From Deltaproteobacteria bacterium (lineage in GTDB: Bacteria > Myxococcota_A > UBA9042 > DTJE01): a stretch of 64,000 nucleotides of DNA. Location: positions 1-64,000 of the forward strand of contig JAKPOP010000010.1 in the NCBI GenBank assembly GCA_029547805.1. The letters run 5' to 3'. Below the pieces are notes generated by a model. That model did not search any database. It was not told where the DNA came from and saw only the letters and a list, made by a program, of their open reading frames with translations. Positions 1-64,000 of this stretch are shown piece after piece (positions within the stretch are counted from its first letter, which is position 1; every line of letters starts with the position of its first letter). Position numbers and translations under genes: made by a program.

Positions 1-73
1 TACGCCCTCCCTCCGTTTCCCCCGGCTGATTGCCCTGGTCCTCCCTCCGCTCGTCCCTCGTCATCTTTCTCAT
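1..73 (-). CDS. Possible start of a truncated ORF at the left edge
   Basis: An ATG at 73 on the minus strand has a strong GGAGG-type ribosome site about 9 bases upstream and opens a frame that runs off the window edge after 24 residues. The visible peptide begins MRKMTRDERRED and is very polar. It lies about 27 bases downstream of the stop of the neighbouring Cys-rich lipoprotein, so it would be the next gene of that unit. Too little is present to name a family. The call rests only on the ribosome site and the open frame. Confidence 0.3.
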   Translation of the reverse strand, partial: MRKMTRDERREDQGNQPGETEGGR

Positions 74-100
74 CTCCTTGAACCTCCTCCCTCGGGGTCA

Positions 101-1495
101 TTACCCCAAGTTCGTGTCCAAGGAAATCGGGTGCAGGTCACCCCCGGTACAGACGTTGCCGTCGTCGCAGGGCGCCTGGTTCCAGGCGTGGCCGCAGCCG
201 CTCTCCGGCAGGCAGAAGTCGTCGGAGCAGGGGTCCCCGTCGTCGCAGGAAAGAGGCGTCACCCCCGGCTGGCAGGCCCCCAGGCTGCAGACGTCGCCCA
301 CCGTGCAGGCGTTGCCGTCATCACAGGGGTCCCCATTGGGCACGAAGACGCAGCCGACGCCGGGCTGACACGCATCGTCGGTGCAGAGGTTGCCGTCGTC
401 GCACTCCAGGGCCGCGGACCCGGCGGTGCAGTTCCCCGCCCGACAGCGATCCCCCAGCGTGCAGGGGTCCCCGTCGTCGCACGGGGCGGCGTTGGGCACG
501 AAGACGCACCCCCGGGACGGCACGCACCCGTCATCGGTGCAGGGATTGCCGTCATCACAGGTCAGGTCCTGGTCCCCCGGGACGCAGACTCCCTGGCGGC
601 ACTGGTCCCCCACCGTGCAGAGGTTGCCGTCGTCACAGGGGTCGTCGTTGGGATCAAACAGGCATCCGAAGTCCGGGTCGCACCGATCGTCGGTGCAGGG
701 ATTGTCGTCCCGGCAGGTCACAGGACCGCCCACGCAGAAGTCGCCCATGCACCGGTCCCCCTCGGTGCAGAGGGACCCGTCGTCGCAGGTCTCCCCGTCC
801 CGGGGGTCATGGCGACACAGGCCGCCCTGGCAGGAATCGGCCGTGCAGGGATTGCCGTCGTCGCAGTCCGGGGCCAGGCCGGGCACGCAGGTCCCGTTCG
901 CGCAGTGGTCGCCGGTCGTGCAGCCGTCGCCGTCATCGCAGGCGAGGGAGTCGTCGGGCAGCAGCCGATCCTGGGCCAGGGCCGAGATGCAGGAGTGACA
1001 GGGGAGGGTGTCGATCCCCTGCCCTTCCTCGACGCACTGGTCCTCGACCAGGCACCAGCCGGCCTTCACCTCATGGGTGCAGGTCTCGGCGTCCGTGCAC
1101 GCATCCTCCGTGCACTCGATCCCGTCGTCGCAGGCCTCGACCGGCGTTCCCCGGCAGACCCCCTCGGCATCGCAGACATCCCCGTAGGTGCAGGGATCCC
1201 CGTCGTCACAGGCCGTGTCGGGGCGACAGGGCGGCGGCACGACCTCTCCCTCGTCGGTCGCACCGTCCTCGCCGGCATCCCACGCCCCCGGGTCTCCGGA
1301 CTGATCGGTCCCCGGCCGGTCCTGTCCTGCCAGGTCCGGGCGACCGCCGGGGTCCCCCTCCTCCTGGCCCGGGTCCACAGCGACGTCCACTCCGGGCTGG
1401 ACGTCACGGCCCGGGATGTCCCTCTGGGCCACCCCTCCCCCGCCACAGGACCATGCCGCTCCACAGATGACCAGGACCGCCACCAAGCGCCTCAT
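101..1495 (-). CDS. Cysteine-rich CDDG-repeat lipoprotein, probably truncated
   Basis: 464 residues. It begins with a lipoprotein-like signal (hydrophobic stretch, then AAWSC followed by glycines) and an acidic Asp/Gly-rich linker to about residue 85. The rest is a run of cysteine-rich units of the type CDDGxPCTxxDxC and GxCxxG. These resemble the Dictyostelium CTDC repeat of extracellular-matrix proteins (known family; assignment by eye). The start is supported by AGGAGG seven bases upstream. The repeat run breaks in mid-unit after CTGGD and ends with ten unrelated residues before a TAA. Both sibling proteins in this window have a globular C-terminal domain that is absent here. Likely role: a cell-surface adhesive or matrix protein; no enzyme motif is visible. 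Confidence 0.8.
   Translation of the reverse strand: MRRLVAVLVICGAAWSCGGGGVAQRDIPGRDVQPGVDVAVDPGQEEGDPGGRPDLAGQDRPGTDQSGDPGAWDAGEDGATDEGEVVPPPCRPDTACDDGDPCTYGDVCDAEGVCRGTPVEACDDGIECTEDACTDAETCTHEVKAGWCLVEDQCVEEGQGIDTLPCHSCISALAQDRLLPDDSLACDDGDGCTTGDHCANGTCVPGLAPDCDDGNPCTADSCQGGLCRHDPRDGETCDDGSLCTEGDRCMGDFCVGGPVTCRDDNPCTDDRCDPDFGCLFDPNDDPCDDGNLCTVGDQCRQGVCVPGDQDLTCDDGNPCTDDGCVPSRGCVFVPNAAPCDDGDPCTLGDRCRAGNCTAGSAALECDDGNLCTDDACQPGVGCVFVPNGDPCDDGNACTVGDVCSLGACQPGVTPLSCDDGDPCSDDFCLPESGCGHAWNQAPCDDGNVCTGGDLHPISLDTNLG
104..1230 (-). repeat. Protein-coding Cys-rich repeat array (first protein)
   Basis: Tandem degenerate units coding CDDGxxCTxxDxC occupy most of the gene. Period is roughly 110-130 bases per double unit, and codon variation between copies shows that they are old. 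Confidence 0.75.
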
Positions 1496-1521
1496 GTCGT
1501 CCCTCCTGAAACGGCAGGTCC

Positions 1522-4500
1522 TCAGCGGACGTTGCCGGACACCACCGTGTTTCCGTCAATCCGCAACAGTTCCCGAATGTCAATGGCAATCTTGCTCCCG
1601 GCGGGCATTTCGGGGGCCAGGGCATGGAGGTCGATCTCCGGGATCGGGAAGGAGACCAGCGTGCTTCCGGAAAGCGCCCGGAGCAGCATCGGGATGGCGG
1701 TGTTCCGGATCAGGTTGCCCAGGGAGTCCTCGGCCCCGACCAGCCCCCCGGCGATTGAGGCGATCTCGACGTCGATGAAGACCGGCTCCCGGATGCCGAA
1801 GCCCAGTTCGTTCTGGCCGGTCTGAGGATTCCGGGTCACCGTGAGGACCGTCTCGCTGTTCAGCGACGCGAACATCCGCATCGTGACCGGCTGGCCGAAG
1901 AGTTTCATCGACCCGTCGATCTGGATGTCGCCGGCCTGGAACATCAGTTTCTTCTGGGGATTGCAGGCCGAGAGGATCGGCGGCAGGCGGAAGTCCAGGT
2001 TCAGGACCAGTTCGCTGATGCCGTAACTGCCCAGGTCGAAGGCCCCGCCGCCCAGCGCCGCCGCGTCGATGGGCAGGCGCAGTCCGCCTCCCCAGTAGAG
2101 GGCATAGGGCACCAGGTTGAAGAAGTCGTCGTGAAGGCCGATCTCCAGGGCCCCCCGCTTCGGGAAGGCCAGGGGCCCCTCGGTGGGGCCCAGGCACGAG
2201 GCCCGGCCGATGGACCCCAGGGGCGTCCAGGGGATGCCCTTCGGTGTGAGGATCGTCGCTGCCATGCCGATGACGCCGCCGTCCGGAGTGAAGTCCAGCG
2301 TCGAGGGCCTCGCCAGGATGCGGAGCGTCAGGGGCCTTGCTCCCGGCAGGAACGCGGGGATCTCGAAGTTCTGGTCCAGGGCCAGGTTCTTCACCGCGTC
2401 GGCGACCATCTTGCTGATGTCGTTGGCCATCGTCTTCTCGAACTCGTCCTCGATCATGTTGGCGAAGTCGTCCTCGAAGAAGTCGATGATCCAGTTGAAC
2501 AGGAAGCCCCAGATGCCGTCGATGGAGACGTTCAGGCCGTTCACCGTGACCTTGGGGTTCGCGATGGACCCCTGGGGATTGCCGTCGGCCCCCATCGACA
2601 GCATCACGGTGGCCTGGATCACGATCGAGGAGGCGGTCGCACGGCCGCTGAAGTCCGGACACAGGAAGCCGCTGATGGGGATGTCGATGTCCACCCGGAA
2701 GGACGGGATGGTCGCCTTGAAGAAGAGCCCTCCCCAGGTGGGAAGCAGGTCCACCGAGATGGGCCCGTACCGGACGTTGCGGATGTTGACCCGGTACTTG
2801 CACCAGCCGAAGGACCCGGAGGTGACCGGGTTCTGGATCAGGTTGGCGATGTTCAGGTTCTGGACCAGCAGGGTCAGGACCGTGGCGATGTCGTTGGGCG
2901 TCCGGGTGTCGTTGTCGTCCCACACGGTGGGGCCCAGGAACATCTTGAGGCCGTCGGGGACCCGGGAGGCGTCGGGGTTTCCGGCGTCGACGGGGTAGTA
3001 CTTCGGCGAGTAGTAGACCGACTGGACCAGGTGGTCCGCAAAGCAGACCGTGCCGGTCATCTGGCACGAGACGTCCTCGGCGTTGGCCACGATGGGGTTG
3101 AACCCCTGGTTGAGGGTCATCGGGTAGCCATTCAGGGAGCCGTCGTCGTTCCGGGTGCAGACCCCGGACCCGTCGTCCATCGTCCGGGGGCAGACGAAGT
3201 GCTGGTCCAGGGGGCTCACCAGGCACTGGCGCCCGTTCAGGGTGACCCAGGGAACCAGCAGGCCGCCCATGGGGTATTCGATGTGCCCCCGAACGCAGAT
3301 CTTCCGCTCGCCACTGGCATTGATGGCGCCGTAGGTGTCCAACGTGATGCCCCGGGGGGGCCAGTCGATCACGATCTGGGGTCGGCACTCGGGCATGGCC
3401 TTGTGGGAGCACCCTCCCCCGGGGTTGCAGAAGTCGGCCGTGCAGTCGTTCCCGTCGTCGCAGACGCCCGGGAGCAGTTGCCCCACGCAGGACCCGGCCG
3501 TGCATCGGTCCAGCATCGTGCAGACGTTGTTGTCGTCGCAGGGCAGCGTGTTGGGCCTCGGGACGCAGCCGATGAAGTCCTCGCAGGTGTCGTCGGTGCA
3601 GAGGTTGCCGTCGTCGCAGTTCAGGAGAGTCGGACCGGGACGGCACTCGCCGTCCTGGCAGTGGTCGTCCAGGTGGCAGGGGTCCCCGTCGTCACAGGGG
3701 TCCTGGTTCGGGTCGAAGACGCAGCCGACACCCGGCTGGCAACGGTCGTCAGTACAGAGGTTGCCGTCATCGCACTCCAGCCCCACGGGGCCAGGACGGC
3801 ACTCGCCCCCCTGGCACCGGTCCCCGATCGTGCAGGGATCCCGGTCGTCGCAGAGGAGGACGTTCGGGATGTGGACGCATCCACCCGCATGGTCCGGGAC
3901 GCAGTAGTCGTCCGTGCAGGGGTTGCCGTCATCACAGTTCGGCCGCCCCTGGCCCGGGCGGCAGACGCCGTCGATGCAGGCATCGCCGATCGTGCAGATG
4001 TTGCCGTCATCGCAGGCCGCCGTGTTGAAGGCATAGACGCAGCCGAAGAGGGGGTCGCACCGGTCGTCGGTGCAAGGGTTGCCGTCGAAGCACCCCAGGG
4101 GATCGCCGCGGCACTCCCCGTCCTGGCAACGGTCGTTTTCCGTGCAGAGGTCCTGGTCATCACAGGGACCGTTCCGGTTCTGGTACACGCAGGTCCCCTG
4201 GTCGCAGACGCCGGCCGTACAGGGATTCCCGTCGTCGCACCGCATCGGGGTCCCGAGGCACGTCCCGGCCCGGCAGCGGTCCTGGACGGTGCAGGCATTG
4301 CCGTCGTCGCAGGGCAGCGAGTCATCGGGGATCAGGGCGTCGGTGCGGATGGCCGTGACGCAGGAGTGGCACGGCAGGGCCGGGTCCGTCTCCCCTTCCC
4401 GGTAGCAGGTCCCCTCGACCAGGCACCAGCCGGGCCTCAGGTCATGGTGACAGTCCTCCACGGACGGACAGCGGTCCTCCGTGCATTCCAGGCCGTCGTC

Positions 4501-4947
4501 GCAGCCATCGACGGGAGTCCCGACGCAGGAGAGGTCCTCCTGGCAGACCTCGTCCACCGTGCAGGGGTCCTGGTCGTCACAGGGGCCACCGGGCGTGCAT
4601 CTCCCCGCGGGAGGAGGCGTGTCGGGTCCCGGATCCCCGGGAGACCCGTCCAGGGAGGCTCCGTCCGTCGAGGCGTCTTCTCCGCCAGACAGATCCCGGA
4701 TGCCCTCCGTTTCCGAGGTGTCCTCCCCCGGCTCGCCATCATCCCGGCGGGCCAGGTCGTTCATGGACGCCTCGTCCCCCGTTGCTCGATCCCCCAGCGT
4801 GTCCTGGACCAGCCCATCGGCCCGAGGCAGGTCCGAGAGGCCTTCGTCGGGGCTCCCGGCGGACCCGCCACCGCAGCCCGCCAGCCAGGCCGCCAGGCAC
4901 ACGGTCCGAAACAGGGCTCCCGTTCCGTGACAACAGAGGATCCGCAT
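1522..4947 (-). CDS. Cys-rich repeat lipoprotein with C-terminal BPI/LBP-like (TULIP) domain
   Basis: 1141 residues. The N-terminal signal ends in lipobox LAGC and is followed by an acidic linker (to about 115) and then CDDG cysteine-rich repeats to about residue 515. Residues about 524-1141 contain no repeats. This part looks like the bactericidal/permeability-increasing protein fold. An amphipathic segment at 812-828 (IWGFLFNWIIDFFEDDF), followed by an acidic helix, matches the position of the SWLIQLFHKKIES segment of BPI. Residues 936-961 (IGLHDDFFNLVPYALYWGGG) match the LGLSDYFFNTAGLVYQEAG region of BPI/LBP. The inferred role is binding or carrying a lipid at the cell surface. It lies 26 bases upstream of the 464-residue sibling in the same direction. 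The repeats are certain; the TULIP call is by eye but rests on two collinear motifs with correct spacing. Confidence 0.8.
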   Translation of the reverse strand: MRILCCHGTGALFRTVCLAAWLAGCGGGSAGSPDEGLSDLPRADGLVQDTLGDRATGDEASMNDLARRDDGEPGEDTSETEGIRDLSGGEDASTDGASLDGSPGDPGPDTPPPAGRCTPGGPCDDQDPCTVDEVCQEDLSCVGTPVDGCDDGLECTEDRCPSVEDCHHDLRPGWCLVEGTCYREGETDPALPCHSCVTAIRTDALIPDDSLPCDDGNACTVQDRCRAGTCLGTPMRCDDGNPCTAGVCDQGTCVYQNRNGPCDDQDLCTENDRCQDGECRGDPLGCFDGNPCTDDRCDPLFGCVYAFNTAACDDGNICTIGDACIDGVCRPGQGRPNCDDGNPCTDDYCVPDHAGGCVHIPNVLLCDDRDPCTIGDRCQGGECRPGPVGLECDDGNLCTDDRCQPGVGCVFDPNQDPCDDGDPCHLDDHCQDGECRPGPTLLNCDDGNLCTDDTCEDFIGCVPRPNTLPCDDNNVCTMLDRCTAGSCVGQLLPGVCDDGNDCTADFCNPGGGCSHKAMPECRPQIVIDWPPRGITLDTYGAINASGERKICVRGHIEYPMGGLLVPWVTLNGRQCLVSPLDQHFVCPRTMDDGSGVCTRNDDGSLNGYPMTLNQGFNPIVANAEDVSCQMTGTVCFADHLVQSVYYSPKYYPVDAGNPDASRVPDGLKMFLGPTVWDDNDTRTPNDIATVLTLLVQNLNIANLIQNPVTSGSFGWCKYRVNIRNVRYGPISVDLLPTWGGLFFKATIPSFRVDIDIPISGFLCPDFSGRATASSIVIQATVMLSMGADGNPQGSIANPKVTVNGLNVSIDGIWGFLFNWIIDFFEDDFANMIEDEFEKTMANDISKMVADAVKNLALDQNFEIPAFLPGARPLTLRILARPSTLDFTPDGGVIGMAATILTPKGIPWTPLGSIGRASCLGPTEGPLAFPKRGALEIGLHDDFFNLVPYALYWGGGLRLPIDAAALGGGAFDLGSYGISELVLNLDFRLPPILSACNPQKKLMFQAGDIQIDGSMKLFGQPVTMRMFASLNSETVLTVTRNPQTGQNELGFGIREPVFIDVEIASIAGGLVGAEDSLGNLIRNTAIPMLLRALSGSTLVSFPIPEIDLHALAPEMPAGSKIAIDIRELLRIDGNTVVSGNVR
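3400..4600 (-). repeat. Protein-coding Cys-rich repeat array (second protein)
   Basis: Tandem CDDG/CTxxD units lie between the acidic linker and the BPI-like C-terminal part. They are the same unit type as the arrays on either side, which suggests duplication within this locus or frequent exchange. Confidence 0.75.
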
Positions 4948-5154
4948 GGGAACTCCGGGTCATGAAGCCGCGAACATTCTAGAGAAAGCCAGGGACGCTC
5001 ACAAGCCGTCGGGAGCCGCCCTCGCGCCAGCCGCACGGGGTATCACCTCGATCAGACATCTCCGGTGCCGAGAAACGTCGAGACATTCTTCTCCGGAAGT
5101 CGTCATGACACGGGTCTCCTCGGAGCCGCCACGGGGCAATCGTTCCCCGCGTCT

Positions 5155-5183
5155 TTGCCTTTTCCGGAACCGACCGGTTAGCA
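5155..5183 (+). promoter_or_regulatory. Candidate sigma-70 promoter for the lytic transglycosylase
   Basis: TTGCCT at 5155-5160, a 17-base spacer, then TTAGCA at 5178-5183, just upstream of the ATG at 5192. The short leader this implies makes it only a moderate candidate. Confidence 0.3.
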
Positions 5184-5191
5184 TTTTCTCC

Positions 5192-7399
5192 ATGATGCGA
5201 AACACTCCCGGTTCCCTCGCTGCCTGGTGCCTCATCCCCCTGGCATGGTGCGCGGTGTCGGACCTGCAGGCTGGCCCCCTCATTCAGGAGGCGGACCTGC
5301 AACCGACCTTCCGGAACCCCCAGGCGGCCCAGGCCGCCAGGGCGGCGGCGGCAGGGGACTGGGAGACCACCCGGTCCATCCTGCTGGACCTGTCGGCCAG
5401 GGGTCCCCTGCCCGAGGCGCCCGAACGCCTGCGGTTCCTGCTGGGGGCGGCCTGCGTGCAGGTCCAGGACGCGATCTGCGCCTCGTCGGTGCTGGAGAAC
5501 CTCGAGCGGGAGGTCCCGCTGGTGGCCGACCGGGTGGCCTGGATGCGGGCCCAGGCCCTCCTGGGACTGGACCGGGCCAGCGAGGCTGCGGACCTGCTGG
5601 CCCGGTTCCCTGCGGACTCCCTGAAGGCAAAGGAGGCCGACGACCTGCGCCTGGAGGCCCTCTGGCGGGCCGGCAGGCGGGACGAGGCGGAGCAACTGCT
5701 GCGATCGCGGGCCACCGAGGATGCGGCCGCGGCGACCCGCCTCTCGGAGATCCTCCGAGAGCGGGGCGACCGGGCAGGCGCCCTGGAAGTCCTCCAGAAG
5801 GCCTGGAACCGGTTGTCCTTCCCGGGACGCCGGACCCTGGAGGAGGCATGGAAGGCCCTGGGAGCCGCCCCCCCCGCCACGCCTCCTCCATCGGCCCTCG
5901 ATCGCGCCCAGGCCCTGCTGGATGCCCAGCGGAGCCAGGAGACCCTGGAGGCGGTTCGTCCCTTGATCCAGGACCCTGCCACCCGGTGCGAGGCGCTGCG
6001 GATTCGCGCCCAGGCCCTCGGGAAACTCCGGCGGCATCCCGAGGCCTGGCAGGACTGGAAGACCCTGCTGGACCAGTGCTCCGGGCGCTACGACGTCCCT
6101 CGAACGCTCTATCAGGCGGCCCGAAGCGCCTGGCGGGCCGGCCAAGGCGCCGAGGGGGACCGCCTGGCCGATCGCCTGGCCAGGGAGGTCCCCGATTCGA
6201 CCTTGAACGACGACCTGGCGGTGGCCCGGGGCCGGCAGGCCCTGGCGGCAGGCCGGCACGGGGAGGCACGGCGCCTGCTGCGGGACTCCCTGGCCCGCTG
6301 GCCCGACGGGGACATGGCCCTGGAATCCCGCTGGCTGTTGGCCTGGTCCCTCTGGACCTCCGGGGAGCTCCCGGAGATGGTCCGCCTCTGCCAGGAGTCC
6401 GAGACCCGGGCGGCACGGGACCCGGAGATGGCCGCCCGGTTCGCCTACTGGCGGGCCCGGGCGCTCCAGAAGACCCGCCATGCCCGGGAGGCCGAGGCGG
6501 CCTACCAGATCGCCGCCGAACGCTACCCCCTCACCTTCTACGCCTTCCTGGCCCTGGGACGCCTGGCGGACCAGCGAAAGACCTCCCCCGACCAGGTCCT
6601 TCGGCAGATCCCGACCACGAGGTCCCGGCCGGGCCCCTTCCTGACCTTGCAGGAGTCCCCGATTCCGGGTGGCATCCAGCGAGCCCTCTGGCTGCTTCAG
6701 ACCGGGCTCGCCTCCTGGGCCCTGGAGGAACTCCAGGCCGCCTCGGATGCATCGACGGACGCCGTTTGGCTGGCCGCCTGGGTCCTGGAACGCCAGGACG
6801 CCTGGACCCAGAGCCACCGGCTGGCGGACCGCGTCCTCTCGGCGTCCCCCTTCTGGCCCGATGCCGCCACGGCCCGATACGTCCAACTCGCCTTTCCCCG
6901 GCCCTACCGCTCCCTGGTCGAGGCGGCGGCCCGGGAGTCCCGGATCGACCCGATGCTGATCTGGGCCGTGATGCGCGCCGAGAGCGCCTTCTCCCCCCGG
7001 GCCGAGTCCTGGGCCAATGCCCTGGGCCTGATGCAGTTGATCCTCCCGACGGCCCGGTCAATGGGCAAGCGGCTGGGGATCCCCGCCGGCCGGGAGGACG
7101 TCCTGCGGCCCGAGGTGAACATCCGCCTGGGGGCCGCCTACCTGTCCCAGTTGCTCCAGTCCCTGAAGGAGCCACTGCTGGCCATCCCGGGCTACAACGC
7201 CGGAGGTGGGGCCATCCGCCAGAAGCGGAAGGAGATCCCCCACGCCCAGGTGGACGAGTTCGTCGAGTCCATCGGCGCCAACGAGACCCGGGACTACGCC
7301 CGGAAGGTGTTCCGGAACTGGGCCATCTACCGGCTGGTCCATGGCGAAGCCAGGCAGCGCCTCCCCCGGGTCCGCTTCACCCTGCCGGTTCCTGAATGA
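5192..7399 (+). CDS. slt: Soluble lytic murein transglycosylase, Slt70-like
   Basis: 735 residues. The ATG at 5192 starts a signal peptide (MMRNTPGSLAAWC...LQAGP), so the upstream open frame is not coding. Residues about 30-560 are an Ala/Leu/Arg-rich helical superhelix of TPR-like repeats. The C-terminal SLT domain begins near residue 580 and has the catalytic glutamate E597 in AVMRAES, followed by ALGLMQLILPTA and the IPGYNAG motif. The enzyme cleaves the MurNAc-GlcNAc bond of peptidoglycan in the periplasm and forms 1,6-anhydroMurNAc ends. It is divergent from the Cys-rich lipoprotein on its left and convergent with another on its right. The domain order and length fit Slt70 rather than the short MltE/EmtA type. 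Confidence 0.93.
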   Translation: MMRNTPGSLAAWCLIPLAWCAVSDLQAGPLIQEADLQPTFRNPQAAQAARAAAAGDWETTRSILLDLSARGPLPEAPERLRFLLGAACVQVQDAICASSVLENLEREVPLVADRVAWMRAQALLGLDRASEAADLLARFPADSLKAKEADDLRLEALWRAGRRDEAEQLLRSRATEDAAAATRLSEILRERGDRAGALEVLQKAWNRLSFPGRRTLEEAWKALGAAPPATPPPSALDRAQALLDAQRSQETLEAVRPLIQDPATRCEALRIRAQALGKLRRHPEAWQDWKTLLDQCSGRYDVPRTLYQAARSAWRAGQGAEGDRLADRLAREVPDSTLNDDLAVARGRQALAAGRHGEARRLLRDSLARWPDGDMALESRWLLAWSLWTSGELPEMVRLCQESETRAARDPEMAARFAYWRARALQKTRHAREAEAAYQIAAERYPLTFYAFLALGRLADQRKTSPDQVLRQIPTTRSRPGPFLTLQESPIPGGIQRALWLLQTGLASWALEELQAASDASTDAVWLAAWVLERQDAWTQSHRLADRVLSASPFWPDAATARYVQLAFPRPYRSLVEAAARESRIDPMLIWAVMRAESAFSPRAESWANALGLMQLILPTARSMGKRLGIPAGREDVLRPEVNIRLGAAYLSQLLQSLKEPLLAIPGYNAGGGAIRQKRKEIPHAQVDEFVESIGANETRDYARKVFRNWAIYRLVHGEARQRLPRVRFTLPVPE

Positions 7400-7425
7400 C
7401 GGGAGGGAACCCGCCCCTCCTCCCG
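7400..7425. terminator. Candidate hairpin between convergent genes
   Basis: CGGGAGG at 7400-7406 pairs with CCTCCCG at 7419-7425 across a 12-base loop, directly after the stop of the lytic transglycosylase. There is no U tract on either side, so this is only a possible terminator. Confidence 0.3.
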
Positions 7426-7486
7426 CTTCGCACGTGGGTCGGATCGCTCCGGGACCCGGGTTGCGGGGGACGGCCGGGCGCGCGGA

Positions 7487-10400
7487 TCAGGGGACTTGCA
7501 TCTCCCCGGCATTGATGGACTGGTAACCGTTCTCGGACCCGTCGGCCCCGGGACCGGCGTTGAGGTCGCAGTAGAGCCAGGTGGCGCCCCGGTCACCGGA
7601 GAACCGGTAGGCGTAGTCGTGGTTCCCGGTGGCCGGGACCGTCAGGACCGCCATCCACTCGTCGTTGTTGGACTCCCCCCACTCCGACCCGTCATACCCG
7701 TCGTTCCAGGCGGCGGGCAACCAGGTCCAGAGGGCCCCGGTCGGGTCGCTTCCGTCCGGCCCGTATCCCACCTGGGCCCGGAGGGTCGGGTAGTGCTCCG
7801 TCCGGGTGGTCCGGGTCGTCAGCCCCGCGGTGTAGAAACGCCCGTAGACCGTCACGACGGTCCCCTGGGCCTCGTGGATGCTGGCCGGGTACTGGAGCCG
7901 ACACCACTGGATGGGGACCACGCAGGCGGGATAGGACTCGCAGTCGGGGTCCCAGCAGTCCGTCAGGCCATCCTGGTCGTCATCACCGGAGTTGTTGCAG
8001 CAGGACTCGTTCTGGGGCTGGCAGACCCCGGCGGCATCGCAGGTGTCGCCGGTCGTGCAGGCGTTCCCGTCATCGCAGGTGCGGCCCGGGACCGGGTCGT
8101 ATCGGCAGGCCCCGGTCTGGGGGATGCAGACGTTGTCGGTGCACGAGTTCCCATCGTCGCAGACCACGGGAGTCCCGGGGAGGCAGCCCTGGACCGGGTC
8201 GCAGGACTCGACCCCGTCGCAGGGATTCTCGTTGTCGCACCGGAGCGGCACCCCCGGCACGCAGAGGTCGAGCGTCTCGTTGCAGACTTCCTGGCCGTTG
8301 CAGAGGTCATCGTCCACGCACCGGTCGAATCCCTCTCGGGGAGACAGGCATCCGCCCAGGGGGTCGCAGCCCTCCTCGCCGTTGCAGAACAGGCCATCCT
8401 GGCAGTCCAGAGCCACGCCAGGAAGGCATCCCAGCACCGGGTCGCAGGTCTCGAGGCCGTTGCAGACGTTCTGGTCGTCGCAGGCCGGCGGGATGCCGGC
8501 CTGGCACCCTGCCACCGGGTCGCAGGTCTCGAAGCCATTGCAGGCGTCGCCGTCATCGCACTGGAGCGGCACCCCCGGCACGCAGCCCGTGCCCTCGACG
8601 CAGGTCTCCAGGCCGTTGCAGGTGTCGCCGTCATCGCAGGGGGGAGGCGCCCCGGGAACGCAACCGGCCGCCGGGTCACAGGTCTCCGCCCCGTTGCAGA
8701 ACAGGCCGTCGTCGCAGGACAGAGGCGTCCCGGCCACGCAGCCGATCCCCTCCTGGCAGGTCTCGACCCCGTTGCAGGCATCGTGGTCATCGCAGGGCAA
8801 GGGGACCCCCGGCACGCAGCCCACCGCCGGGTCGCAGGTCTCCACCCCGTTGCACGCGAGGCCATCGTCGCAGACCGGCGGTGGCGCCGCCCGGCACCCC
8901 AGGACCGGGTCGCAGGTCTCCACCCCGTTGCAGGCATTGCCGTCGCTGCACTGGAGGGGGCTGCCCGGCACGCAGACATGGAGATCCTCGAAGCACATCT
9001 CCTGGCCGTTGCAGATGTCTCCGTCGTCGCAGGGAGGCCGATCGACCACGCACCCCCTGGCCGGGTCACAGTGCCCCTCCCCGTTGCACCACCCCGGTTG
9101 ATCGCAGACGGGAGGGGTCCCGGGCAGGCACGCCCCGGTCTGGGGCACGCAGGTCTCGACGCCGTTGCAGGCGTCGCCGTCATTGCAGGGGATCGGGGTC
9201 CCCGGGACACAACCCTCGGCCGGGTCGCAGGTCTCCACCCCGTTGCAGGCATCCTGGTCGTCGCAGTGCAATGGCGTGCCTGGCACACAGGCACCATTCG
9301 TCGGGTCGCAGGTCTCCACCCCGTTGCAGGCATCCTGGTCGTCGCAGAGAACCGGGGTTCCCGGCACGCAGCCCGTTGTGGGGTCGCAGGTCTCCACCCC
9401 GTTGCAGGCATCCCCGTCGTCGCAGAGAACCGGGGTTCCCGGCACGCAGCCCGCTGTGGGGTCGCAGGTCTCCACCCCGTTGCAGGCATCCCCGTCGTCG
9501 CAGGTCAACGGTGTCCCGGCCACGCAGCCCGTTGCCGGGTCGCAGGTCTCCAGGCCGTTACAGGCGTCCCCGTCGTCGCAGACCGGAGGCGTGCCGGCCA
9601 GGCACAGCCCCGTGTGGGGGTCGCAGGTCTCCAGACCATTGCAGGCATCGCCATCGCTGCAGTCCACCGGCAGGTGGCGGATCTCGCCGGTGGTGGGGAT
9701 GCAGAGGTCCACCGTGCAGGGGTTCTGGTCGTCCACCGGGACCGGGACGGACCGGCACTCCCCCGCCTGGGCGTCGCAGCGCTCGACCGTGCAGAGGTTG
9801 TCGTCCTGAGGGCAGAGGTCCTGGTGGGTGACCTCGCCGGTCGATGGGTCGCAGCGATCCTCCGTGCAGTCCAGGCCGTCGGAGATGTCCCGGGGCCGGA
9901 ACGCGCAGGTCCCGTCCTCCGGAATGCAGGAGTCCTCGGTGCAGAGGTCCTGGTCGTCGCAGGTCACCGGATCGCCCGGCAGGCAGCCCTGGATGGCATC
10001 ACAGGTCTCGAGGCCATTGCAGGCGTCGCCGTCGTCGCAGGTCAGGGGCCTCCCGGGCCTGCAGACCCCATCGGCCGTGGCGTCGCACCACTCAATCCCG
10101 TTGCAGACGTCCCCGTCGTCGCAGAGGACCGGGTTGCCCGGCACGCATCCCCCCGCGTCGGGGTCGCAATATTCCAGGCCGTTGCAGGGGTCGCCGTCGG
10201 TGCAGGACCGCCAACGGAGCGGCTGGCAGGACCCGTCCCGGCAACGACTCTCCAGCACGCAGGGGTTCGGCAGTTCACAGGATGCCGTGTTGGCCACATG
10301 GACGACCCCCTCCAGCAGGTCGCACCGGTCATCGGTGCAGGGATTTCCATCGTCCAGCGACAGGGGCGTGCCCACGCAGTTTCCCTGATCGCACCGGTCG

Positions 10401-11380
10401 TCCACCGTGCAGGCGCTCCCGTCGCTGCACGGCGTCCCGGTCCGGGGGTCATGGATGCACTGGCCGGCCTCGCAGCGGTCGGCGGTGCACTCGTTGGCAT
10501 CGTCGCAGGACATCGGGGAACCGGCGACACATCTCCCCTCGACGCAGGAATCCCCCACCGTGCAGGGGTCTCCGTCCTCGCAGGCCCCCTCCCGGCTCCG
10601 ATAGACGCAGCCCTGGCCGGGAACGCAGGCGTCCTCGGTGCACTCCTGGTGGTCGTCGCAGACCACCGTGGCCTCGCCCTGGCAGGTCCCCTCCCGGCAG
10701 GCGTCGTTCTGGGTACAGGGGTCCAGGTCGTCGCAGGGCTGGCCCTCGTTGTCCGGGACGGCCACGCACTGCCCCGTAGAGGGATCGCAGGCCCTCGCCA
10801 GGCAGGGGTCCGGCAGGTCGTCGGGACAGGAGACCACGGACTCCGGGTCCACCTGGCAGGTCCACGGCGTCCTGGACCGGTCGCAGAAAAGCGTCCCGTT
10901 GCACAGGTCCCCGTCCTCGAATGCCGTGCAGTCGCCGTCCTCCGTGCACTGGCAGACGTTGCTCCCCGAAACGCACTGCCCGGATCGGCAGACGTCCCCG
11001 GTCGTGCAGGGATTGCCGTCCTCACAGGTCGTCTCCTCCGGGGCATCCTGACGCACGCACTGGCAGGTGCCCGGGTCGCAGACCGCGACCTCGCAGGCCC
11101 CCAGGTCCGGGAAGGTCTCCCGGCAGTCCCCGTTCTCCCGGCACTCGCAGGCGTCGGTGACCTCCCCGGGGGACGGGTCGGCAGCCGGGACCTCCGCGGG
11201 ACGATCGGCCCCCAGGTCCTGGGTCGTGCCGTCCTCTCCCGCGCCGGTGTCCGACGAAAGTTCCGGCAGATCGCGGACAGCATCCATGCCTGAGTCGCCT
11301 GGGGACCCGGTCCCGCCGGAACAGGCCCCCGCGAACAGCACCGCGACCACCGCCACGGTCCGCCACCCTGCATTCTTCAT
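7487..11380 (-). CDS. Giant cysteine-rich repeat lipoprotein with C-terminal beta domain
   Basis: 1297 residues from ATG 11380, chosen because it begins a lipoprotein signal (MKNAGWRTVAVVAVLFAGAC). An acidic linker leads into dozens of cysteine-rich units from about residue 70 to 1150. Two unit types alternate: CDDGxPCTxDxC near the N-terminus, and CNGxETCDPxxGCxPGTPxxCDDGD in the centre. At about 1130-1160 a DDDQDGLTDCWDPDC segment, typical of deltaproteobacterial surface proteins, links to a C-terminal domain (about 1163-1297) rich in aromatics and GSDPTGALWTW / YAYRFSGDRGATW motifs. That domain is probably a beta sandwich of unknown ligand. Expected location is the outer cell surface. It shares architecture with the two proteins at 101-4947. 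No catalytic motif was seen. Confidence 0.85.
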   Translation of the reverse strand: MKNAGWRTVAVVAVLFAGACSGGTGSPGDSGMDAVRDLPELSSDTGAGEDGTTQDLGADRPAEVPAADPSPGEVTDACECRENGDCRETFPDLGACEVAVCDPGTCQCVRQDAPEETTCEDGNPCTTGDVCRSGQCVSGSNVCQCTEDGDCTAFEDGDLCNGTLFCDRSRTPWTCQVDPESVVSCPDDLPDPCLARACDPSTGQCVAVPDNEGQPCDDLDPCTQNDACREGTCQGEATVVCDDHQECTEDACVPGQGCVYRSREGACEDGDPCTVGDSCVEGRCVAGSPMSCDDANECTADRCEAGQCIHDPRTGTPCSDGSACTVDDRCDQGNCVGTPLSLDDGNPCTDDRCDLLEGVVHVANTASCELPNPCVLESRCRDGSCQPLRWRSCTDGDPCNGLEYCDPDAGGCVPGNPVLCDDGDVCNGIEWCDATADGVCRPGRPLTCDDGDACNGLETCDAIQGCLPGDPVTCDDQDLCTEDSCIPEDGTCAFRPRDISDGLDCTEDRCDPSTGEVTHQDLCPQDDNLCTVERCDAQAGECRSVPVPVDDQNPCTVDLCIPTTGEIRHLPVDCSDGDACNGLETCDPHTGLCLAGTPPVCDDGDACNGLETCDPATGCVAGTPLTCDDGDACNGVETCDPTAGCVPGTPVLCDDGDACNGVETCDPTTGCVPGTPVLCDDQDACNGVETCDPTNGACVPGTPLHCDDQDACNGVETCDPAEGCVPGTPIPCNDGDACNGVETCVPQTGACLPGTPPVCDQPGWCNGEGHCDPARGCVVDRPPCDDGDICNGQEMCFEDLHVCVPGSPLQCSDGNACNGVETCDPVLGCRAAPPPVCDDGLACNGVETCDPAVGCVPGVPLPCDDHDACNGVETCQEGIGCVAGTPLSCDDGLFCNGAETCDPAAGCVPGAPPPCDDGDTCNGLETCVEGTGCVPGVPLQCDDGDACNGFETCDPVAGCQAGIPPACDDQNVCNGLETCDPVLGCLPGVALDCQDGLFCNGEEGCDPLGGCLSPREGFDRCVDDDLCNGQEVCNETLDLCVPGVPLRCDNENPCDGVESCDPVQGCLPGTPVVCDDGNSCTDNVCIPQTGACRYDPVPGRTCDDGNACTTGDTCDAAGVCQPQNESCCNNSGDDDQDGLTDCWDPDCESYPACVVPIQWCRLQYPASIHEAQGTVVTVYGRFYTAGLTTRTTRTEHYPTLRAQVGYGPDGSDPTGALWTWLPAAWNDGYDGSEWGESNNDEWMAVLTVPATGNHDYAYRFSGDRGATWLYCDLNAGPGADGSENGYQSINAGEMQVP
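7960..11180 (-). repeat. Protein-coding Cys-rich repeat array (third protein)
   Basis: About 3.2 kb of tandem cysteine-rich units. The central part (about 8400-9600) holds near-identical copies of the CNGVETCDPxxGCVPGTP unit, some differing by only a few bases over about 75 bases, so recent duplication or gene conversion is likely. Assembly collapse is also possible here. Confidence 0.75.
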
Positions 11381-11447
11381 GGTCACCTCTGGTGAGTGGA
11401 TGCCCAGCAACAGGCGCGCCTCGTCACGACTACTGTCGGGCTTCATT

Positions 11448-13022
11448 CTACGCGGGGAGGGAGGCCTCTTCCAGGGGGGAATCCACGGACGGCCCGGGAA
11501 ACGCCCGGAGGAAGGCCCGGACCACGGTGGGGTCGAACTGCCTCCCGGCCCCCCGTTCGATCTCGCGGCTTGCCTCCCGGTGGGACAGTGCCGCGCGATA
11601 GGGCCGGTCGGAGGTCATCGCGTCGTAGGCATCGGCCACGGCGATCACGCGGGCCACCAGCGGGATGCGTTCCCCCGACAGGCCATCGGGGTACCCGGTC
11701 CCGTCCCAGTGCTCGTGGTGGTGCAGCACCGCCTCCAGGGCCTCCCGCAGGAAGCCCACCGGGTGCAGGATGCTGTCACCGATGACCGGGTGGCGCTCGA
11801 TCGCCGCCCGCTCCTCCTGGTCCAGGTGCCCCTTCTTGAGCAGCACGCTGTCCCGGACTCCGATCTTGCCGATGTCGTGCAGCAAGGCCGCCTGTTCCAG
11901 GCACTCCAGGTCCGTCGGAGACATCTCGAGGCCCCCGGCGATGCGCAGGGCATAGGATCGGACCCGCTCCGAGTGGCCCCGGGTGTAGGAGTCCCGCATC
12001 TCCAGCGCCTGGGCCAGGGCCCGGATCGTCTGGTAGAAGTTTCGTCGGTTCGCCTCGTTGAGCCGGGCATTCTCCAACGCCGCGGCAATCTGGTGCGCGA
12101 AGGTGGCGAAGAGTTCCAGGCTCGTCTCGTTGAAGGCATCGGGCTTCGGGCTCTCGGCGGCCAGGACGCCCACCGCGCCGTAGGGTCCCATGATGGGGGC
12201 AACCATTTCGCACCGGGCGTCGGACCTCCCCGGCAGGTGGTCCGGCGCCTCGGAGACGTCGGCGATCAGCAGGGGCCGTCCCTGTTCCAGGCACCGCCAG
12301 GACACGCCCTGCCCCCGGGGGATCCGCTGGCCGTTCCGGACCCCTCCCTCGAACCCGTAGTGGGACCGGACCACCAGGTCGTCGCCGTCCCGGAGCAGCA
12401 GCGCGCAGGACCGGAAGAAGAGCGACTGCCGGGCCAGGTCCAGGGCCCCGGCGACCAGGCCGTCGAGGTCCGTGAACGTGGCGATCCGCATGCCGATCTC
12501 GTTCAGCGTGGTGAGGTCCTTCGCCCACCGGGCCAGACGCTCCTGTTCCCGGAAGGCCGCCTCCACGAGCCGGACGTTCCGGAGGGCCACCGAGAGGTTC
12601 GACCCGAAGAGGCCCAGGGCCTCCTCGAGGTCCCTGATTGCCTCCCCGGGGTCCCCCCGGCGGCCGGTCAGCAACCCCACCCAGTCCGCATCGACGTGCA
12701 GGGGGACCGCGCACCACCACTCGCCGTCCCTCAGGGCCACTCGGGCCTTCGAGGCCTGGAGGGGGCCCGACAGCCACTGCGACAACGCCTCCCGAGACAG
12801 GTCCCGGGACGCGGCAGGCGACCACCCCCGAGAACAGATCAGCGTCCCCTCGCGTTCCAGGGCCCGGGCCGGGTCCTCGCCGATCTCCCAGGCCAGCACC
12901 GCGGCGGACTCGAACTGAAAGATGCGCTCGGCCCACCAGAGGCCCCGTTCCACGACCTCCCGGAGCGAGTGCCCCTGCTGGACCTCCACCCCGGCATTCG
13001 CAAGCCATCGAAACCAGCTCAT
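11448..13022 (-). CDS. GAF-GAF-HD-GYP putative cyclic-di-GMP phosphodiesterase
   Basis: 524 residues from ATG 13022 (MSWFRWL), chosen for the G-rich ribosome site upstream and because sequence further upstream has no family character. Two GAF-like sensory domains lie at about 20-150 and 170-315. The second contains the typical GQRIPRGQGVSW segment. A helical linker leads to an HD-GYP domain (about 325-510) with HDIGKIG, HHEHWDGTGYPDGL and DAYDAMTSDRPYR, so the metal-binding and GYP residues are intact. The family hydrolyses cyclic di-GMP in the cytoplasm. No membrane segment or receiver domain is present, so input is probably a small molecule sensed by the GAF domains. It is divergent from manC, which may place exopolysaccharide precursor supply and c-di-GMP turnover under shared control (inference). 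Confidence 0.9.
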   Translation of the reverse strand: MSWFRWLANAGVEVQQGHSLREVVERGLWWAERIFQFESAAVLAWEIGEDPARALEREGTLICSRGWSPAASRDLSREALSQWLSGPLQASKARVALRDGEWWCAVPLHVDADWVGLLTGRRGDPGEAIRDLEEALGLFGSNLSVALRNVRLVEAAFREQERLARWAKDLTTLNEIGMRIATFTDLDGLVAGALDLARQSLFFRSCALLLRDGDDLVVRSHYGFEGGVRNGQRIPRGQGVSWRCLEQGRPLLIADVSEAPDHLPGRSDARCEMVAPIMGPYGAVGVLAAESPKPDAFNETSLELFATFAHQIAAALENARLNEANRRNFYQTIRALAQALEMRDSYTRGHSERVRSYALRIAGGLEMSPTDLECLEQAALLHDIGKIGVRDSVLLKKGHLDQEERAAIERHPVIGDSILHPVGFLREALEAVLHHHEHWDGTGYPDGLSGERIPLVARVIAVADAYDAMTSDRPYRAALSHREASREIERGAGRQFDPTVVRAFLRAFPGPSVDSPLEEASLPA

Positions 13023-13125
13023 GGCGGGAGCACCCCCGTGCACATGCCCCAGGCTAGCACCCGGCGGAACCGGGTGCCAAACCCGTGCAGCAGCGAGGCA
13101 ACCTTTCCAGGCGAGTTTCCTGGAT

Positions 13126-13158
13126 CCGGGAACCAGCGCATGGTCCCGGAACCAGCGC
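13126..13158 (+). promoter_or_regulatory. Repeated AACCAGCGC element upstream of manC
   Basis: CCGGGAACCAGCGC at 13126-13139 and CCCGGAACCAGCGC at 13145-13158 are near-identical direct repeats 19 bases apart. The first also forms an imperfect palindrome with TGGTCCCGG at 13141-13149. They lie in the 211-base region between divergent manC and the HD-GYP gene. Candidate operator; not tested. Confidence 0.3.
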
Positions 13159-13170
13159 CCCAGGAACGAC

Positions 13171-13198
13171 GTTGCCAAGAGGCGCCCTTGATGGCAAC
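13171..13198. promoter_or_regulatory. Dyad in the manC/HD-GYP divergent region
   Basis: GTTGCCA at 13171-13177 and TGGCAAC at 13192-13198 form a perfect 7-base inverted repeat with 14 bases between, 36 bases upstream of the manC start. Candidate regulator site or leader hairpin. Confidence 0.3.
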
Positions 13199-13233
13199 CT
13201 TGCCGGAGTCGGTCGCCGGAGGGAGGACCTGGC

Positions 13234-14328
13234 ATGGATACGCAACCGTCACTCTTCGCGCTGCTGCTGGCCGGGGGCAAGGGGACCCGATTCTGGCCCC
13301 TCTCCCGGGAGGACCACCCCAAGCAACTGCTGAAACTCTTCTCGGACAAGACGCTGGTCGAGGAGACCTACGACCGCGTCCACCCCCTGATCCCCAGCGA
13401 GCGGGTCTTCGTCGCCACCTCCCTGGGGCTCGCCCCGAGGCTCATGAGCCTCTTCCCCAACATCCAGCGGGAGAACTTCATCGTCGAGCCTCTGCCCCGA
13501 AGCACGGCCCCCTGCATCGCCGTGGCGGCCCGGATGATCCGCCGACGGGACCCCGAGGCCGTCATCGCCGTGCTGCCCTCGGACCACTTCGTCGCCGACG
13601 TCCACACCTTCCAGGAGGTGATCCAGGCGGCGGCCCTCCGGGCGTCCCGAGGGGCCATCGTCACGCTGGGCATCACCCCGACGCACCCCGAGACGGGCTA
13701 CGGGTACATCCGCTTCGGGGAGTTCGAGGACGACATCGAGGTGGCCGAGACCCACTTCCGGCCCCGGGTGATCCAGGCCTTCGTCGAGAAGCCGGACCAT
13801 GCCACCGCCGTGGGCTACCTGAAGGCGGGCCGCTACCTGTGGAACAGCGGCATCTTCGTCTTCCGGGCCGACACGATGGACGAGGCGATTCGACGGCACC
13901 TCCCGGGGCTTGCGGAGGCGGTGGATGCCCTCTTCCAGATGGGGTCGGTGGACCCCGACAGCGACGAGGCGCTCCGGGTCTGGAGCGCGATGCCGGCCAT
14001 CAGCATCGACTACGGGGTCATGGAGAAGGCCGAGGGGCTCGTCGTGATCCCGGCGTCCTTCGGCTGGTCCGACGTGGGGACCTGGCGGGCCCTGGCCTCC
14101 TTCCCCACCGACAGCAACGAGAACTTCATCTATGGCCGGGTCCTGGCGGTGGATTCCCGGCGCAACGTGCTCTACTCCTCCTCGGGGCTGCTGGCGACCC
14201 TGGGCCTGGAGAACATGGTGGTGGTGGTGACCCGGGGGGCCGTGCTGGTCTGCCCGGCGGACCGGACCCAGGACGTCCGGATGCTGGTCGAGGAACTCCG
14301 CAACCGCAACCAGACCGAGTACCTCTGA
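13234..14328 (+). CDS. manC: Mannose-1-phosphate guanylyltransferase
   Basis: 364 residues. The nucleotidyltransferase signature LAGGKGTRFWPLSREDHPKQ at residues 12-31 binds GTP and metal. FVEKP and YLWNSGIFVF, typical of GDP-mannose pyrophosphorylases, follow in the middle. The C-terminal left-handed helix domain is short and there is no fused isomerase, so this is the single-function form. The enzyme makes GDP-mannose from mannose-1-phosphate and GTP for polysaccharide and glycan synthesis. The ATG at 13234 follows GGAGGGAGG. The YchF-like gene begins 17 bases after its stop, so the two are probably co-transcribed. The matching phosphomannomutase is at 22851. Confidence 0.92.
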   Translation: MDTQPSLFALLLAGGKGTRFWPLSREDHPKQLLKLFSDKTLVEETYDRVHPLIPSERVFVATSLGLAPRLMSLFPNIQRENFIVEPLPRSTAPCIAVAARMIRRRDPEAVIAVLPSDHFVADVHTFQEVIQAAALRASRGAIVTLGITPTHPETGYGYIRFGEFEDDIEVAETHFRPRVIQAFVEKPDHATAVGYLKAGRYLWNSGIFVFRADTMDEAIRRHLPGLAEAVDALFQMGSVDPDSDEALRVWSAMPAISIDYGVMEKAEGLVVIPASFGWSDVGTWRALASFPTDSNENFIYGRVLAVDSRRNVLYSSSGLLATLGLENMVVVVTRGAVLVCPADRTQDVRMLVEELRNRNQTEYL

Positions 14329-14345
14329 CCCGCGAGGAGACGGCG

Positions 14346-15404
14346 ATGAAGGTGGCGCTGGTCGGCCTGCCCCAGAGCGGCAAGACCTCGTTGTTCCAGG
14401 CCCTGACCGGTTCCTCGGGACACGCGTCCCGGGGTTCCCTGAACCTGGGCACCGTGAAGGTGCCGGACCCCCGGGTGGACCGGCTGGCGGAGATCTACCA
14501 GCCCAAGCGGCGGGTCTATGCCACGGTGGAGGTGGTCGAGGCGAACACCCCGGCGGCGACCGGGGAGCGGCGGCCGGGGCAGTCGGCCCTGGACGCGGCG
14601 TTCCTGAACCTGGTGAAGCCGATGGACGCCTTCCTGCTGGTGCTGCGGGCCTTCGACGACGAGGGGCTCTGCGACCCCCGGGCAGACCTCCGGGTATTGC
14701 TGGACGAGATGGCCTTCGCGGACCTGCTGGTGCTGGAGTCCCGGCTGGAACGGGACGAGGCGGATCGCAAGAAGGGCAAGCCCGGCATGGCGGCGGAGGA
14801 ACGGGAGGCCCTGCTGGCCTGCCATCGGCTGCTCAACGAGGGGCGGCGCATCGTCGAGGACGAGGGGCTGGCCAGGAGCCCGTGGCTTCGGGCCTATGCC
14901 TTCCTGACGGCCCGGCCGGCCATCGCCGTGCTGAACGTCCGGGACGAGGACGCGGCGGCCGGGCCTGCCGTGCTGGAACGGTTCGGCCTTGCGGACCCGG
15001 GACTGCCGTGCTTCCCGTGCAGCGCCCGCCTGGAGGCCGAGGTGGCCGAACTGCCCGAGGAGGACCGCCCGGCGTTCCTGCGGGAACTGGGGATCTCGGA
15101 GCCGGCGGTGAACGTCGTGTTGCGGGAGGTCTATGGTGCCCTGGGGCTGATCTCCTTCCTGACGGCCGGCGAGGACGAGTGCCGGGCCTGGCCCATCCGC
15201 CGGGGGACCCTGGCGCCCCAGGCGGCGGGGGTGGTCCACAGCGACATCGAGAAGGGCTTCATCCGGGCCGAGGTGATCTCCTACGAGGACTTCATGGCCC
15301 TGGGGAGCGAGGCGGCGGCCCGGAAGGCCGGCCGCTACCGCCTTGAGGGCCGCGAGTACGAGGTCCGCGACGGCGACATCGTGCATTTCCGGTTCAACGT
15401 ATAG
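14346..15404 (+). CDS. YchF/Obg-like protein with degenerate G domain
   Basis: 352 residues. The P-loop GLPQSGKT is at residues 7-14, and the following segment (TVKVPDPRVDRLAEIYQPKR) is clearly that of YchF (OLA1), a universally conserved ATPase of the Obg family. The C-terminal DUF933/TGS-like part is well kept (KGFIRAEVISYEDF, GREYEVRDGDIVHFRFNV). The G3 region, normally DIAGLVKGASKGEGLGN, is replaced: E65-A-N-T-P and unrelated sequence stand where the DxxG motif should be. Nucleotide hydrolysis may therefore be lost or altered. This looks like a divergent paralogue rather than the housekeeping YchF. It follows manC by 17 bases. Confidence 0.8.
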   Translation: MKVALVGLPQSGKTSLFQALTGSSGHASRGSLNLGTVKVPDPRVDRLAEIYQPKRRVYATVEVVEANTPAATGERRPGQSALDAAFLNLVKPMDAFLLVLRAFDDEGLCDPRADLRVLLDEMAFADLLVLESRLERDEADRKKGKPGMAAEEREALLACHRLLNEGRRIVEDEGLARSPWLRAYAFLTARPAIAVLNVRDEDAAAGPAVLERFGLADPGLPCFPCSARLEAEVAELPEEDRPAFLRELGISEPAVNVVLREVYGALGLISFLTAGEDECRAWPIRRGTLAPQAAGVVHSDIEKGFIRAEVISYEDFMALGSEAAARKAGRYRLEGREYEVRDGDIVHFRFNV

Positions 15405-15558
15405 CCCTGACGGCCCAGTCGGAAACCTGCGTCACCGTCCCGGAGCGCCTCCTGCCGGAATCGGTCCGGTCGCGCCGCCCGATGGACCCACGGAGGCTCT
15501 GGAGGTTCGTCGGGGGAACGGGATTCCACGAAGGGGGAAGGGAGAGGCGATCAGGCGG

Positions 15559-16353
15559 TCAGAAGCGCATCCGGGCGCCGATGCCCACGGCCTTGTTGTC
15601 GAAGGCGTTGCCGACCGGAGGCTTCAGGTTCGCCAGCACGAAGGAGGCGTAGAGGTCCAGTGTGCCCCGGACCAGGGTCCCGCCCAGGGTCAGGGCCGCC
15701 GGGATCGCCACCCGGTCCCCGAAGGAGCCGGCGCTGGGCCGCAGGCCGAAGTCCGTCCCGAAGGACAGGTCCAGGAACAACTGGCGGATGGGGTTGTAGG
15801 TCAGCCCGTACTGAAGACCCAGCGTCATCTGGGGGAAGTCGCCGCCGGAGGTGGGATAGTCGTCCGCCACGAACCCCACCAGGAAGTTCAGCGCCGCGTG
15901 GACCTTCAGCATGTCCCGGACCGCGATCCACTGGAACGGAATCCCCAGCATGAGCCCGACGCGCTGCTTGCTGAAGGAGTCGACGAAGGTCCGGTCGCCG
16001 GGAGCGAAGAGATGCAGCTCGGCCGCCAGCATGTCGATGAAGCGGTAGCGGGCCGCAATGTCAAAGCCCCCGAACTTCGCGCCGGCGAGCCCCGAGGAGT
16101 AGTTCATGGCCTCGATGCCCAGGCCCAGTTCAAAGTTCCGCACGACGCCCCACTGGGCCCCAACGCCCAGGGTGATGTCCTTCGCCATGCGCCCCTTGAT
16201 CAGTCCCAGGCCCAGGTCCAGGCCCGTCTGGACCATGCCGGCATCCAGCACCAGCGGGCGGGCGGCATAGGCCTCGGGATAGCCCTCGGTGTCCTGGGCA
16301 GCGGCGACCACCGGCAGGACCATGACGCACAGAAACGGAATCACTCGCTTCAT
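15559..16353 (-). CDS. Putative outer-membrane beta-barrel protein
   Basis: 264 residues from ATG 16353, which has AGGAG six bases upstream and begins a clear signal peptide (MKRVIPFLCVMVLPVVAAAQ). The mature part alternates polar and hydrophobic residues with many Gly and aromatic turns (LDAGMVQTGLDLGLGLIKG, YSSGLAGAKFGGFDIAARYRF) and ends in an aromatic residue (IGARMRF). This is the usual pattern for an outer-membrane barrel. No enzymatic motif and no named family were recognised. It is convergent with the YchF-like gene and divergent from msrB. Confidence 0.75.
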   Translation of the reverse strand: MKRVIPFLCVMVLPVVAAAQDTEGYPEAYAARPLVLDAGMVQTGLDLGLGLIKGRMAKDITLGVGAQWGVVRNFELGLGIEAMNYSSGLAGAKFGGFDIAARYRFIDMLAAELHLFAPGDRTFVDSFSKQRVGLMLGIPFQWIAVRDMLKVHAALNFLVGFVADDYPTSGGDFPQMTLGLQYGLTYNPIRQLFLDLSFGTDFGLRPSAGSFGDRVAIPAALTLGGTLVRGTLDLYASFVLANLKPPVGNAFDNKAVGIGARMRF

Positions 16354-16819
16354 CGCACACTCCTCATCACAAGAACCATTCCTCAGGCCGGACCCTCCGG
16401 CCAACCCCCGCGTCCTCCGGGCCTCCCCTCCGCTCCGGCCCAGGGAGCGGCCCCTGGAAGACGCGGCACCCGGGGTCTTCGCAAACGTCATGCCGGTTCC
16501 GGGGCCCAGGCCCCAACCAGGGGGCAGACACCGACCAAGGGCTCGCAATTCAAGGAGATGGATGGTCCAGATACGGCATTGCCAGGAGGAGTCCGCCGCG
16601 AGACGGGGCCCAGGAGGCGTGCGATCCGGCACCGGCACCGTGCGATCCAAAACGATGACCCGGGCAGCCCGCACGCGGCCGAAACGCCCGCCTCAGGGAA
16701 GGCCCGGGCCTCCTGGCCTGTGGAAGCAAGAACACCTGCATTTCGGACAGTTTCCCGATGCCGGTTGGCGCGGTTCCCGTCGATTTGCGATGCTGCAGTC
16801 GGCTGGAGCGAGGACATCC
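16354..16819. other. 466-base divergent intergenic region
   Basis: Lies between the outer-membrane protein gene and msrB. I see no credible gene in it. It contains a perfect 7-base hairpin at 16386-16402 in the leader of the outer-membrane protein gene, and a weak promoter candidate for msrB (TTGGCG at 16765, 17-18 bases before CGATGCT). Nothing else structured was noticed. Confidence 0.6.
16386..16402 (-). promoter_or_regulatory. Perfect hairpin in the 5' leader of the outer-membrane protein gene
   Basis: GGCCGGA, a 3-base loop CCC, then TCCGGCC, about 33 bases upstream of the start codon. It could act as an mRNA stability element or simply be chance in GC-rich DNA. Confidence 0.3.
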
Positions 16820-17257
16820 ATGCGAGGATGCATGGCCTGGATGGTGCTGGTCATGGGGACCGCATGCGCGGCCCAGGGAAAGGAGACGCCTATGGCAAGA
16901 CAGGACCTGACACCCGAGGAGCGACGGATCCTGCTTGGCAAGGGCACGGAACGGCCCTTCACGGGACGGTACTGGAACCACCACGAGGCGGGGACCTACC
17001 ACTGCCGGGGATGCGGCGCCCCTCTCTTCCCCTCGACGGCCAAGTTCGACAGCGGCACGGGCTGGCCCTCCTTCGACCAGGCCCTGGAAGGGGCCGTCCG
17101 GGAGGTCCCGGACCCTGACGGGGAACGGGTCGAGATTGTCTGCGCCCGGTGCGGCGCCCACCTGGGCCACGTCTTCCGGGGCGAGGGGTTCACGCCCCGC
17201 CAGACCCGCCACTGCGTGAACAGCGCCTCCCTGGAGTTCCAGCCCGAATCCCACTGA
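16820..17257 (+). CDS. msrB: Exported peptide-methionine (R)-S-oxide reductase
   Basis: 145 residues. The catalytic domain carries both zinc CxxC pairs (CRGC and CARC), the SGTGWPSF motif and the catalytic RHCVNSASLEF near the C-terminus, so the enzyme looks complete. It reduces the R-sulfoxide of methionine in proteins. In front of the domain is a hydrophobic N-terminus (MRGCMAWMVLVMGTACAAQG), which predicts export to the periplasm, with cleavage near ACAA. Starting at 16820 or at ATG 16832 keeps that signal; a start at ATG 16892 would make a cytoplasmic protein. Export fits repair of oxidised surface proteins. Confidence 0.88.
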   Translation: MRGCMAWMVLVMGTACAAQGKETPMARQDLTPEERRILLGKGTERPFTGRYWNHHEAGTYHCRGCGAPLFPSTAKFDSGTGWPSFDQALEGAVREVPDPDGERVEIVCARCGAHLGHVFRGEGFTPRQTRHCVNSASLEFQPESH

Positions 17258-17286
17258 ATTTCCGATATGCTACGGTCGGTCCCGCC

Positions 17287-18981
17287 ATGGAGACGACCAT
17301 GGAACCGACCGACAGGGTCTGGCCGGGAACCGCAACGGCCCCGATCCTGGGATGCCTCCTGGCCGCCATCGCGGTGTGGGGCGAGTCCCCGGGAGCCAGT
17401 GCCCAGGTGCTGGCCTCCGACGTGGCCTTGATCGAGGACATCGGGGGCCAGATCCAGAAGGCCGCGGGATTCACGGCGGATGGGTGGCTCCAGAAGGCCG
17501 CCTGCCGCTTCTACGAGGTCACCGCGGGCATCCCCTCAAACCCGGAGATCCTGTTCGTATTTACCACCTACGCCCCGGACTTCTTCGGGGACGTCCAGAG
17601 CGGCCTGACGGTCTTCCAGCAGACCCGGGGCATCGGCAAGGGCCGGGTGGACCAGCGGGCCGCCTACTGCGCCACGGGACGCTTCCTGCGCCACGCGGTG
17701 AAGATGGGGTCCCTGGCGAACCTCCCGGAGGACCCGCTGGACCGCCTGCCTCGGCGGCCGGAACTGGCGATGAACGCCGTGCAGGTGATGGCCCACGAGC
17801 ACGGGCACCACTGGATGGCCTACGTCTCCTACCGCCTGGACGACGGCCTGCCCCAGCACTGCGACCTGCGGGCCCGAATGCCGTCGTCGGAACCGACCAC
17901 GGGCAACTGCGACGGGTACGCCCCCTCGGAGTTCGGGCTCCACTGGTCGGCCCTGTTCGACTCCGGGGGCCTGATGTTCGGAAACCGGATCGAGGAGATG
18001 CCCGATGGCACCTTCCGGTTCTACAACGACGGGGACCTGATCTTCGGCGCCCTGGACCGGTACCTGATGGGCCTGCTCCCCGCGGAGTCGGTGGGGCCGC
18101 TGCTGCTGGTGCGGACCTCCGATTCCCGGATCCAGCCGTCGGACTACCCGGTCTCGGGGGAGGTGATCGTCGAGGGAACGGCCCGGCGCCTGTCGGTCCG
18201 GGACGTGATCGCCTACGAGGGGAACCGGTATCCCGAGCGGGAACCCTGCCACTGGAAAGGGGCCGTGGCGCTGGTGTTCCCGCCCGGGAAGCCTCCGACT
18301 CCGGCCCAGATCGACCTGGTGGCCCGGTATGCCAGTGCCTACGAGACCTTCTACGCCGAGGCGACCGGGGGGCTCGGGTCCATCGACCTGACGCTGGACC
18401 AGCGGGGGCGCGGCACCCGGGAGTGCCCGGCCCCCGGCGGTGGTCCTCCCCCGGAGTCGCCCCCCGAGGAGGGTCCCGCCGAGGACCTGCCCGGTCAGGA
18501 GACGGGGGCCGACTCCCCCGACGGCGCGGACACCGGCAACGGGGAGCCCGCAGAGGCCCCACCGGAACTCCCGGAGACACCGGACCGGGGATCGTGGGAG
18601 ACGGACGGACTCGGAGACGGGATGGCCGAAGGACCGGAGGTCTGCGATCCCGGCGCCCGGCGATGTCATCCCCTGGGCAACGGCATCGTGCAGCAGTGCG
18701 CCGAGGATGGACGATCCTGGCGAGAGGTCGCCGACTGCGGGCTGTCGGGACTTGCCTGCCGAGACGGAACCTGCGCCTCGGGAAGGGGGGGCGGCTGTCA
18801 TGGCACCGGCGTGACGGGTCCGTCCCCCTGGTCCTGGATCCCGTGGGTCCCGGGACTGGTCCTGGCATTCCTTCGCCTGGGAAGATTCCGGCGCACCGCA
18901 CCCCGCCCGTCGAGACCTCCTGACCCCGACAGCATGGCGACCCTGGAACCACCGCATCGGAGAGACGGACGATGGGCATGA
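17287..18981 (+). CDS. Secreted HEHGH metallopeptidase-like protein with MYXO-CTERM-like tail
   Basis: 564 residues from ATG 17287 (alternative ATG 17299). A signal-like N-terminus (GCLLAAIAVWGESPGASAQV) is followed by a globular domain to about residue 375. At residues 170-174 is HEHGH within VMAHEHGHHWMAY, matching the HExxH zinc-peptidase motif. The third metal ligand is not obvious. A Pro/Glu/Asp-rich linker (about 380-450) precedes a small Cys-containing part and then GGGC (C504), a hydrophobic stretch and LGRFRR. This is the Cys / membrane segment / Arg plan of the MYXO-CTERM sorting tail. The stop overlaps the next gene start (TGA 18979-18981 against ATG 18972). Probably a cell-surface protease; substrate unknown. 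Confidence 0.7.
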   Translation: METTMEPTDRVWPGTATAPILGCLLAAIAVWGESPGASAQVLASDVALIEDIGGQIQKAAGFTADGWLQKAACRFYEVTAGIPSNPEILFVFTTYAPDFFGDVQSGLTVFQQTRGIGKGRVDQRAAYCATGRFLRHAVKMGSLANLPEDPLDRLPRRPELAMNAVQVMAHEHGHHWMAYVSYRLDDGLPQHCDLRARMPSSEPTTGNCDGYAPSEFGLHWSALFDSGGLMFGNRIEEMPDGTFRFYNDGDLIFGALDRYLMGLLPAESVGPLLLVRTSDSRIQPSDYPVSGEVIVEGTARRLSVRDVIAYEGNRYPEREPCHWKGAVALVFPPGKPPTPAQIDLVARYASAYETFYAEATGGLGSIDLTLDQRGRGTRECPAPGGGPPPESPPEEGPAEDLPGQETGADSPDGADTGNGEPAEAPPELPETPDRGSWETDGLGDGMAEGPEVCDPGARRCHPLGNGIVQQCAEDGRSWREVADCGLSGLACRDGTCASGRGGGCHGTGVTGPSPWSWIPWVPGLVLAFLRLGRFRRTAPRPSRPPDPDSMATLEPPHRRDGRWA

Positions 18982-21545
18982 GACGCTCCCGGAACGTGGC
19001 GCCCGGCGCCTGGATGATCGTGATGCTGCTGGCCGGAGGCTGCGGGACGGCCCTCCCCTCGGCCGACCCTGGGGAACCGCCCGGCGATGCGACGGGAGAG
19101 GCATCGGGGGACCCTGGCGGGGACCTGCCCGAGGCGAGAGATGTCTTCGAGGACATTGCCACCACGGAGGTCCCGCCGGACGCCCGGCAGGACGCCTCGC
19201 CGGATGCCGAGACCCCGGAGGTTCCGGGGGACTTCCTGGGGGACATGCCGGAGGTCCCGGATCCCCCGAGGCCCGAGGCCATCCACGAGGTCCGGACCCG
19301 ATCCCGGACCCTCCCCGACGGCCCCTGGTCCCGGGACGAGGCCTCCTTCCTGGCCCCGGCCACCGGCCTTCCACCGGGGCCGGTCCGAGGGCTGGCCTTC
19401 TCGGCCGGAACCGCCTGGGTCGCCACCGACTCGGCCCTGTGGAGGGGGCCCCCTCCGGCGGGACCGTTCGTGCCCGTCGAGGACCCGGAGGGGCTCCTGG
19501 TGGGAGTCCGGGACCTGGGGCCCCGGCCCGAGGGCGGGGTCCTGGCGGCCACGCCCGACCAGGTGCAGGAGATGGACGGGTCCGGGAACCTCCTGCGAAC
19601 CCTCTACCGCCCCAGGGGCCTGGGGGATCTCACCCGGGCCGTGTCCTGCGGCGACGGCATCCGGGCCCTGGCCGACGGCCGCCTGCTGGAGGAACGGGAC
19701 GGAGCCCTGGTCCTCGCGGCCATCCCGCAGGAGGTCCGGGACATCGCCTGCCAGGAGGGGGCCCTGCTGGTCCTGGTCGATGAGGGTCTGTTCCGTTTCC
19801 CGGGCCTCGACGCCGAGGGGACCCTGGTCTGGAGGCCCGACGCTCAGGACAAGGTCACGCGGGTCCAGGCCGCCGGGCCGGTGATCCTGGTCGGAGGCCC
19901 GGACCTGGCGGTGGTGCTGTCGCCGCCTGAGGCCCCGGTGGTCCTCCGGCCGGGACCTGGGGCCATCCCCACCCGGGGCCTGACGGCCCTGGCCCTGTCC
20001 CCCGCCGGGCGGTCCCTGGCCCTGGGGCACCCCGTCGGCGCCTCCTGGATCGACCCCGGCACGGGCCGGGTGGACCACTACGCCTCTCCCCGCTGGCTCC
20101 CGTCGGATCAGGTCACGGCCCTCGCCTTCGAGTCCGAGGAGACCCTCTGGGTCGCGACGACCGCCGGCGTCGCCCGGATCACCTGGGCCGAGATCGACCT
20201 GGAGGCCAAGGCCCGGCGCATGTTCGGCATGCTGAATCGGTGGTTCGTCCGGCTCGACGGCTTCGTGAGCCCCTCGGCCCGCTTTCCCTCGCCGGAGGTC
20301 GATGACCCGGCCACCCTCTACGACAACGACAACGACGGCCAGTGGACGGAGGAGGCCGTGGGGGCCTTCTGCCTGGCCTTCGCGGTGACCGGCGACGAGG
20401 CCTGGCGCACGGCGGCCCGCAAGGCCATCCGCGACATGGCGCTGCTGATCGACGTCCCGGCCCGGGACTTCGAGGCCGCTGGCCTGGGCCGGGGCTTCGT
20501 GGCCCGGTCCGTGGTCCGGGACGACGAGGGGGACCTCTTCACCAGCAAGGCGACCCAGTCCAACTGGCATCGGACGACCTTCGAGGACGGCCACGACTAC
20601 TACTGGAAGGACGACACCTCCTCCGACGAGGTGACCGGCCATCTCTTCGGATGGAGCCTCTTCCACGACCTCTGCGCCGAGACCGCCGAGGAACGAGCCT
20701 TCGCGGCCCGGCACCTGGGAGACCTGGCGGGCTACCTCCTGCGCCACGACTACCGGCTGCTGGACCTGGACGGCCTCCCGACCACCCACGGGGACTACAG
20801 CCCCGGCCGCATCCCCATCGCGGTGGACGGCCTGGAGGCCTGCGCCGAGGCCGGTCATCCCCTGGACCTCTGCCTGGATTCCTGGGGCGGAGGGGCCTTC
20901 CTGGACTCGGTGGAGATCCTGGCCCTGATGCTGGCCGCCTGGCACGTCACCGGCGAGGCCCGATTCCTGGAGGCCTACGAGGAACTCCACACGACCCACC
21001 GCTACCGGGAGGCTGCGACCTTCCACCCCAACGTGGTGACCTGGACGGTCCACGGGATGGCCAACTACTGCGACCACGAACTGGCGGACCTGGCCTTCTA
21101 CACGCTGCTCCGCTATGAGCCCTACCCCGACCGGCGGGCCTACTGGATCGCCCAGATGATGGCGGCCTGGGAATACGAGGTCGGAGAGCGCAACCCCCTG
21201 AAGGCGATGGCGATGGCCTCGGCCCAGGCAGAGGTCCCGGGCCTTCCCGAGGCCATCCGGACCCTGGTGCTCTACCCCGAGGACCTGCGGGAGTGGCCCG
21301 TCGACAATGCCCACCGGGTGGACTACCTGCCCGGGGGTACGGACCGGCACGGCGACGCCCAGTTCCTGGCGGTGCCCCCCCATGACGAGATCGCGATCCT
21401 CCGCTGGGACCACAACCCCTACCGCGTCTCGGGCCACGGGGACGGCGCCTCCCGGATGGCCCCCACCTTCTGGCTGCTGCCCTACTGGGGCCTGCGCTAC
21501 CACGGCGTGCTGGAACCGGATCCGGGTCCTGTACCGCCGCGGTGA
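18972..21545 (+). CDS. Large lipoprotein: propeller-like plus alpha/alpha-toroid-like domains
   Basis: 857 residues; lipobox LLAGGC near residue 24, then an acidic Asp/Pro/Glu linker to about residue 100. Residues about 110-410 repeat short beta motifs such as LWVATTAGVARITW and GGVLAATPDQVQEM, which look like two-component-type propeller blades. From about 415 onward is a helical region with conserved-looking WTEEAVGAFCLAFAVTGDEAW, HDYYWKDDTSSDEVTGHLFGW and TWTVHGMANYCDHELAD, suggesting an alpha/alpha toroid as in glycoside hydrolases or lyases. I recognise no exact family or catalytic set. It starts inside the stop of the metallopeptidase-like gene, so the two are translationally coupled and probably act together at the cell surface. 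Confidence 0.75.
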   Translation: MGMRRSRNVAPGAWMIVMLLAGGCGTALPSADPGEPPGDATGEASGDPGGDLPEARDVFEDIATTEVPPDARQDASPDAETPEVPGDFLGDMPEVPDPPRPEAIHEVRTRSRTLPDGPWSRDEASFLAPATGLPPGPVRGLAFSAGTAWVATDSALWRGPPPAGPFVPVEDPEGLLVGVRDLGPRPEGGVLAATPDQVQEMDGSGNLLRTLYRPRGLGDLTRAVSCGDGIRALADGRLLEERDGALVLAAIPQEVRDIACQEGALLVLVDEGLFRFPGLDAEGTLVWRPDAQDKVTRVQAAGPVILVGGPDLAVVLSPPEAPVVLRPGPGAIPTRGLTALALSPAGRSLALGHPVGASWIDPGTGRVDHYASPRWLPSDQVTALAFESEETLWVATTAGVARITWAEIDLEAKARRMFGMLNRWFVRLDGFVSPSARFPSPEVDDPATLYDNDNDGQWTEEAVGAFCLAFAVTGDEAWRTAARKAIRDMALLIDVPARDFEAAGLGRGFVARSVVRDDEGDLFTSKATQSNWHRTTFEDGHDYYWKDDTSSDEVTGHLFGWSLFHDLCAETAEERAFAARHLGDLAGYLLRHDYRLLDLDGLPTTHGDYSPGRIPIAVDGLEACAEAGHPLDLCLDSWGGGAFLDSVEILALMLAAWHVTGEARFLEAYEELHTTHRYREAATFHPNVVTWTVHGMANYCDHELADLAFYTLLRYEPYPDRRAYWIAQMMAAWEYEVGERNPLKAMAMASAQAEVPGLPEAIRTLVLYPEDLREWPVDNAHRVDYLPGGTDRHGDAQFLAVPPHDEIAILRWDHNPYRVSGHGDGASRMAPTFWLLPYWGLRYHGVLEPDPGPVPPR

Positions 21546-21609
21546 CTGGGGTCCAGGACGTGGTAGCATTCCCCCGGGAACCGTCCGTCATCCACAGGAG
21601 GAGGCACTC

Positions 21610-22806
21610 ATGGGACACGTCGTCATTCTCTCGGCCGTGCGGACCCCGATCGGGGCGATGGGCGGCGGGCTGTCCAGCCTGCTGGTCCGGGACCTGGCCA
21701 CCTTCGCCATCCGGGAGGCCATCGCGGCAGCGGGCATCGCCCCGGAACAGGTCCAGTACACGTGCCTCGGCTGGGTCATGCAGGATTCCCGCTTCCCGAA
21801 CCTGGCCAAGCAGGCGGCGGAGTTTGCCGGAGTCCCGTCGTCGGTCCCCGGGACCACCTACCACGAGAACTGCGCCTCGGGAGCCGCGGCGGTCCATGAC
21901 CTGGCCCGCCGGATCCTGCTGGGAGAGGTCGAGGTGGGCGTGGCCGGCGGCGCCGAGAGCATGTCCAACGTGCCCCGCTATCTCTTCACGGGCCGACTGA
22001 AGGGCCAGACCTACGGCGACATGGTCCTGGAGGACGGGGTCCAGGGATCCCTGGTGGACCGGAACGTCGGCCCCAAGGGCGAGGTGATGGGCCTCATGAC
22101 CGAGCGGATCGTCGAGAAGTACGGACTGACCCGGGAGGAGCAGGACGACGTGGCCTTCCGGAGCCATCACCATGCGGTGAAGGCCTGGGAGGAGGGGATG
22201 TTCGCGGACTACGTCCGGCCGGTGCCGGTCCCCCAGAAGAAGGGACCGCCGGTGGAGTTCGCCCGGGACGAGGGCCCGAAGCCCCTGCCCCGGGAGGCCT
22301 TCGCGGCCCAGAAGCCCTTCTTCAAGCCCGACGGGGGCACCATCACCGCGATGAACTCCTCCTCGATCAACGACGGGGCCGCGGCGCTGGTGCTGGCCAG
22401 CGAGGACTGGGCCCGGCGCAACGGCCACCGGCCCCTGGCGCGCCTGGTGGCCTGGCACAACGTCGGGGTGCCCCGGGAGTACATGGGGGAAGGGGCCTTC
22501 CAGGTGATCCCGCCGCTGCTGCAGCGGGCCGGCCTGGACCTGCGATCCATCGACTGGTGGGAACTCAACGAGGCCTTCGCCGCGGTGGTGGCGGCGGCCT
22601 TCCACTTCCTGCCGGACCTGCCGGTGGACCGGGTCAACGCCTGGGGGAGCGGCATCTCCCTGGGGCACCCGGTGGGCTGCACCGGCGCCCGGCAGATGGT
22701 GGACATGGTGCATCAGATGACCCGGCGGGGGGGCCGCCTGGGCCTCACCACCCGCTGCGTCGGCGGCGGGATCGGGAGCGGCGAGATCCTGGAGGTCCTC
22801 GGCTGA
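21610..22806 (+). CDS. Acetyl-CoA C-acetyltransferase (thiolase)
   Basis: 398 residues from ATG 21610, with AGGAGG just upstream. The nucleophile is C88 in ENCASGAAA. The GHPVGCTGARQ histidine loop and the C-terminal RCVGGGIGSG loop with the second catalytic cysteine are present. NEAFAAV, typical of thiolases, is also intact. The enzyme cleaves or forms acetoacetyl-CoA (or 3-ketoacyl-CoA) in the cytoplasm. Length and loops fit the biosynthetic/degradative acetoacetyl-CoA thiolase group, but chain-length preference cannot be read from sequence. No other fatty-acid oxidation gene is adjacent; the next gene is a phosphohexomutase 44 bases downstream. Confidence 0.92.
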   Translation: MGHVVILSAVRTPIGAMGGGLSSLLVRDLATFAIREAIAAAGIAPEQVQYTCLGWVMQDSRFPNLAKQAAEFAGVPSSVPGTTYHENCASGAAAVHDLARRILLGEVEVGVAGGAESMSNVPRYLFTGRLKGQTYGDMVLEDGVQGSLVDRNVGPKGEVMGLMTERIVEKYGLTREEQDDVAFRSHHHAVKAWEEGMFADYVRPVPVPQKKGPPVEFARDEGPKPLPREAFAAQKPFFKPDGGTITAMNSSSINDGAAALVLASEDWARRNGHRPLARLVAWHNVGVPREYMGEGAFQVIPPLLQRAGLDLRSIDWWELNEAFAAVVAAAFHFLPDLPVDRVNAWGSGISLGHPVGCTGARQMVDMVHQMTRRGGRLGLTTRCVGGGIGSGEILEVLG

Positions 22807-22850
22807 CCCCGGCCTCTGGGGGTCCTCCTCCGAAACCCTGAGGAAACGCC

Positions 22851-24257
22851 ATGACACTGCCTGCCTGTTTCAAGGCCTACGACATCCGGGGCCGGGTCCC
22901 CGATGAACTGGACGAGACCCTGGCCGAGGGCATCGGCCGGGCCCTGGCCCGGCGCCTGCGACAGGACCGGGAGGAGGGCATCGGAGCCGGCGAGAGGGCC
23001 TCGCCGGAGGGCCCCATCACGGTGGCGTTGGGGCGCGATATCCGACTCTCCTCCCCGACCCTGGCCGGGGCCCTGGCCCGGGGCCTGCAGGAGGCCGGGG
23101 CCGACGTGGTGGACCTGGGCCTCTGCGGCACGGAGATGGTCTATTTCGCCGTCTTCCACCTGGGCCTGGACGGCGGGGTGATGATCACCGCGAGTCACAA
23201 CCCCAAGGATTACAATGGCCTCAAACTGGTCCGGGTCGGTAGCCGCCCCATCAGCGGCGACAGCGGTCTTCGCGACGTGGGGGCCTGGGCCCTCCAGGAA
23301 CCGGAATCCTGGGCTGGCCCTCGGGGCACGGTCCGGTTCCACGACCCGACTCCCGCCTTCCTGGACCTGCTGCATCGGCTGGTGCCCCCGGAGTCCCTGG
23401 CGCCCCTCCGGGTGGTCTTCGACACCGGCAACGGCTGTGCCGGTCCCCTGGTCCGGACGCTGGCCGAGGGGCTGCCCCTCCGGGCATCGATCCTCCGGGA
23501 GCGGCCCGACGGGGAGTTCCCCCAGGGGGTCCCGAATCCCCTGCTCCCGGAGAACCGGGACCTCTGCGCCCGGGCCGTCCTGGACCTCGGGGCCGACGTC
23601 GGCATCGCCTTCGACGGGGACTTCGACCGGTGCTTCTTCTTCGACGACCGGGGAACCTTCGTCGAGGGGTACTACCTGGTGGGACTGCTGGCCCAGGAGA
23701 TGCTCCGGGACCGCCCGGGGTCCCGGATCGTCCATGACCCCCGCCTCTACTGGAACACCGAGGAGGTGGTCCGGGAGGCCTCGGGCATCCCGGTGCGAAG
23801 CAAGACCGGCCACGCCTTCATCAAGGAGCGGATGCGGGCCGAGGGGGCCCTCTACGGCGGCGAGATGAGCGCCCACCACTACTTCCAGGACTTCGGCTAC
23901 TGCGACTCGGGCATGGTCCCCTGGCTCAAGGTCCTGGCGCTGCTGACCCGCCTGGGTCTGCCCCTCTCGGAGGTCCTGGCGGACCGCATGGCCCGTTACC
24001 CCTGCAGCGGCGAGATCAACCGCCGGGTCCCGGACATCCCGGCGGCCATCCGCCGGGTGGAGCGGCATTTCGAGCCCGGGGTCCTGGAGCGGGACGACAC
24101 CGATGGCCTGTCCCTCTCTTTCGACCGCTGGCGATTCAACCTGCGGGGGTCCAATACCGAGCCCCTGCTGCGCCTCAACGTCGAGACGAGGGGAGACCCG
24201 GACCTGCTCCAGCGCAAGACCGCCGAGGTGCTGGCCGTGATCGACGCCGGGGAGTGA
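22851..24257 (+). CDS. manB: Phosphomannomutase/phosphoglucomutase
   Basis: 468 residues. Alpha-D-phosphohexomutase family: the phosphoserine loop ITASHNPKDYNG (Ser phosphorylated in the cycle), the metal-binding loop AFDGDFDRC, the sugar-binding loop GGEMSAHHYF, and the phosphate-binding RGSNTEPLLRLNVE near the C-terminus are all in order. It interconverts mannose-6-P and mannose-1-P, and probably also glucose phosphates, as in AlgC. It would supply ManC (13234-14328) for GDP-mannose. The GEMSAHHYF loop fits dual-specificity PMM/PGM enzymes. The start ATG 22851 follows GAGGAAACGCC. It converges on the aspartase-type gene with only 20 bases between the stops. Confidence 0.92.
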   Translation: MTLPACFKAYDIRGRVPDELDETLAEGIGRALARRLRQDREEGIGAGERASPEGPITVALGRDIRLSSPTLAGALARGLQEAGADVVDLGLCGTEMVYFAVFHLGLDGGVMITASHNPKDYNGLKLVRVGSRPISGDSGLRDVGAWALQEPESWAGPRGTVRFHDPTPAFLDLLHRLVPPESLAPLRVVFDTGNGCAGPLVRTLAEGLPLRASILRERPDGEFPQGVPNPLLPENRDLCARAVLDLGADVGIAFDGDFDRCFFFDDRGTFVEGYYLVGLLAQEMLRDRPGSRIVHDPRLYWNTEEVVREASGIPVRSKTGHAFIKERMRAEGALYGGEMSAHHYFQDFGYCDSGMVPWLKVLALLTRLGLPLSEVLADRMARYPCSGEINRRVPDIPAAIRRVERHFEPGVLERDDTDGLSLSFDRWRFNLRGSNTEPLLRLNVETRGDPDLLQRKTAEVLAVIDAGE

Positions 24258-24277
24258 CCGGCCATCGGGGCCCCAGG

Positions 24278-25675
24278 TCAGGCGTCCTCGCCGTGGGGGT
24301 CCGTGAGCCGCCGGGGGTCGAAGACCCGGTCCACCTCCTCCTCCCGCACGATCCCCTTTCGGACCAGCAGTTCCCGCACGGGGACGCGGCCGTGGGCCGC
24401 CTCGTGGGTCACCTCGGCGGCCCGGGCGTAGCCGATGACCGGCGTCAGGGCCGTCGCCAGGGCCCCGGACTCCTGGAAGTAGCGGTCCAGCACCGCCTCG
24501 TTGGCCTGGATGCCTTCGACGCAGCGCGTCCGGATCACCCGGACCGCGTTGGTCATCACGGTGAGTCCCAGGTTCAGGTCGAAGGCCATCAGGGGCATCA
24601 TCACGTTCAGTTCCAGTTGCCCGGCCTGGAGGGCGTAGGCGTTGGCCTGGTCCAGTCCCGCCACGAAGAACATCACCATGTTCCCCATCTCGGGGATGCT
24701 GGGGTTGACCTTGCCGGGCATGATCGACGACCCGGGGGCCACCTCCGGCAGTTCCAGTTCCCGGAGGCCCGTCGCCGGCCCGCTGCCCAGCAGACGGAGG
24801 TCGTTCAGGATCCGGGTCAGTTCCAGCGCCGTGGTGCGCATCGCCGCCGACAGGATGCCCACCGGCCGCTGGCTCTGCATCGCCTCCCGCAGGTCCGGGG
24901 CGGACCGCAGGGGCAGCCCGGTCGATTCCGCCAGCAACGCCACGGCCCGGGCCCGGTAGCCCTTCACGGTGTTCAGGCCGGTCCCCGTCGCGCTGCCCCC
25001 CAGGCCCACCTCGCAGACCGCCAGACGGCCCCGTTCCACCTCCTCGCGGCAGGCCTGGAGGGTGCGCCCGTAGGCCGTGAACTCCTGTCCCAGGGTCACC
25101 GGCGCCGCGTCCATCAGGTGCGTCCGGCCGGACTTCACCAGGTGCGCGAACTCGCGCCCCTTGGCCAGGAACGCCTGGGCCAGGGCCTCCAGTTCCGCCG
25201 TCAGGCCCCCGGCCAGCGTCGCCGCGGCGACTCGCATGGCCGTCGGGAAGCAGTCGTTGGTGGACTGTCCCCGGTTCACGTGGTCGTTGGGATGGACCCG
25301 GTCATAGACCCCACGGGCTCCGCCGAGGATCTCGTTGGCCCGGTTCGCCAGCACCTCGTTCACGTTCATGTGGAAGGCGGTCCCGGCGCCCATCTGGAAG
25401 ACGTCCACCGGGAACTGGTCCTCGAAGCGCCCCGCCAGCACCTCGTCGCAGGCCTGGACGATGGCCGCCGCCCGGTCCGCCGGGATCCCTCCCAGTTCCC
25501 CGTTGGCGACCGCCGCCGCCCGTTTCACCTGGACCATGGCCCGGATCAGGGCCGGATGGGCCCGGAGGCCGCTGATGGGAAAGTTCTCCACCGCGCGCTG
25601 CGTCTGAGCGCCCCAATACGCCTCCGCCGGGACCCGGACCTCCCCCAGGGCGTCCCGTTCGATTCGGGTTTCCAT
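24278..25675 (-). CDS. aspA: Aspartate ammonia-lyase (class II fumarase/aspartase family)
   Basis: 465 residues. The superfamily signature GSSIMPGKVNP is present with its flexible catalytic serine. Several other segments decide between subfamilies: FQMGAGTAFHMNVNEVLAN, RGQSTNDCFPTAM, NDLRLLGSGPATGL and GQLELNV look like aspartase (QxGAGT, QSTND, NDLRLLSSGP), not class II fumarase (QTGSGTQSNMN, QSSND, NDVRWLASGP). It would convert aspartate to fumarate and ammonia in the cytoplasm and feed the TCA cycle. A fumarase role cannot be excluded, since no other fumarase lies in this TCA island. Start ATG 25675 follows AAGGAG. Divergent from sucA across 226 bases. Confidence 0.85.
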   Translation of the reverse strand: METRIERDALGEVRVPAEAYWGAQTQRAVENFPISGLRAHPALIRAMVQVKRAAAVANGELGGIPADRAAAIVQACDEVLAGRFEDQFPVDVFQMGAGTAFHMNVNEVLANRANEILGGARGVYDRVHPNDHVNRGQSTNDCFPTAMRVAAATLAGGLTAELEALAQAFLAKGREFAHLVKSGRTHLMDAAPVTLGQEFTAYGRTLQACREEVERGRLAVCEVGLGGSATGTGLNTVKGYRARAVALLAESTGLPLRSAPDLREAMQSQRPVGILSAAMRTTALELTRILNDLRLLGSGPATGLRELELPEVAPGSSIMPGKVNPSIPEMGNMVMFFVAGLDQANAYALQAGQLELNVMMPLMAFDLNLGLTVMTNAVRVIRTRCVEGIQANEAVLDRYFQESGALATALTPVIGYARAAEVTHEAAHGRVPVRELLVRKGIVREEEVDRVFDPRRLTDPHGEDA

Positions 25676-25901
25676 CGTGGTTCTCCTTGCAACCGGTTCG
25701 GATGGTCCGCACCGCGCCCCCCTCGGGGTCCTCCTGGCACGGCCCAGGGACGATGGAGTGCCTTCACGGGTGCGTCAAGGCCGATGCCTCCCGGGGCCTG
25801 CTGCGATGCGGAAACGGCGCGGGATTCGTTGCAACCTCCCGGGACCAGGGGTATCGTTGCCTGCGCGCGGAACGGGACCGGGCACGAGCGGGAAGGAGGC
25901 G

Positions 25902-28679
25902 ATGGACGATTCGACCCTGCACACGCTGAACGTCCCCTTTGTCGAGGACCTGATCGAGCGCTATCGCAAGGACCCGGCCTCGGTCCCCGAGGGATTTCGC
26001 CGGTGGTTCGAGGAGACGGGGGCCGCCGAACTGGTCCCTCAGGGACCCACCTTTCGCCCTCGGGGACTCTTCGAACCGGTGGTCGGGGGAGGCGGGGGCC
26101 AGGAGGACCTGTCCACCGCGAACCTCCAGGACCGGGCCGACCAGTTGATCCGCGCCTATCGCGTCCGGGGGCATCTGGTCGCGGACCTCGATCCCCTGGG
26201 ACGGCTCCGGCCTCCCCAGCCTGAACTGGACCCGGCCTTCTACGGCTTCACGGCGGCAGACCTGGATCGGGTCTTTTCGACGCGGACCATCTTTCCCCAC
26301 CGGGCCCTCACGCTCCGGGGCATCCTGGAGCACATGCGGAACACGTACTGCCGCACCATCGGGGTGCAGTTCATGCACCTGGATGACCTCGCGATCAAGG
26401 ACTGGCTCCAGCAGCGGATGGAGGGGCCGGAGAACCGCTGCACGCTGACCCGGGCCGAACAGATCCGCTTCCTGACACGGCTGACCGACGCGGTCCTCTT
26501 CGAGGAGTTCATCCAGAAGAAGTACCTGGGGGCCAAGAGTTTCAGCCTCGAAGGGGCCGAGACGCTGATTCCCCTGCTGGACCTGGCCATCGAGCGCGCC
26601 GGGGAGCAGCACATCGAGGAGATCGTCATCGGCATGGCCCACCGGGGACGCCTGAACGTCCTCTCCAACATCCTGGGCAAGAGTCCCCGGCGCATCTTCC
26701 AGGAGTTCGAGGACCCGGACCCGGAGGCCTTCCTGGGCCGGGGAGACGTCAAGTACCACCTGGGACACTCGACGACCTGGAAGACGACCACGGGCTTCGA
26801 TGTCCATCTGGCGCTGTGCTTCAACCCGAGCCACCTGGAGTTCGTGAACCCGGTGGCCCTGGGCCGGATGCGTGCCCGGATGGACCGCGCCGGCGACCTC
26901 GAACGACGGCGAGGACTGGTGGTCCTGATCCACGGGGACGCGGCCTTCGCCGGGGAGGGCATCGTCCAGGAGACGCTCAACCTCAGCCAGTTGCCGGGAT
27001 ATGCGGTCGGGGGAACGCTGCACATCGTCCTGAACAACCAGATCGGTTTCACCACCTCCCCCGAGGAGGCCCGGTCCTCGACCTACGCCACCGACGTGGC
27101 CCGGATGCTCCAGGTGCCGATCTTCCACGTCAACGGCGAGGACCCGGAGGCGGTCACGCAGGTGGTCCGGCTGGCCATGGACTTCCGGGCCCGCTACCAG
27201 CGGGACGTCGTGATCGACCTCTACTGCTATCGCCGCCACGGCCACAACGAGACCGACGAGCCTGCCTTCACCCAGCCCCAGATGGTCCGAGCCATCGAGG
27301 CGCGGCCGTCGGTCCGGGACGGCTACCTGGAACGACTGCTGGCCCTGGGTGAAGTGACGCGGGAGGAGGCCGAGGACATCGCCGTCCGGCGCCGGAAGAT
27401 GTTTGAGGCGGAACTGGCGGTGGCCCGCCGGGAGCCCCTGGTGCTGCCGGGCCCCCCCCGGGGGATCTGGGCCGGGTACGTCGGGGGTCCCGAGGACGGG
27501 GTGCCGGAGGTCGATACGGCGGTCGATCGGGAGCGGCTTCAGTCCCTCTTGATGTCCTTGACCCAGGTGCCCCAGGGCTTCCGGCCCCATCCCAAGATCC
27601 GCCGCTTCCTGGACCAGCGGGCCGCGATGGCCCGGGGGGAGCGCCCGCTGGACTGGGGGGCCGCCGAGGCCCTGGCCTTCGCCACGCTGGCCGTCGAGGG
27701 GCGACCCGTGCGCCTGTCGGGACAGGACTCCCAGCGGGGAACCTTCAGCCATCGCCATGCCGTGCTCCACGACGTGGAGGATGGCCACACCTTCACGCCG
27801 TTGCAGCATCTGGCGCCGGGGCAGGCCCCGGTGGAGATCTGGAACAGCCCCCTCAGCGAGGCCGGCGTCCTGGGCTTCGACTATGGCTACTCCCTCGAGT
27901 ACCCCGAGGCCCTGGTGGCCTGGGAGGCCCAGTTCGGGGACTTCGTCAACGCGGCCCAGGTCATCGTGGACCAGTTCATCGCCAGTGCCGAGGTCAAGTG
28001 GAACCGCCTGTCGGGTCTGGTGATGCTGCTGCCCCACGGGCTCGAGGGCCAGGGCCCGGAGCACTCCAGCGCCCGGCTGGAACGCTTCCTGATGCTCCAC
28101 GCCGCCGACAACTTCCAGGTGGCGGTCCCGACCACGCCGGCCCAGTTCTTCCACCTGTTGCGCCGCCAGGTGCTGCGTCGCTGGCGCAAGCCCCTGATCG
28201 TGCTGACTCCCAAGAGCCTGCTGCGCCACCCCGAGGCGGTGTCGTCGCTGGATGAACTGGCCTCCGGGAGGTTCGCCCGGGTGATCGGGGATGATCGGGG
28301 GCCGGAACGGGGGGCGAGACTGGTGCTGCTGTGCACCGGGAAGGTGTACTACGACCTGGTGGCCTACCGCCGGGACCAGGGCCGGGAAGACGTGGCGATC
28401 GTGCGTATCGAGCAACTGGAGCCCCTGCGGGACGAGACCCTCGCCGAGGTGCTGGCTGCCTATCCCGACGGCACACCGATCCGCTTCGTCCAGGAGGAGC
28501 CCGCCAACATGGGGGCCGCCTGGTGGCTTCGCCAGCGCTTCGGATCCGAGTGCCTCTGGGGACGGTGGCCCCTCTCGATCGTGGCCCGTCCCCCCTCCTC
28601 CAGTCCGGCGACCGGTTCCCATCGAAGCCATCAGGCCGAGCAGGCGGCCCTGGTGGCCAGGGCCTTTGAGAGACCATAG
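25902..28679 (+). CDS. sucA: 2-oxoglutarate dehydrogenase E1 component
   Basis: 925 residues from ATG 25902, which follows GGAAGGAGG. The short N-terminal E2-interaction segment (VEDLIERYRKDPASVP) is typical. The thiamine diphosphate domain shows GMAHRGRLNVL, the metal motif HGDAAFAGEGIVQET, and RHGHNETDEPAFTQP. The C-terminal transketolase part (GQDSQRGTFSHRHAVLHD, NSPLSEAGVLGFDYGYS) is complete. It decarboxylates 2-oxoglutarate and transfers the succinyl group to the lipoyl domain of SucB. The frame upstream of 25902 is open but lacks family character. sucB follows 9 bases after the stop, so sucA-sucB-lpdA form an operon. Confidence 0.97.
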   Translation: MDDSTLHTLNVPFVEDLIERYRKDPASVPEGFRRWFEETGAAELVPQGPTFRPRGLFEPVVGGGGGQEDLSTANLQDRADQLIRAYRVRGHLVADLDPLGRLRPPQPELDPAFYGFTAADLDRVFSTRTIFPHRALTLRGILEHMRNTYCRTIGVQFMHLDDLAIKDWLQQRMEGPENRCTLTRAEQIRFLTRLTDAVLFEEFIQKKYLGAKSFSLEGAETLIPLLDLAIERAGEQHIEEIVIGMAHRGRLNVLSNILGKSPRRIFQEFEDPDPEAFLGRGDVKYHLGHSTTWKTTTGFDVHLALCFNPSHLEFVNPVALGRMRARMDRAGDLERRRGLVVLIHGDAAFAGEGIVQETLNLSQLPGYAVGGTLHIVLNNQIGFTTSPEEARSSTYATDVARMLQVPIFHVNGEDPEAVTQVVRLAMDFRARYQRDVVIDLYCYRRHGHNETDEPAFTQPQMVRAIEARPSVRDGYLERLLALGEVTREEAEDIAVRRRKMFEAELAVARREPLVLPGPPRGIWAGYVGGPEDGVPEVDTAVDRERLQSLLMSLTQVPQGFRPHPKIRRFLDQRAAMARGERPLDWGAAEALAFATLAVEGRPVRLSGQDSQRGTFSHRHAVLHDVEDGHTFTPLQHLAPGQAPVEIWNSPLSEAGVLGFDYGYSLEYPEALVAWEAQFGDFVNAAQVIVDQFIASAEVKWNRLSGLVMLLPHGLEGQGPEHSSARLERFLMLHAADNFQVAVPTTPAQFFHLLRRQVLRRWRKPLIVLTPKSLLRHPEAVSSLDELASGRFARVIGDDRGPERGARLVLLCTGKVYYDLVAYRRDQGREDVAIVRIEQLEPLRDETLAEVLAAYPDGTPIRFVQEEPANMGAAWWLRQRFGSECLWGRWPLSIVARPPSSSPATGSHRSHQAEQAALVARAFERP

Positions 28680-28688
28680 GAGCAGCGC

Positions 28689-29978
28689 ATGGCCATCGAG
28701 ATCAAGGTGCCCCAGGCAGGCGAGTCCGTGACCGAGGCGATGGTGGCGTCCTGGAAGAAGGCCGTCGGGGAGTGGGTCTCCCAGGACGATCCGGTCGTGA
28801 CGCTGGAGACGGACAAGGCAACGGTGGACGTGCCGGCCCCGGCCTCGGGGGTCCTGGTCCGCATCCTCCACGACCTGGGCGCCGTGGTCCGAGTGGGCGA
28901 GGTCCTGGGCGTGATCGATGAGACCGCCTCGAGGCCTTCGGGGGACGCGGCCACACCCGCCGCGCCTCCCAAGGAGGCCCCCCCGGCACCGCCGCGGCCG
29001 GAGACGGTTCCACCGGCGCCACCACCGACCACCTCGGCCTCCGAACCCCGGGTCATGCCGGCGGCAAGGCGAATCCTGGCCGAGGCGGGCATTCCAGCCA
29101 CGTCCGTGACGCCCACGGGCCCCGGAGGCCGGGTCCTCAAGGAGGATGCCCTGGAGGCCGCGCGGACCGCTCCACCCTCCCCTCCCCCGGCGGATCGGCC
29201 CCCCGCGCCACCCCCTCCGGTCGCCGCCCCGATCGCGGTGCCGGAACCCCCGCTCGCCTCCCCTCCGGTCGCTTTGGACCGGCAGGAGGAGGTCGTCCCG
29301 ATGTCCATGATCCGGCGCCGCATCGCGGAACGGCTGGTCCAGGCCCGGCTCGAGATGGCCCTGCTGACCACCTTCAACGAGATCGACATGACCCGGGTGA
29401 TCTCCCTGCGCCGGGAACGGGGCGAGGCCTTCCAGGCCCGCCACGGGGTCAAGCTGGGATTCATGTCCTTCTTCGTGAAGGCCGCAGTGGATGCCCTCAA
29501 GCGCTTCCCGGTGGTCAACGCCTCAGTCCGGGGCACCGACATCGTCTATCACAACCACTACGACATCGGAGTCGCCATCGGCGGCGGCAAGGGTCTGGTC
29601 GTCCCGGTGCTGCGGGATGCGGACCGGCTGTCCCTGGCGGCCATCGAGCGGGCCATCGCCGACTTCGGTCGGCGGGCCCAGGAGAACCGCCTCGACGTGG
29701 CCGAGTTGCAGGGCGGAACCTTCACGATTTCCAACGGCGGCGTCTATGGCAGCATGCTGTCCACCCCCATCGTCAATCCCCCCCAGAGCGGGGTCCTGGG
29801 CCTCCACGCGATCCAGGACCGCCCGGTGGTCCGGGACGGGCAGATCGTGGCCCGTCCGATGATGTATGTGGCCCTGTCCTACGACCATCGGATCATCGAT
29901 GGGCGGGAGGCGGTGTCCTTCCTGAAGCACCTGAAGGAACTGGTGGAGGACCCGGCGTTGCTGATGCTGGAGTTGTGA
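28689..29978 (+). CDS. sucB: Dihydrolipoyllysine succinyltransferase, E2 of 2-oxoglutarate dehydrogenase
   Basis: 429 residues. One lipoyl domain at 1-78 with the lipoylated lysine in ETDKATVDVPA. A Pro/Ala linker follows, then the E3-binding domain (about 117-152, MPAARRILAEAGI...GPGGRVLKED), a second Pro-rich linker, and the acyltransferase domain ending LSYDHRIIDGREAVSFL with catalytic His and Asp. It forms the core of the complex and transfers succinyl to CoA. A single lipoyl domain and the gene position identify it as the succinyl rather than the acetyl type. lpdA begins 3 bases after its stop. Confidence 0.96.
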   Translation: MAIEIKVPQAGESVTEAMVASWKKAVGEWVSQDDPVVTLETDKATVDVPAPASGVLVRILHDLGAVVRVGEVLGVIDETASRPSGDAATPAAPPKEAPPAPPRPETVPPAPPPTTSASEPRVMPAARRILAEAGIPATSVTPTGPGGRVLKEDALEAARTAPPSPPPADRPPAPPPPVAAPIAVPEPPLASPPVALDRQEEVVPMSMIRRRIAERLVQARLEMALLTTFNEIDMTRVISLRRERGEAFQARHGVKLGFMSFFVKAAVDALKRFPVVNASVRGTDIVYHNHYDIGVAIGGGKGLVVPVLRDADRLSLAAIERAIADFGRRAQENRLDVAELQGGTFTISNGGVYGSMLSTPIVNPPQSGVLGLHAIQDRPVVRDGQIVARPMMYVALSYDHRIIDGREAVSFLKHLKELVEDPALLMLEL

Positions 29979-29981
29979 GCC

Positions 29982-31364
29982 ATGGCCGATGCCTACGACC
30001 TGATCGTGATCGGGGGAGGCCCCGGGGGATACGTGGCGGCGATCCGGGCGGCCCAGCTGGGCATGCGGGTCGCCTGCGTGGAGCGGGAAGAAGGCCTCGG
30101 AGGCACCTGCCTCCGGATCGGCTGCATCCCCAGCAAGGCCCTCCTGGAGTCCTCGATGCGCTTCGAAGAGGCCCGGAAGGGCCTCGCGGTGCACGGGGTT
30201 CGGGTGGAGGGCGTCTCCCTGGACCTCCCGGCCCTCATGCAGCGCAAGGCCCGGATCGTGAAGGGCCTGATCTCGGGGATCGATTTTTTGTTCAAGAAGA
30301 ACAAGGTCACGCGGGTCCTGGGGACCGGGCGCCTGGCCGGCGCGGGTCGGGTGGAGGTCGATGGGCCGTCGCCGACGGTGCTGGAGGCCCCCCGGGTCCT
30401 GATCGCCACCGGGAGCCGGCCGGCATCCCTGCCGGGAGTCGTGTTCGGCGGGGGTGTCGGAACCAGCACCGAGGCGTTGTCCTACCCGGAGGTCCCGGGT
30501 CATCTGGTCGTGATCGGCGCCGGGGCCATCGGCCTGGAACTGGGGTCCGTCTGGCGACGCCTGGGGGCCCGGGTCACGGTGCTGGAATACCTGGACCGCA
30601 TCCTGCCCGGGACCGATGCGGACATCGCCCAGAAGGCCCGCAAGGTCCTGGCACGACAGGGGCTGGACGTTCATCTGGGCGTCCGGGTCACCTCGGCCCG
30701 AGACGTGGGCGAGGGATGTGTCGTGGAGGCCGAGGGCATGGACCCGATCCGGTGTGACCGGGTCCTCGTTGCCGTCGGTCGGGTCCCCTTCACCGAGGGA
30801 CTCGGGCTGCAGGCGGTGGGCATCGAGGTGACCCCCCGGGGTTTCATTCCGGTCAACGAGCGCTTCGAGACCGCGGTCCCGGGCATCTTCGCCGTCGGAG
30901 ACGTCGTGGGGCACCCGATGCTGGCCCACAAGGCCCACGAGGAGGGCATCGCCTGCGTCGAGGGCATCGCGACGGGCCACGGGCATGTCAATCGCGACGG
31001 GATCCCGGCGGTCTGCTACACCGAGCCGGAGGTCGCCTCGGTGGGCCGGACCGAGGAGCAGTTGCGGGAGGCCGGGGTCGAATACCGGGCGGGGTCCTTC
31101 CCGTTCCGTGCCAATGGTCGGGCCCAGAGCCTCGGGGAGACCGAAGGCGAGGTGAAGGTGCTGGCCGATGCCCGGACCGACCGCATCCTCGGGGTCCACA
31201 TCCTGGGACCCCGGGCCGGGGACCTGATCGCCGAGGCCGTTGCGGCAATGGAATTCGGTGCCAGCAGCGAGGACCTGGCCCGGACCTGCCACGCCCACCC
31301 CACCCTCCCGGAGGTCTTGCGGGAGGCCGCCCTGGCAGCCCTGGGTCGCGCGATTCACGCCTGA
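29982..31364 (+). CDS. lpdA: Dihydrolipoyl dehydrogenase, E3
   Basis: 460 residues. FAD site GGGPGGYVAAIRAAQLG at the N-terminus, redox disulfide in GGTCLRIGCIPSKALL, NAD site VIGAGAIGLELGSVW, second FAD motif GIFAVGDVVGHPMLAHKAHEEG, and the catalytic His-Glu pair in CHAHPTLPEVLREA. It reoxidises dihydrolipoamide in the 2-oxoglutarate dehydrogenase complex and may also serve other lipoyl complexes. It is the last gene of the sucA-sucB-lpdA operon, and it converges with icd with 40 bases between the stops. Confidence 0.96.
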   Translation: MADAYDLIVIGGGPGGYVAAIRAAQLGMRVACVEREEGLGGTCLRIGCIPSKALLESSMRFEEARKGLAVHGVRVEGVSLDLPALMQRKARIVKGLISGIDFLFKKNKVTRVLGTGRLAGAGRVEVDGPSPTVLEAPRVLIATGSRPASLPGVVFGGGVGTSTEALSYPEVPGHLVVIGAGAIGLELGSVWRRLGARVTVLEYLDRILPGTDADIAQKARKVLARQGLDVHLGVRVTSARDVGEGCVVEAEGMDPIRCDRVLVAVGRVPFTEGLGLQAVGIEVTPRGFIPVNERFETAVPGIFAVGDVVGHPMLAHKAHEEGIACVEGIATGHGHVNRDGIPAVCYTEPEVASVGRTEEQLREAGVEYRAGSFPFRANGRAQSLGETEGEVKVLADARTDRILGVHILGPRAGDLIAEAVAAMEFGASSEDLARTCHAHPTLPEVLREAALAALGRAIHA

Positions 31365-31404
31365 CGGAACGCCGCTGAAGGCTGGACCGGAACCGACCCG
31401 TGGG

Positions 31405-32751
<1,347 letters not shown>

Positions 32752-32864
32752 GAAATACCTCCTTCTGCAACGCCCCCGAAGGGGCCAGCCGTCCTGGGAA
32801 GGGTTCCTGGAACCCTCCGTGCCGCCCCGGAACCGCCGTCAGGCCGGCCTTCCGGGGGCCGTCG

Positions 32865-34175
32865 TCACCGCTTCGAGAGGGGGACGTAGGACCGCTCCTC
32901 CTGACCCACGTAGATCTGCCGGGGCCGCGCGATCTTCTGTTCCCGGTCCTCCAGGTGTTCCTGCCACTGGACGAACCACCCGGCGACCCGAGGAATCGCG
33001 AAGAGCACCGGGAACATCTCCACCGGGAAGCCCATCGCCTCGTAGATCAAGCCCGAGTAGAAGTCCACGTTGGGATAGAGTTTCCGGCTCACGAAGTAGT
33101 CGTCCTGGAGGGCGATGCGCTCCAGTTCCATGGCGATGTCGATCAGGGGGTTGCGGCCCATCACCTCGAAGACCTCGTCGGCGGTCCGCTTGATGATCCG
33201 GGCCCGGGGGTCGTAACTCTTGTAGACACGGTGCCCGAAGCCGTAGAGGAGCCGCTCCCCCTTCTTCACGTCCCGGATGAACCCCGGGATCCTCTCCTTC
33301 GACCCGATCTCCCGGAGCATCCGGAGCACCGCCTCGTTGGCCCCGCCGTGCAGGGGGCCATAGAGGGCCGACGCCGCCGCGGCAATGGCCGTGTAGGGGT
33401 CCGTGTGGGCGCTTCCGACGACGCGGATCGCCGTGGTGGAGCAATTCTGCTCGTGGTCCGCATGGAGGATGAACAGGATGTCCAGCGCCCGGGCCAGCAC
33501 CGGGTCGTGCTCGAAGTCCACCCGGCGGCCCTTCACGGGCTCCAGCCCATGAAAGACCATGTTGAGGAAGTTTTCCGGGTAGGACAGCGAGTTGTCGGGA
33601 TAGATATAGGGCATCCCCAGGCGATGGCGATAGGCGAAGGCCCCGATGGTGGGAATCTTCGCGATGGCTCGGTCGAACTGGATCATCCGGGTCTCGGCGT
33701 CGCGGATGTTCTTGGACTCCGGGTAGAAGGTCGCCAGCCCCGCGATGGTGGACACCAGGACCCCCATCGGGTGGGCGTCGTACCGGAAGCCGTCCAGGAA
33801 CCGCTTGATGCCTTCGTGGACCATCGTGTGGTAGCGCACCGAGTGGGACCACTGGGCCATCTGGTCCGGCGTGGGCAGTTCCCCGTGATAGAGCAGGTAG
33901 GCCACCTCCAGGAAGGAACTGTGCTCCGCCAGTTGCTCGATGGGGTAGCCCCGGTAGCGGAGGATCCCCTTGTCGCCGTCGATGAAGGTGATGGCGCTCT
34001 TGCACGAGGCGGTGTTGAGGAACCCCGGGTCGTAGGACATCAGCCCGAAGTCGTCCCGCGATACGCGGATGTCTCGCAGGGCCAGGGCAGGAATGCAGCC
34101 TTGCTCGATGGGGACCTCGTAGGTCTTCCCGGTTCGGTTGTCCACGATGGTCAGGGTTTCCCTCGGCGTATCCAT
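32865..34175 (-). CDS. gltA: Citrate synthase (type II)
   Basis: 436 residues, the usual length of the Gram-negative hexameric type. The N-terminal beta domain (SYDPGFLNTASCKSAITFIDGDKGILRYRGYPIEQL) is typical. The catalytic histidine regions HADHEQNCSTTAIRVVGS and PLHGGANEAVLRML, and the FGHRVYKSYDPRARI segment, are all present. It condenses acetyl-CoA with oxaloacetate. NADH control through the N-terminal domain is known for relatives but cannot be shown here. Follows acnA by 33 bases; the space contains a 10-base G run on the coding strand just upstream of the ribosome site. Confidence 0.96.
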   Translation of the reverse strand: MDTPRETLTIVDNRTGKTYEVPIEQGCIPALALRDIRVSRDDFGLMSYDPGFLNTASCKSAITFIDGDKGILRYRGYPIEQLAEHSSFLEVAYLLYHGELPTPDQMAQWSHSVRYHTMVHEGIKRFLDGFRYDAHPMGVLVSTIAGLATFYPESKNIRDAETRMIQFDRAIAKIPTIGAFAYRHRLGMPYIYPDNSLSYPENFLNMVFHGLEPVKGRRVDFEHDPVLARALDILFILHADHEQNCSTTAIRVVGSAHTDPYTAIAAAASALYGPLHGGANEAVLRMLREIGSKERIPGFIRDVKKGERLLYGFGHRVYKSYDPRARIIKRTADEVFEVMGRNPLIDIAMELERIALQDDYFVSRKLYPNVDFYSGLIYEAMGFPVEMFPVLFAIPRVAGWFVQWQEHLEDREQKIARPRQIYVGQEERSYVPLSKR

Positions 34176-34208
34176 GCGTCCCTCCTGCGGCCCCCCCCCC
34201 GGGGCTCG

Positions 34209-36881
34209 TCAACCGAGCAGCCTCCTCAGCACCGCCGGCAGCACACCGCCCTGTCGAAGGGTCTCCACCTCGGCGGGCGTGTCGGCCCGGGCCAGGACCC
34301 GGAAGGACCGCGGGTCGCCGTCCTCCCGCCGCACCACCACCTCCAGTTCCTGGCGCGGCGAGGCGAGCCGCGACAGGTCGATGTCCAGGACGTCCTCCGG
34401 CCGCAGGCCCACGGTGTCTGCCGTCTGTCCTTCGAGGAACTGGAGCGGCAGCACCCCCATCGCCACCAGGTTCGCCCGGTGAATCCGCTCAAAACTCTCG
34501 GCCAGGACCGCCCGAACCCCCAGCAATGCCGGTCCCTTGGCGGCCCAGTCCCGGGAACTGCCGGTGCCGTACTCCTTGCCCGCCACCACCACCAGCGGCG
34601 TGTCGCTGGCCAGGTAGCGCGCCGAGGCGTCGAAGATGGACATCACCTCCCCTGAAGGCAGGTGCCGGGTGATGCCTCCCTCCCGGCCGGGAACGAGGCG
34701 GTTGCGCAGGCGAGGATGGGCGAAGGTGCCCCGGGCCATCACCAGGTGGTTTCCCCGGCGAGCCCCGTAGGAGTTGAACTCCTCCGGGGGCACCCCGTGT
34801 TCCATCAGGTAGCGGCCCGCAGGACTGTCCGGGGGAATCGACCCCGCCGGGGAGATGTGGTCCGTCGTGATGGAGTCCCCGAGCCAGGCCAGAATTCGCG
34901 CCCCCCGGAGCGATGCCAGGGGGGTCGGTTCCCGGGAAACGCCTTGCAGAAAAGGCGGCTCCAGGATGTAGGTCGATGTCGGGTCCCAGGCGTACATGTA
35001 GCCCTCGTCCCCTCCCAGTTGCGCCCAGTCCGGGTGGAAGGAGTCCGGGTCCCGGTAGAGCCGATAGTCCTGGGGGTCGTCCACCTGGGACCGCAGGGCA
35101 TCCAGTTCCTGGGCCGTGGGCCACAGGTCCGCGAGCATCACGGGACGCCCGGCGGAATCGAGGCCCAGGGGCTCCCTGGTGAGGTCCAGGTTCACGGTCC
35201 CGGCCAGGGCATAGGCCACCACCAGTGGAGGCGAGGCCAGGTAGTTGGCCCGGGTCAGGGGGTTGATCCGCCCTTCGAAGTTCCGGTTCCCCGACAGCAC
35301 CGCCGCGACCACCAGGTCGTCCCGGGTCACCGCCTCCCGGACCGGCTCGGGAAGTGGCCCGGAGTTGCCGATGCAGGTCGTGCAGCCGTATCCCACCACG
35401 TGGAACCCCAGGGCTTCCAGGAACGGCAGGAGCCCGGTCCGTCGCAGGTACTCGGTGACCACCCGGGACCCCGGCGCCAGGCTCGTCTTGACCCAGGGGG
35501 CCACCTGCAGCCCCCGCTCCACGGCATGTTTCGCCACCAGCCCCGCGGCCAGCAGCAACGACGGATTCGAGGTGTTCGTGCAACTGGTGATCGCCGCCAG
35601 CACCACGGACCCGTGGCCCAGGGTGCGATCCCCGGGCATCGTTGCCGAGGGACGCCCGTAGCCTCCCTGGTCCACCGCCGTGGTCAGGGCCGTCGCAAAC
35701 TGCTTCTTGACCCCCGGGAGCGGGATCCGGTCCTGGGGCCGCTTGGGGCCTGCCACGCTGGGTTCGATGGCCCCCAGGTCAAAGTCGATGGTCTCCCGGA
35801 AGGACGGGTCCGGCGTCTCCTCGTCCCGGAACAGGCCCTGGCTCCGGGCATAGGCCTCCACCAGGGCCAGGTGATCCGCCGGGCGACCGGTCGATGCGAG
35901 GTAGCGCAGCGTGGCCCGATCCCAGGGGAAGAACGACACGGTCGCGCCGTACTCCGGCGCCATGTTGGCCACCGTGGACCGATCCTGCACCGAGAGGCTT
36001 GCAAGCCCAGGGCCGAAGAACTCCACGAACTTGCCCACCACCCCTTTGCGGCGAAGCACCTGGGTGACCGTGAGGGCCAGGTCCGTGGCCGTCGTTCCCG
36101 GAGGAAGCGCCCCCAGGAGGCGGACTCCCAGCACGTCGGGCATCAGCATCGAGAGCGGCTTCCCGAGCATCGCCGCCTCGGCCTCGATCCCCCCGACCCC
36201 GAACCCCACGACGCCCAGCGAATTCACCATCGGCGTGTGGGAATCGGTCCCCAGCACGGTGTCCGGATAGATCAGTTCGCCCTCTCCGAAGGGAACCCGG
36301 AAGACCACCCGAGCCAGATGCTCCAGGTTCACCTGGTGGACGATCCCCACTCCCGGGGGCACCACCCGCACGCCCCGGAAGGCCTGGCGCCCCCACTTCA
36401 GGAACCGGTAGCGCTCCACGTTGCGCTGGAACTCGAGGCGCATGTTCTCGGCGAGGGCCCCGGAGGTGCCGAAGACGTCCACCTGGACCGAGTGGTCCAC
36501 CACCAGGTCCACCGGAATCAAGGGCTCCACCCGGGCCGGGTCACCGCCGAGCCCGGCCACCGCGGACCGCACGGCGGCCAGGTCGGCCACCACCGGCACC
36601 CCGGTGAAGTCCTGGAGCAGGATCCGGGCCGGCAGGAAGGGGACCTCCACCGGGGAGACCCCGTCCCAGGAGGCCGCCGCGGCGACATCCGCCTCCCGGA
36701 TGTCGTGGCCGTCGCAGTTCCGGATCAGGGCCTCGAGGATCACCTTCAAGGAAAAGGGCCACCGGGCGATCCGGCCGCCCTGGTCCAGCGCCTCGATGCG
36801 GATGTATTGCAGGCGACCGTCCCCGAAGGGCAGCCGCGCCAGCGCGCCGAAGGGATCCCGGCTTCCACGGTTCATCGACAT
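34209..36881 (-). CDS. acnA: Aconitate hydratase
   Basis: 890 residues, the AcnA/IRP length. Iron-sulfur cluster cysteines are visible in AITSCTNTSNP and GCTTCIGNSGP. The N-terminal HQVNLEHLARVV and the TDSHTPMVNSLGVVGFGVGG region, and the C-terminal swivel domain (KEYGTGSSRDWAAKG; ESFERIHRANLVAMGVLPLQF), are complete. It isomerises citrate to isocitrate. It starts at ATG 36881 (or 36875), six bases after the stop of the degenerate isocitrate dehydrogenase paralogue, so the two are surely co-transcribed. Confidence 0.96.
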   Translation of the reverse strand: MSMNRGSRDPFGALARLPFGDGRLQYIRIEALDQGGRIARWPFSLKVILEALIRNCDGHDIREADVAAAASWDGVSPVEVPFLPARILLQDFTGVPVVADLAAVRSAVAGLGGDPARVEPLIPVDLVVDHSVQVDVFGTSGALAENMRLEFQRNVERYRFLKWGRQAFRGVRVVPPGVGIVHQVNLEHLARVVFRVPFGEGELIYPDTVLGTDSHTPMVNSLGVVGFGVGGIEAEAAMLGKPLSMLMPDVLGVRLLGALPPGTTATDLALTVTQVLRRKGVVGKFVEFFGPGLASLSVQDRSTVANMAPEYGATVSFFPWDRATLRYLASTGRPADHLALVEAYARSQGLFRDEETPDPSFRETIDFDLGAIEPSVAGPKRPQDRIPLPGVKKQFATALTTAVDQGGYGRPSATMPGDRTLGHGSVVLAAITSCTNTSNPSLLLAAGLVAKHAVERGLQVAPWVKTSLAPGSRVVTEYLRRTGLLPFLEALGFHVVGYGCTTCIGNSGPLPEPVREAVTRDDLVVAAVLSGNRNFEGRINPLTRANYLASPPLVVAYALAGTVNLDLTREPLGLDSAGRPVMLADLWPTAQELDALRSQVDDPQDYRLYRDPDSFHPDWAQLGGDEGYMYAWDPTSTYILEPPFLQGVSREPTPLASLRGARILAWLGDSITTDHISPAGSIPPDSPAGRYLMEHGVPPEEFNSYGARRGNHLVMARGTFAHPRLRNRLVPGREGGITRHLPSGEVMSIFDASARYLASDTPLVVVAGKEYGTGSSRDWAAKGPALLGVRAVLAESFERIHRANLVAMGVLPLQFLEGQTADTVGLRPEDVLDIDLSRLASPRQELEVVVRREDGDPRSFRVLARADTPAEVETLRQGGVLPAVLRRLLG

Positions 36882-36887
36882 GGTCGT

Positions 36888-38159
36888 TCACCTCTCCAAC
36901 AGGTTGCCGAAGGCATCCATCTCCCCCTCGCAGATCTTGCGCCGCTTCTGGGCGATCCGCCGGGCATGCTCCCGAAGCACCGCCCATCGGCCGGCAATCT
37001 CGTTGCTCTCGAGCGTGTTCAACAGGTGATCGGTGAAGTCCCGGGTCGTCGCGCCCCCGGGCCGCCCCGTCACGACCACCTGGCGGTCGAACTGATTCAC
37101 GATGTCCAGGGCCCGGTCCAGCAGGTCGGCCCGGTTCCCGAAGCCCACGTGTCGGGTCAACATGGCCGCGGCCCGGAACATGCTGGAGGGGTCGGCGTAG
37201 TCCCGGCGCCCCTCGGCGATCATCCGGGGGGCGGTCCCGTGGATCGGTTCGAACACCGCGTGCCGCGTCCCGATGCTGGCGCTCCCGACGGTGCCGACCC
37301 CACCCTGGAGCACCGCCGCCGCCTCGGTCAGGATGTCCCCGTAGAGATTCGGGAGCACGAAGACGCAGGTGCCGGTCGCCCTGGACAGGTCCGCCATCCG
37401 GGCAGCCGCAAGGTCCGCGTGCCAGACCTCCCACCGGATGTCCGGGTACCGGGCCGCCATCTCCTCGCCGACCTGGATGAACATTCCGTCCGTGGCCTTG
37501 ATCACGTTCGGCATCGCCACGCCGGTCACGCAGTTGATCCCCCGGCAGCGGGCGTGTTCGAAGGCCATCCGGAGAATCCGGCGGCTCCCCGGAACCGTCG
37601 CCACGGACAGGTCCACCGCCAGGTCCGGAGTCACCTGGAGCCCGCGGCTGCCCAGGGGATAGGGCCCCTCGGTGTTCTCCCGGAAGAAGGTCCAGTCCAG
37701 GTCGCGGCTCGGGACCCGGACCGTCCGGACGTTTGCAAAGAGGTCCAGTTCCCGACTCAGGGCCACGTTGGCGCTCTCAAGGTCCGGGAGGCCCCCACCC
37801 CGGTCCGGGGTCGTGGTCGGGCCCTTCAGGATCACGTGGCAGGCCCGGATCTCCTCCCGCACCTCGGGGGGAATCGCCTCCCCGCACCGAACCCGGTTCT
37901 CGATGGTCAGCCCTTCGATGGTCCGCAACTCCACCTTGCGGTCCAGGATCTCCGCCTGGAGGATCCGTCGCAGGACGCGGACCGCCTCGCGGGCAATGCC
38001 GGGACCGATGCCATCCCCCGGGACCACGCCGATCATAAGGGGGCTCGCCTGCGTGTAGTCCACCGGAACATCGCCGGCCTCGAGGGCCTCGACCCGGCGC
38101 ACCTGTTCCTCGAGCAGGGGGGCCAGGCGTTCCAGGGCCCGGGCAACTGCAGGGTTCAT
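36888..38159 (-). CDS. Isocitrate/isopropylmalate dehydrogenase paralogue with degenerate active site
   Basis: 423 residues of the beta-decarboxylating dehydrogenase fold (PGDGIGPGIAREAVRVL; FRENTEGPYPLG; LPNLYGDILTE; HGTAPRM). The catalytic Tyr region is kept, but three active-site positions differ from E. coli Icd. The substrate arginine of the SxNxxLR loop is S135, the catalytic lysine of VHKGN is M216 (VAMPNVIK), and the second metal aspartate is E279. The equivalent residues are intact in the icd of this same window. This resembles the loss seen in regulatory subunits of eukaryotic NAD-IDH. It may be a regulatory or pseudoenzyme partner, or act on another substrate. First gene before acnA (6 bases), with its own promoter candidate. 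Confidence 0.8.
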   Translation of the reverse strand: MNPAVARALERLAPLLEEQVRRVEALEAGDVPVDYTQASPLMIGVVPGDGIGPGIAREAVRVLRRILQAEILDRKVELRTIEGLTIENRVRCGEAIPPEVREEIRACHVILKGPTTTPDRGGGLPDLESANVALSRELDLFANVRTVRVPSRDLDWTFFRENTEGPYPLGSRGLQVTPDLAVDLSVATVPGSRRILRMAFEHARCRGINCVTGVAMPNVIKATDGMFIQVGEEMAARYPDIRWEVWHADLAAARMADLSRATGTCVFVLPNLYGDILTEAAAVLQGGVGTVGSASIGTRHAVFEPIHGTAPRMIAEGRRDYADPSSMFRAAAMLTRHVGFGNRADLLDRALDIVNQFDRQVVVTGRPGGATTRDFTDHLLNTLESNEIAGRWAVLREHARRIAQKRRKICEGEMDAFGNLLER

Positions 38160-38215
38160 CGCGTCCCTCCTGGCATTCGCCGGCGATCCTCCAGGAACCC
38201 CTCCCGGCCGGCAAC

Positions 38216-38243
38216 TTTATCCGACCAACTTTCTCCGAGTCAA
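38216..38243 (-). promoter_or_regulatory. Candidate sigma-70 promoter for the IDH-like/acnA/gltA unit
   Basis: On the minus strand TTGACT (38243-38238), a 16-base spacer, then GATAAA (38221-38216). It sits in an unusually AT-rich patch of the 151-base gap between the glyoxylate fusion gene and the IDH-like gene. Confidence 0.5.
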
Positions 38244-38310
38244 ACCCCTCGAACCTCCCGGGAAGGAGCGATCCCGGCCCGTCCAGACGGCCCCCGTCTT
38301 CCGGGACTGA

Positions 38311-41637
<3,327 letters not shown>

Positions 41638-41707
41638 CGGAACCTCCAACAGGTATTGCCAGCAATCCCGGCAGGGTGGACAGAAGGTGAGGTCGGATTC
41701 CGGTCTC

Positions 41708-41740
41708 GTCAATATCCAGGACAATTTTTATCAGATTGAC
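41708..41740. promoter_or_regulatory. GTCAAT...ATTGAC dyad upstream of the glyoxylate fusion gene
   Basis: A perfect 6-base inverted repeat (41708-41713 and 41735-41740) encloses an AT-rich core with TTTTTATC. It lies 71-103 bases upstream of the start codon, in the only AT-rich part of the region. Candidate operator or promoter area for control of the bypass. Confidence 0.35.
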
Positions 41741-41860
41741 GCCAGATCCCGCCGGGCCGTGTTCCCTCCCCTTGGGGGAGGAATGGTTTCCCTGCCATGG
41801 CGCCATGGACGCGAAGCGGCATGGGCGGGCGGATCCAGCAGGACGGCCTGCTGGCGACGG

Positions 41861-42946
41861 TCACAGGTTGCCGCGCCGCGCCTGCTCGTTCTCGATGGCC
41901 TCGAAGAGGGCCCGGAAGGACTTGCCGCCGAAGGTCTCGGCCCCTCGGCGCTCGATCACCTCCAGGAAGAGGGTCGGCCGATCCGTGACGGGGCGGGTCC
42001 AGGCCTGGAGCAGGCACCCCTTCCCGTCATGGTCGATCAGAATGCCCAGTCTCTCGAGTTGCTCCCGATCGAGGTGGCACGCCTGGATGCGATCCGCGAC
42101 CTGGTCGTAGTAGCCCTCGGGGGCAGGCAGGAATTCCAGGCCATTCTCCTTCATGGCCGTGACCGTCTTCACCGCGTCCTTCGTCGCCAGCGCCAGGTGC
42201 TGGATGCCGGCCATCAGGTGGTAGTCCAGGAACTCCTGGACCTGGCTGCGGCGAACGGCCGCCGCCGGCTCGTTGATCGAGATCCGGATGCGGCGGTCGG
42301 GACTGGTGACGATCTGACTGTGGAGGGCCGTCCGGTCCGTCTGGACCTCCTTGCCGGCCCAGGCCTCCACGGGATGGAAGCCCAGGATGTTCGAGTAGAA
42401 CTCGACCCACCGATCCAGGGCCCGGGCCTCCACGTTGATCGTGAAATGGTCGAGGCCCGTGAGGCCCGAGTCGTACCCGGGACGGTGCCGCGGCTCGAAC
42501 CCCGGCAGGAAGGGCCCGCCGTAGCCCCCGCGGGCGACAAAGGTGTGCGCCGTGTCACCGAAGGCCTTGATCGACGCCATGCGGACCGTCCCGTATCGGT
42601 CCGAGACCCCCCGAGGCTTCATCACGAAGGTGGCTCCGCGCTGCTCCAGGACCTCGCTGACCCCGTCCAGGTCCTCGACCTCGAAGGCAATGTCCTTGAT
42701 GGAGTCGCCATGCAAGGCCAGGAAGAACACGCGTGGGTCTTCGTGGGTCAACGGAGAGGTCACCACCAGGCGAAGGTCCTCCTTCACCAGGTAGTAGGAC
42801 ACCGCACCGGGATGGCCCGTTTCGGGACCTCGGTAGGCGACCAGGTCCATGCCCAGGGCCCGGCGGCAGAAGAAGGCCGTCAGGCGGGCATTGCCGGCGA
42901 TCATCTCGATGTGGTGCACGCGACGGATCGGAAGGGGATGGGTCAT
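41861..42946 (-). CDS. hpd: 4-hydroxyphenylpyruvate dioxygenase
   Basis: 361 residues from ATG 42946, with a GGAGCAGGTG ribosome site upstream. Two vicinal-oxygen-chelate domains are present. The Fe(II) ligands are visible as His in LDHFTINV, His in IQHLALATKD and Glu in LFLEVIERRG. The C-terminal helix region FGGKSFRALFEAIENEQARRGNL is typical of HPPD. It converts 4-hydroxyphenylpyruvate to homogentisate in tyrosine breakdown, which ends in fumarate and acetoacetate. It stands 223 bases upstream of the glyoxylate fusion gene on the same strand; no other tyrosine pathway gene is adjacent. Confidence 0.95.
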   Translation of the reverse strand: MTHPLPIRRVHHIEMIAGNARLTAFFCRRALGMDLVAYRGPETGHPGAVSYYLVKEDLRLVVTSPLTHEDPRVFFLALHGDSIKDIAFEVEDLDGVSEVLEQRGATFVMKPRGVSDRYGTVRMASIKAFGDTAHTFVARGGYGGPFLPGFEPRHRPGYDSGLTGLDHFTINVEARALDRWVEFYSNILGFHPVEAWAGKEVQTDRTALHSQIVTSPDRRIRISINEPAAAVRRSQVQEFLDYHLMAGIQHLALATKDAVKTVTAMKENGLEFLPAPEGYYDQVADRIQACHLDREQLERLGILIDHDGKGCLLQAWTRPVTDRPTLFLEVIERRGAETFGGKSFRALFEAIENEQARRGNL

Positions 42947-43025
42947 CACCTGCTCCAGCGACGGACCAGGACAGGATGAATCGACCTCACGCGCTTGGCA
43001 AGAGGGAGATGGCAAATCGCATGCG

Positions 43026-43049
43026 GCGGGGGCCTGCAACGGCCCCCGC
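43026..43049 (-). terminator. Strong GC hairpin downstream of murB
   Basis: GCGGGGGCC, loop TGCAAC, GGCCCCCGC: a perfect 9-base stem 24 bases after the murB stop and 80 bases before hpd. No U tract follows, so termination may depend on Rho or be partial. Confidence 0.5.
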
Positions 43050-43072
43050 GACGGGAGCCGTGAATCCGGATG

Positions 43073-44122
43073 TCAGGACTCCCTCCGGTCCTCCGGGTCG
43101 TCGGTCCCGAGGACCCGCGGCTCCATCTCCAGATCCACCCCGAAGGTCTCCCGGACCGCCCGGCGAATCACCTGGGCGGCATCGATCACCTCCCGCCCGG
43201 TGGCGCCTCCCAGGTTCACCAGCACCAGGGCGTGGTCCCGGTGCACCCCGACCCGCCCCAGGGCCCGGCCCTTGAACCCGCACCGCTCGATGAGCCACCC
43301 GGCGGCCAGTTTCCGCCGACCGGGTCCTGCGGGAAAGGTCGGCAGGTCCGGGTAGCGCTCGAGCAGCGCCGCGGCGACCCCGTCCTCGACCACGGGATTC
43401 ACGAAGAAGGACCCTGCATTGCCAAGACGCGCCGGATTCGGCAGGCGGTCCCGACGGACCTGCCGGACCAGTCGGGCGACGTCCCGTGGCGAGGGGGCGG
43501 AGAGGCCCTGCCGGGCAATCTCCCGGGCCAGTCCCTCGTACTCGACCCGGACCTCCGGGCGGGTCGAGAGACCCAGGGTCACCCCCACGACCAGATAGCG
43601 TCCCGGGGCCCGGGACTTGAAGAGGCTGTCCCGGTACCCCAGGCAACAGGCCCGCCGGTCCAGGAGGACCTCCCGTCCCGAGGGGACCTCCAGGCAGCGG
43701 ACCTCCTCCAGGACGTCGGCCACCTCGACGCCGTAGGCGCCGATGTTCTGGACCGGCGCCGCGCCCGCGGTGCCAGGGATGTCGGTGAGGTTCTCGAGCC
43801 CATGGAGGCCCCCCTCCAGGCATCGATCCACCAGTCGGGGCCAGTCCTCCCCGGCGCCCACCTGGACCATCGCCCGTTCCCCCTGGCGGGCACGCACCTC
43901 GAAGCCCGTGATCTCCATCCGGATCACGACCCCCGGGACCCGGGACAGGAGCACCACGTTGCTGCCCCCGCCCAGCACCGTGACCGGCAGCCCCCGATCG
44001 GCCGCGAAGGCCACCGCCTCCCGGGCCTCCAGGACCGTCGTGGCCCGGCAGAGCCAGTCGGCCCGGGACGGCACCCCGAACGTGTTCCACGCCTCCAGGG
44101 CTTGTCGCGGCAGCAGCCTCAT
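43073..44122 (-). CDS. murB: UDP-N-acetylenolpyruvoylglucosamine reductase
   Basis: 349 residues from ATG 44122; a GTG at 44137 is a possible earlier start. The FAD-binding VLGGGSNVV motif is near the N-terminus. LENLTDIPGTAGAAPVQNIGAYG (substrate and FAD), YRDSLFKS, and the catalytic NAGSFFVNP and AAGWLIERCGFKG follow. The tyrosine loop and WNTFGV start fit the E. coli-type (type I) enzyme. It reduces UDP-GlcNAc-enolpyruvate to UDP-MurNAc in peptidoglycan synthesis. It stands outside any mur/dcw cluster and is divergent from nfeD. Confidence 0.95.
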   Translation of the reverse strand: MRLLPRQALEAWNTFGVPSRADWLCRATTVLEAREAVAFAADRGLPVTVLGGGSNVVLLSRVPGVVIRMEITGFEVRARQGERAMVQVGAGEDWPRLVDRCLEGGLHGLENLTDIPGTAGAAPVQNIGAYGVEVADVLEEVRCLEVPSGREVLLDRRACCLGYRDSLFKSRAPGRYLVVGVTLGLSTRPEVRVEYEGLAREIARQGLSAPSPRDVARLVRQVRRDRLPNPARLGNAGSFFVNPVVEDGVAAALLERYPDLPTFPAGPGRRKLAAGWLIERCGFKGRALGRVGVHRDHALVLVNLGGATGREVIDAAQVIRRAVRETFGVDLEMEPRVLGTDDPEDRRES

Positions 44123-44260
44123 CGAGGCGCATTGCACCCCAAAGGCCCCGGCCGGTCAAGCCGCTCCAGGGGGGACAGTCACCCAATGACCCACACTGAC
44201 TACCCGTTTCTCCCTGGTTTTCACGATCTGCGCCCTCGGATTCTCAGCGTGCAGGGTCGT

Positions 44261-44289
44261 TTGACCATGTCCAGGGGCAGGCGTACCCT
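44261..44289 (+). promoter_or_regulatory. Candidate sigma-70 promoter for nfeD-qmcA
   Basis: TTGACC at 44261-44266, 17-base spacer, TACCCT at 44284-44289. It is correctly placed 37 bases before the nfeD start. Confidence 0.5.
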
Positions 44290-44326
44290 TGTCGCAGCCT
44301 CGCTCCCGAGACGCCCGGAGGATCCG

Positions 44327-44806
44327 ATGGACTGGTGGGTCTGGCTTGTCGTGGGCATCGTCCTGATGGCCCTGGAGGTCGTCACGCCGGGGTTCGTCCT
44401 CTTCTTCTTCGGCGGTGCGGCGGTGATCCTGGGCGGAATCCTCTCCCTGGGCATCGAGATTCCCGTCTGGGCCGAGTTCCTGGTCTTCTCGGTCCTGGCG
44501 GTGGTGCTGACCGTCTCCTTCCGAGGTCCCCTGATGCGTCGCCTCCAGGCCCGGCATCGGCCGCCGCCCCGGGTGGATCGGCTGGAGGACGAGGTCGCGA
44601 CGCCCCTCTCCGACCTGGAACCCGGCGCCTCGGGCCAGGCGGAACTGCGCGGCACCGTCTGGAAGGCACGCAACGACGGTCCTGTCCCCCTCCCGAAGGG
44701 CCACCCCTGCCGCGTCGTCCTGGTGGACGGCCTCACCCTGGTGCTGGCGCCCGGTCGCCCGGGCCCCGACGTTTCCGAATCCCCACACGGAGGAACCGCC
44801 CCATGA
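44327..44806 (+). CDS. NfeD-like membrane protein
   Basis: 159 residues from ATG 44327 (CGGAGGATCC upstream). Residues about 1-75 hold the hydrophobic segments (WWVWLVVGIVLMALEVVTPGFVLFFFGGAAVILGG and a second span), then a C-terminal beta part that fits the NfeD OB-fold (GQAELRGTVWKAR, PCRVVLVDGLTLVL). This is the short type (YbbK/QmcB) that partners an SPFH protein. It overlaps qmcA by four bases (ATGA at 44803-44806), which is the usual coupled arrangement. Likely role: membrane microdomain organisation or quality control with QmcA. Confidence 0.88.
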   Translation: MDWWVWLVVGIVLMALEVVTPGFVLFFFGGAAVILGGILSLGIEIPVWAEFLVFSVLAVVLTVSFRGPLMRRLQARHRPPPRVDRLEDEVATPLSDLEPGASGQAELRGTVWKARNDGPVPLPKGHPCRVVLVDGLTLVLAPGRPGPDVSESPHGGTAP

Positions 44807-45741
44807 CCGCCGTCACCATCGTCTTCCTGCTCCTGGCCCTGCTGGTCGTGATCATCATCGTGAAGACCGCCGTCGTCGTGCCGCAGCAGAACGCCTACGT
44901 CGTGGAACGCCTGGGGCGGTACCACACCACCCTCGAGGCCGGATTCCACATCCTGCTGCCCTTCGTGGACGTGATCCGCTACAAGCACGTCCTCAAGGAA
45001 CGGGCCATCGACATTCCGGAGCAGGTCTGCATCACCCGGGACAACGTCCAGGTCGCCGTCGACGGCGTCCTCTACCTCAAGGTGATGGATGCCTCGAAGG
45101 CCTCCTACGGCGTCGCCGACTACATCTACGCCCTGATCCAGTTGGCCCAGACCACCCTCCGATCCGAGGTGGGCAAGATCGACCTGGACCGCACCTTCGA
45201 GGAACGGACCCACATCAATTCGCAGGTCGTCAGCGAACTGGACAAGGCCTCCGAGCCCTGGGGCGTCAAGGTCCTCCGATACGAGATCAAGAACATCACC
45301 CCGCCCCATGACGTCCTTGCGGCGATGGAGAAACAGATGCGGGCCGAGCGGGAGAAGCGGGCCGTGATCCTCACCTCCGAGGGACAGCGGGACGCGGCCA
45401 TCAACAATGCCGAGGGGGCCAAGCAGCAGGTGATCAAGGCCTCCGAGGCCTCCCGTCAGCAGAAGATCAATGAGGCCGAGGGGCAGGCGGCGGCGATCCT
45501 CGCCGTGGCCCAGGCCACCGCCGAGGGGATGCGCAAGATCGGCGAGGCCGTCCGGGCACCCGGTGGGATGGAGGCCATGCAATTGCGGGTCGCCGAGCAG
45601 TACCTGGCCCGTTTCGGGGAACTGGCGAATGCCAGCGATACAACCCTGATCGTCCCGTCGAACCTGGCAGACGTCGCCTCGATGGTCACGGCGGCGATGA
45701 ACTTCGTCCGCAAGGGCGGTGGCGGCCCCTCGTCCACGTGA
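44803..45741 (+). CDS. qmcA: SPFH/band 7 membrane protein, QmcA-like
   Basis: 312 residues. An N-terminal membrane anchor (ITIV-like hydrophobic run, residues 4-23) is followed by the band 7 domain (VVPQQNAYVVERLGRYHTTLEAGFH...IDIPEQVCITRDNV). A long Glu/Ala/Gln coiled coil follows (about 175-250, MEKQMRAEREKRAVILTSEGQ...). The C-terminus is ANASDTTLIVPSNLADVASMV, as in QmcA/stomatin. It oligomerises in the inner membrane and often associates with FtsH-type proteases in relatives. Coupled to nfeD upstream. It converges with a kelch-type gene 26 bases away. Confidence 0.93.
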   Translation: MTAVTIVFLLLALLVVIIIVKTAVVVPQQNAYVVERLGRYHTTLEAGFHILLPFVDVIRYKHVLKERAIDIPEQVCITRDNVQVAVDGVLYLKVMDASKASYGVADYIYALIQLAQTTLRSEVGKIDLDRTFEERTHINSQVVSELDKASEPWGVKVLRYEIKNITPPHDVLAAMEKQMRAEREKRAVILTSEGQRDAAINNAEGAKQQVIKASEASRQQKINEAEGQAAAILAVAQATAEGMRKIGEAVRAPGGMEAMQLRVAEQYLARFGELANASDTTLIVPSNLADVASMVTAAMNFVRKGGGGPSST

Positions 45742-45766
45742 CCCCCGCACCGGGCGGGGAATTCCA

Positions 45767-47605
45767 TCAGGGATGCGCGGCGCAGAGGCCGTCCTTCCGG
45801 GCATCTCCGGGGGTGATCAGCAGGCCCGTGGACTCCACCCAGTCCGTGCTCGTCGTCTCGCTGAAGCCCGAGAGGCCCCCCACCACCAGCACCTCGCCTC
45901 CAGGAACCTCGGCCACCGCCGCCCCCAGGCGACCCCGATCCGAAATGGACCCCAGGGAGGAGGGACGACTCCCGTCCCATCCCAGGCCCAGCACCTGGCC
46001 CGGGAAACACCAGTCCTTGGGAGTCCCGTCGGCATTCCGGCAGTCCGGCGGCGCCCCCTGCCCCAGGGACACAAAGGATCGGTAGCCGCCGACCAGCAGC
46101 CACCGGGCCGAGGGATCCCGACCGGGCCACCGTGGCATCGCTGCCAGAGACCGGAATCCCACGGTCTCCAGGTCGTCCCCCAGGTCAATGCGGTCCGCCG
46201 TGGCCCCCTGGAGGTGGTAGGCCCCTTCCCGGGCCTTCAGGGTCAGGCGCCAGGAAGCGGCCTTCTGCCAGCTCCGGAAGGTGTCGGGATTGTTCCAGTC
46301 GTTCTGGGCACCCAGGGGATTTCCCCCGATCACCAGCACCTGGGCCTCGTTGCCGTCGTCCGACAGGACGGCCAGGACCGGGAACGCCGCCGGGGCGATG
46401 CCCTCGGGCGGCCAGGACCCGTCCCAGGCCTCCGACTGCCAACCGTCACCGGTGACCCGCCCGAGTTCGGGAGCGGGAGCCTCCGTGCCGTCCCAGCCTC
46501 CCACCACCAGCACCTCGCCCCCCGACAGAAAGAGGGCCGACGCGCCGAACCGACGATGCACCATCTTCCCTGTGACGGGGGCATCCAGGGCCTCGGGAAG
46601 CCAGTGGACGATCGCGTCGGAAGAGGACTGGTCCTCCTGGTTCCTCCCCCCGACAGCCACCAGCGCCCTGGCGCTCCCGTCGGGATTCCTCCAGGCAGCC
46701 ACCGCGGGCCACAGGGGAAGCGAGGGTTCAACCGGGGAAGACACCTCCCCCGATTCCACGTCCACCACCTCGAGGGAGGTGCCGGTCCCGGCTTCCGGCC
46801 GAAGCGAGGGCTCGGAGCCCGGGAATCCCTTCGGACTCAGAACTGCCCGGGAGGCCCCACCCAGGACCACGACCTGTCGGGAGTCCAGGAAGGCCATCCC
46901 GTGCCCGATCCGCCCGACGCCCAGCTGGACTCGATCTCCGTCCGGATTTCGGAGTGCCAGGAACAACCCGCTGGATGGCCGGAACTCCCAGATCCCGCGA
47001 AGTCCTGTCAGCGTGTAGTTGGACTCCAGGGTCCGGGCACCGCCGGTCACCAGCACCCGTCCCCCGGGACCGGCGGCGGCGGCCGCGAAGGCCATGCGAC
47101 CGTCGACGATGAACTGGTCCCCGGTGAACCGAGGAGCCAGCAGGTGCCGGTTCTCACCCCCGACGCAGGAGGCGCCCTCGACCGGGCGCATCGTCAGCAG
47201 CGGCAGGGCCTTCGTGTCGGTCTCGATCCGGAGGGAGCGTTCCTCGGTCCACCAGGTCGCCTCCCGCCCCTGGCACCCCGCAACAAGCATCTGCCAGGTC
47301 CCGGGAGGCACGCCGGTCAGCAGCACTGGCCCCCCCTCCCGAAGTTCCGTTGCCGGAACGGCCCGGGCCGCCAGTTCCCGACCCTCGCCGTCGACCACCG
47401 CGACGACCAGTCGGTCCACGTTCGTGGGAGGCGACTCCAGCCGCGTGGTGACGCATCCCTGCTCCCCCAGGGCGCTGAAGACCAGCGTGGCCTCGCCCTC
47501 GGGCGCCGATGCGCAGCCCGCCAGGACCAGCAGCCATCCCGCCCCGACGGGAAGTCCCCGACGGGCCGTCCGTGTCCCCCTGGGCATGGTCCTGCAGCGA
47601 GTCAT
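45767..47605 (-). CDS. Kelch-type beta-propeller lipoprotein
   Basis: 612 residues from ATG 47605, which overlaps the stop of the preceding gene by four bases (ATGA), so the two are translationally coupled. A basic N-terminus, hydrophobic core and GWLLVLAGC lipobox predict lipoprotein export. After an N-terminal beta domain (about 35-160), repeated motifs such as RVLVTGG, VVVLGGAS, VLVVGGW and EVLVVGGLSGF give about six kelch-like blades, spaced 45-70 residues apart. No catalytic residue is identifiable. Probably a structural or binding surface protein paired with the upstream kelch protein. Confidence 0.8.
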   Translation of the reverse strand: MTRCRTMPRGTRTARRGLPVGAGWLLVLAGCASAPEGEATLVFSALGEQGCVTTRLESPPTNVDRLVVAVVDGEGRELAARAVPATELREGGPVLLTGVPPGTWQMLVAGCQGREATWWTEERSLRIETDTKALPLLTMRPVEGASCVGGENRHLLAPRFTGDQFIVDGRMAFAAAAAGPGGRVLVTGGARTLESNYTLTGLRGIWEFRPSSGLFLALRNPDGDRVQLGVGRIGHGMAFLDSRQVVVLGGASRAVLSPKGFPGSEPSLRPEAGTGTSLEVVDVESGEVSSPVEPSLPLWPAVAAWRNPDGSARALVAVGGRNQEDQSSSDAIVHWLPEALDAPVTGKMVHRRFGASALFLSGGEVLVVGGWDGTEAPAPELGRVTGDGWQSEAWDGSWPPEGIAPAAFPVLAVLSDDGNEAQVLVIGGNPLGAQNDWNNPDTFRSWQKAASWRLTLKAREGAYHLQGATADRIDLGDDLETVGFRSLAAMPRWPGRDPSARWLLVGGYRSFVSLGQGAPPDCRNADGTPKDWCFPGQVLGLGWDGSRPSSLGSISDRGRLGAAVAEVPGGEVLVVGGLSGFSETTSTDWVESTGLLITPGDARKDGLCAAHP

Positions 47606-49305
47606 TCGGGGTTGAAGATCACGGGGTCCGGAGCGATGCCGCCGCTTCCGACCCCTCCCAACAGCAGCACGCGCCCGGTGCCCTCCAGCACCGCCAGGTG
47701 GCCCGCTCGCCCCACCTCCATGTCCGGGGTCTGGTCCAGTTTCGCCATCGGGACCAGGCTGCATTTCTGCTGGCCATTGTCGTCCCAGCAGTAGGTGGTC
47801 TCCATGATCACGAAGGTCCGAGGACTCGGGTCGCTCGAGGTCCCCCGTCCGCCGGTCAGCAGGATGGTCGTCGCATCGACCAGGGTCGCCGTCATGCCGC
47901 CAATGGCGACCCCCAGCGGCAGGGCCTCGCTCTCGTTGAAGCCCTTCTGGGCAATCCGGTAGGCCCGGGCATTGTCCCAGGGGTCCGACAGGCCCTTTCC
48001 GGCAAAGCCTCCCAGGGCATAGACGATCCCGTGGCGCGGCACGAGGACCGAGGCGTGCATCGTGCGCCCTCCCCCGGGCAGGCGGGTCACGGACGAGGCG
48101 TCCAGGCGCAGCGAGAACCCCTTCTTCACCGGGTCCACGAGCCAGGCCTCCACCAGGTCCACGGTCCCGCCCTGGTTCTCCCCACCGATGATCAGGTAGG
48201 CCCCCAGGGCGTTTCCGTCGGCGTCCTTGGCGTAGTTGGGCACCAGGGTCATCGTGTGGTTCCACCGGACGACGCCGGGCCGCGCGGCATCGGAGACACC
48301 GCTGGCATCGGCCAGGCCCCAGTGCCCGACGGTCCCGTAGTCCACCTTGTAGAGGTCGATGGTCCCACCGGCCCCCTCCGGCTCCGAGTATCCACCGGCG
48401 ATGGCGATCACCCCGTCGTCCGGATAGGCCAGGTCCACCGTGAAATGGGACCGACCGGCCCCCGCCAGCCACTGGGTCTCCTGTTCGGCCATCACAAAAC
48501 TGTTGGTCCTGGAGTCGAAGAGTTCGATGCTGGCGGTGGGATGGAAGGTCCCCCCGGACGAGGCCAGGCCCCCGAGGACCACGACCCGGCCGTCGGCCTT
48601 CCTGGGCCCGCCCAGTTTCACCGCGGCGTGGAACGCCCGCCGTTCATTGAGGGGTCCGACCTGGGTGAACTCCCCGGTCCGGGGGTCGTAGATCTCGGCG
48701 TCTCCGAAGACCTCGTCCAGGTCCTGCGGCTGGAACCAGGTGGTCGCGCCGGGACGCACCTTGGCCCCACCAACGATCAGCACCCGGCCGTCGTCCAGCA
48801 CGGTCGCGGTGGCCCCGACCCGCTCCTTGCGGTTGAGGGTCGTCCTCTCGGTGGTCGTCGTTCCCTGGGCGCTCACCTTCACCACGGGGAGCACCGCGTT
48901 CCTGGGTCCCACGAAGACGTCGGCATGCTTCTGGTCGCCTGCGAAAAGGGCCATCGGCGCCGTGCTGCCGCGGGCGATGATGTCTCCCCCTGCGGCCGGG
49001 TCACACCGGTCGGTGCAGAACTCCACGGTCACCTGGCGATCGTAGCCTTCGGGAAAGGACGGCAGGGCCCCGCCCCCCGCAGCGTAGTCGTAACTGGTCC
49101 GGCGGGAGGACATCCCTGGCCCCGAGGCGATGAACTGGACGATCCGTGCCCCGGCAGCCGGGTTGGCATCCCTTCCAGGCATGGTCTTGATCGCCTCCAC
49201 GGGCACCACCTGGAGGTCCAGCACCGAGGAGACGTCGCCGCCGTTGTCGCAGGCGAGGGTCGCCAGAACCAGGGCCCCCGCAAGACCTGTCCATGCACGC
49301 TTCAT
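47602..49305 (-). CDS. Kelch-type beta-propeller lipoprotein
   Basis: 567 residues. Lipobox LATLAC at about residue 19 follows a short signal peptide; start ATG 49305 has GGGAGG upstream. An N-terminal beta domain with a CTDRCDP pair precedes repeated kelch motifs (RVLIVGGA, RVVVLGGLAS, GVIAIAGGYSEP, AYLIIGGEN, IVYALGGFAG, TILLTGGRG, RVLLLGGVGSGG). This fits a six- to seven-blade propeller. No catalytic motif is visible. It is followed immediately by the second kelch gene with overlapping stop and start, and preceded by a PEGA-domain protein 13 bases away, so the three probably form one surface-protein operon. Confidence 0.82.
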   Translation of the reverse strand: MKRAWTGLAGALVLATLACDNGGDVSSVLDLQVVPVEAIKTMPGRDANPAAGARIVQFIASGPGMSSRRTSYDYAAGGGALPSFPEGYDRQVTVEFCTDRCDPAAGGDIIARGSTAPMALFAGDQKHADVFVGPRNAVLPVVKVSAQGTTTTERTTLNRKERVGATATVLDDGRVLIVGGAKVRPGATTWFQPQDLDEVFGDAEIYDPRTGEFTQVGPLNERRAFHAAVKLGGPRKADGRVVVLGGLASSGGTFHPTASIELFDSRTNSFVMAEQETQWLAGAGRSHFTVDLAYPDDGVIAIAGGYSEPEGAGGTIDLYKVDYGTVGHWGLADASGVSDAARPGVVRWNHTMTLVPNYAKDADGNALGAYLIIGGENQGGTVDLVEAWLVDPVKKGFSLRLDASSVTRLPGGGRTMHASVLVPRHGIVYALGGFAGKGLSDPWDNARAYRIAQKGFNESEALPLGVAIGGMTATLVDATTILLTGGRGTSSDPSPRTFVIMETTYCWDDNGQQKCSLVPMAKLDQTPDMEVGRAGHLAVLEGTGRVLLLGGVGSGGIAPDPVIFNPE

Positions 49306-49318
49306 CGGTCGCCTCCCT

Positions 49319-50944
49319 TCACCACCGGGCCTGTCCGCCCAGGTTGTCGTTCTGACTGCTGCCCCGTCCCAGCAGCACTCCCGCGGCCGTGGCGCCGCCG
49401 GCCACGACCAGGCCCACGACCGTCCAGAGCCACCACTGCTTGTAGACAGGCTTCTTCGCGGGAGCGGGGGCCAAGGTCTCCATCGGGAAGTCTTCCGGGA
49501 TGTCGTCGAAGCCTCCCTGGGGGACCGCCGCAGGCGCCGGGCGAGGAGCCGCGGCAGGCGGAAGGGCGGCTGCCGGGGCCGGCTGGACGGCAGGGGCCGG
49601 AGCGGGAGCAGGGGCTGCCGGGGCCGGGGCGGGAGTGGGGGCCGGAGCGGGAGCAGGGGCCGCCGGGGCCGGGGCGGCCACCACCGCCGGCCGGGAGACG
49701 CGAAGGTCGTAGAGAGGCGGCCGAGAGGTCACCACCCGGTCCGCGGGCCACGTGGCAACCGCCTGGGCGAGCCGGCCCTCCAGGTCCAGCATGGCCACCT
49801 GCAGGTTGCCCAGGTCGCTGTCGATGATCGCCGGGTCCAGGCCGACCGTGACGCCGGTCCGGACATCGTGGAGGAAGACGCCCAGATGGTAGGCCCCTTC
49901 CGTCCTCGCCAGGTAGGACACCAGCACGTAGTCCGCGAGCACGGGGTCCGCGGCCTTCCGGGCCAGGGCATGGAACCTCGAACCATGGACCTCCCCGGTC
50001 CGGACCAGGTCCGTCAGACGGGCCTCCCGGGCCTCGGGCGCCGGCACTGGTCGCGAGGCGGTCCGCTGGCCGCCCGACAATACCCGACTCTTGAGCGTCA
50101 GCGTCTTCTTGACCGGCCCATTCCCCCGGATCGTCACCACCTCGGCCTTCGGGAACGAGGAATCGTCCACCGCCCGGACGTAGTGGACCCCGGCCTTCAG
50201 GCCCGAGACCGTCTGGGTCCCGGCCCCGACCAGTCGGCCATCGACATAGATCGCCGCATTGGGCGTGCTGGCGACCACGATCAGCGCGGGGCCCTCCTTC
50301 AGTCGGCGCCTGGCTGCCGCCACGGCATCCACAAAGGCCTGCCCGAAGGTCTCCACGTCGGGAGAGAGGTCCGGGCGGACCACCAGCAACCGGTTCAGGG
50401 CGTCGTTGCCCTCCTCCAGGAAGCCCCCCTTCAGGAAGCCCGCCGCGATCCAGGTCAGGACGTCCACGAAGGACTCGAACGACTCCAGGTCCGAGAGGTG
50501 CTTCTCGTAGAGGCCCCTGGCCGAGATCAGCACCGACAATCCCTTCTCGACCTTGCCCGACCGGATCAGGTCACGCCCCGTCTCGGCCTGTCGGGCCGCC
50601 CGGTCCAGGTTCGGGTTGGGCGGCAACGGGGCCAGAGTGGGCGCCGGAGCGGGTGTCGCCTGGGCCTCGGGCTCCCGGGGGGGCGGGGCCGATTCCGGCT
50701 CCATCTGGTACATGCGGATGGTCGGGTCGATTTCCACGAGCGCCCGCAGGTAGTTTTCGACGCGCCCGGGAACCGTCTCGGGAACCGTTTCCGCCCGTTG
50801 CACCGGGACGAACAGGACCTTCGCGACCCGGGTCTGGGGAGCCCCCTGGGCCGCGGCCACCGACGGGGTGGTCAGGGCGCCGATGAACCCCGCGAGGGCC
50901 ACCCAGGCCAGCGCCTGTCCCTCCTGACGAAATCTCCGCAACAT
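49319..50944 (-). CDS. PEGA-domain membrane-anchored protein with Ala/Pro-rich spacer
   Basis: 541 residues. A signal peptide or N-terminal anchor (residues 1-33) precedes an N-terminal helical region with short TPR-like stretches (about 110-215). The PEGA-type beta domain is at about 220-285 (VVASTPNAAIYVDGRLVGAGTQTVSGLKAGVHYVRAVD). A further alpha/beta part follows, then about 60 residues of alternating Ala and Pro (about 420-480), then a hydrophobic segment near the C-terminus (WWLWTVVGLVVAGGATAAGVLLG). The Ala/Pro run probably spans the periplasm or peptidoglycan. PEGA proteins occur in surface assemblies of deltaproteobacteria. It is first in the unit with the two kelch genes. Confidence 0.8.
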   Translation of the reverse strand: MLRRFRQEGQALAWVALAGFIGALTTPSVAAAQGAPQTRVAKVLFVPVQRAETVPETVPGRVENYLRALVEIDPTIRMYQMEPESAPPPREPEAQATPAPAPTLAPLPPNPNLDRAARQAETGRDLIRSGKVEKGLSVLISARGLYEKHLSDLESFESFVDVLTWIAAGFLKGGFLEEGNDALNRLLVVRPDLSPDVETFGQAFVDAVAAARRRLKEGPALIVVASTPNAAIYVDGRLVGAGTQTVSGLKAGVHYVRAVDDSSFPKAEVVTIRGNGPVKKTLTLKSRVLSGGQRTASRPVPAPEAREARLTDLVRTGEVHGSRFHALARKAADPVLADYVLVSYLARTEGAYHLGVFLHDVRTGVTVGLDPAIIDSDLGNLQVAMLDLEGRLAQAVATWPADRVVTSRPPLYDLRVSRPAVVAAPAPAAPAPAPAPTPAPAPAAPAPAPAPAVQPAPAAALPPAAAPRPAPAAVPQGGFDDIPEDFPMETLAPAPAKKPVYKQWWLWTVVGLVVAGGATAAGVLLGRGSSQNDNLGGQARW

Positions 50945-51147
50945 GGGGAGGACCTCCTGTCTCTGTCCGGCCGGATCAGGGATCGGGCCCGTCGCAAGGG
51001 ACCGCCCTGTCCAGGACGCGTTACCTTACCATCCCTGCAAAGCCAGCGTCAATCCACGATTCTTTGCCGGAATCCGCTGCATTGGGGCGGAGAATCTGCC
51101 CGAGGAACCCCAGGCGGCAGAGGCGGGCCCGGCGGCGAACCGGGGGC

Positions 51148-51175
51148 TTGACAGGTCGAAGATTTCGCTTATGCT
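51148..51175 (+). promoter_or_regulatory. Promoter of the tRNA-Val gene
   Basis: Perfect TTGACA at 51148-51153, 16-base spacer, TATGCT at 51170-51175; expected transcript start about 51182, 16 bases before the tRNA. It is the best sigma-70 match seen in the window. The transcript probably also reads into infC. Confidence 0.7.
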
Positions 51176-51197
51176 TGCGACGCTTTTCGGGTCCGAC

Positions 51198-51269
<72 letters not shown>

Positions 51270-51305
51270 CTCGCGGGGCATCTGGGACAGGAGCAGGACA
51301 AGGAC

Positions 51306-51878
51306 GTGGCGGAAGCGGAAGAGAAGGAAGTTCGCATCAACAACCGGATCCGGGCCCGGGAGGTCCGGCTGATCGGCGCCGACGGGCAGCAGATCGGGAT
51401 CGTTCCCTTCTGGGACGCCCTGCGGATGGCAGAGGAGGCGGGCCTCGACCTCGTGGAGATCAGCCCGATGGCCGCGCCCCCGGTCTGCCGGATCATGGAC
51501 TACGGGAAGTTCAAGTATGAGAAGAACAAGCGGGCCAAGGAGGCCAAGAAGCACCAGTTCGTGGCCCAGCTGAAGGAGGTCAAGATCCGCTACAAGACGG
51601 ACGAGCACGACCTCCAGACCAAGATCCGCCAGGCCCGCGAGTTCCTGATGGAGGGCCACAAGGTCAAGTTCGTGATGTATTTCCGGGGTCGGGAGATCCA
51701 GTTCGCCGGACTGGGCCAGCAGACGATGGAGCGCATCGCGGCGGAACTCATGGATGTCGGAGTGCTGGAGCGCCCGCCCCGCATGGAGACGCGGATGCTG
51801 GCGATGTACCTGTTGTCCAAGGGCCCGGTGGCCCGGAAGAAACCGGAGGAGGGAGATGCCCAAGATGAAGTCCAATAG
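51306..51878 (+). CDS. infC: Translation initiation factor IF-3
   Basis: 190 residues from a GTG at 51306, with AGGAG and AAGG runs upstream. The N-terminal domain begins EVRINNRIRAREVRLIGADGQQIGIV, with the family motif LDLVEISPMAAPPVCRIMDYGKFKYE. The linker is Lys-rich and the C-terminal domain holds LKEVKIRYKTDEHDLQTKIRQAREFL and VKFVMYFRGREI. IF-3 keeps 30S subunits free and proofreads start codons. Its own start is not ATG, as is common for infC, where a poor start allows autoregulation. The C-terminus overlaps rpmI by 23 bases. Confidence 0.97.
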   Translation: MAEAEEKEVRINNRIRAREVRLIGADGQQIGIVPFWDALRMAEEAGLDLVEISPMAAPPVCRIMDYGKFKYEKNKRAKEAKKHQFVAQLKEVKIRYKTDEHDLQTKIRQAREFLMEGHKVKFVMYFRGREIQFAGLGQQTMERIAAELMDVGVLERPPRMETRMLAMYLLSKGPVARKKPEEGDAQDEVQ

Positions 51879-52053
51879 GGCGGCGGCGAAACGCCTTCGC
51901 GCCACCGGCAGCGGAAAGGTCGCCCGCAAGAAGGCCTTCCACAGCCACATCCTGTCCAAGAAGGATTCCAAGAGGAAGCGCGGACTCCGGAAGTCCACGC
52001 TGGTTTCCAGGGCGGACATGGCGAAGGTGCGGCGCCTGTTGCCCGGCCTGTAG
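51856..52053 (+). CDS. rpmI: 50S ribosomal protein L35
   Basis: 65 residues: MPKMKSNRAAAKRLRATGSGKVARKK and the SHILSKKDSKRKRGLR segment are characteristic. The ATG at 51856 follows GGAGGAGGGAG and lies inside the end of infC, so translation is coupled. Rich in Lys and Arg for rRNA binding. Confidence 0.97.
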   Translation: MPKMKSNRAAAKRLRATGSGKVARKKAFHSHILSKKDSKRKRGLRKSTLVSRADMAKVRRLLPGL

Positions 52054-52074
52054 ACGGTCGAGGAGGAAGGGACC

Positions 52075-52422
52075 ATGGCTCGAGTGAAACGCGGGTTCAA
52101 GCGCCGGCGGCGCACCAACAAGATCTTCAAGGCGGCCCAGGGCTTCTGGGGACGCCGCCGCACCACGTGGCGGCGAACGGTCGAGACGGTCCACCGGGCG
52201 TGGGCCTTCGCGACGATCCACCGGAAGCTGAAGAAGCGGGACTTCCGGTCCCTCTGGATCGCTCGGATCAATGCGGCGTGCCGGATGAACGGCACCCGGT
52301 ACAGCGACTTCGTCCACGCCCTGGCGACCCACCAGGTCCGCCTGGACCGGAAGGTGCTCGCGGACATCGCGGTGCACGACCCCGACGGTTTTGGCCGGAT
52401 CGTCCGGTCTGTGACGGCCTGA
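52075..52422 (+). CDS. rplT: 50S ribosomal protein L20
   Basis: 115 residues of the expected length. The basic N-terminal helix (MARVKRGFKRRRRTNKIFKAAQGFWGRRR) and the globular C-terminal part (RDFRSLWIARINAACRMNG, NRKVLADIAVHDP-like end) are complete. Binds 23S rRNA early in assembly, and represses rpmI-rplT translation in relatives. Preceded by AGGAGGAAGGGACC. Confidence 0.97.
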   Translation: MARVKRGFKRRRRTNKIFKAAQGFWGRRRTTWRRTVETVHRAWAFATIHRKLKKRDFRSLWIARINAACRMNGTRYSDFVHALATHQVRLDRKVLADIAVHDPDGFGRIVRSVTA

Positions 52423-52439
52423 ACTCCAGGAGGAGAGGG

Positions 52440-52718
52440 ATGACGAAGGCGGACATCATCGAGCGCGTCTACGAGAAGATGGGCGGCTTCTCCAAGCAGG
52501 AGGCCGCGTGGCTGGTCGAGACGACGCTGGAAATCATCAAGGACGCCCTGGTCGAGGGCCAGCGGGTGAAGATCTCCTCCTTCGGGTCCTTCTCGGTGCG
52601 GTCGAAGCGCCCGCGGATGGGGCGGAATCCGAAGACCGGAAGCCCCCTGGAGATCACGGCCCGCAAGGTGCTGACCTTCAAGCCCAGCCAGGTTCTTCGA
52701 AGCCTCCTCAACTCCTAG
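52440..52718 (+). CDS. ihfA: Integration host factor alpha subunit
   Basis: 92 residues of the HU/IHF fold: MTKADIIERVYEKMGGFSKQEA, VKISSFGSFSVRSKRPRMGRNPKTG with the DNA-intercalating arm, and the C-terminal VLTFKPSQVLRSLLN. IHF-alpha rather than HU because of its position after rplT and the GFSKQEA/ISSFGSF wording. Bends DNA at specific sites with a beta subunit not found here. It follows rplT directly; pheS and pheT, usually between these two genes in proteobacteria, are absent. Confidence 0.93.
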   Translation: MTKADIIERVYEKMGGFSKQEAAWLVETTLEIIKDALVEGQRVKISSFGSFSVRSKRPRMGRNPKTGSPLEITARKVLTFKPSQVLRSLLNS

Positions 52719-52724
52719 GCATCC

Positions 52725-53264
52725 ATGAAGCCGGATGGCGGTTCCCAGAGCGACATCCTGGACCCCTCCGGCGGTCCCCTCTACCTGAAACTGGGCGAGG
52801 TCGCCCGGGCCGTGGGCGTGCCGCCGTCCACCATCCGTCACTGGCAGGAGGTCTTCGCGGGCTTCCTGCATCCGGTCCGGACCCACAGCGGGCGCCACGT
52901 CTATTCCCGAGAGGACCTGCGGGTCTTCCGGGCGATCCACCACCTCGTTCACCGGGAAGGCCTTGGCAGCGGGGAGGCCCGCCGGCAACTGCGGGAGGTC
53001 CTGCGAGACGCCCATGCCTTCCTGGAGGACGGCCCCGGGTCCCTGGAATCTGCCGCGGCCCCTGCATCGGGCGAGGCTCCCACGGAGGATCGGGATCTTC
53101 AGACCGCGAGGATGAAGGAACTGGAGGACCTGCTGGGCGAGGCCCGACAGGAGAACCAGCGCCTGCGCGAGGAACTGGACCGGATCGTACGGCTGGTCTC
53201 CGACTGGGCACGACGGCTCGAGGAAGAGGCCGCAACCCTGCCCGTCAGCGACCCACCCGCGTGA
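52725..53264 (+). CDS. MerR-family regulator
   Basis: 179 residues. A MerR-type winged helix at about 20-90 (YLKLGEVARAVGVPPSTIRHWQEVF...RTHSGRHVYSREDLRVFRAIHHLV) is followed by a long coiled coil (about 125-170). No metal-binding cysteines. This is the usual MerR-like gene next to ihfA in proteobacteria; its function is poorly known. Its last 20 bases overlap the end of the convergent P460-like gene. Confidence 0.9.
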   Translation: MKPDGGSQSDILDPSGGPLYLKLGEVARAVGVPPSTIRHWQEVFAGFLHPVRTHSGRHVYSREDLRVFRAIHHLVHREGLGSGEARRQLREVLRDAHAFLEDGPGSLESAAAPASGEAPTEDRDLQTARMKELEDLLGEARQENQRLREELDRIVRLVSDWARRLEEEAATLPVSDPPA

Positions 53265-53736
53265 AGACGTAGTCCTGGCTTGCCACGTCGGCGTGGCAGA
53301 AATAGCAGCCGTCCGGGTCCACCTTGTCCCGAGGCATCTCCCGTCGGGTGGCAGGGTCGAAGGCCTTGAAGGCCCAGCCGGACGTCTGCCCCTGCCCGAC
53401 CTTGAACATCACCGAGACCCGGAAGATGTCCCCCGGCCGGGCCTGCCCCTGGGCATCCACCACCAGCGTCCGCTCCTCCTTCACGAGGATGGACCCCAGG
53501 GGAAAGGGCGCGTTGGCCCCCTCCCGGGACAGAGCCGTCGGGTTCGCATAGAGGTTCCGGGCGGACCGGGACCCCTCGACCATCAGGGGGACCTGATTGA
53601 GCCGAACCCAGTCTGTATAGGAGGAAGGAAAGGAGGTCGGTCCCGTGTCGGCAGCGGCCTCGGGCTTCACCTGCGGTGCCGAGCATCCCGCCATGCCCAG
53701 CACCATCGCCGTCCCGAGGATGGAGGAGATTCGCAT
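53245..53736 (-). CDS. Cytochrome P460-family lipoprotein
   Basis: 163 residues. Lipobox MAGC follows a short signal peptide, with the start at ATG 53736 (GGAGG six bases upstream). The mature part has the P460 pattern: a central beta barrel (GSILVKEERTLVVDA, VMFKVGQGQTSGWAFKAFDP) and a c-type heme motif CYFCH at C144-H148 near the C-terminus, followed by DYVFTRVGR. P460 proteins bind a modified heme and may oxidise hydroxylamine or bind NO; many members are of unknown role. The lysine cross-linked to heme in true P460 cannot be confirmed by eye. Confidence 0.82.
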   Translation of the reverse strand: MRISSILGTAMVLGMAGCSAPQVKPEAAADTGPTSFPSSYTDWVRLNQVPLMVEGSRSARNLYANPTALSREGANAPFPLGSILVKEERTLVVDAQGQARPGDIFRVSVMFKVGQGQTSGWAFKAFDPATRREMPRDKVDPDGCYFCHADVASQDYVFTRVGR

Positions 53737-53764
53737 CGCGCCCTCCAGGGGGACTCCCGAGGGG

Positions 53765-53983
53765 TCACCGTCCGCCGAAATACACCTTCTTCCGACGACG
53801 GGCGGCCTCCCGCTGCTTCCGCTTCTTCTGGACGCTGGGCTTCTCGTAGAAGCGCCGCTTCTTGAGCTCCTTGTAGAGCCCCTCGTTCGCCATCTTGCGC
53901 TTCAGGGCAGAGAGGGCCCGCCCCAGGTCGCCTTCCATCACGGTGACGTCCAGCGGATGGAATTCCAGTTGCTTCGGATTCAC
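53765..53983 (-). CDS. rpsU: 30S ribosomal protein S21
   Basis: 72 residues from a GTG at 53983, chosen because GGGGGTGATC, a near-perfect anti-16S sequence, lies 8 bases upstream. The GTG at 53992 falls inside that site. The core ALSALKRKMANEGLYKELKKRRFYEKPSVQKKRKQREAARRRKK is S21. The N-terminal extension before the usual start is longer than in E. coli. Confidence 0.88.
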   Translation of the reverse strand: MNPKQLEFHPLDVTVMEGDLGRALSALKRKMANEGLYKELKKRRFYEKPSVQKKRKQREAARRRKKVYFGGR

Positions 53984-54021
53984 GCGGATCACCCCCTTTC
54001 GGTTCCGAAGGGCGCTCTTTT

Positions 54022-54987
54022 CTACACGGTCTCCCCGTTGCTGTCAAGCAGTCCCGCGACCCAGCGACGATGGACCTCCCGGGTGATCCGGACATCCTCG
54101 GCGATCCGATCCCGGAGGGCCTCGATTCGATCGAACCGTTCGATGGGCCGGATCCGGTCCAGGAAGCGCAGGCGCATCCGCCGACCCGGGAGGTCCCCGT
54201 CGAAGTCCAGCAGGTGGGCCTCCACCACCGGTTCCCGGATCCCGAAGGTCGGCACCGGCCCGACGTGAACCGCCGCGGGCCGGGAATCCAGTCCCTCGAC
54301 CTCGCCCTCGGCGGCATAGATCCCCTCCCCGGGAACCAGCGACAGGTCCGGGAGCAGGTTGGCGGTGGGAAATCCCATCCTGCGGCCCCGGGAGGCTCCC
54401 CGAACGACCTCGCCGCGGACCTCGAAGGGACGCCCCAGACACCGCAACGCCTCCATCACCTGCCCCTGGAGCACCAGCCGCCGGATCCCCGACGAGGCGA
54501 TCCGGTGACCGCCGGAGGCCACATCGTTGGCCACCACGAGTCGGAATCGGCCCTCCTCCTCCCAGCGCCGAAGCATCGACAGGTCCCCCTCCCGTCCCCG
54601 GCCGAACCGGGCGTCGGAACCGACCCAGACCTCCCGAGCCCCGAGGCGCCCGCAGACCATCTCCTCCAGGAACTCTGCAGCGCCGAGAGCCGCGAAGACC
54701 CGGTTGAATGGAACCACCACCACCGCCCGGACTCCGATGCGTTCCATGGCCTCGAGCCGATCCTCGAGGGCCTGGATCAGGGGTGGCGCCCTCTCGGGGG
54801 CCAGGATCCGCAGGGGGTGGGGATGGAAGGTGACGGCCACCGGGAGGACTCCCTGCACCGACGCAGACCGGACCAGGCCCGAGAGAACGGCCCGGTGGCC
54901 CCGGTGGACCCCGTCGAAGTTGCCGATGGCCACGGCGGAAGGCCCCACCCCTTGTGGAAGGGCACCGAATCCCCGAAAGACCCGCAT
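54022..54987 (-). CDS. ribF: Bifunctional riboflavin kinase / FAD synthetase
   Basis: 321 residues. N-terminal FAD synthetase domain with AIGNFDGVHRGHRAVL and TFHPHPLRILAP, and SSGIRRLVLQGQVMEALRCLGRPFEVRGEV (the ISSTxIR-type motif). C-terminal riboflavin kinase with GRRMGFPTANL and the VVEAHLLDFDGDLPGRRMRLRFLDRIRP motif. It makes FMN and FAD in the cytoplasm. Start ATG 54987 follows GAGGGG. It lies between rpsU and the two-TM/HEAT pair on the same strand. Confidence 0.95.
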   Translation of the reverse strand: MRVFRGFGALPQGVGPSAVAIGNFDGVHRGHRAVLSGLVRSASVQGVLPVAVTFHPHPLRILAPERAPPLIQALEDRLEAMERIGVRAVVVVPFNRVFAALGAAEFLEEMVCGRLGAREVWVGSDARFGRGREGDLSMLRRWEEEGRFRLVVANDVASGGHRIASSGIRRLVLQGQVMEALRCLGRPFEVRGEVVRGASRGRRMGFPTANLLPDLSLVPGEGIYAAEGEVEGLDSRPAAVHVGPVPTFGIREPVVEAHLLDFDGDLPGRRMRLRFLDRIRPIERFDRIEALRDRIAEDVRITREVHRRWVAGLLDSNGETV

Positions 54988-55003
54988 CGCCCCTCACCGC
55001 CCC

Positions 55004-55609
55004 TCAGAGGCTGAACCGGGCCCGGATCTGGTCCCGGCGCTGCCGCAACTCCTCGACCAGGGGCGCCGCGCCCTCCCCGGTGGACCGATCCAGGTGGGCC
55101 AGCACGCGATCGATCATCGCCGCCATCTCCGCCGCATCCCGGCGACAGGCATCCCGCAGGGCGAAGACGTCCTCCTCCAGGAACCGGAAGTCGTCCCCGT
55201 GGCGGAATCGTCGCAAGACCTGGAAATCCCCCTGGGCCATGGACCGGAGCATCCGGGACACGGCGATGGCCGGCCCCGCGGCCCGGAACGAGAGCCGGAT
55301 GCCCACCCAGGCCAGCAGGACGACCAGGACCGCGGCCCCGATGGCCAGGGCAGCGACCCGCCTCTGGTCCTCCTCGTCCACCCGGGAAGAGAAATCCCGG
55401 TCGAATTCCCGGTCCTCGTCGGTGAGGACCACTTCCTGGGAGATGACGGAGAGTCCCAGCAACGCCTTCTGTTCCCGGAGCGCCTCCCGGTACAACGCCC
55501 CCAGCAGGAGGAAGATGACGATCACGATGCCGGCCAGCACCGCAGAGTAGCGCAACTGGAAGGAGTAGTTGACCAGCACCCGCCGCCGGAGATCCTTGGC
55601 CGTCGTCAT
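55004..55609 (-). CDS. Two-TM, HAMP-like membrane protein
   Basis: 201 residues from ATG 55609, which overlaps the upstream stop (ATGA). A hydrophobic segment at about 22-41 (YSAVLAGIVIVIFLLLGALY), a short acidic periplasmic loop (about 42-84) and a second hydrophobic segment at about 85-105 (VAALAIGAAVLVVLLAWVGI) lead to a cytoplasmic helix like a HAMP start (GPAIAVSRMLRSMAQGDFQ), then a coiled coil to the end. There is no kinase, cyclase or MCP output domain, so it is either a regulator acting by contact or a cut-down receptor. It is coupled to the HEAT protein. Confidence 0.75.
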   Translation of the reverse strand: MTTAKDLRRRVLVNYSFQLRYSAVLAGIVIVIFLLLGALYREALREQKALLGLSVISQEVVLTDEDREFDRDFSSRVDEEDQRRVAALAIGAAVLVVLLAWVGIRLSFRAAGPAIAVSRMLRSMAQGDFQVLRRFRHGDDFRFLEEDVFALRDACRRDAAEMAAMIDRVLAHLDRSTGEGAAPLVEELRQRRDQIRARFSL

Positions 55610-56547
55610 GCCCCCCCCTCCTCCTGTCTGCCGTCCTGAAGGACCTGCCGCAGCCGGCGCCGGAGGTCCTCCGCGGCCTTGCGTCCGGCCTCCCCGGCGG
55701 CCTCGATGCGCAACTGCGCAGGCGTGACCTCCAGGCTGTACTCGTCCCGATTTCCCGGATCTCCTGGAGGCGGTGCGACCCGGACGTTGGCCCGGCCCTC
55801 CAGCACGGGATATCCGTCCATCAGCACCAGGCGGATGGTGGCCTGAACGACCACCTCCCGATCCCCCTCCCGCATCTCGACGGTTCCCGAGATCTTCAGG
55901 GGACAGGGGACATCCTCCCGGGCCCCCTTGCCCTCGCCGTCGATGGCCGCGAGGTCGAAGCGGCCCTCCCGCATCCAGCGGTTCACGTCGGCGGTGGACG
56001 GTCCCGGGTCCGGGCTCCGAGGAGAATCCTCCGAGAAATCCAGGGTCGATTCCTGCGGGTCGAGTTCGAAGGGCCCCTCGGAGGACAGGAGCGCCCGCAG
56101 CAACTCGCTTTCGAAGATCCGCCCCACTGTCTGGGCCTCCCGGGTCCCCGAGATGCGAAGCACCGTATCGGTGATCCGGAGTCGGCTCGCCGATGCGAGA
56201 CTCCGGCGAAGGGCCCAGGAGGCCCACTTCACGACCATCGGGTCCGGATCCCGAACCATCTCCGTCAGGGGCTCCAGCAGATCGGGCGACGGGCGATGCC
56301 CCAGGGCCTTGGCCGCCGCGGCACGAACGATGGGCGACGAGTCCCCGAGCCTGCCCCGGAGGGCGGCCCGGATTTCCTCGTCCGGTTCCATCGCCCCCAG
56401 CACGAGCGCCGCCTGAGCCCGGACCTTGGGGCTCCGGTCTTCCAGGCGCGTCAAGACATCCTGGATCGACCCCTGCGGCTGCTGCGCCCCGGCGGTTGGC
56501 ATGGCCAGGAACAAGCCTGTCCACAGGACCCAGACCCGAACCCGCAC
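55606..56547 (-). CDS. Secreted HEAT-repeat protein
   Basis: 313 residues with a signal peptide (MRVRVWVLWTGLFLAMPTAGAQ). Residues about 28-140 are HEAT-like helical pairs (SPKVRAQAALVLGAMEPD; SSPIVRAAAAKALGHRPS; DPMVVKWASWALRRSL). The C-terminal half is an alpha/beta region (about 150-300) with STVDVNRWM-type segments and EVVVQATIRLVLMDGYPVLEG, of no recognised family. It probably acts as a periplasmic scaffold. Its stop overlaps the start of the two-TM protein, so the two are made together and may interact across the membrane. Confidence 0.8.
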   Translation of the reverse strand: MRVRVWVLWTGLFLAMPTAGAQQPQGSIQDVLTRLEDRSPKVRAQAALVLGAMEPDEEIRAALRGRLGDSSPIVRAAAAKALGHRPSPDLLEPLTEMVRDPDPMVVKWASWALRRSLASASRLRITDTVLRISGTREAQTVGRIFESELLRALLSSEGPFELDPQESTLDFSEDSPRSPDPGPSTADVNRWMREGRFDLAAIDGEGKGAREDVPCPLKISGTVEMREGDREVVVQATIRLVLMDGYPVLEGRANVRVAPPPGDPGNRDEYSLEVTPAQLRIEAAGEAGRKAAEDLRRRLRQVLQDGRQEEGGA

Positions 56548-56701
56548 GCCACGACCTCCCGCTTCCGACGGCCGGCGGCCATCCTATCATCCTTTGAGGG
56601 TCTCCGGGATCCTTCGAACCAATCCACGAAGGGCCGACCGTTGCGGTCGGCGTCCACCACGAACGGAGGTCCCATCGCGGCGAGGAGGCATCCCGGCGGG
56701 G

Positions 56702-57322
56702 TCAGATCTCGGTGTCCACGAAGATGTAACGGCCTTCCTGTCGGTAGAGGTACCCCACGGGCCTCTTCAGGGTGATCCCGACCACGAGGGTCCCATCGGG
56801 GTCCGCACCGATGTCGATCCGGTCCACCGCAGTGGGGAAGTCCCGGGTGATCAGGTGTCGGCCGTCGTTGGGCGTGGACAGGTCCGTGTTGGGCAGGCGG
56901 ACCTCGATCCGCTGCGGCAGCGGCCGGGTCACCGAGAAGGAGAACCGCCCGGACATCTGGATGAAGACCCGGGAATAGGCGGGAAACGGCTGGAATCCCA
57001 CCCACTCCAGGATTGCGCGGGTGGCGGCAAAGGCCTCGTTCTCGGGCCGTTTCGCCGGGACTTCCGCCTGGTCCCGGATCCCCGGGACCACCCCCTGGTA
57101 TCCCCGCTGCTTGTAGAGGCTCCCGTCCTCCTCGACCACCGACTGCCCATCCTCGACCGGGGCCAGCACGACCACCCCGGTCTTGTCAGTGGTCTTCCGG
57201 ACGGGGCTTGGGGCCTCCTCGGGTTTCGTCTCCGGGATGGGGGTGGCCGGCGCCGTCGGAAACGTCTGGGCCGTCGCCACCGCGGACGCGAGCAGCACCA
57301 GCAACGGGGGAATCGGTCTCAT
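56702..57322 (-). CDS. Secreted AMIN-like domain protein
   Basis: 206 residues from ATG 57322 (GAGG five bases upstream), which begins a signal peptide (MRPIPPLLVLLASAVATAQ). A Pro/Glu/Lys-rich stretch follows, then a C-terminal beta domain (about 105-206) with YSRVFIQMSGRFSFSVTRPLPQRIEVRLPNTDL and DGTLVVGITLKRPVGYLYRQEGRYIFVDTE. This looks like the AMIN domain used by amidases and secretins to bind peptidoglycan. No amidase follows, so it is a stand-alone AMIN-like protein. It lies 109 bases downstream of the OmpA-type giant gene on the same strand. Confidence 0.75.
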   Translation of the reverse strand: MRPIPPLLVLLASAVATAQTFPTAPATPIPETKPEEAPSPVRKTTDKTGVVVLAPVEDGQSVVEEDGSLYKQRGYQGVVPGIRDQAEVPAKRPENEAFAATRAILEWVGFQPFPAYSRVFIQMSGRFSFSVTRPLPQRIEVRLPNTDLSTPNDGRHLITRDFPTAVDRIDIGADPDGTLVVGITLKRPVGYLYRQEGRYIFVDTEI

Positions 57323-57393
57323 GGGGACCTCGCTTCCGGAATCCATCGAAAAGGATACCCCGCCTGGAGGTCCGACGCCAAGAGCAGAGTGCC

Positions 57394-57417
57394 GCCCTGG
57401 GCTCCCGTTCCCAGGGC
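57394..57417 (-). terminator. Hairpin after the giant surface-protein gene
   Basis: GCCCTGGG, 8-base loop, CCCAGGGC: a perfect 8-base stem 15 bases after the stop of the 1881-residue gene. No U run. Confidence 0.45.
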
Positions 57418-57431
57418 CAGGGGTGCGGTGG

Positions 57432-60400
57432 CTACTGCGCCTGTTCCAGGATCCGGAACTCGACGCGACGGTTCTTCTGAGCGTCCTCGTCGGTCTTCTC
57501 GGGTTTCACGACCGGGCGGCTCATGCCGTAACCGACGCTGGTGAGGCGGCTGCGTTCGATGCCCCGTTCCTCCAGGGCCTTCAGCACCGAGGCCGCCCGG
57601 GCCGCCGACAGGCGCTGGTTGTAGGCGGGGCTCCCCTTCAGGTCCGTGTGGGCCTCGATCTGGACCTTGCGGATCTCGGGATGCTTCTTCAGCACGTCCG
57701 CCACCGCGTCCACGACCGGCAGGCTCCGGGACTGGATCGTTGCCTTGTCGAAGTCGAAGTAGATCACGTCCAGGATGACAATCTGCCGCCCCTCGACGCG
57801 GGCCAGTTCATCGGGGCAGCCATCCTCGTCCTGGTAGCCGTTCTTCGTCTCCGGCTCGTTGGGGCACCGGTCGTCCCGGTCCAGGATCCCGTCCTGGTCG
57901 TTGTCCGGGTCCGGGCAGCCGTCCTCGTCCTGGAATCCGTCCCGGTCCTCGGGGTCGTTCGGGCACCGATCCCGCATGTCCGGGATCCCATCCTGGTCGT
58001 TGTCCGGGTCCGGGCAACCGTCCTCGTCCTGGAATCCATCCCGGTCCTCGGGGTCATTCGGGCACTGGTCCTGCGCGTCGAGGATCCCGTCCCGATCGTT
58101 GTCCGGGTCCGGGCAACCGTCCCCATCCTCGAAGCCATCCCGGTCCTCGGGGTCGTCCGGGCACCGGTCCAGGGAATCGAGGATGCCGTCGTGGTCGCGG
58201 TCCGTCTCCTTGGGTTTCTCCGCCTCGCAGTTGCCGATGTTCAGACCCAGAAAGGCCCGCCAGTCCGGCGAGGCGTAGCCCTTCGTGAGGCCAGCGCCCG
58301 CGCCGGCCGTCAGGTCCACCATGCAGTGGGGCCGGTACCGGAGGGCCCCCAGCGCCTCGACGGGATGCTGGTTCCGGTCCGTGAGGGACCGCTCGATGCT
58401 CACGGCGCCGAAGGCCTCGGCCAGCAGTTCCAGTTTCTTCGGCACCAGGCCCACCCAGGCGCCGCCCTTCCACACCAGTTGGTCCCCGAGTTCCAGGTCA
58501 TAGAGGGTCTCGTGCTTCATGGGCCGGTAGCCCAGGTTCACCGCCAGCCCCCCCCGGGCCCACTCCAGGCCCGTGGTCAGCCACGGCGTGATCGTGACGG
58601 TGGAGGCGCCCATGTAGCGGTCAACCTCTCTCCCCGTCGGAAAGGTCAGCACCGGCGTCAGCGCGATGCTGAAGACCCGGTCCTTCGTCTGGTACATCAT
58701 GAAACGCAGGTGCAACCGCAGGTCCCCGACGCCAAAGGACCTGGGCGACGCCTCCCCGGGCAGCCCGGCACCCCGCTGCCAGGCCACCACCGGGAGCACC
58801 AGACCGATGTCCAGGAAGTCCAGCAGCGCCACGGAGCCCAACACGTGGCCCGACAACTGGTCGGAAACCACCCGGCGCAGTTGCGCATTTGCGAAGGTGC
58901 TCCGAAGCACCAGGGGGTCGTTCTGGTAGTCCAACAGAAGGCCGACGTTCCAGGACCACTGGGGGCGGGCCAGACCCTTCTGGACCGTCACCAGGTCCTG
59001 GCGAAAGGGAGACACCTCCAGGGCCTGGACGTTCACCTCCTGGGCCCGGGAGGTCATCGGAAGCCCCGCCACCAGCACCAGCGTCAGGGCCCCCAGGACC
59101 TTTCCGAGGCGCCGCCGGAACCAGAGTCCCAGGCCCACTGCCAGCAGCAGCAGTCCCCCGAAGGGGACCCGGGCAGGAGCCGAGGGGGTGGCGGAGCAGG
59201 CCCCGCCCGTCAGGGTCAGGTGGTCCGTCTGGCAGTCGTCGCCGACCCCGTCCCCGTCCCGGTCCACCTGGTCTGGATTGGCCAGCACCGGGCAGTTGTC
59301 CCGGGAGTTGGGCACCCCGTCGTCGTCCCAGTCGTCATCGCAGAGGTCCCCGATGCCGTCGCCGTCGCCGTCCGCCTGTTCGGGGTTGTAGATGCCCGGG
59401 CAGTTGTCCTGGCCCGTCGGGATCCCGTCCCGATCCGGGTCGTCCGTCCCGTCGTCGCAGGCATCCCCGATGCCGTTCCGATCCTGGTCCCCCTGGCCGG
59501 GGTTCGGGGTGCGTGGGCAGTTGTCCTGATCGTTGGGCACCCCGTCCCCATCGATGTCCGGGTCGCAGGCATCCCCGGCACCGTCCTTGTCCTGGTCCTC
59601 CTGGTAGGGGTTCCGCACGAGGGGGCAGTTGTCCTGGTCATCGGGGATCCCGTCGCCGTCCTGGTCCTGCGTCACCGGGTCGCAGGCGTCGCCGATCCCG
59701 TCCTGGTCCTCATCTGCCTGGTCGGGGTTCGCAACCCGCGGGCAGTTGTCCTGGTTGTTGAGGACCCCGTCCCCATCCCAGTCGTCATCGCAGGCATCAC
59801 CGATGCCGTCGCGGTCCAGGTCCGCCTGGCCGGAGTTCGGGACGAGGGGGCAGTTGTCCTCGTCGTCGGGGATCCCGTCACCGTCCTGGTCCTGCGTCGC
59901 CGTGTCGCAGGCGTCGCCGATCCCGTCCTGGTCCTGGTCTGCCTGGTCCGGGTTCGCGACTCGCGGACAGTTGTCCTCCCCGTTGTCGATCCCGTCGTCG
60001 TCGATGTCCGGGTCGCAGGCGTCTCCGGTTCCGTCCTCGTCCAGATCGGACTGGTCGGGGTTGTAGTTCTCGGGGCAATCATCCAGGTCGTCGGCCACCC
60101 CGTCGGAGTCCCGATCGCCCTCGCAGACGTCCCCGATCCCGTTGTCGTTCCGGTCCTCCTGACCCGGATTGAAGACCCGGGGGCAGTTGTCCTCCTCGTT
60201 GGGGATCTCGTCGTTGTCGATGTCCGGGTCACAGGCGTCTCCCAGGTTGTCGCCGTCCAGATTCGCCTGGTCCTCGTTGGGTTCCCGGGGACAGTTGTCG
60301 GACTGGTTCAGCACGCCGTCGTTGTCGATGTCCGGGTCACAGGCGTCTCCCAGGTTGTCGCCATCCAGGTTCGACTGGTCGGGGTTCGGCACCGTCCGAC

Positions 60401-63077
60401 AGTTGTCCTGCTCGTTCAGGATGCCGTCGTTGTCGATGTCCGGGTCACAGGCGTCGCCCAGGTTGTCGCCGTCCAGGTTCGCCTGGTCCGGGTTGAAGAC
60501 CTCGGGGCAGTTGTCGTCCTCGTTGGAAATGCCGTCGTCATCGGAGTCCGTCTCGCAGGCGTCCCCGATCCCGTTGTTGTTTCGATCCTCCTGATCTGGA
60601 TTGAACACCCAGGGGCAGTTGTCGACGTCGTTGGACCATCCGTCCCCGTCGATGTCCGGGTCGCAGACATCCCCCTGTCCGTCCTGGTCCAGGTCCGCCT
60701 GGTTCGGGTTCCAGTTGCGAAGACAATTGTCCAACTCGTTGACCACGCCGTCGTTGTCCCAGTCGACATCGCAGGCATCCCCAAGGCCGTCCTGATCCAC
60801 GTCTGCCTGGTCCGGGTTGGGCACCGTCACGCAGTTGTCTCGGCCATTTGGAACCTCGTCCCCATCGATGTCCGGGTCGCAGGCATCCCCCAGCCCGTCC
60901 CGGTCCAGGTCCGCATGATCCGGATTGGGAACCGTCGGGCAGTTGTCGTCCTCGTTCGGGAGCCCGTCCCCGTCCAGATCCGGGTCGCAGGCGTCGCCCA
61001 GGCGGTCGTCATCAGTGTTCCGCTGATCGGCGTTGGCCACCGTCGGGCAGTTGTCCTCCCCGTTCGGGACCCCATCCCCGTCGACATCGTCGTCGCAGGC
61101 ATCCCCAAACCCGTCTCGATCCAGGTTTGCCTGGTCCGGGTTGGGAACCGTCGGACAGTTGTCGGACTCGTTGTACCAGCCGTCGTTGTCCAGGTCCAGG
61201 TCGCAGGCATCCCCTTGGCCGTCGTCGTCCAGGTCGGCCTGGTCCGGGTTGGGGACCGTCGGGCAGTTGTCGACCTCGTTGTACCAGCCGTCGTTGTCCA
61301 GATCCGGGTCGCAGGCATCCCCCAGCCCGTCTCGATCCAGGTCGGTCTGGTCAGGATTCGGAACCTCGATGCAGTTGTCCTCGTCGTCGGGAACGCCGTC
61401 GTTGTCCCAGTCGTTGTCGCAGGCATCCCCCAACCCGTCCAGATCCCGGTCCTCCTGGCCGGGGTTCGGAGTCAGCACGCAGTTGTCCTGATCGTCGAGA
61501 ATCCCATCCCCGTCGGAGTCCGGCACCAGGTCGGTGGGCTGAGGACCCGAAAGCCCATCGTCCCCGTCCGACAGCCACGTCCCCTCGGGAGCGCCGGCCT
61601 CCCCCGTTGCCACGATGAAGGCCTGATTCCGGACGACCCCCGGAACCGTGCCCAGGAAGACCGCCCGGAACGTGACCGTCGTCGACTCCCCGATCTCCAG
61701 GCGTCCCCCCTGGACCGCATCGGCACCCGTTCCCAGCCGGAAGGTCAGCAGGCGGCCGACAGGGTCCCAGTCGCCCTGGTCATCGCCGGCGGCATCGGTC
61801 AGGCTGCCGGCATTGGGTCCCGACACGATGGCCAGCGATCCCGGGACCAGGTCCAGTCCCGGCGCCAGGGAATCCCGCAGCACCACGCCCAGGGCCACGT
61901 CGTTGCCCAGATTGCGAGTGGCGATCGTGTACTCCAGTTCGTCGCCGGGCTGGAGCAGGCCCCCGTTCAGGTCCGTCACCGTCTTCGACGTGGCGGTGAA
62001 ATCGGGCCGGTAGGTGGAGATCGACGTCACGAACCCGCCCAGCAGATACACATCCTGGGTGCTGGTGGCCCGGATCACCGCGGACGTGTCCCCGGGAGCG
62101 ACCAGGGGCTTCACGTTCACCACGTCGAGATCGACCCCTGACATGCTGCCCAGGCTGCCCGCCATCTGGGGGAGGTCACCAGCAACCGACACGGGGACTC
62201 CCAGCCAGGTCCGGGTGCTGTTGAAGAAGTCATCGGATCCCGCCAGGCCGTCGTCCAGATACGTCCCGTTGAAGGCGAGCCGGTCCCCGCTGATCCCGTT
62301 GTCGCCCTCGAAGGCCACCACTCCCAGTTTGGCGTCGTAGCCGGCGTTGGGCACCAGGAAACCCGAGAGGTTGGCCACGGCGGTCGTGTTCTGGTCCACC
62401 AGGTCGAACCCCTCGAAGATCGCCAGGTTCCGCAGCGGATCGGTCGGATCCTGGTAGATCACCACCATCCACCAGGCGGCGTAGTGGGTCTCCTCCGTGA
62501 CGCCGTTCACCGCCGCCGCCTCGACGCCGCTGACCCGGTAGGCCCCGATGCCGTGCTGCTGCACGAAGGCGGTGACGTCCGCGGCGGACTGGTAGAAGCT
62601 CCGGGTCGACGAGGGCTGGGTGACGAACCAGGACTGGTCCGCCTCGACCGCCATGACCCCTCCGTCCGCCGGGAACTCGAGGGTCGCCGTCGTGTCCGCG
62701 CTGGATCGAAAGGCGCTCCAGTAGAGCCGCGCATGGACCACCTCCGCTGCCGGAGGCAGGCCCAGCACCGCGGTGGAACGAGCCTGGGCGACCGCCACGG
62801 CGGTGCTGGCGGTGGCCTGGCCGTTCGCCGGGCTGTCCGATCGCCACAGGACGTCGATGCCCGTATCGCTCGTGTTGGTCCCGCAGTCCCCGACCGATCC
62901 GACCACCGGCAGCGGGACGCTGGCCCGGCAGTCATACCCGATCGTGTTCCCGATCAACGCGAAGTCCCCGTTCAGGTCCGCCTGATACCTCAGCACGGGA
63001 GACGCCAGTGCCCCCGGGATCGCCCATGCCAGCAGAACCAGTCCCATCACCGCCCATTGGCCAATGTCCTTTTTCAT
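57432..63077 (-). CDS. Giant surface protein: DUF11 / TSP3 array / MYXO-CTERM-like anchor fused to an OmpA-barrel protein
   Basis: 1881 residues from ATG 63077 (GGAGG upstream) with a signal peptide (MKKDIGQWAVMGLVLLAWAIPGALA). Domains: secreted beta region (about 26-360), DUF11-like repeat (about 362-475), 21 thrombospondin type 3 repeats (520-1285), then GGAC (C1294) - GGLLLLAVGLGLW - FRRR, a MYXO-CTERM-like tail. The frame does not stop. It continues at once with LGKVLGALTLVLVAGLPMTSRAQ, a signal peptide with a cut site after A1345. Then come a beta barrel (about 1350-1610), four shorter calcium repeats (1625-1757) and an OmpA peptidoglycan-binding domain (1764-1881, HTDLKGSPAYNQRLSAARA). 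It reads as two exported proteins joined head to tail. Confidence 0.9.
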   Translation of the reverse strand: MKKDIGQWAVMGLVLLAWAIPGALASPVLRYQADLNGDFALIGNTIGYDCRASVPLPVVGSVGDCGTNTSDTGIDVLWRSDSPANGQATASTAVAVAQARSTAVLGLPPAAEVVHARLYWSAFRSSADTTATLEFPADGGVMAVEADQSWFVTQPSSTRSFYQSAADVTAFVQQHGIGAYRVSGVEAAAVNGVTEETHYAAWWMVVIYQDPTDPLRNLAIFEGFDLVDQNTTAVANLSGFLVPNAGYDAKLGVVAFEGDNGISGDRLAFNGTYLDDGLAGSDDFFNSTRTWLGVPVSVAGDLPQMAGSLGSMSGVDLDVVNVKPLVAPGDTSAVIRATSTQDVYLLGGFVTSISTYRPDFTATSKTVTDLNGGLLQPGDELEYTIATRNLGNDVALGVVLRDSLAPGLDLVPGSLAIVSGPNAGSLTDAAGDDQGDWDPVGRLLTFRLGTGADAVQGGRLEIGESTTVTFRAVFLGTVPGVVRNQAFIVATGEAGAPEGTWLSDGDDGLSGPQPTDLVPDSDGDGILDDQDNCVLTPNPGQEDRDLDGLGDACDNDWDNDGVPDDEDNCIEVPNPDQTDLDRDGLGDACDPDLDNDGWYNEVDNCPTVPNPDQADLDDDGQGDACDLDLDNDGWYNESDNCPTVPNPDQANLDRDGFGDACDDDVDGDGVPNGEDNCPTVANADQRNTDDDRLGDACDPDLDGDGLPNEDDNCPTVPNPDHADLDRDGLGDACDPDIDGDEVPNGRDNCVTVPNPDQADVDQDGLGDACDVDWDNDGVVNELDNCLRNWNPNQADLDQDGQGDVCDPDIDGDGWSNDVDNCPWVFNPDQEDRNNNGIGDACETDSDDDGISNEDDNCPEVFNPDQANLDGDNLGDACDPDIDNDGILNEQDNCRTVPNPDQSNLDGDNLGDACDPDIDNDGVLNQSDNCPREPNEDQANLDGDNLGDACDPDIDNDEIPNEEDNCPRVFNPGQEDRNDNGIGDVCEGDRDSDGVADDLDDCPENYNPDQSDLDEDGTGDACDPDIDDDGIDNGEDNCPRVANPDQADQDQDGIGDACDTATQDQDGDGIPDDEDNCPLVPNSGQADLDRDGIGDACDDDWDGDGVLNNQDNCPRVANPDQADEDQDGIGDACDPVTQDQDGDGIPDDQDNCPLVRNPYQEDQDKDGAGDACDPDIDGDGVPNDQDNCPRTPNPGQGDQDRNGIGDACDDGTDDPDRDGIPTGQDNCPGIYNPEQADGDGDGIGDLCDDDWDDDGVPNSRDNCPVLANPDQVDRDGDGVGDDCQTDHLTLTGGACSATPSAPARVPFGGLLLLAVGLGLWFRRRLGKVLGALTLVLVAGLPMTSRAQEVNVQALEVSPFRQDLVTVQKGLARPQWSWNVGLLLDYQNDPLVLRSTFANAQLRRVVSDQLSGHVLGSVALLDFLDIGLVLPVVAWQRGAGLPGEASPRSFGVGDLRLHLRFMMYQTKDRVFSIALTPVLTFPTGREVDRYMGASTVTITPWLTTGLEWARGGLAVNLGYRPMKHETLYDLELGDQLVWKGGAWVGLVPKKLELLAEAFGAVSIERSLTDRNQHPVEALGALRYRPHCMVDLTAGAGAGLTKGYASPDWRAFLGLNIGNCEAEKPKETDRDHDGILDSLDRCPDDPEDRDGFEDGDGCPDPDNDRDGILDAQDQCPNDPEDRDGFQDEDGCPDPDNDQDGIPDMRDRCPNDPEDRDGFQDEDGCPDPDNDQDGILDRDDRCPNEPETKNGYQDEDGCPDELARVEGRQIVILDVIYFDFDKATIQSRSLPVVDAVADVLKKHPEIRKVQIEAHTDLKGSPAYNQRLSAARAASVLKALEERGIERSRLTSVGYGMSRPVVKPEKTDEDAQKNRRVEFRILEQAQ
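57808..58202 (-). repeat. Four TSP3-like repeats before the OmpA domain
   Basis: Four units of 31-32 codons of the form DNDxDGIxDxxDxCPNDPEDRDGFQDEDGCPDP, nearly identical at the DNA level. They link the barrel to the peptidoglycan-binding domain; the acidic residues bind calcium in the family. Confidence 0.9.
59224..61520 (-). repeat. Array of 21 thrombospondin type 3 repeats
   Basis: Units of about 36 codons (108 bases), consensus DNCPxVPNPDQADxDxDGxGDACDxDxDxDGxxN, 21 by count. Three consecutive units (about 60220-60540) share LDGDNLGDACDPDIDN almost base for base, marking recent duplication. Expected to form a calcium-stiffened rod. The high copy similarity makes assembly length uncertain. 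Confidence 0.9.
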
Positions 63078-63280
63078 CCTCGCCTCCCAAGAATCGTTTT
63101 CATTTCCGAAGGACTCCGCGGCCTTCGAGTCCGTCTTCGATCCCCATGCTCCAGGACGTGTCAATAGTGTTCCAGAAAGTAGAGCATCTGTAAACCTCTC
63201 CCCAAAAATTCCCTTGTCGCCACGCGCTCCTGTTGGGGCCTCGGTTGGGATATCCTCGGCTCGGCCTCGGAGGGACGACC

Positions 63281-64000
63281 GTGATCCGGGTCTCGGGACT
63301 GCGACTGCCACCGGATGCGGACCCGGACCAGGTCCGCCGGGCCGCCGCCAGGACCCTGGGTGTCGGCGTCCATCGCCTGGGGACCTGGCGTCTGGTCCGG
63401 CGATCCGTCGATGCCCGCCGGGGATCACTGGCAGTGGTCTGGACCATCGACCTCGAGGTCCCGGACGAGGAGGCGGTCCTCCGGCGGGCAGGACCCGGGG
63501 TTGCCCGTACGCCCGATGCCCGGTATCGCCCTCCCCAGCCCGGGGCGGCCCCATTGCCCCACCGACCGGTCATCGTGGGCACGGGTCCGGCGGGTCTCTT
63601 CGCGGGCCTGCTGCTGGCCGAGGCGGGGTTTCGGCCCATCCTGCTGGAGCGGGGGGACCCGGTGGAGGACCGGGTCCGGGCCGTGGCGCGGTTCTGGGCC
63701 TCCGGGGACCTGGACCCCGAGTCCAACGTCCAGTTCGGGGAGGGAGGTGCCGGGACCTTCAGCGACGGGAAACTGACCACCCGCATCCAGGACCCTCGCT
63801 GCGCCTTCGTTCTGGAGGCGATGGTCCAGGCCGGGGCCCCGGCGGAGATCGCCTGGTCCTGGCAGCCCCACGTGGGCACGGACCGACTCCGTGAGGTGGT
63901 GAGGCACCTACGGGAACGACTGCTGCGCCTGGGAGCCGAGGTGCGGTTCCGCCACCGGGTGACCGACCTCGTGGTGGCCGAAGACCGGATCCAGGGGGTC
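63281..64000 (+). CDS. FAD-dependent dehydrogenase, COG2509 type (partial, 3' end cut by the window)
   Basis: At least 240 residues from a GTG at 63281, with GGAGGG seven bases upstream. An N-terminal small alpha/beta domain (MIRVSGLRLPPDADPDQVRRAAAR...) is followed by the dinucleotide site VIVGTGPAGLFAGLLLAEAG at about 105-125. The family signature DPESNVQFGEGGAGTFSDGKLTTRI at about 147-172 follows. This is the uncharacterised FAD-dependent dehydrogenase group. Substrate unknown. The frame is open to the edge. It is divergent from the giant surface-protein gene. Confidence 0.9.
   Translation, partial: MIRVSGLRLPPDADPDQVRRAAARTLGVGVHRLGTWRLVRRSVDARRGSLAVVWTIDLEVPDEEAVLRRAGPGVARTPDARYRPPQPGAAPLPHRPVIVGTGPAGLFAGLLLAEAGFRPILLERGDPVEDRVRAVARFWASGDLDPESNVQFGEGGAGTFSDGKLTTRIQDPRCAFVLEAMVQAGAPAEIAWSWQPHVGTDRLREVVRHLRERLLRLGAEVRFRHRVTDLVVAEDRIQGV

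Follow-up and report, generated by a model that had tools for sequence, protein, structure and literature searches.

RESULTS AND DISCUSSION

Gene cluster and expression signals

The window, which is the whole stretch of 64,000 nucleotides analyzed here, contains on its minus strand a gene cluster in the order HPPD-like dioxygenase, malate synthase-isocitrate lyase-hemerythrin fusion, a gene for a protein related to isocitrate dehydrogenases (IDHs), acnA, gltA, and icd (Table 1). The IDH-related protein is designated “pseudo-IDH” in the following. Its stop codon (36890-36888) is separated by 6 nt from the ATG of acnA at 36881, both genes being on the minus strand, which is the distance given in a preliminary description of the locus. 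A Shine-Dalgarno-like GGAGAGG for acnA is located within the last codons of the pseudo-IDH gene.

Table 1. Features of the gene cluster and of the pseudo-IDH gene
Feature	Position	Strand	Remarks
HPPD-like dioxygenase, first in the cluster	43039-41861	Minus	
Malate synthase-isocitrate lyase-hemerythrin fusion, upstream	38311..41724	Minus	Pfam domains
Sigma-70-like promoter, TTGACT-18-TAAAGT (putative)	38214..38243	Minus	Consensus scan
Shine-Dalgarno-like GGAGGG of the pseudo-IDH gene	38165..38170	Minus	Sequence; conserved in congener
Putative pseudo-isocitrate-dehydrogenase gene	36888..38159	Minus	423 aa, intact ORF, ATG start, PF00180 family
Codon of S135, substrate-carboxylate Arg position	37755..37757	Minus	Window species only; Arg in congener and 100% of subfamily
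Codon of M216, catalytic general-base Lys position	37512..37514	Minus	Lys in 79/79 subfamily members; Met only in window and congener
Codon of E279, metal-binding Asp position	37323..37325	Minus	Asp in 79/79 subfamily members; Glu in window and congener
C-terminal tail, residues 386-423, predicted helix 388-410	36891..37004	Minus	Basic, genus-specific; absent in other members
acnA, aconitase	34209..36881	Minus	PF00330 and PF00694
gltA, citrate synthase	32865..34175	Minus, same direction	PF00285
icd, NADP-type isocitrate dehydrogenase	31405..32751	Minus	NF005425 above cut-off; all catalytic residues (S N R R R Y K D D D)

In a consensus scan, the 151 nt that separate the malate synthase-isocitrate lyase gene from the pseudo-IDH gene contained one promoter-like site, compared to 0.1 expected. 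Both hexamer regions of this site and the Shine-Dalgarno-like sequence of the pseudo-IDH gene were conserved in a congener (see below), which indicates that the pseudo-IDH gene is probably the first gene of an operon with acnA. Co-transcription with the aconitase gene, as claimed in the preliminary description, is thus probable from the layout and these signals. The promoter-like site contains a near-repeat at 38243-38214 on the minus strand, GAGAAAGTTGGTCGGATAAAGTT in the window and GATAAAGTCGGTCTGATAAA in the congener, a possible site of action for a regulator of the aconitase operon.

In the genus of the window, one protein of 1137 residues combines malate synthase and isocitrate lyase with a hemerythrin-like domain; in several relatives from the same class, malate synthase and isocitrate lyase are encoded by separate adjoining genes, and the hemerythrin part was unmatched. 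The Icd protein contains a zinc-knuckle-like insert with four cysteines (CLHC...CDQC, residues about 114-136). It is located in the loop that immediately precedes the substrate-binding Ser/Asn, at the place where the E. coli IDH is phosphorylated. Of 30 Icd proteins compared, 4 had this insert (those of the window, L122, L123, and L124), and the other 26 lacked it. It is possibly a metal- or redox-sensitive switch.

Family and predicted structure

The 423 residues of the pseudo-IDH contain a single domain, which matched the PF00180 profile with 174.4 bits (gathering score 27; E value, 5e-51). None of the NCBIfam equivalog cut-offs for IDH, IPMDH, HICDH, or tartrate dehydrogenase was reached, the best match being NF006673 with 200 bits versus a cut-off of 509. 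An AlphaFold2 model (mean pLDDT, 88.7) predicted the dehydrogenase fold with an extra N-terminal helix (residues 3-27) and a C-terminal helix (388-410), and the nearest solved structures in a Foldseek search with this model were human IDH3 and bacterial NAD-dependent IDHs. The C-terminal tail was conserved in the congener, with the genus-specific helix almost unchanged.

Catalytic residues

The pseudo-IDH was aligned with Icd, other members of the family, and human IDH3 alpha. The preliminary description had reported Met at the position of the catalytic Lys (M216), Ser at that of a substrate-binding Arg (S135), and Glu instead of a metal-binding Asp (E279), and the alignment agreed on all three sites. 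S129, N131, R145, R160, Y167, N218, D249, and D275 were kept. The positions of S135, M216, and E279, the last being the third metal Asp, correspond to R119, K230, and D311 in the E. coli numbering. In human IDH3, they are R88A, K184B or K182G, and D234A, respectively (PMC9731866; PMC5241874). Structures of human IDH3 assign to this Lys the role of general base in a Lys-Asp-Tyr triad (PMC9731866). The triad characterizes catalytically active beta-decarboxylating dehydrogenases (IDH, IPMDH, HICDH, TDH); D275 and Y167 are present in both members of the genus, but the Lys is M216. In the three-Asp metal site, D249 and D275 are kept, and the third position is occupied by Glu 279, a residue that might still coordinate a metal.

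The congener protein, which is 80% identical and derived from an independent assembly, possesses the same AMPN motif and the same Glu, so that a sequencing error or frameshift was ruled out. It retains Arg 135, and S135 is limited to the species of the window. None of about 124 other aligned homologues was without the Lys, which puts K216M far from chance.

The same substitution has been made in the laboratory. A K-to-M mutant of the E. coli IDH reportedly keeps about 1% of the activity. In the PDB chains 1cw1, 1cw4, 1idc, and 1idf, position 230 of the E. coli enzyme is occupied by Met. A search of a limited set of open-licence papers found nothing on E. coli K230M or on the catalytic lysine of beta-decarboxylating dehydrogenases.

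Parent subfamily and distribution

In a scan of 84,980 species genomes, the best 80 of 581 matches were kept. Among these, a subfamily with about 50-56% full-length identity to the pseudo-IDH occurred in Clostridia, Chloroflexota, Thermoplasmatota, Fidelibacterota, KSB1, and others, and all 79 full-length members outside the genus kept the Lys, the Arg, and the three Asp, so that positions 216, 279, and 135 are invariant in them. The preliminary description had asked for a phylogeny of the family; a quick tree placed the window protein inside this separate subfamily with 98% SH-aLRT. A divergent copy of Icd was ruled out by this placement and the low identity of 29% to Icd.

K216M and D279E were found only in the genus of the window, in two independent assemblies, and neither occurred in about 124 other homologues; this changed form is thus carried by two genomes only. 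Apart from the window protein, Met at position 216 was found solely in the congener, “Myxococcota bacterium isolate Go_SlDig_bin_299” (genome G001, protein L035), in which the order of the surrounding genes is the same as in the window. The subfamily was present in 3 of 52 genomes of the class and in 4 of 379 of a phylum sample. No further Lys-less homologue appeared in these samples, and the two members from outside the genus both keep the Lys. A subfamily that is without the Lys as a whole was therefore ruled out; the loss is genus-specific.

The patchy distribution points to a horizontal acquisition of the pseudo-IDH ancestor. An aconitase gene is located nearby in many members of the subfamily, and in the KSB1 bacterium L051, the IDH gene, with its Lys present, is directly adjacent to acnA. 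This pair suggests that both genes traveled jointly, and the IDH gene and acnA were most likely acquired together.

Evolutionary tempo and selection

The stem branch of the genus in the quick tree comprised 2.15 changes per column compared to 0.34 and 0.20 for the tips. The aconitases of the same loci behaved in a clock-like manner, with identities of 58.8% (window versus the Lys-containing relative L036), 58.9% (window-L051), and 60.7% (L036-L051), versus 52.6%, 51.0%, and 69.0% for the IDHs of the same pairs. The acceleration is specific to the IDH gene and does not concern the aconitase. Of 139 subfamily-invariant columns, 20 were changed in the window protein and 19 in the congener, 13 of them shared, compared to 8 or fewer in any other member; in the Icd of the genus, none of 89 invariant columns was changed. 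The columns changed on the stem were not significantly close to ligand residues (P = 0.13), and a targeted remodeling of the active site was rejected on this basis; when all changed invariant columns were counted, clustering near ligand residues reached P = 0.03.

Between the window and the congener, differences at codon positions 1, 2, and 3 were 0.128, 0.102, and 0.317, respectively. The dN/dS ratio was calculated by NG86 and LWL85, and the NG86 value of about 0.25, versus 0.07-0.19 in neighbor genes, made the pseudo-IDH gene the fastest-evolving one of the cluster; dS is probably underestimated at such a GC content, and the ratios are best compared between genes. Residues 361-390 displayed no replacement but 9 synonymous changes. 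After the split of the two species, 13 of 139 invariant and 72 of 284 variable columns changed, and the ORF boundaries stayed intact in both. This lower rate at invariant columns, the unchanged stretch, and the conserved tail indicate a constraint on the fold and the tail, no longer on catalysis. Purifying selection after a long, fast stem means that the protein is maintained. A pseudogene was ruled out by the dN/dS ratio and the stretch 361-390 without amino acid change. Each species nevertheless continues to lose further invariant residues, including the substrate Arg 135 in that of the window, which weakens the idea of a ligand sensor and would fit a slow decay.

Alternative substrates

The genome of the window (assembly 96.7% complete) contains one PF00330 gene, which is the acnA of the operon, and two Iso_dh genes in all. 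Neither an isopropylmalate isomerase (LeuCD) nor a homoaconitase was found in this assembly. Given this small set of aconitase-family and Iso_dh genes, the protein is unlikely to use isopropylmalate or homoisocitrate, and the earlier proposal that it acts on another acid lacks an enzyme that would feed these compounds into the reaction. A LeuB or homoisocitrate dehydrogenase in disguise was rejected for the same reason. No LeuB or LeuC-like gene was found in this nearly complete genome, which suggests leucine auxotrophy or another route to leucine in the organism.

A proposed maintained pseudoenzyme and its alternatives

The pseudo-IDH has very probably ceased to work as an ordinary dehydrogenase and been retained for a different purpose, as indicated by the residue losses together with the purifying selection; to this extent, the interpretation in the preliminary description is supported. 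With a probability of about 0.55, it is a maintained, genus-specific pseudoenzyme that serves as a non-catalytic regulator or scaffold within its own operon. According to this model, an ordinary IDH gene directly upstream of the aconitase gene would have been redundant in the ancestor of the genus, which had the NADP-type Icd in the same cluster. The Lys that deprotonates the hydroxyl group of isocitrate would then have been lost by K216M and the metal site altered by D279E. The fold, most carboxylate-binding residues, the two other metal Asp, and the examined cofactor-loop residues would have been kept, and a conserved C-terminal helix would have been gained.

Owing to the missing Lys and the altered metal site, efficient oxidative decarboxylation should be impossible. 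The protein may still bind Mg-isocitrate or citrate; binding of a tricarboxylate and Mg is probable for the congener protein and perhaps weaker in the species of the window. From this, we infer a loss of activity, a retained ligand binding, and a role with a partner. Most likely, the pseudo-IDH would serve, without catalysis, as a scaffold for another enzyme encoded in its operon or as a regulator of this enzyme that responds to tricarboxylates; the foremost candidate for such a partner is aconitase. A more specific version, in which the new C-terminal helix would relay the binding of citrate or isocitrate by the pseudoenzyme to aconitase or to the Icd-isocitrate lyase branch point, is possible but doubtful. 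If true, an IDH pseudoenzyme would exert a non-kinase, non-transcriptional control of the split between glyoxylate cycle and TCA cycle.

Alternatively, the active site may have been rebuilt, for instance, with H247 as the base instead of the Lys, for another reaction or a 2-hydroxy acid. Tyr or Phe 247 has changed to His in both members of the genus, two residues before the metal Asp 249; R145, R160, Y167, D249, and D275 are retained, and a long stem followed by slow tips is what a shift in function would produce. Such a retuned enzyme is unlikely nevertheless, because the isomerases that would supply the known alternative acids are missing from the genome, S135 removes a second catalytic-site residue in the species of the window, and the changes were not concentrated at the ligand site. 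We also know of no Lys-free active member of the beta-decarboxylating dehydrogenase family. A relic in slow decay, kept mainly as the first gene of the operon whose translation opens the ribosome-binding site of acnA, would agree with the highest dN/dS ratio of the cluster, with the continued loss of invariant residues in each species, and with the acnA Shine-Dalgarno-like site inside its last codons, 6 nt of spacer included. The protein-level purifying selection over the whole length, with residues 361-390 fully conserved despite synonymous change, and the intact ORF boundaries make this explanation rather improbable, and coupling alone would not preserve a fold of 423 residues.

A low-activity IDH that is still used as such at a reduced rate is the least probable explanation. 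The substrate and metal residues are mostly kept, and crystallization of the E. coli K-to-M enzyme with substrates (1cw1, 1cw4, 1idc, 1idf) indicates that binding survives the change from Lys to Met, but a crippled copy would add nothing to the fully equipped Icd of the same cluster, and R135 is lost in the species of the window. It is also very improbable that the pseudo-IDH pairs with Icd as an allosteric subunit in the manner of eukaryotic IDH3, which had been suggested in the preliminary description. Both genes reside in the same cluster and direction, and the residue losses concern one of the two family members of the genome. Icd, however, belongs to another subfamily, its clasp region is about 24 residues longer, and the Icd of the genus displays no changed invariant residues that would mark a new interface. 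To our knowledge, every hetero-oligomeric IDH pairs subunits of one subfamily, and a closely related catalytic partner with the same clasp is not present in the genome, since Icd is the only other PF00180 gene. The analogy also fails at the key residue: in human IDH3, the Lys is retained in both beta (K184B) and gamma (K182G), which donate it to the active site of alpha (PMC5241874; PMC9731866), so that the loss of the Lys is the opposite pattern, and a Lys-less partner would disable an Icd site that needed completion.

Among kinases and proteases, pseudoenzymes are a familiar phenomenon, whereas reports from bacterial central carbon metabolism are scarce, and no relevant paper linking isocitrate dehydrogenase with pseudoenzymes was found in a limited set of open-licence papers. 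In the maintained pseudoenzyme proposed here, the Lys-to-Met change that enzymologists made in the E. coli IDH has been fixed naturally, in a gene that is still positioned before the aconitase gene and under selection. The intact relatives at about 50% identity and the congener with Arg 135 are ready controls for function tests.

Comparison with known systems

The closest known relatives are the clostridial and archaeal PF00180 proteins of the “isocitrate/isopropylmalate dehydrogenase family” subfamily, with about 390 aa, an N-terminal helix, and the motifs NIESANVAMRKELDLFANVRP, TKANVIKTTDG, and PNLYGDI(L/I)TDEAA. The N-terminal extension is common to them and the window protein, and the C-terminal helix extension occurs in the genus of the window only and in none of the 79 compared members. 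Following HG(S/T)AP, this parent subfamily (L036-L118) has an invariant Arg-Met at positions 312-313, in contrast to the Asp-Ile of NAD-IDHs and the Lys-Tyr of NADP-IDHs. The known rules therefore do not predict which cofactor it prefers.

The bacterial NAD-dependent homodimeric IDHs of Methylococcus capsulatus (PDB 6lky) and Xanthomonas campestris (6m3s/6ltf) have the short-clasp fold in common with the window protein at 31-33% identity, and its metal and carboxylate residues mostly align with theirs. Unlike the window protein, they are active, and their Lys is present; the window protein also differs from NAD-IDHs by Arg-Met instead of Asp-Ile at residues 312-313. The Icd of the window, an E. 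coli-type NADP enzyme, shares superfamily and operon with the pseudo-IDH but has kept all catalytic residues. In the E. coli K230M mutant, the identical substitution at the identical position is an engineered single change, whereas in the genus of the window, it is natural, fixed, and accompanied by many other changes. The regulatory subunits human IDH3 beta and gamma and yeast IDH1 are non-catalytic with the same fold as the window protein, and citrate or isocitrate is bound at the former active site of IDH3 gamma (PMC5241874). These subunits, however, have retained the Lys, which they supply to the catalytic subunit, and their partner is a close homologue; neither is true of the window protein, which possesses M216 at the position of Lys182G and Lys184B.
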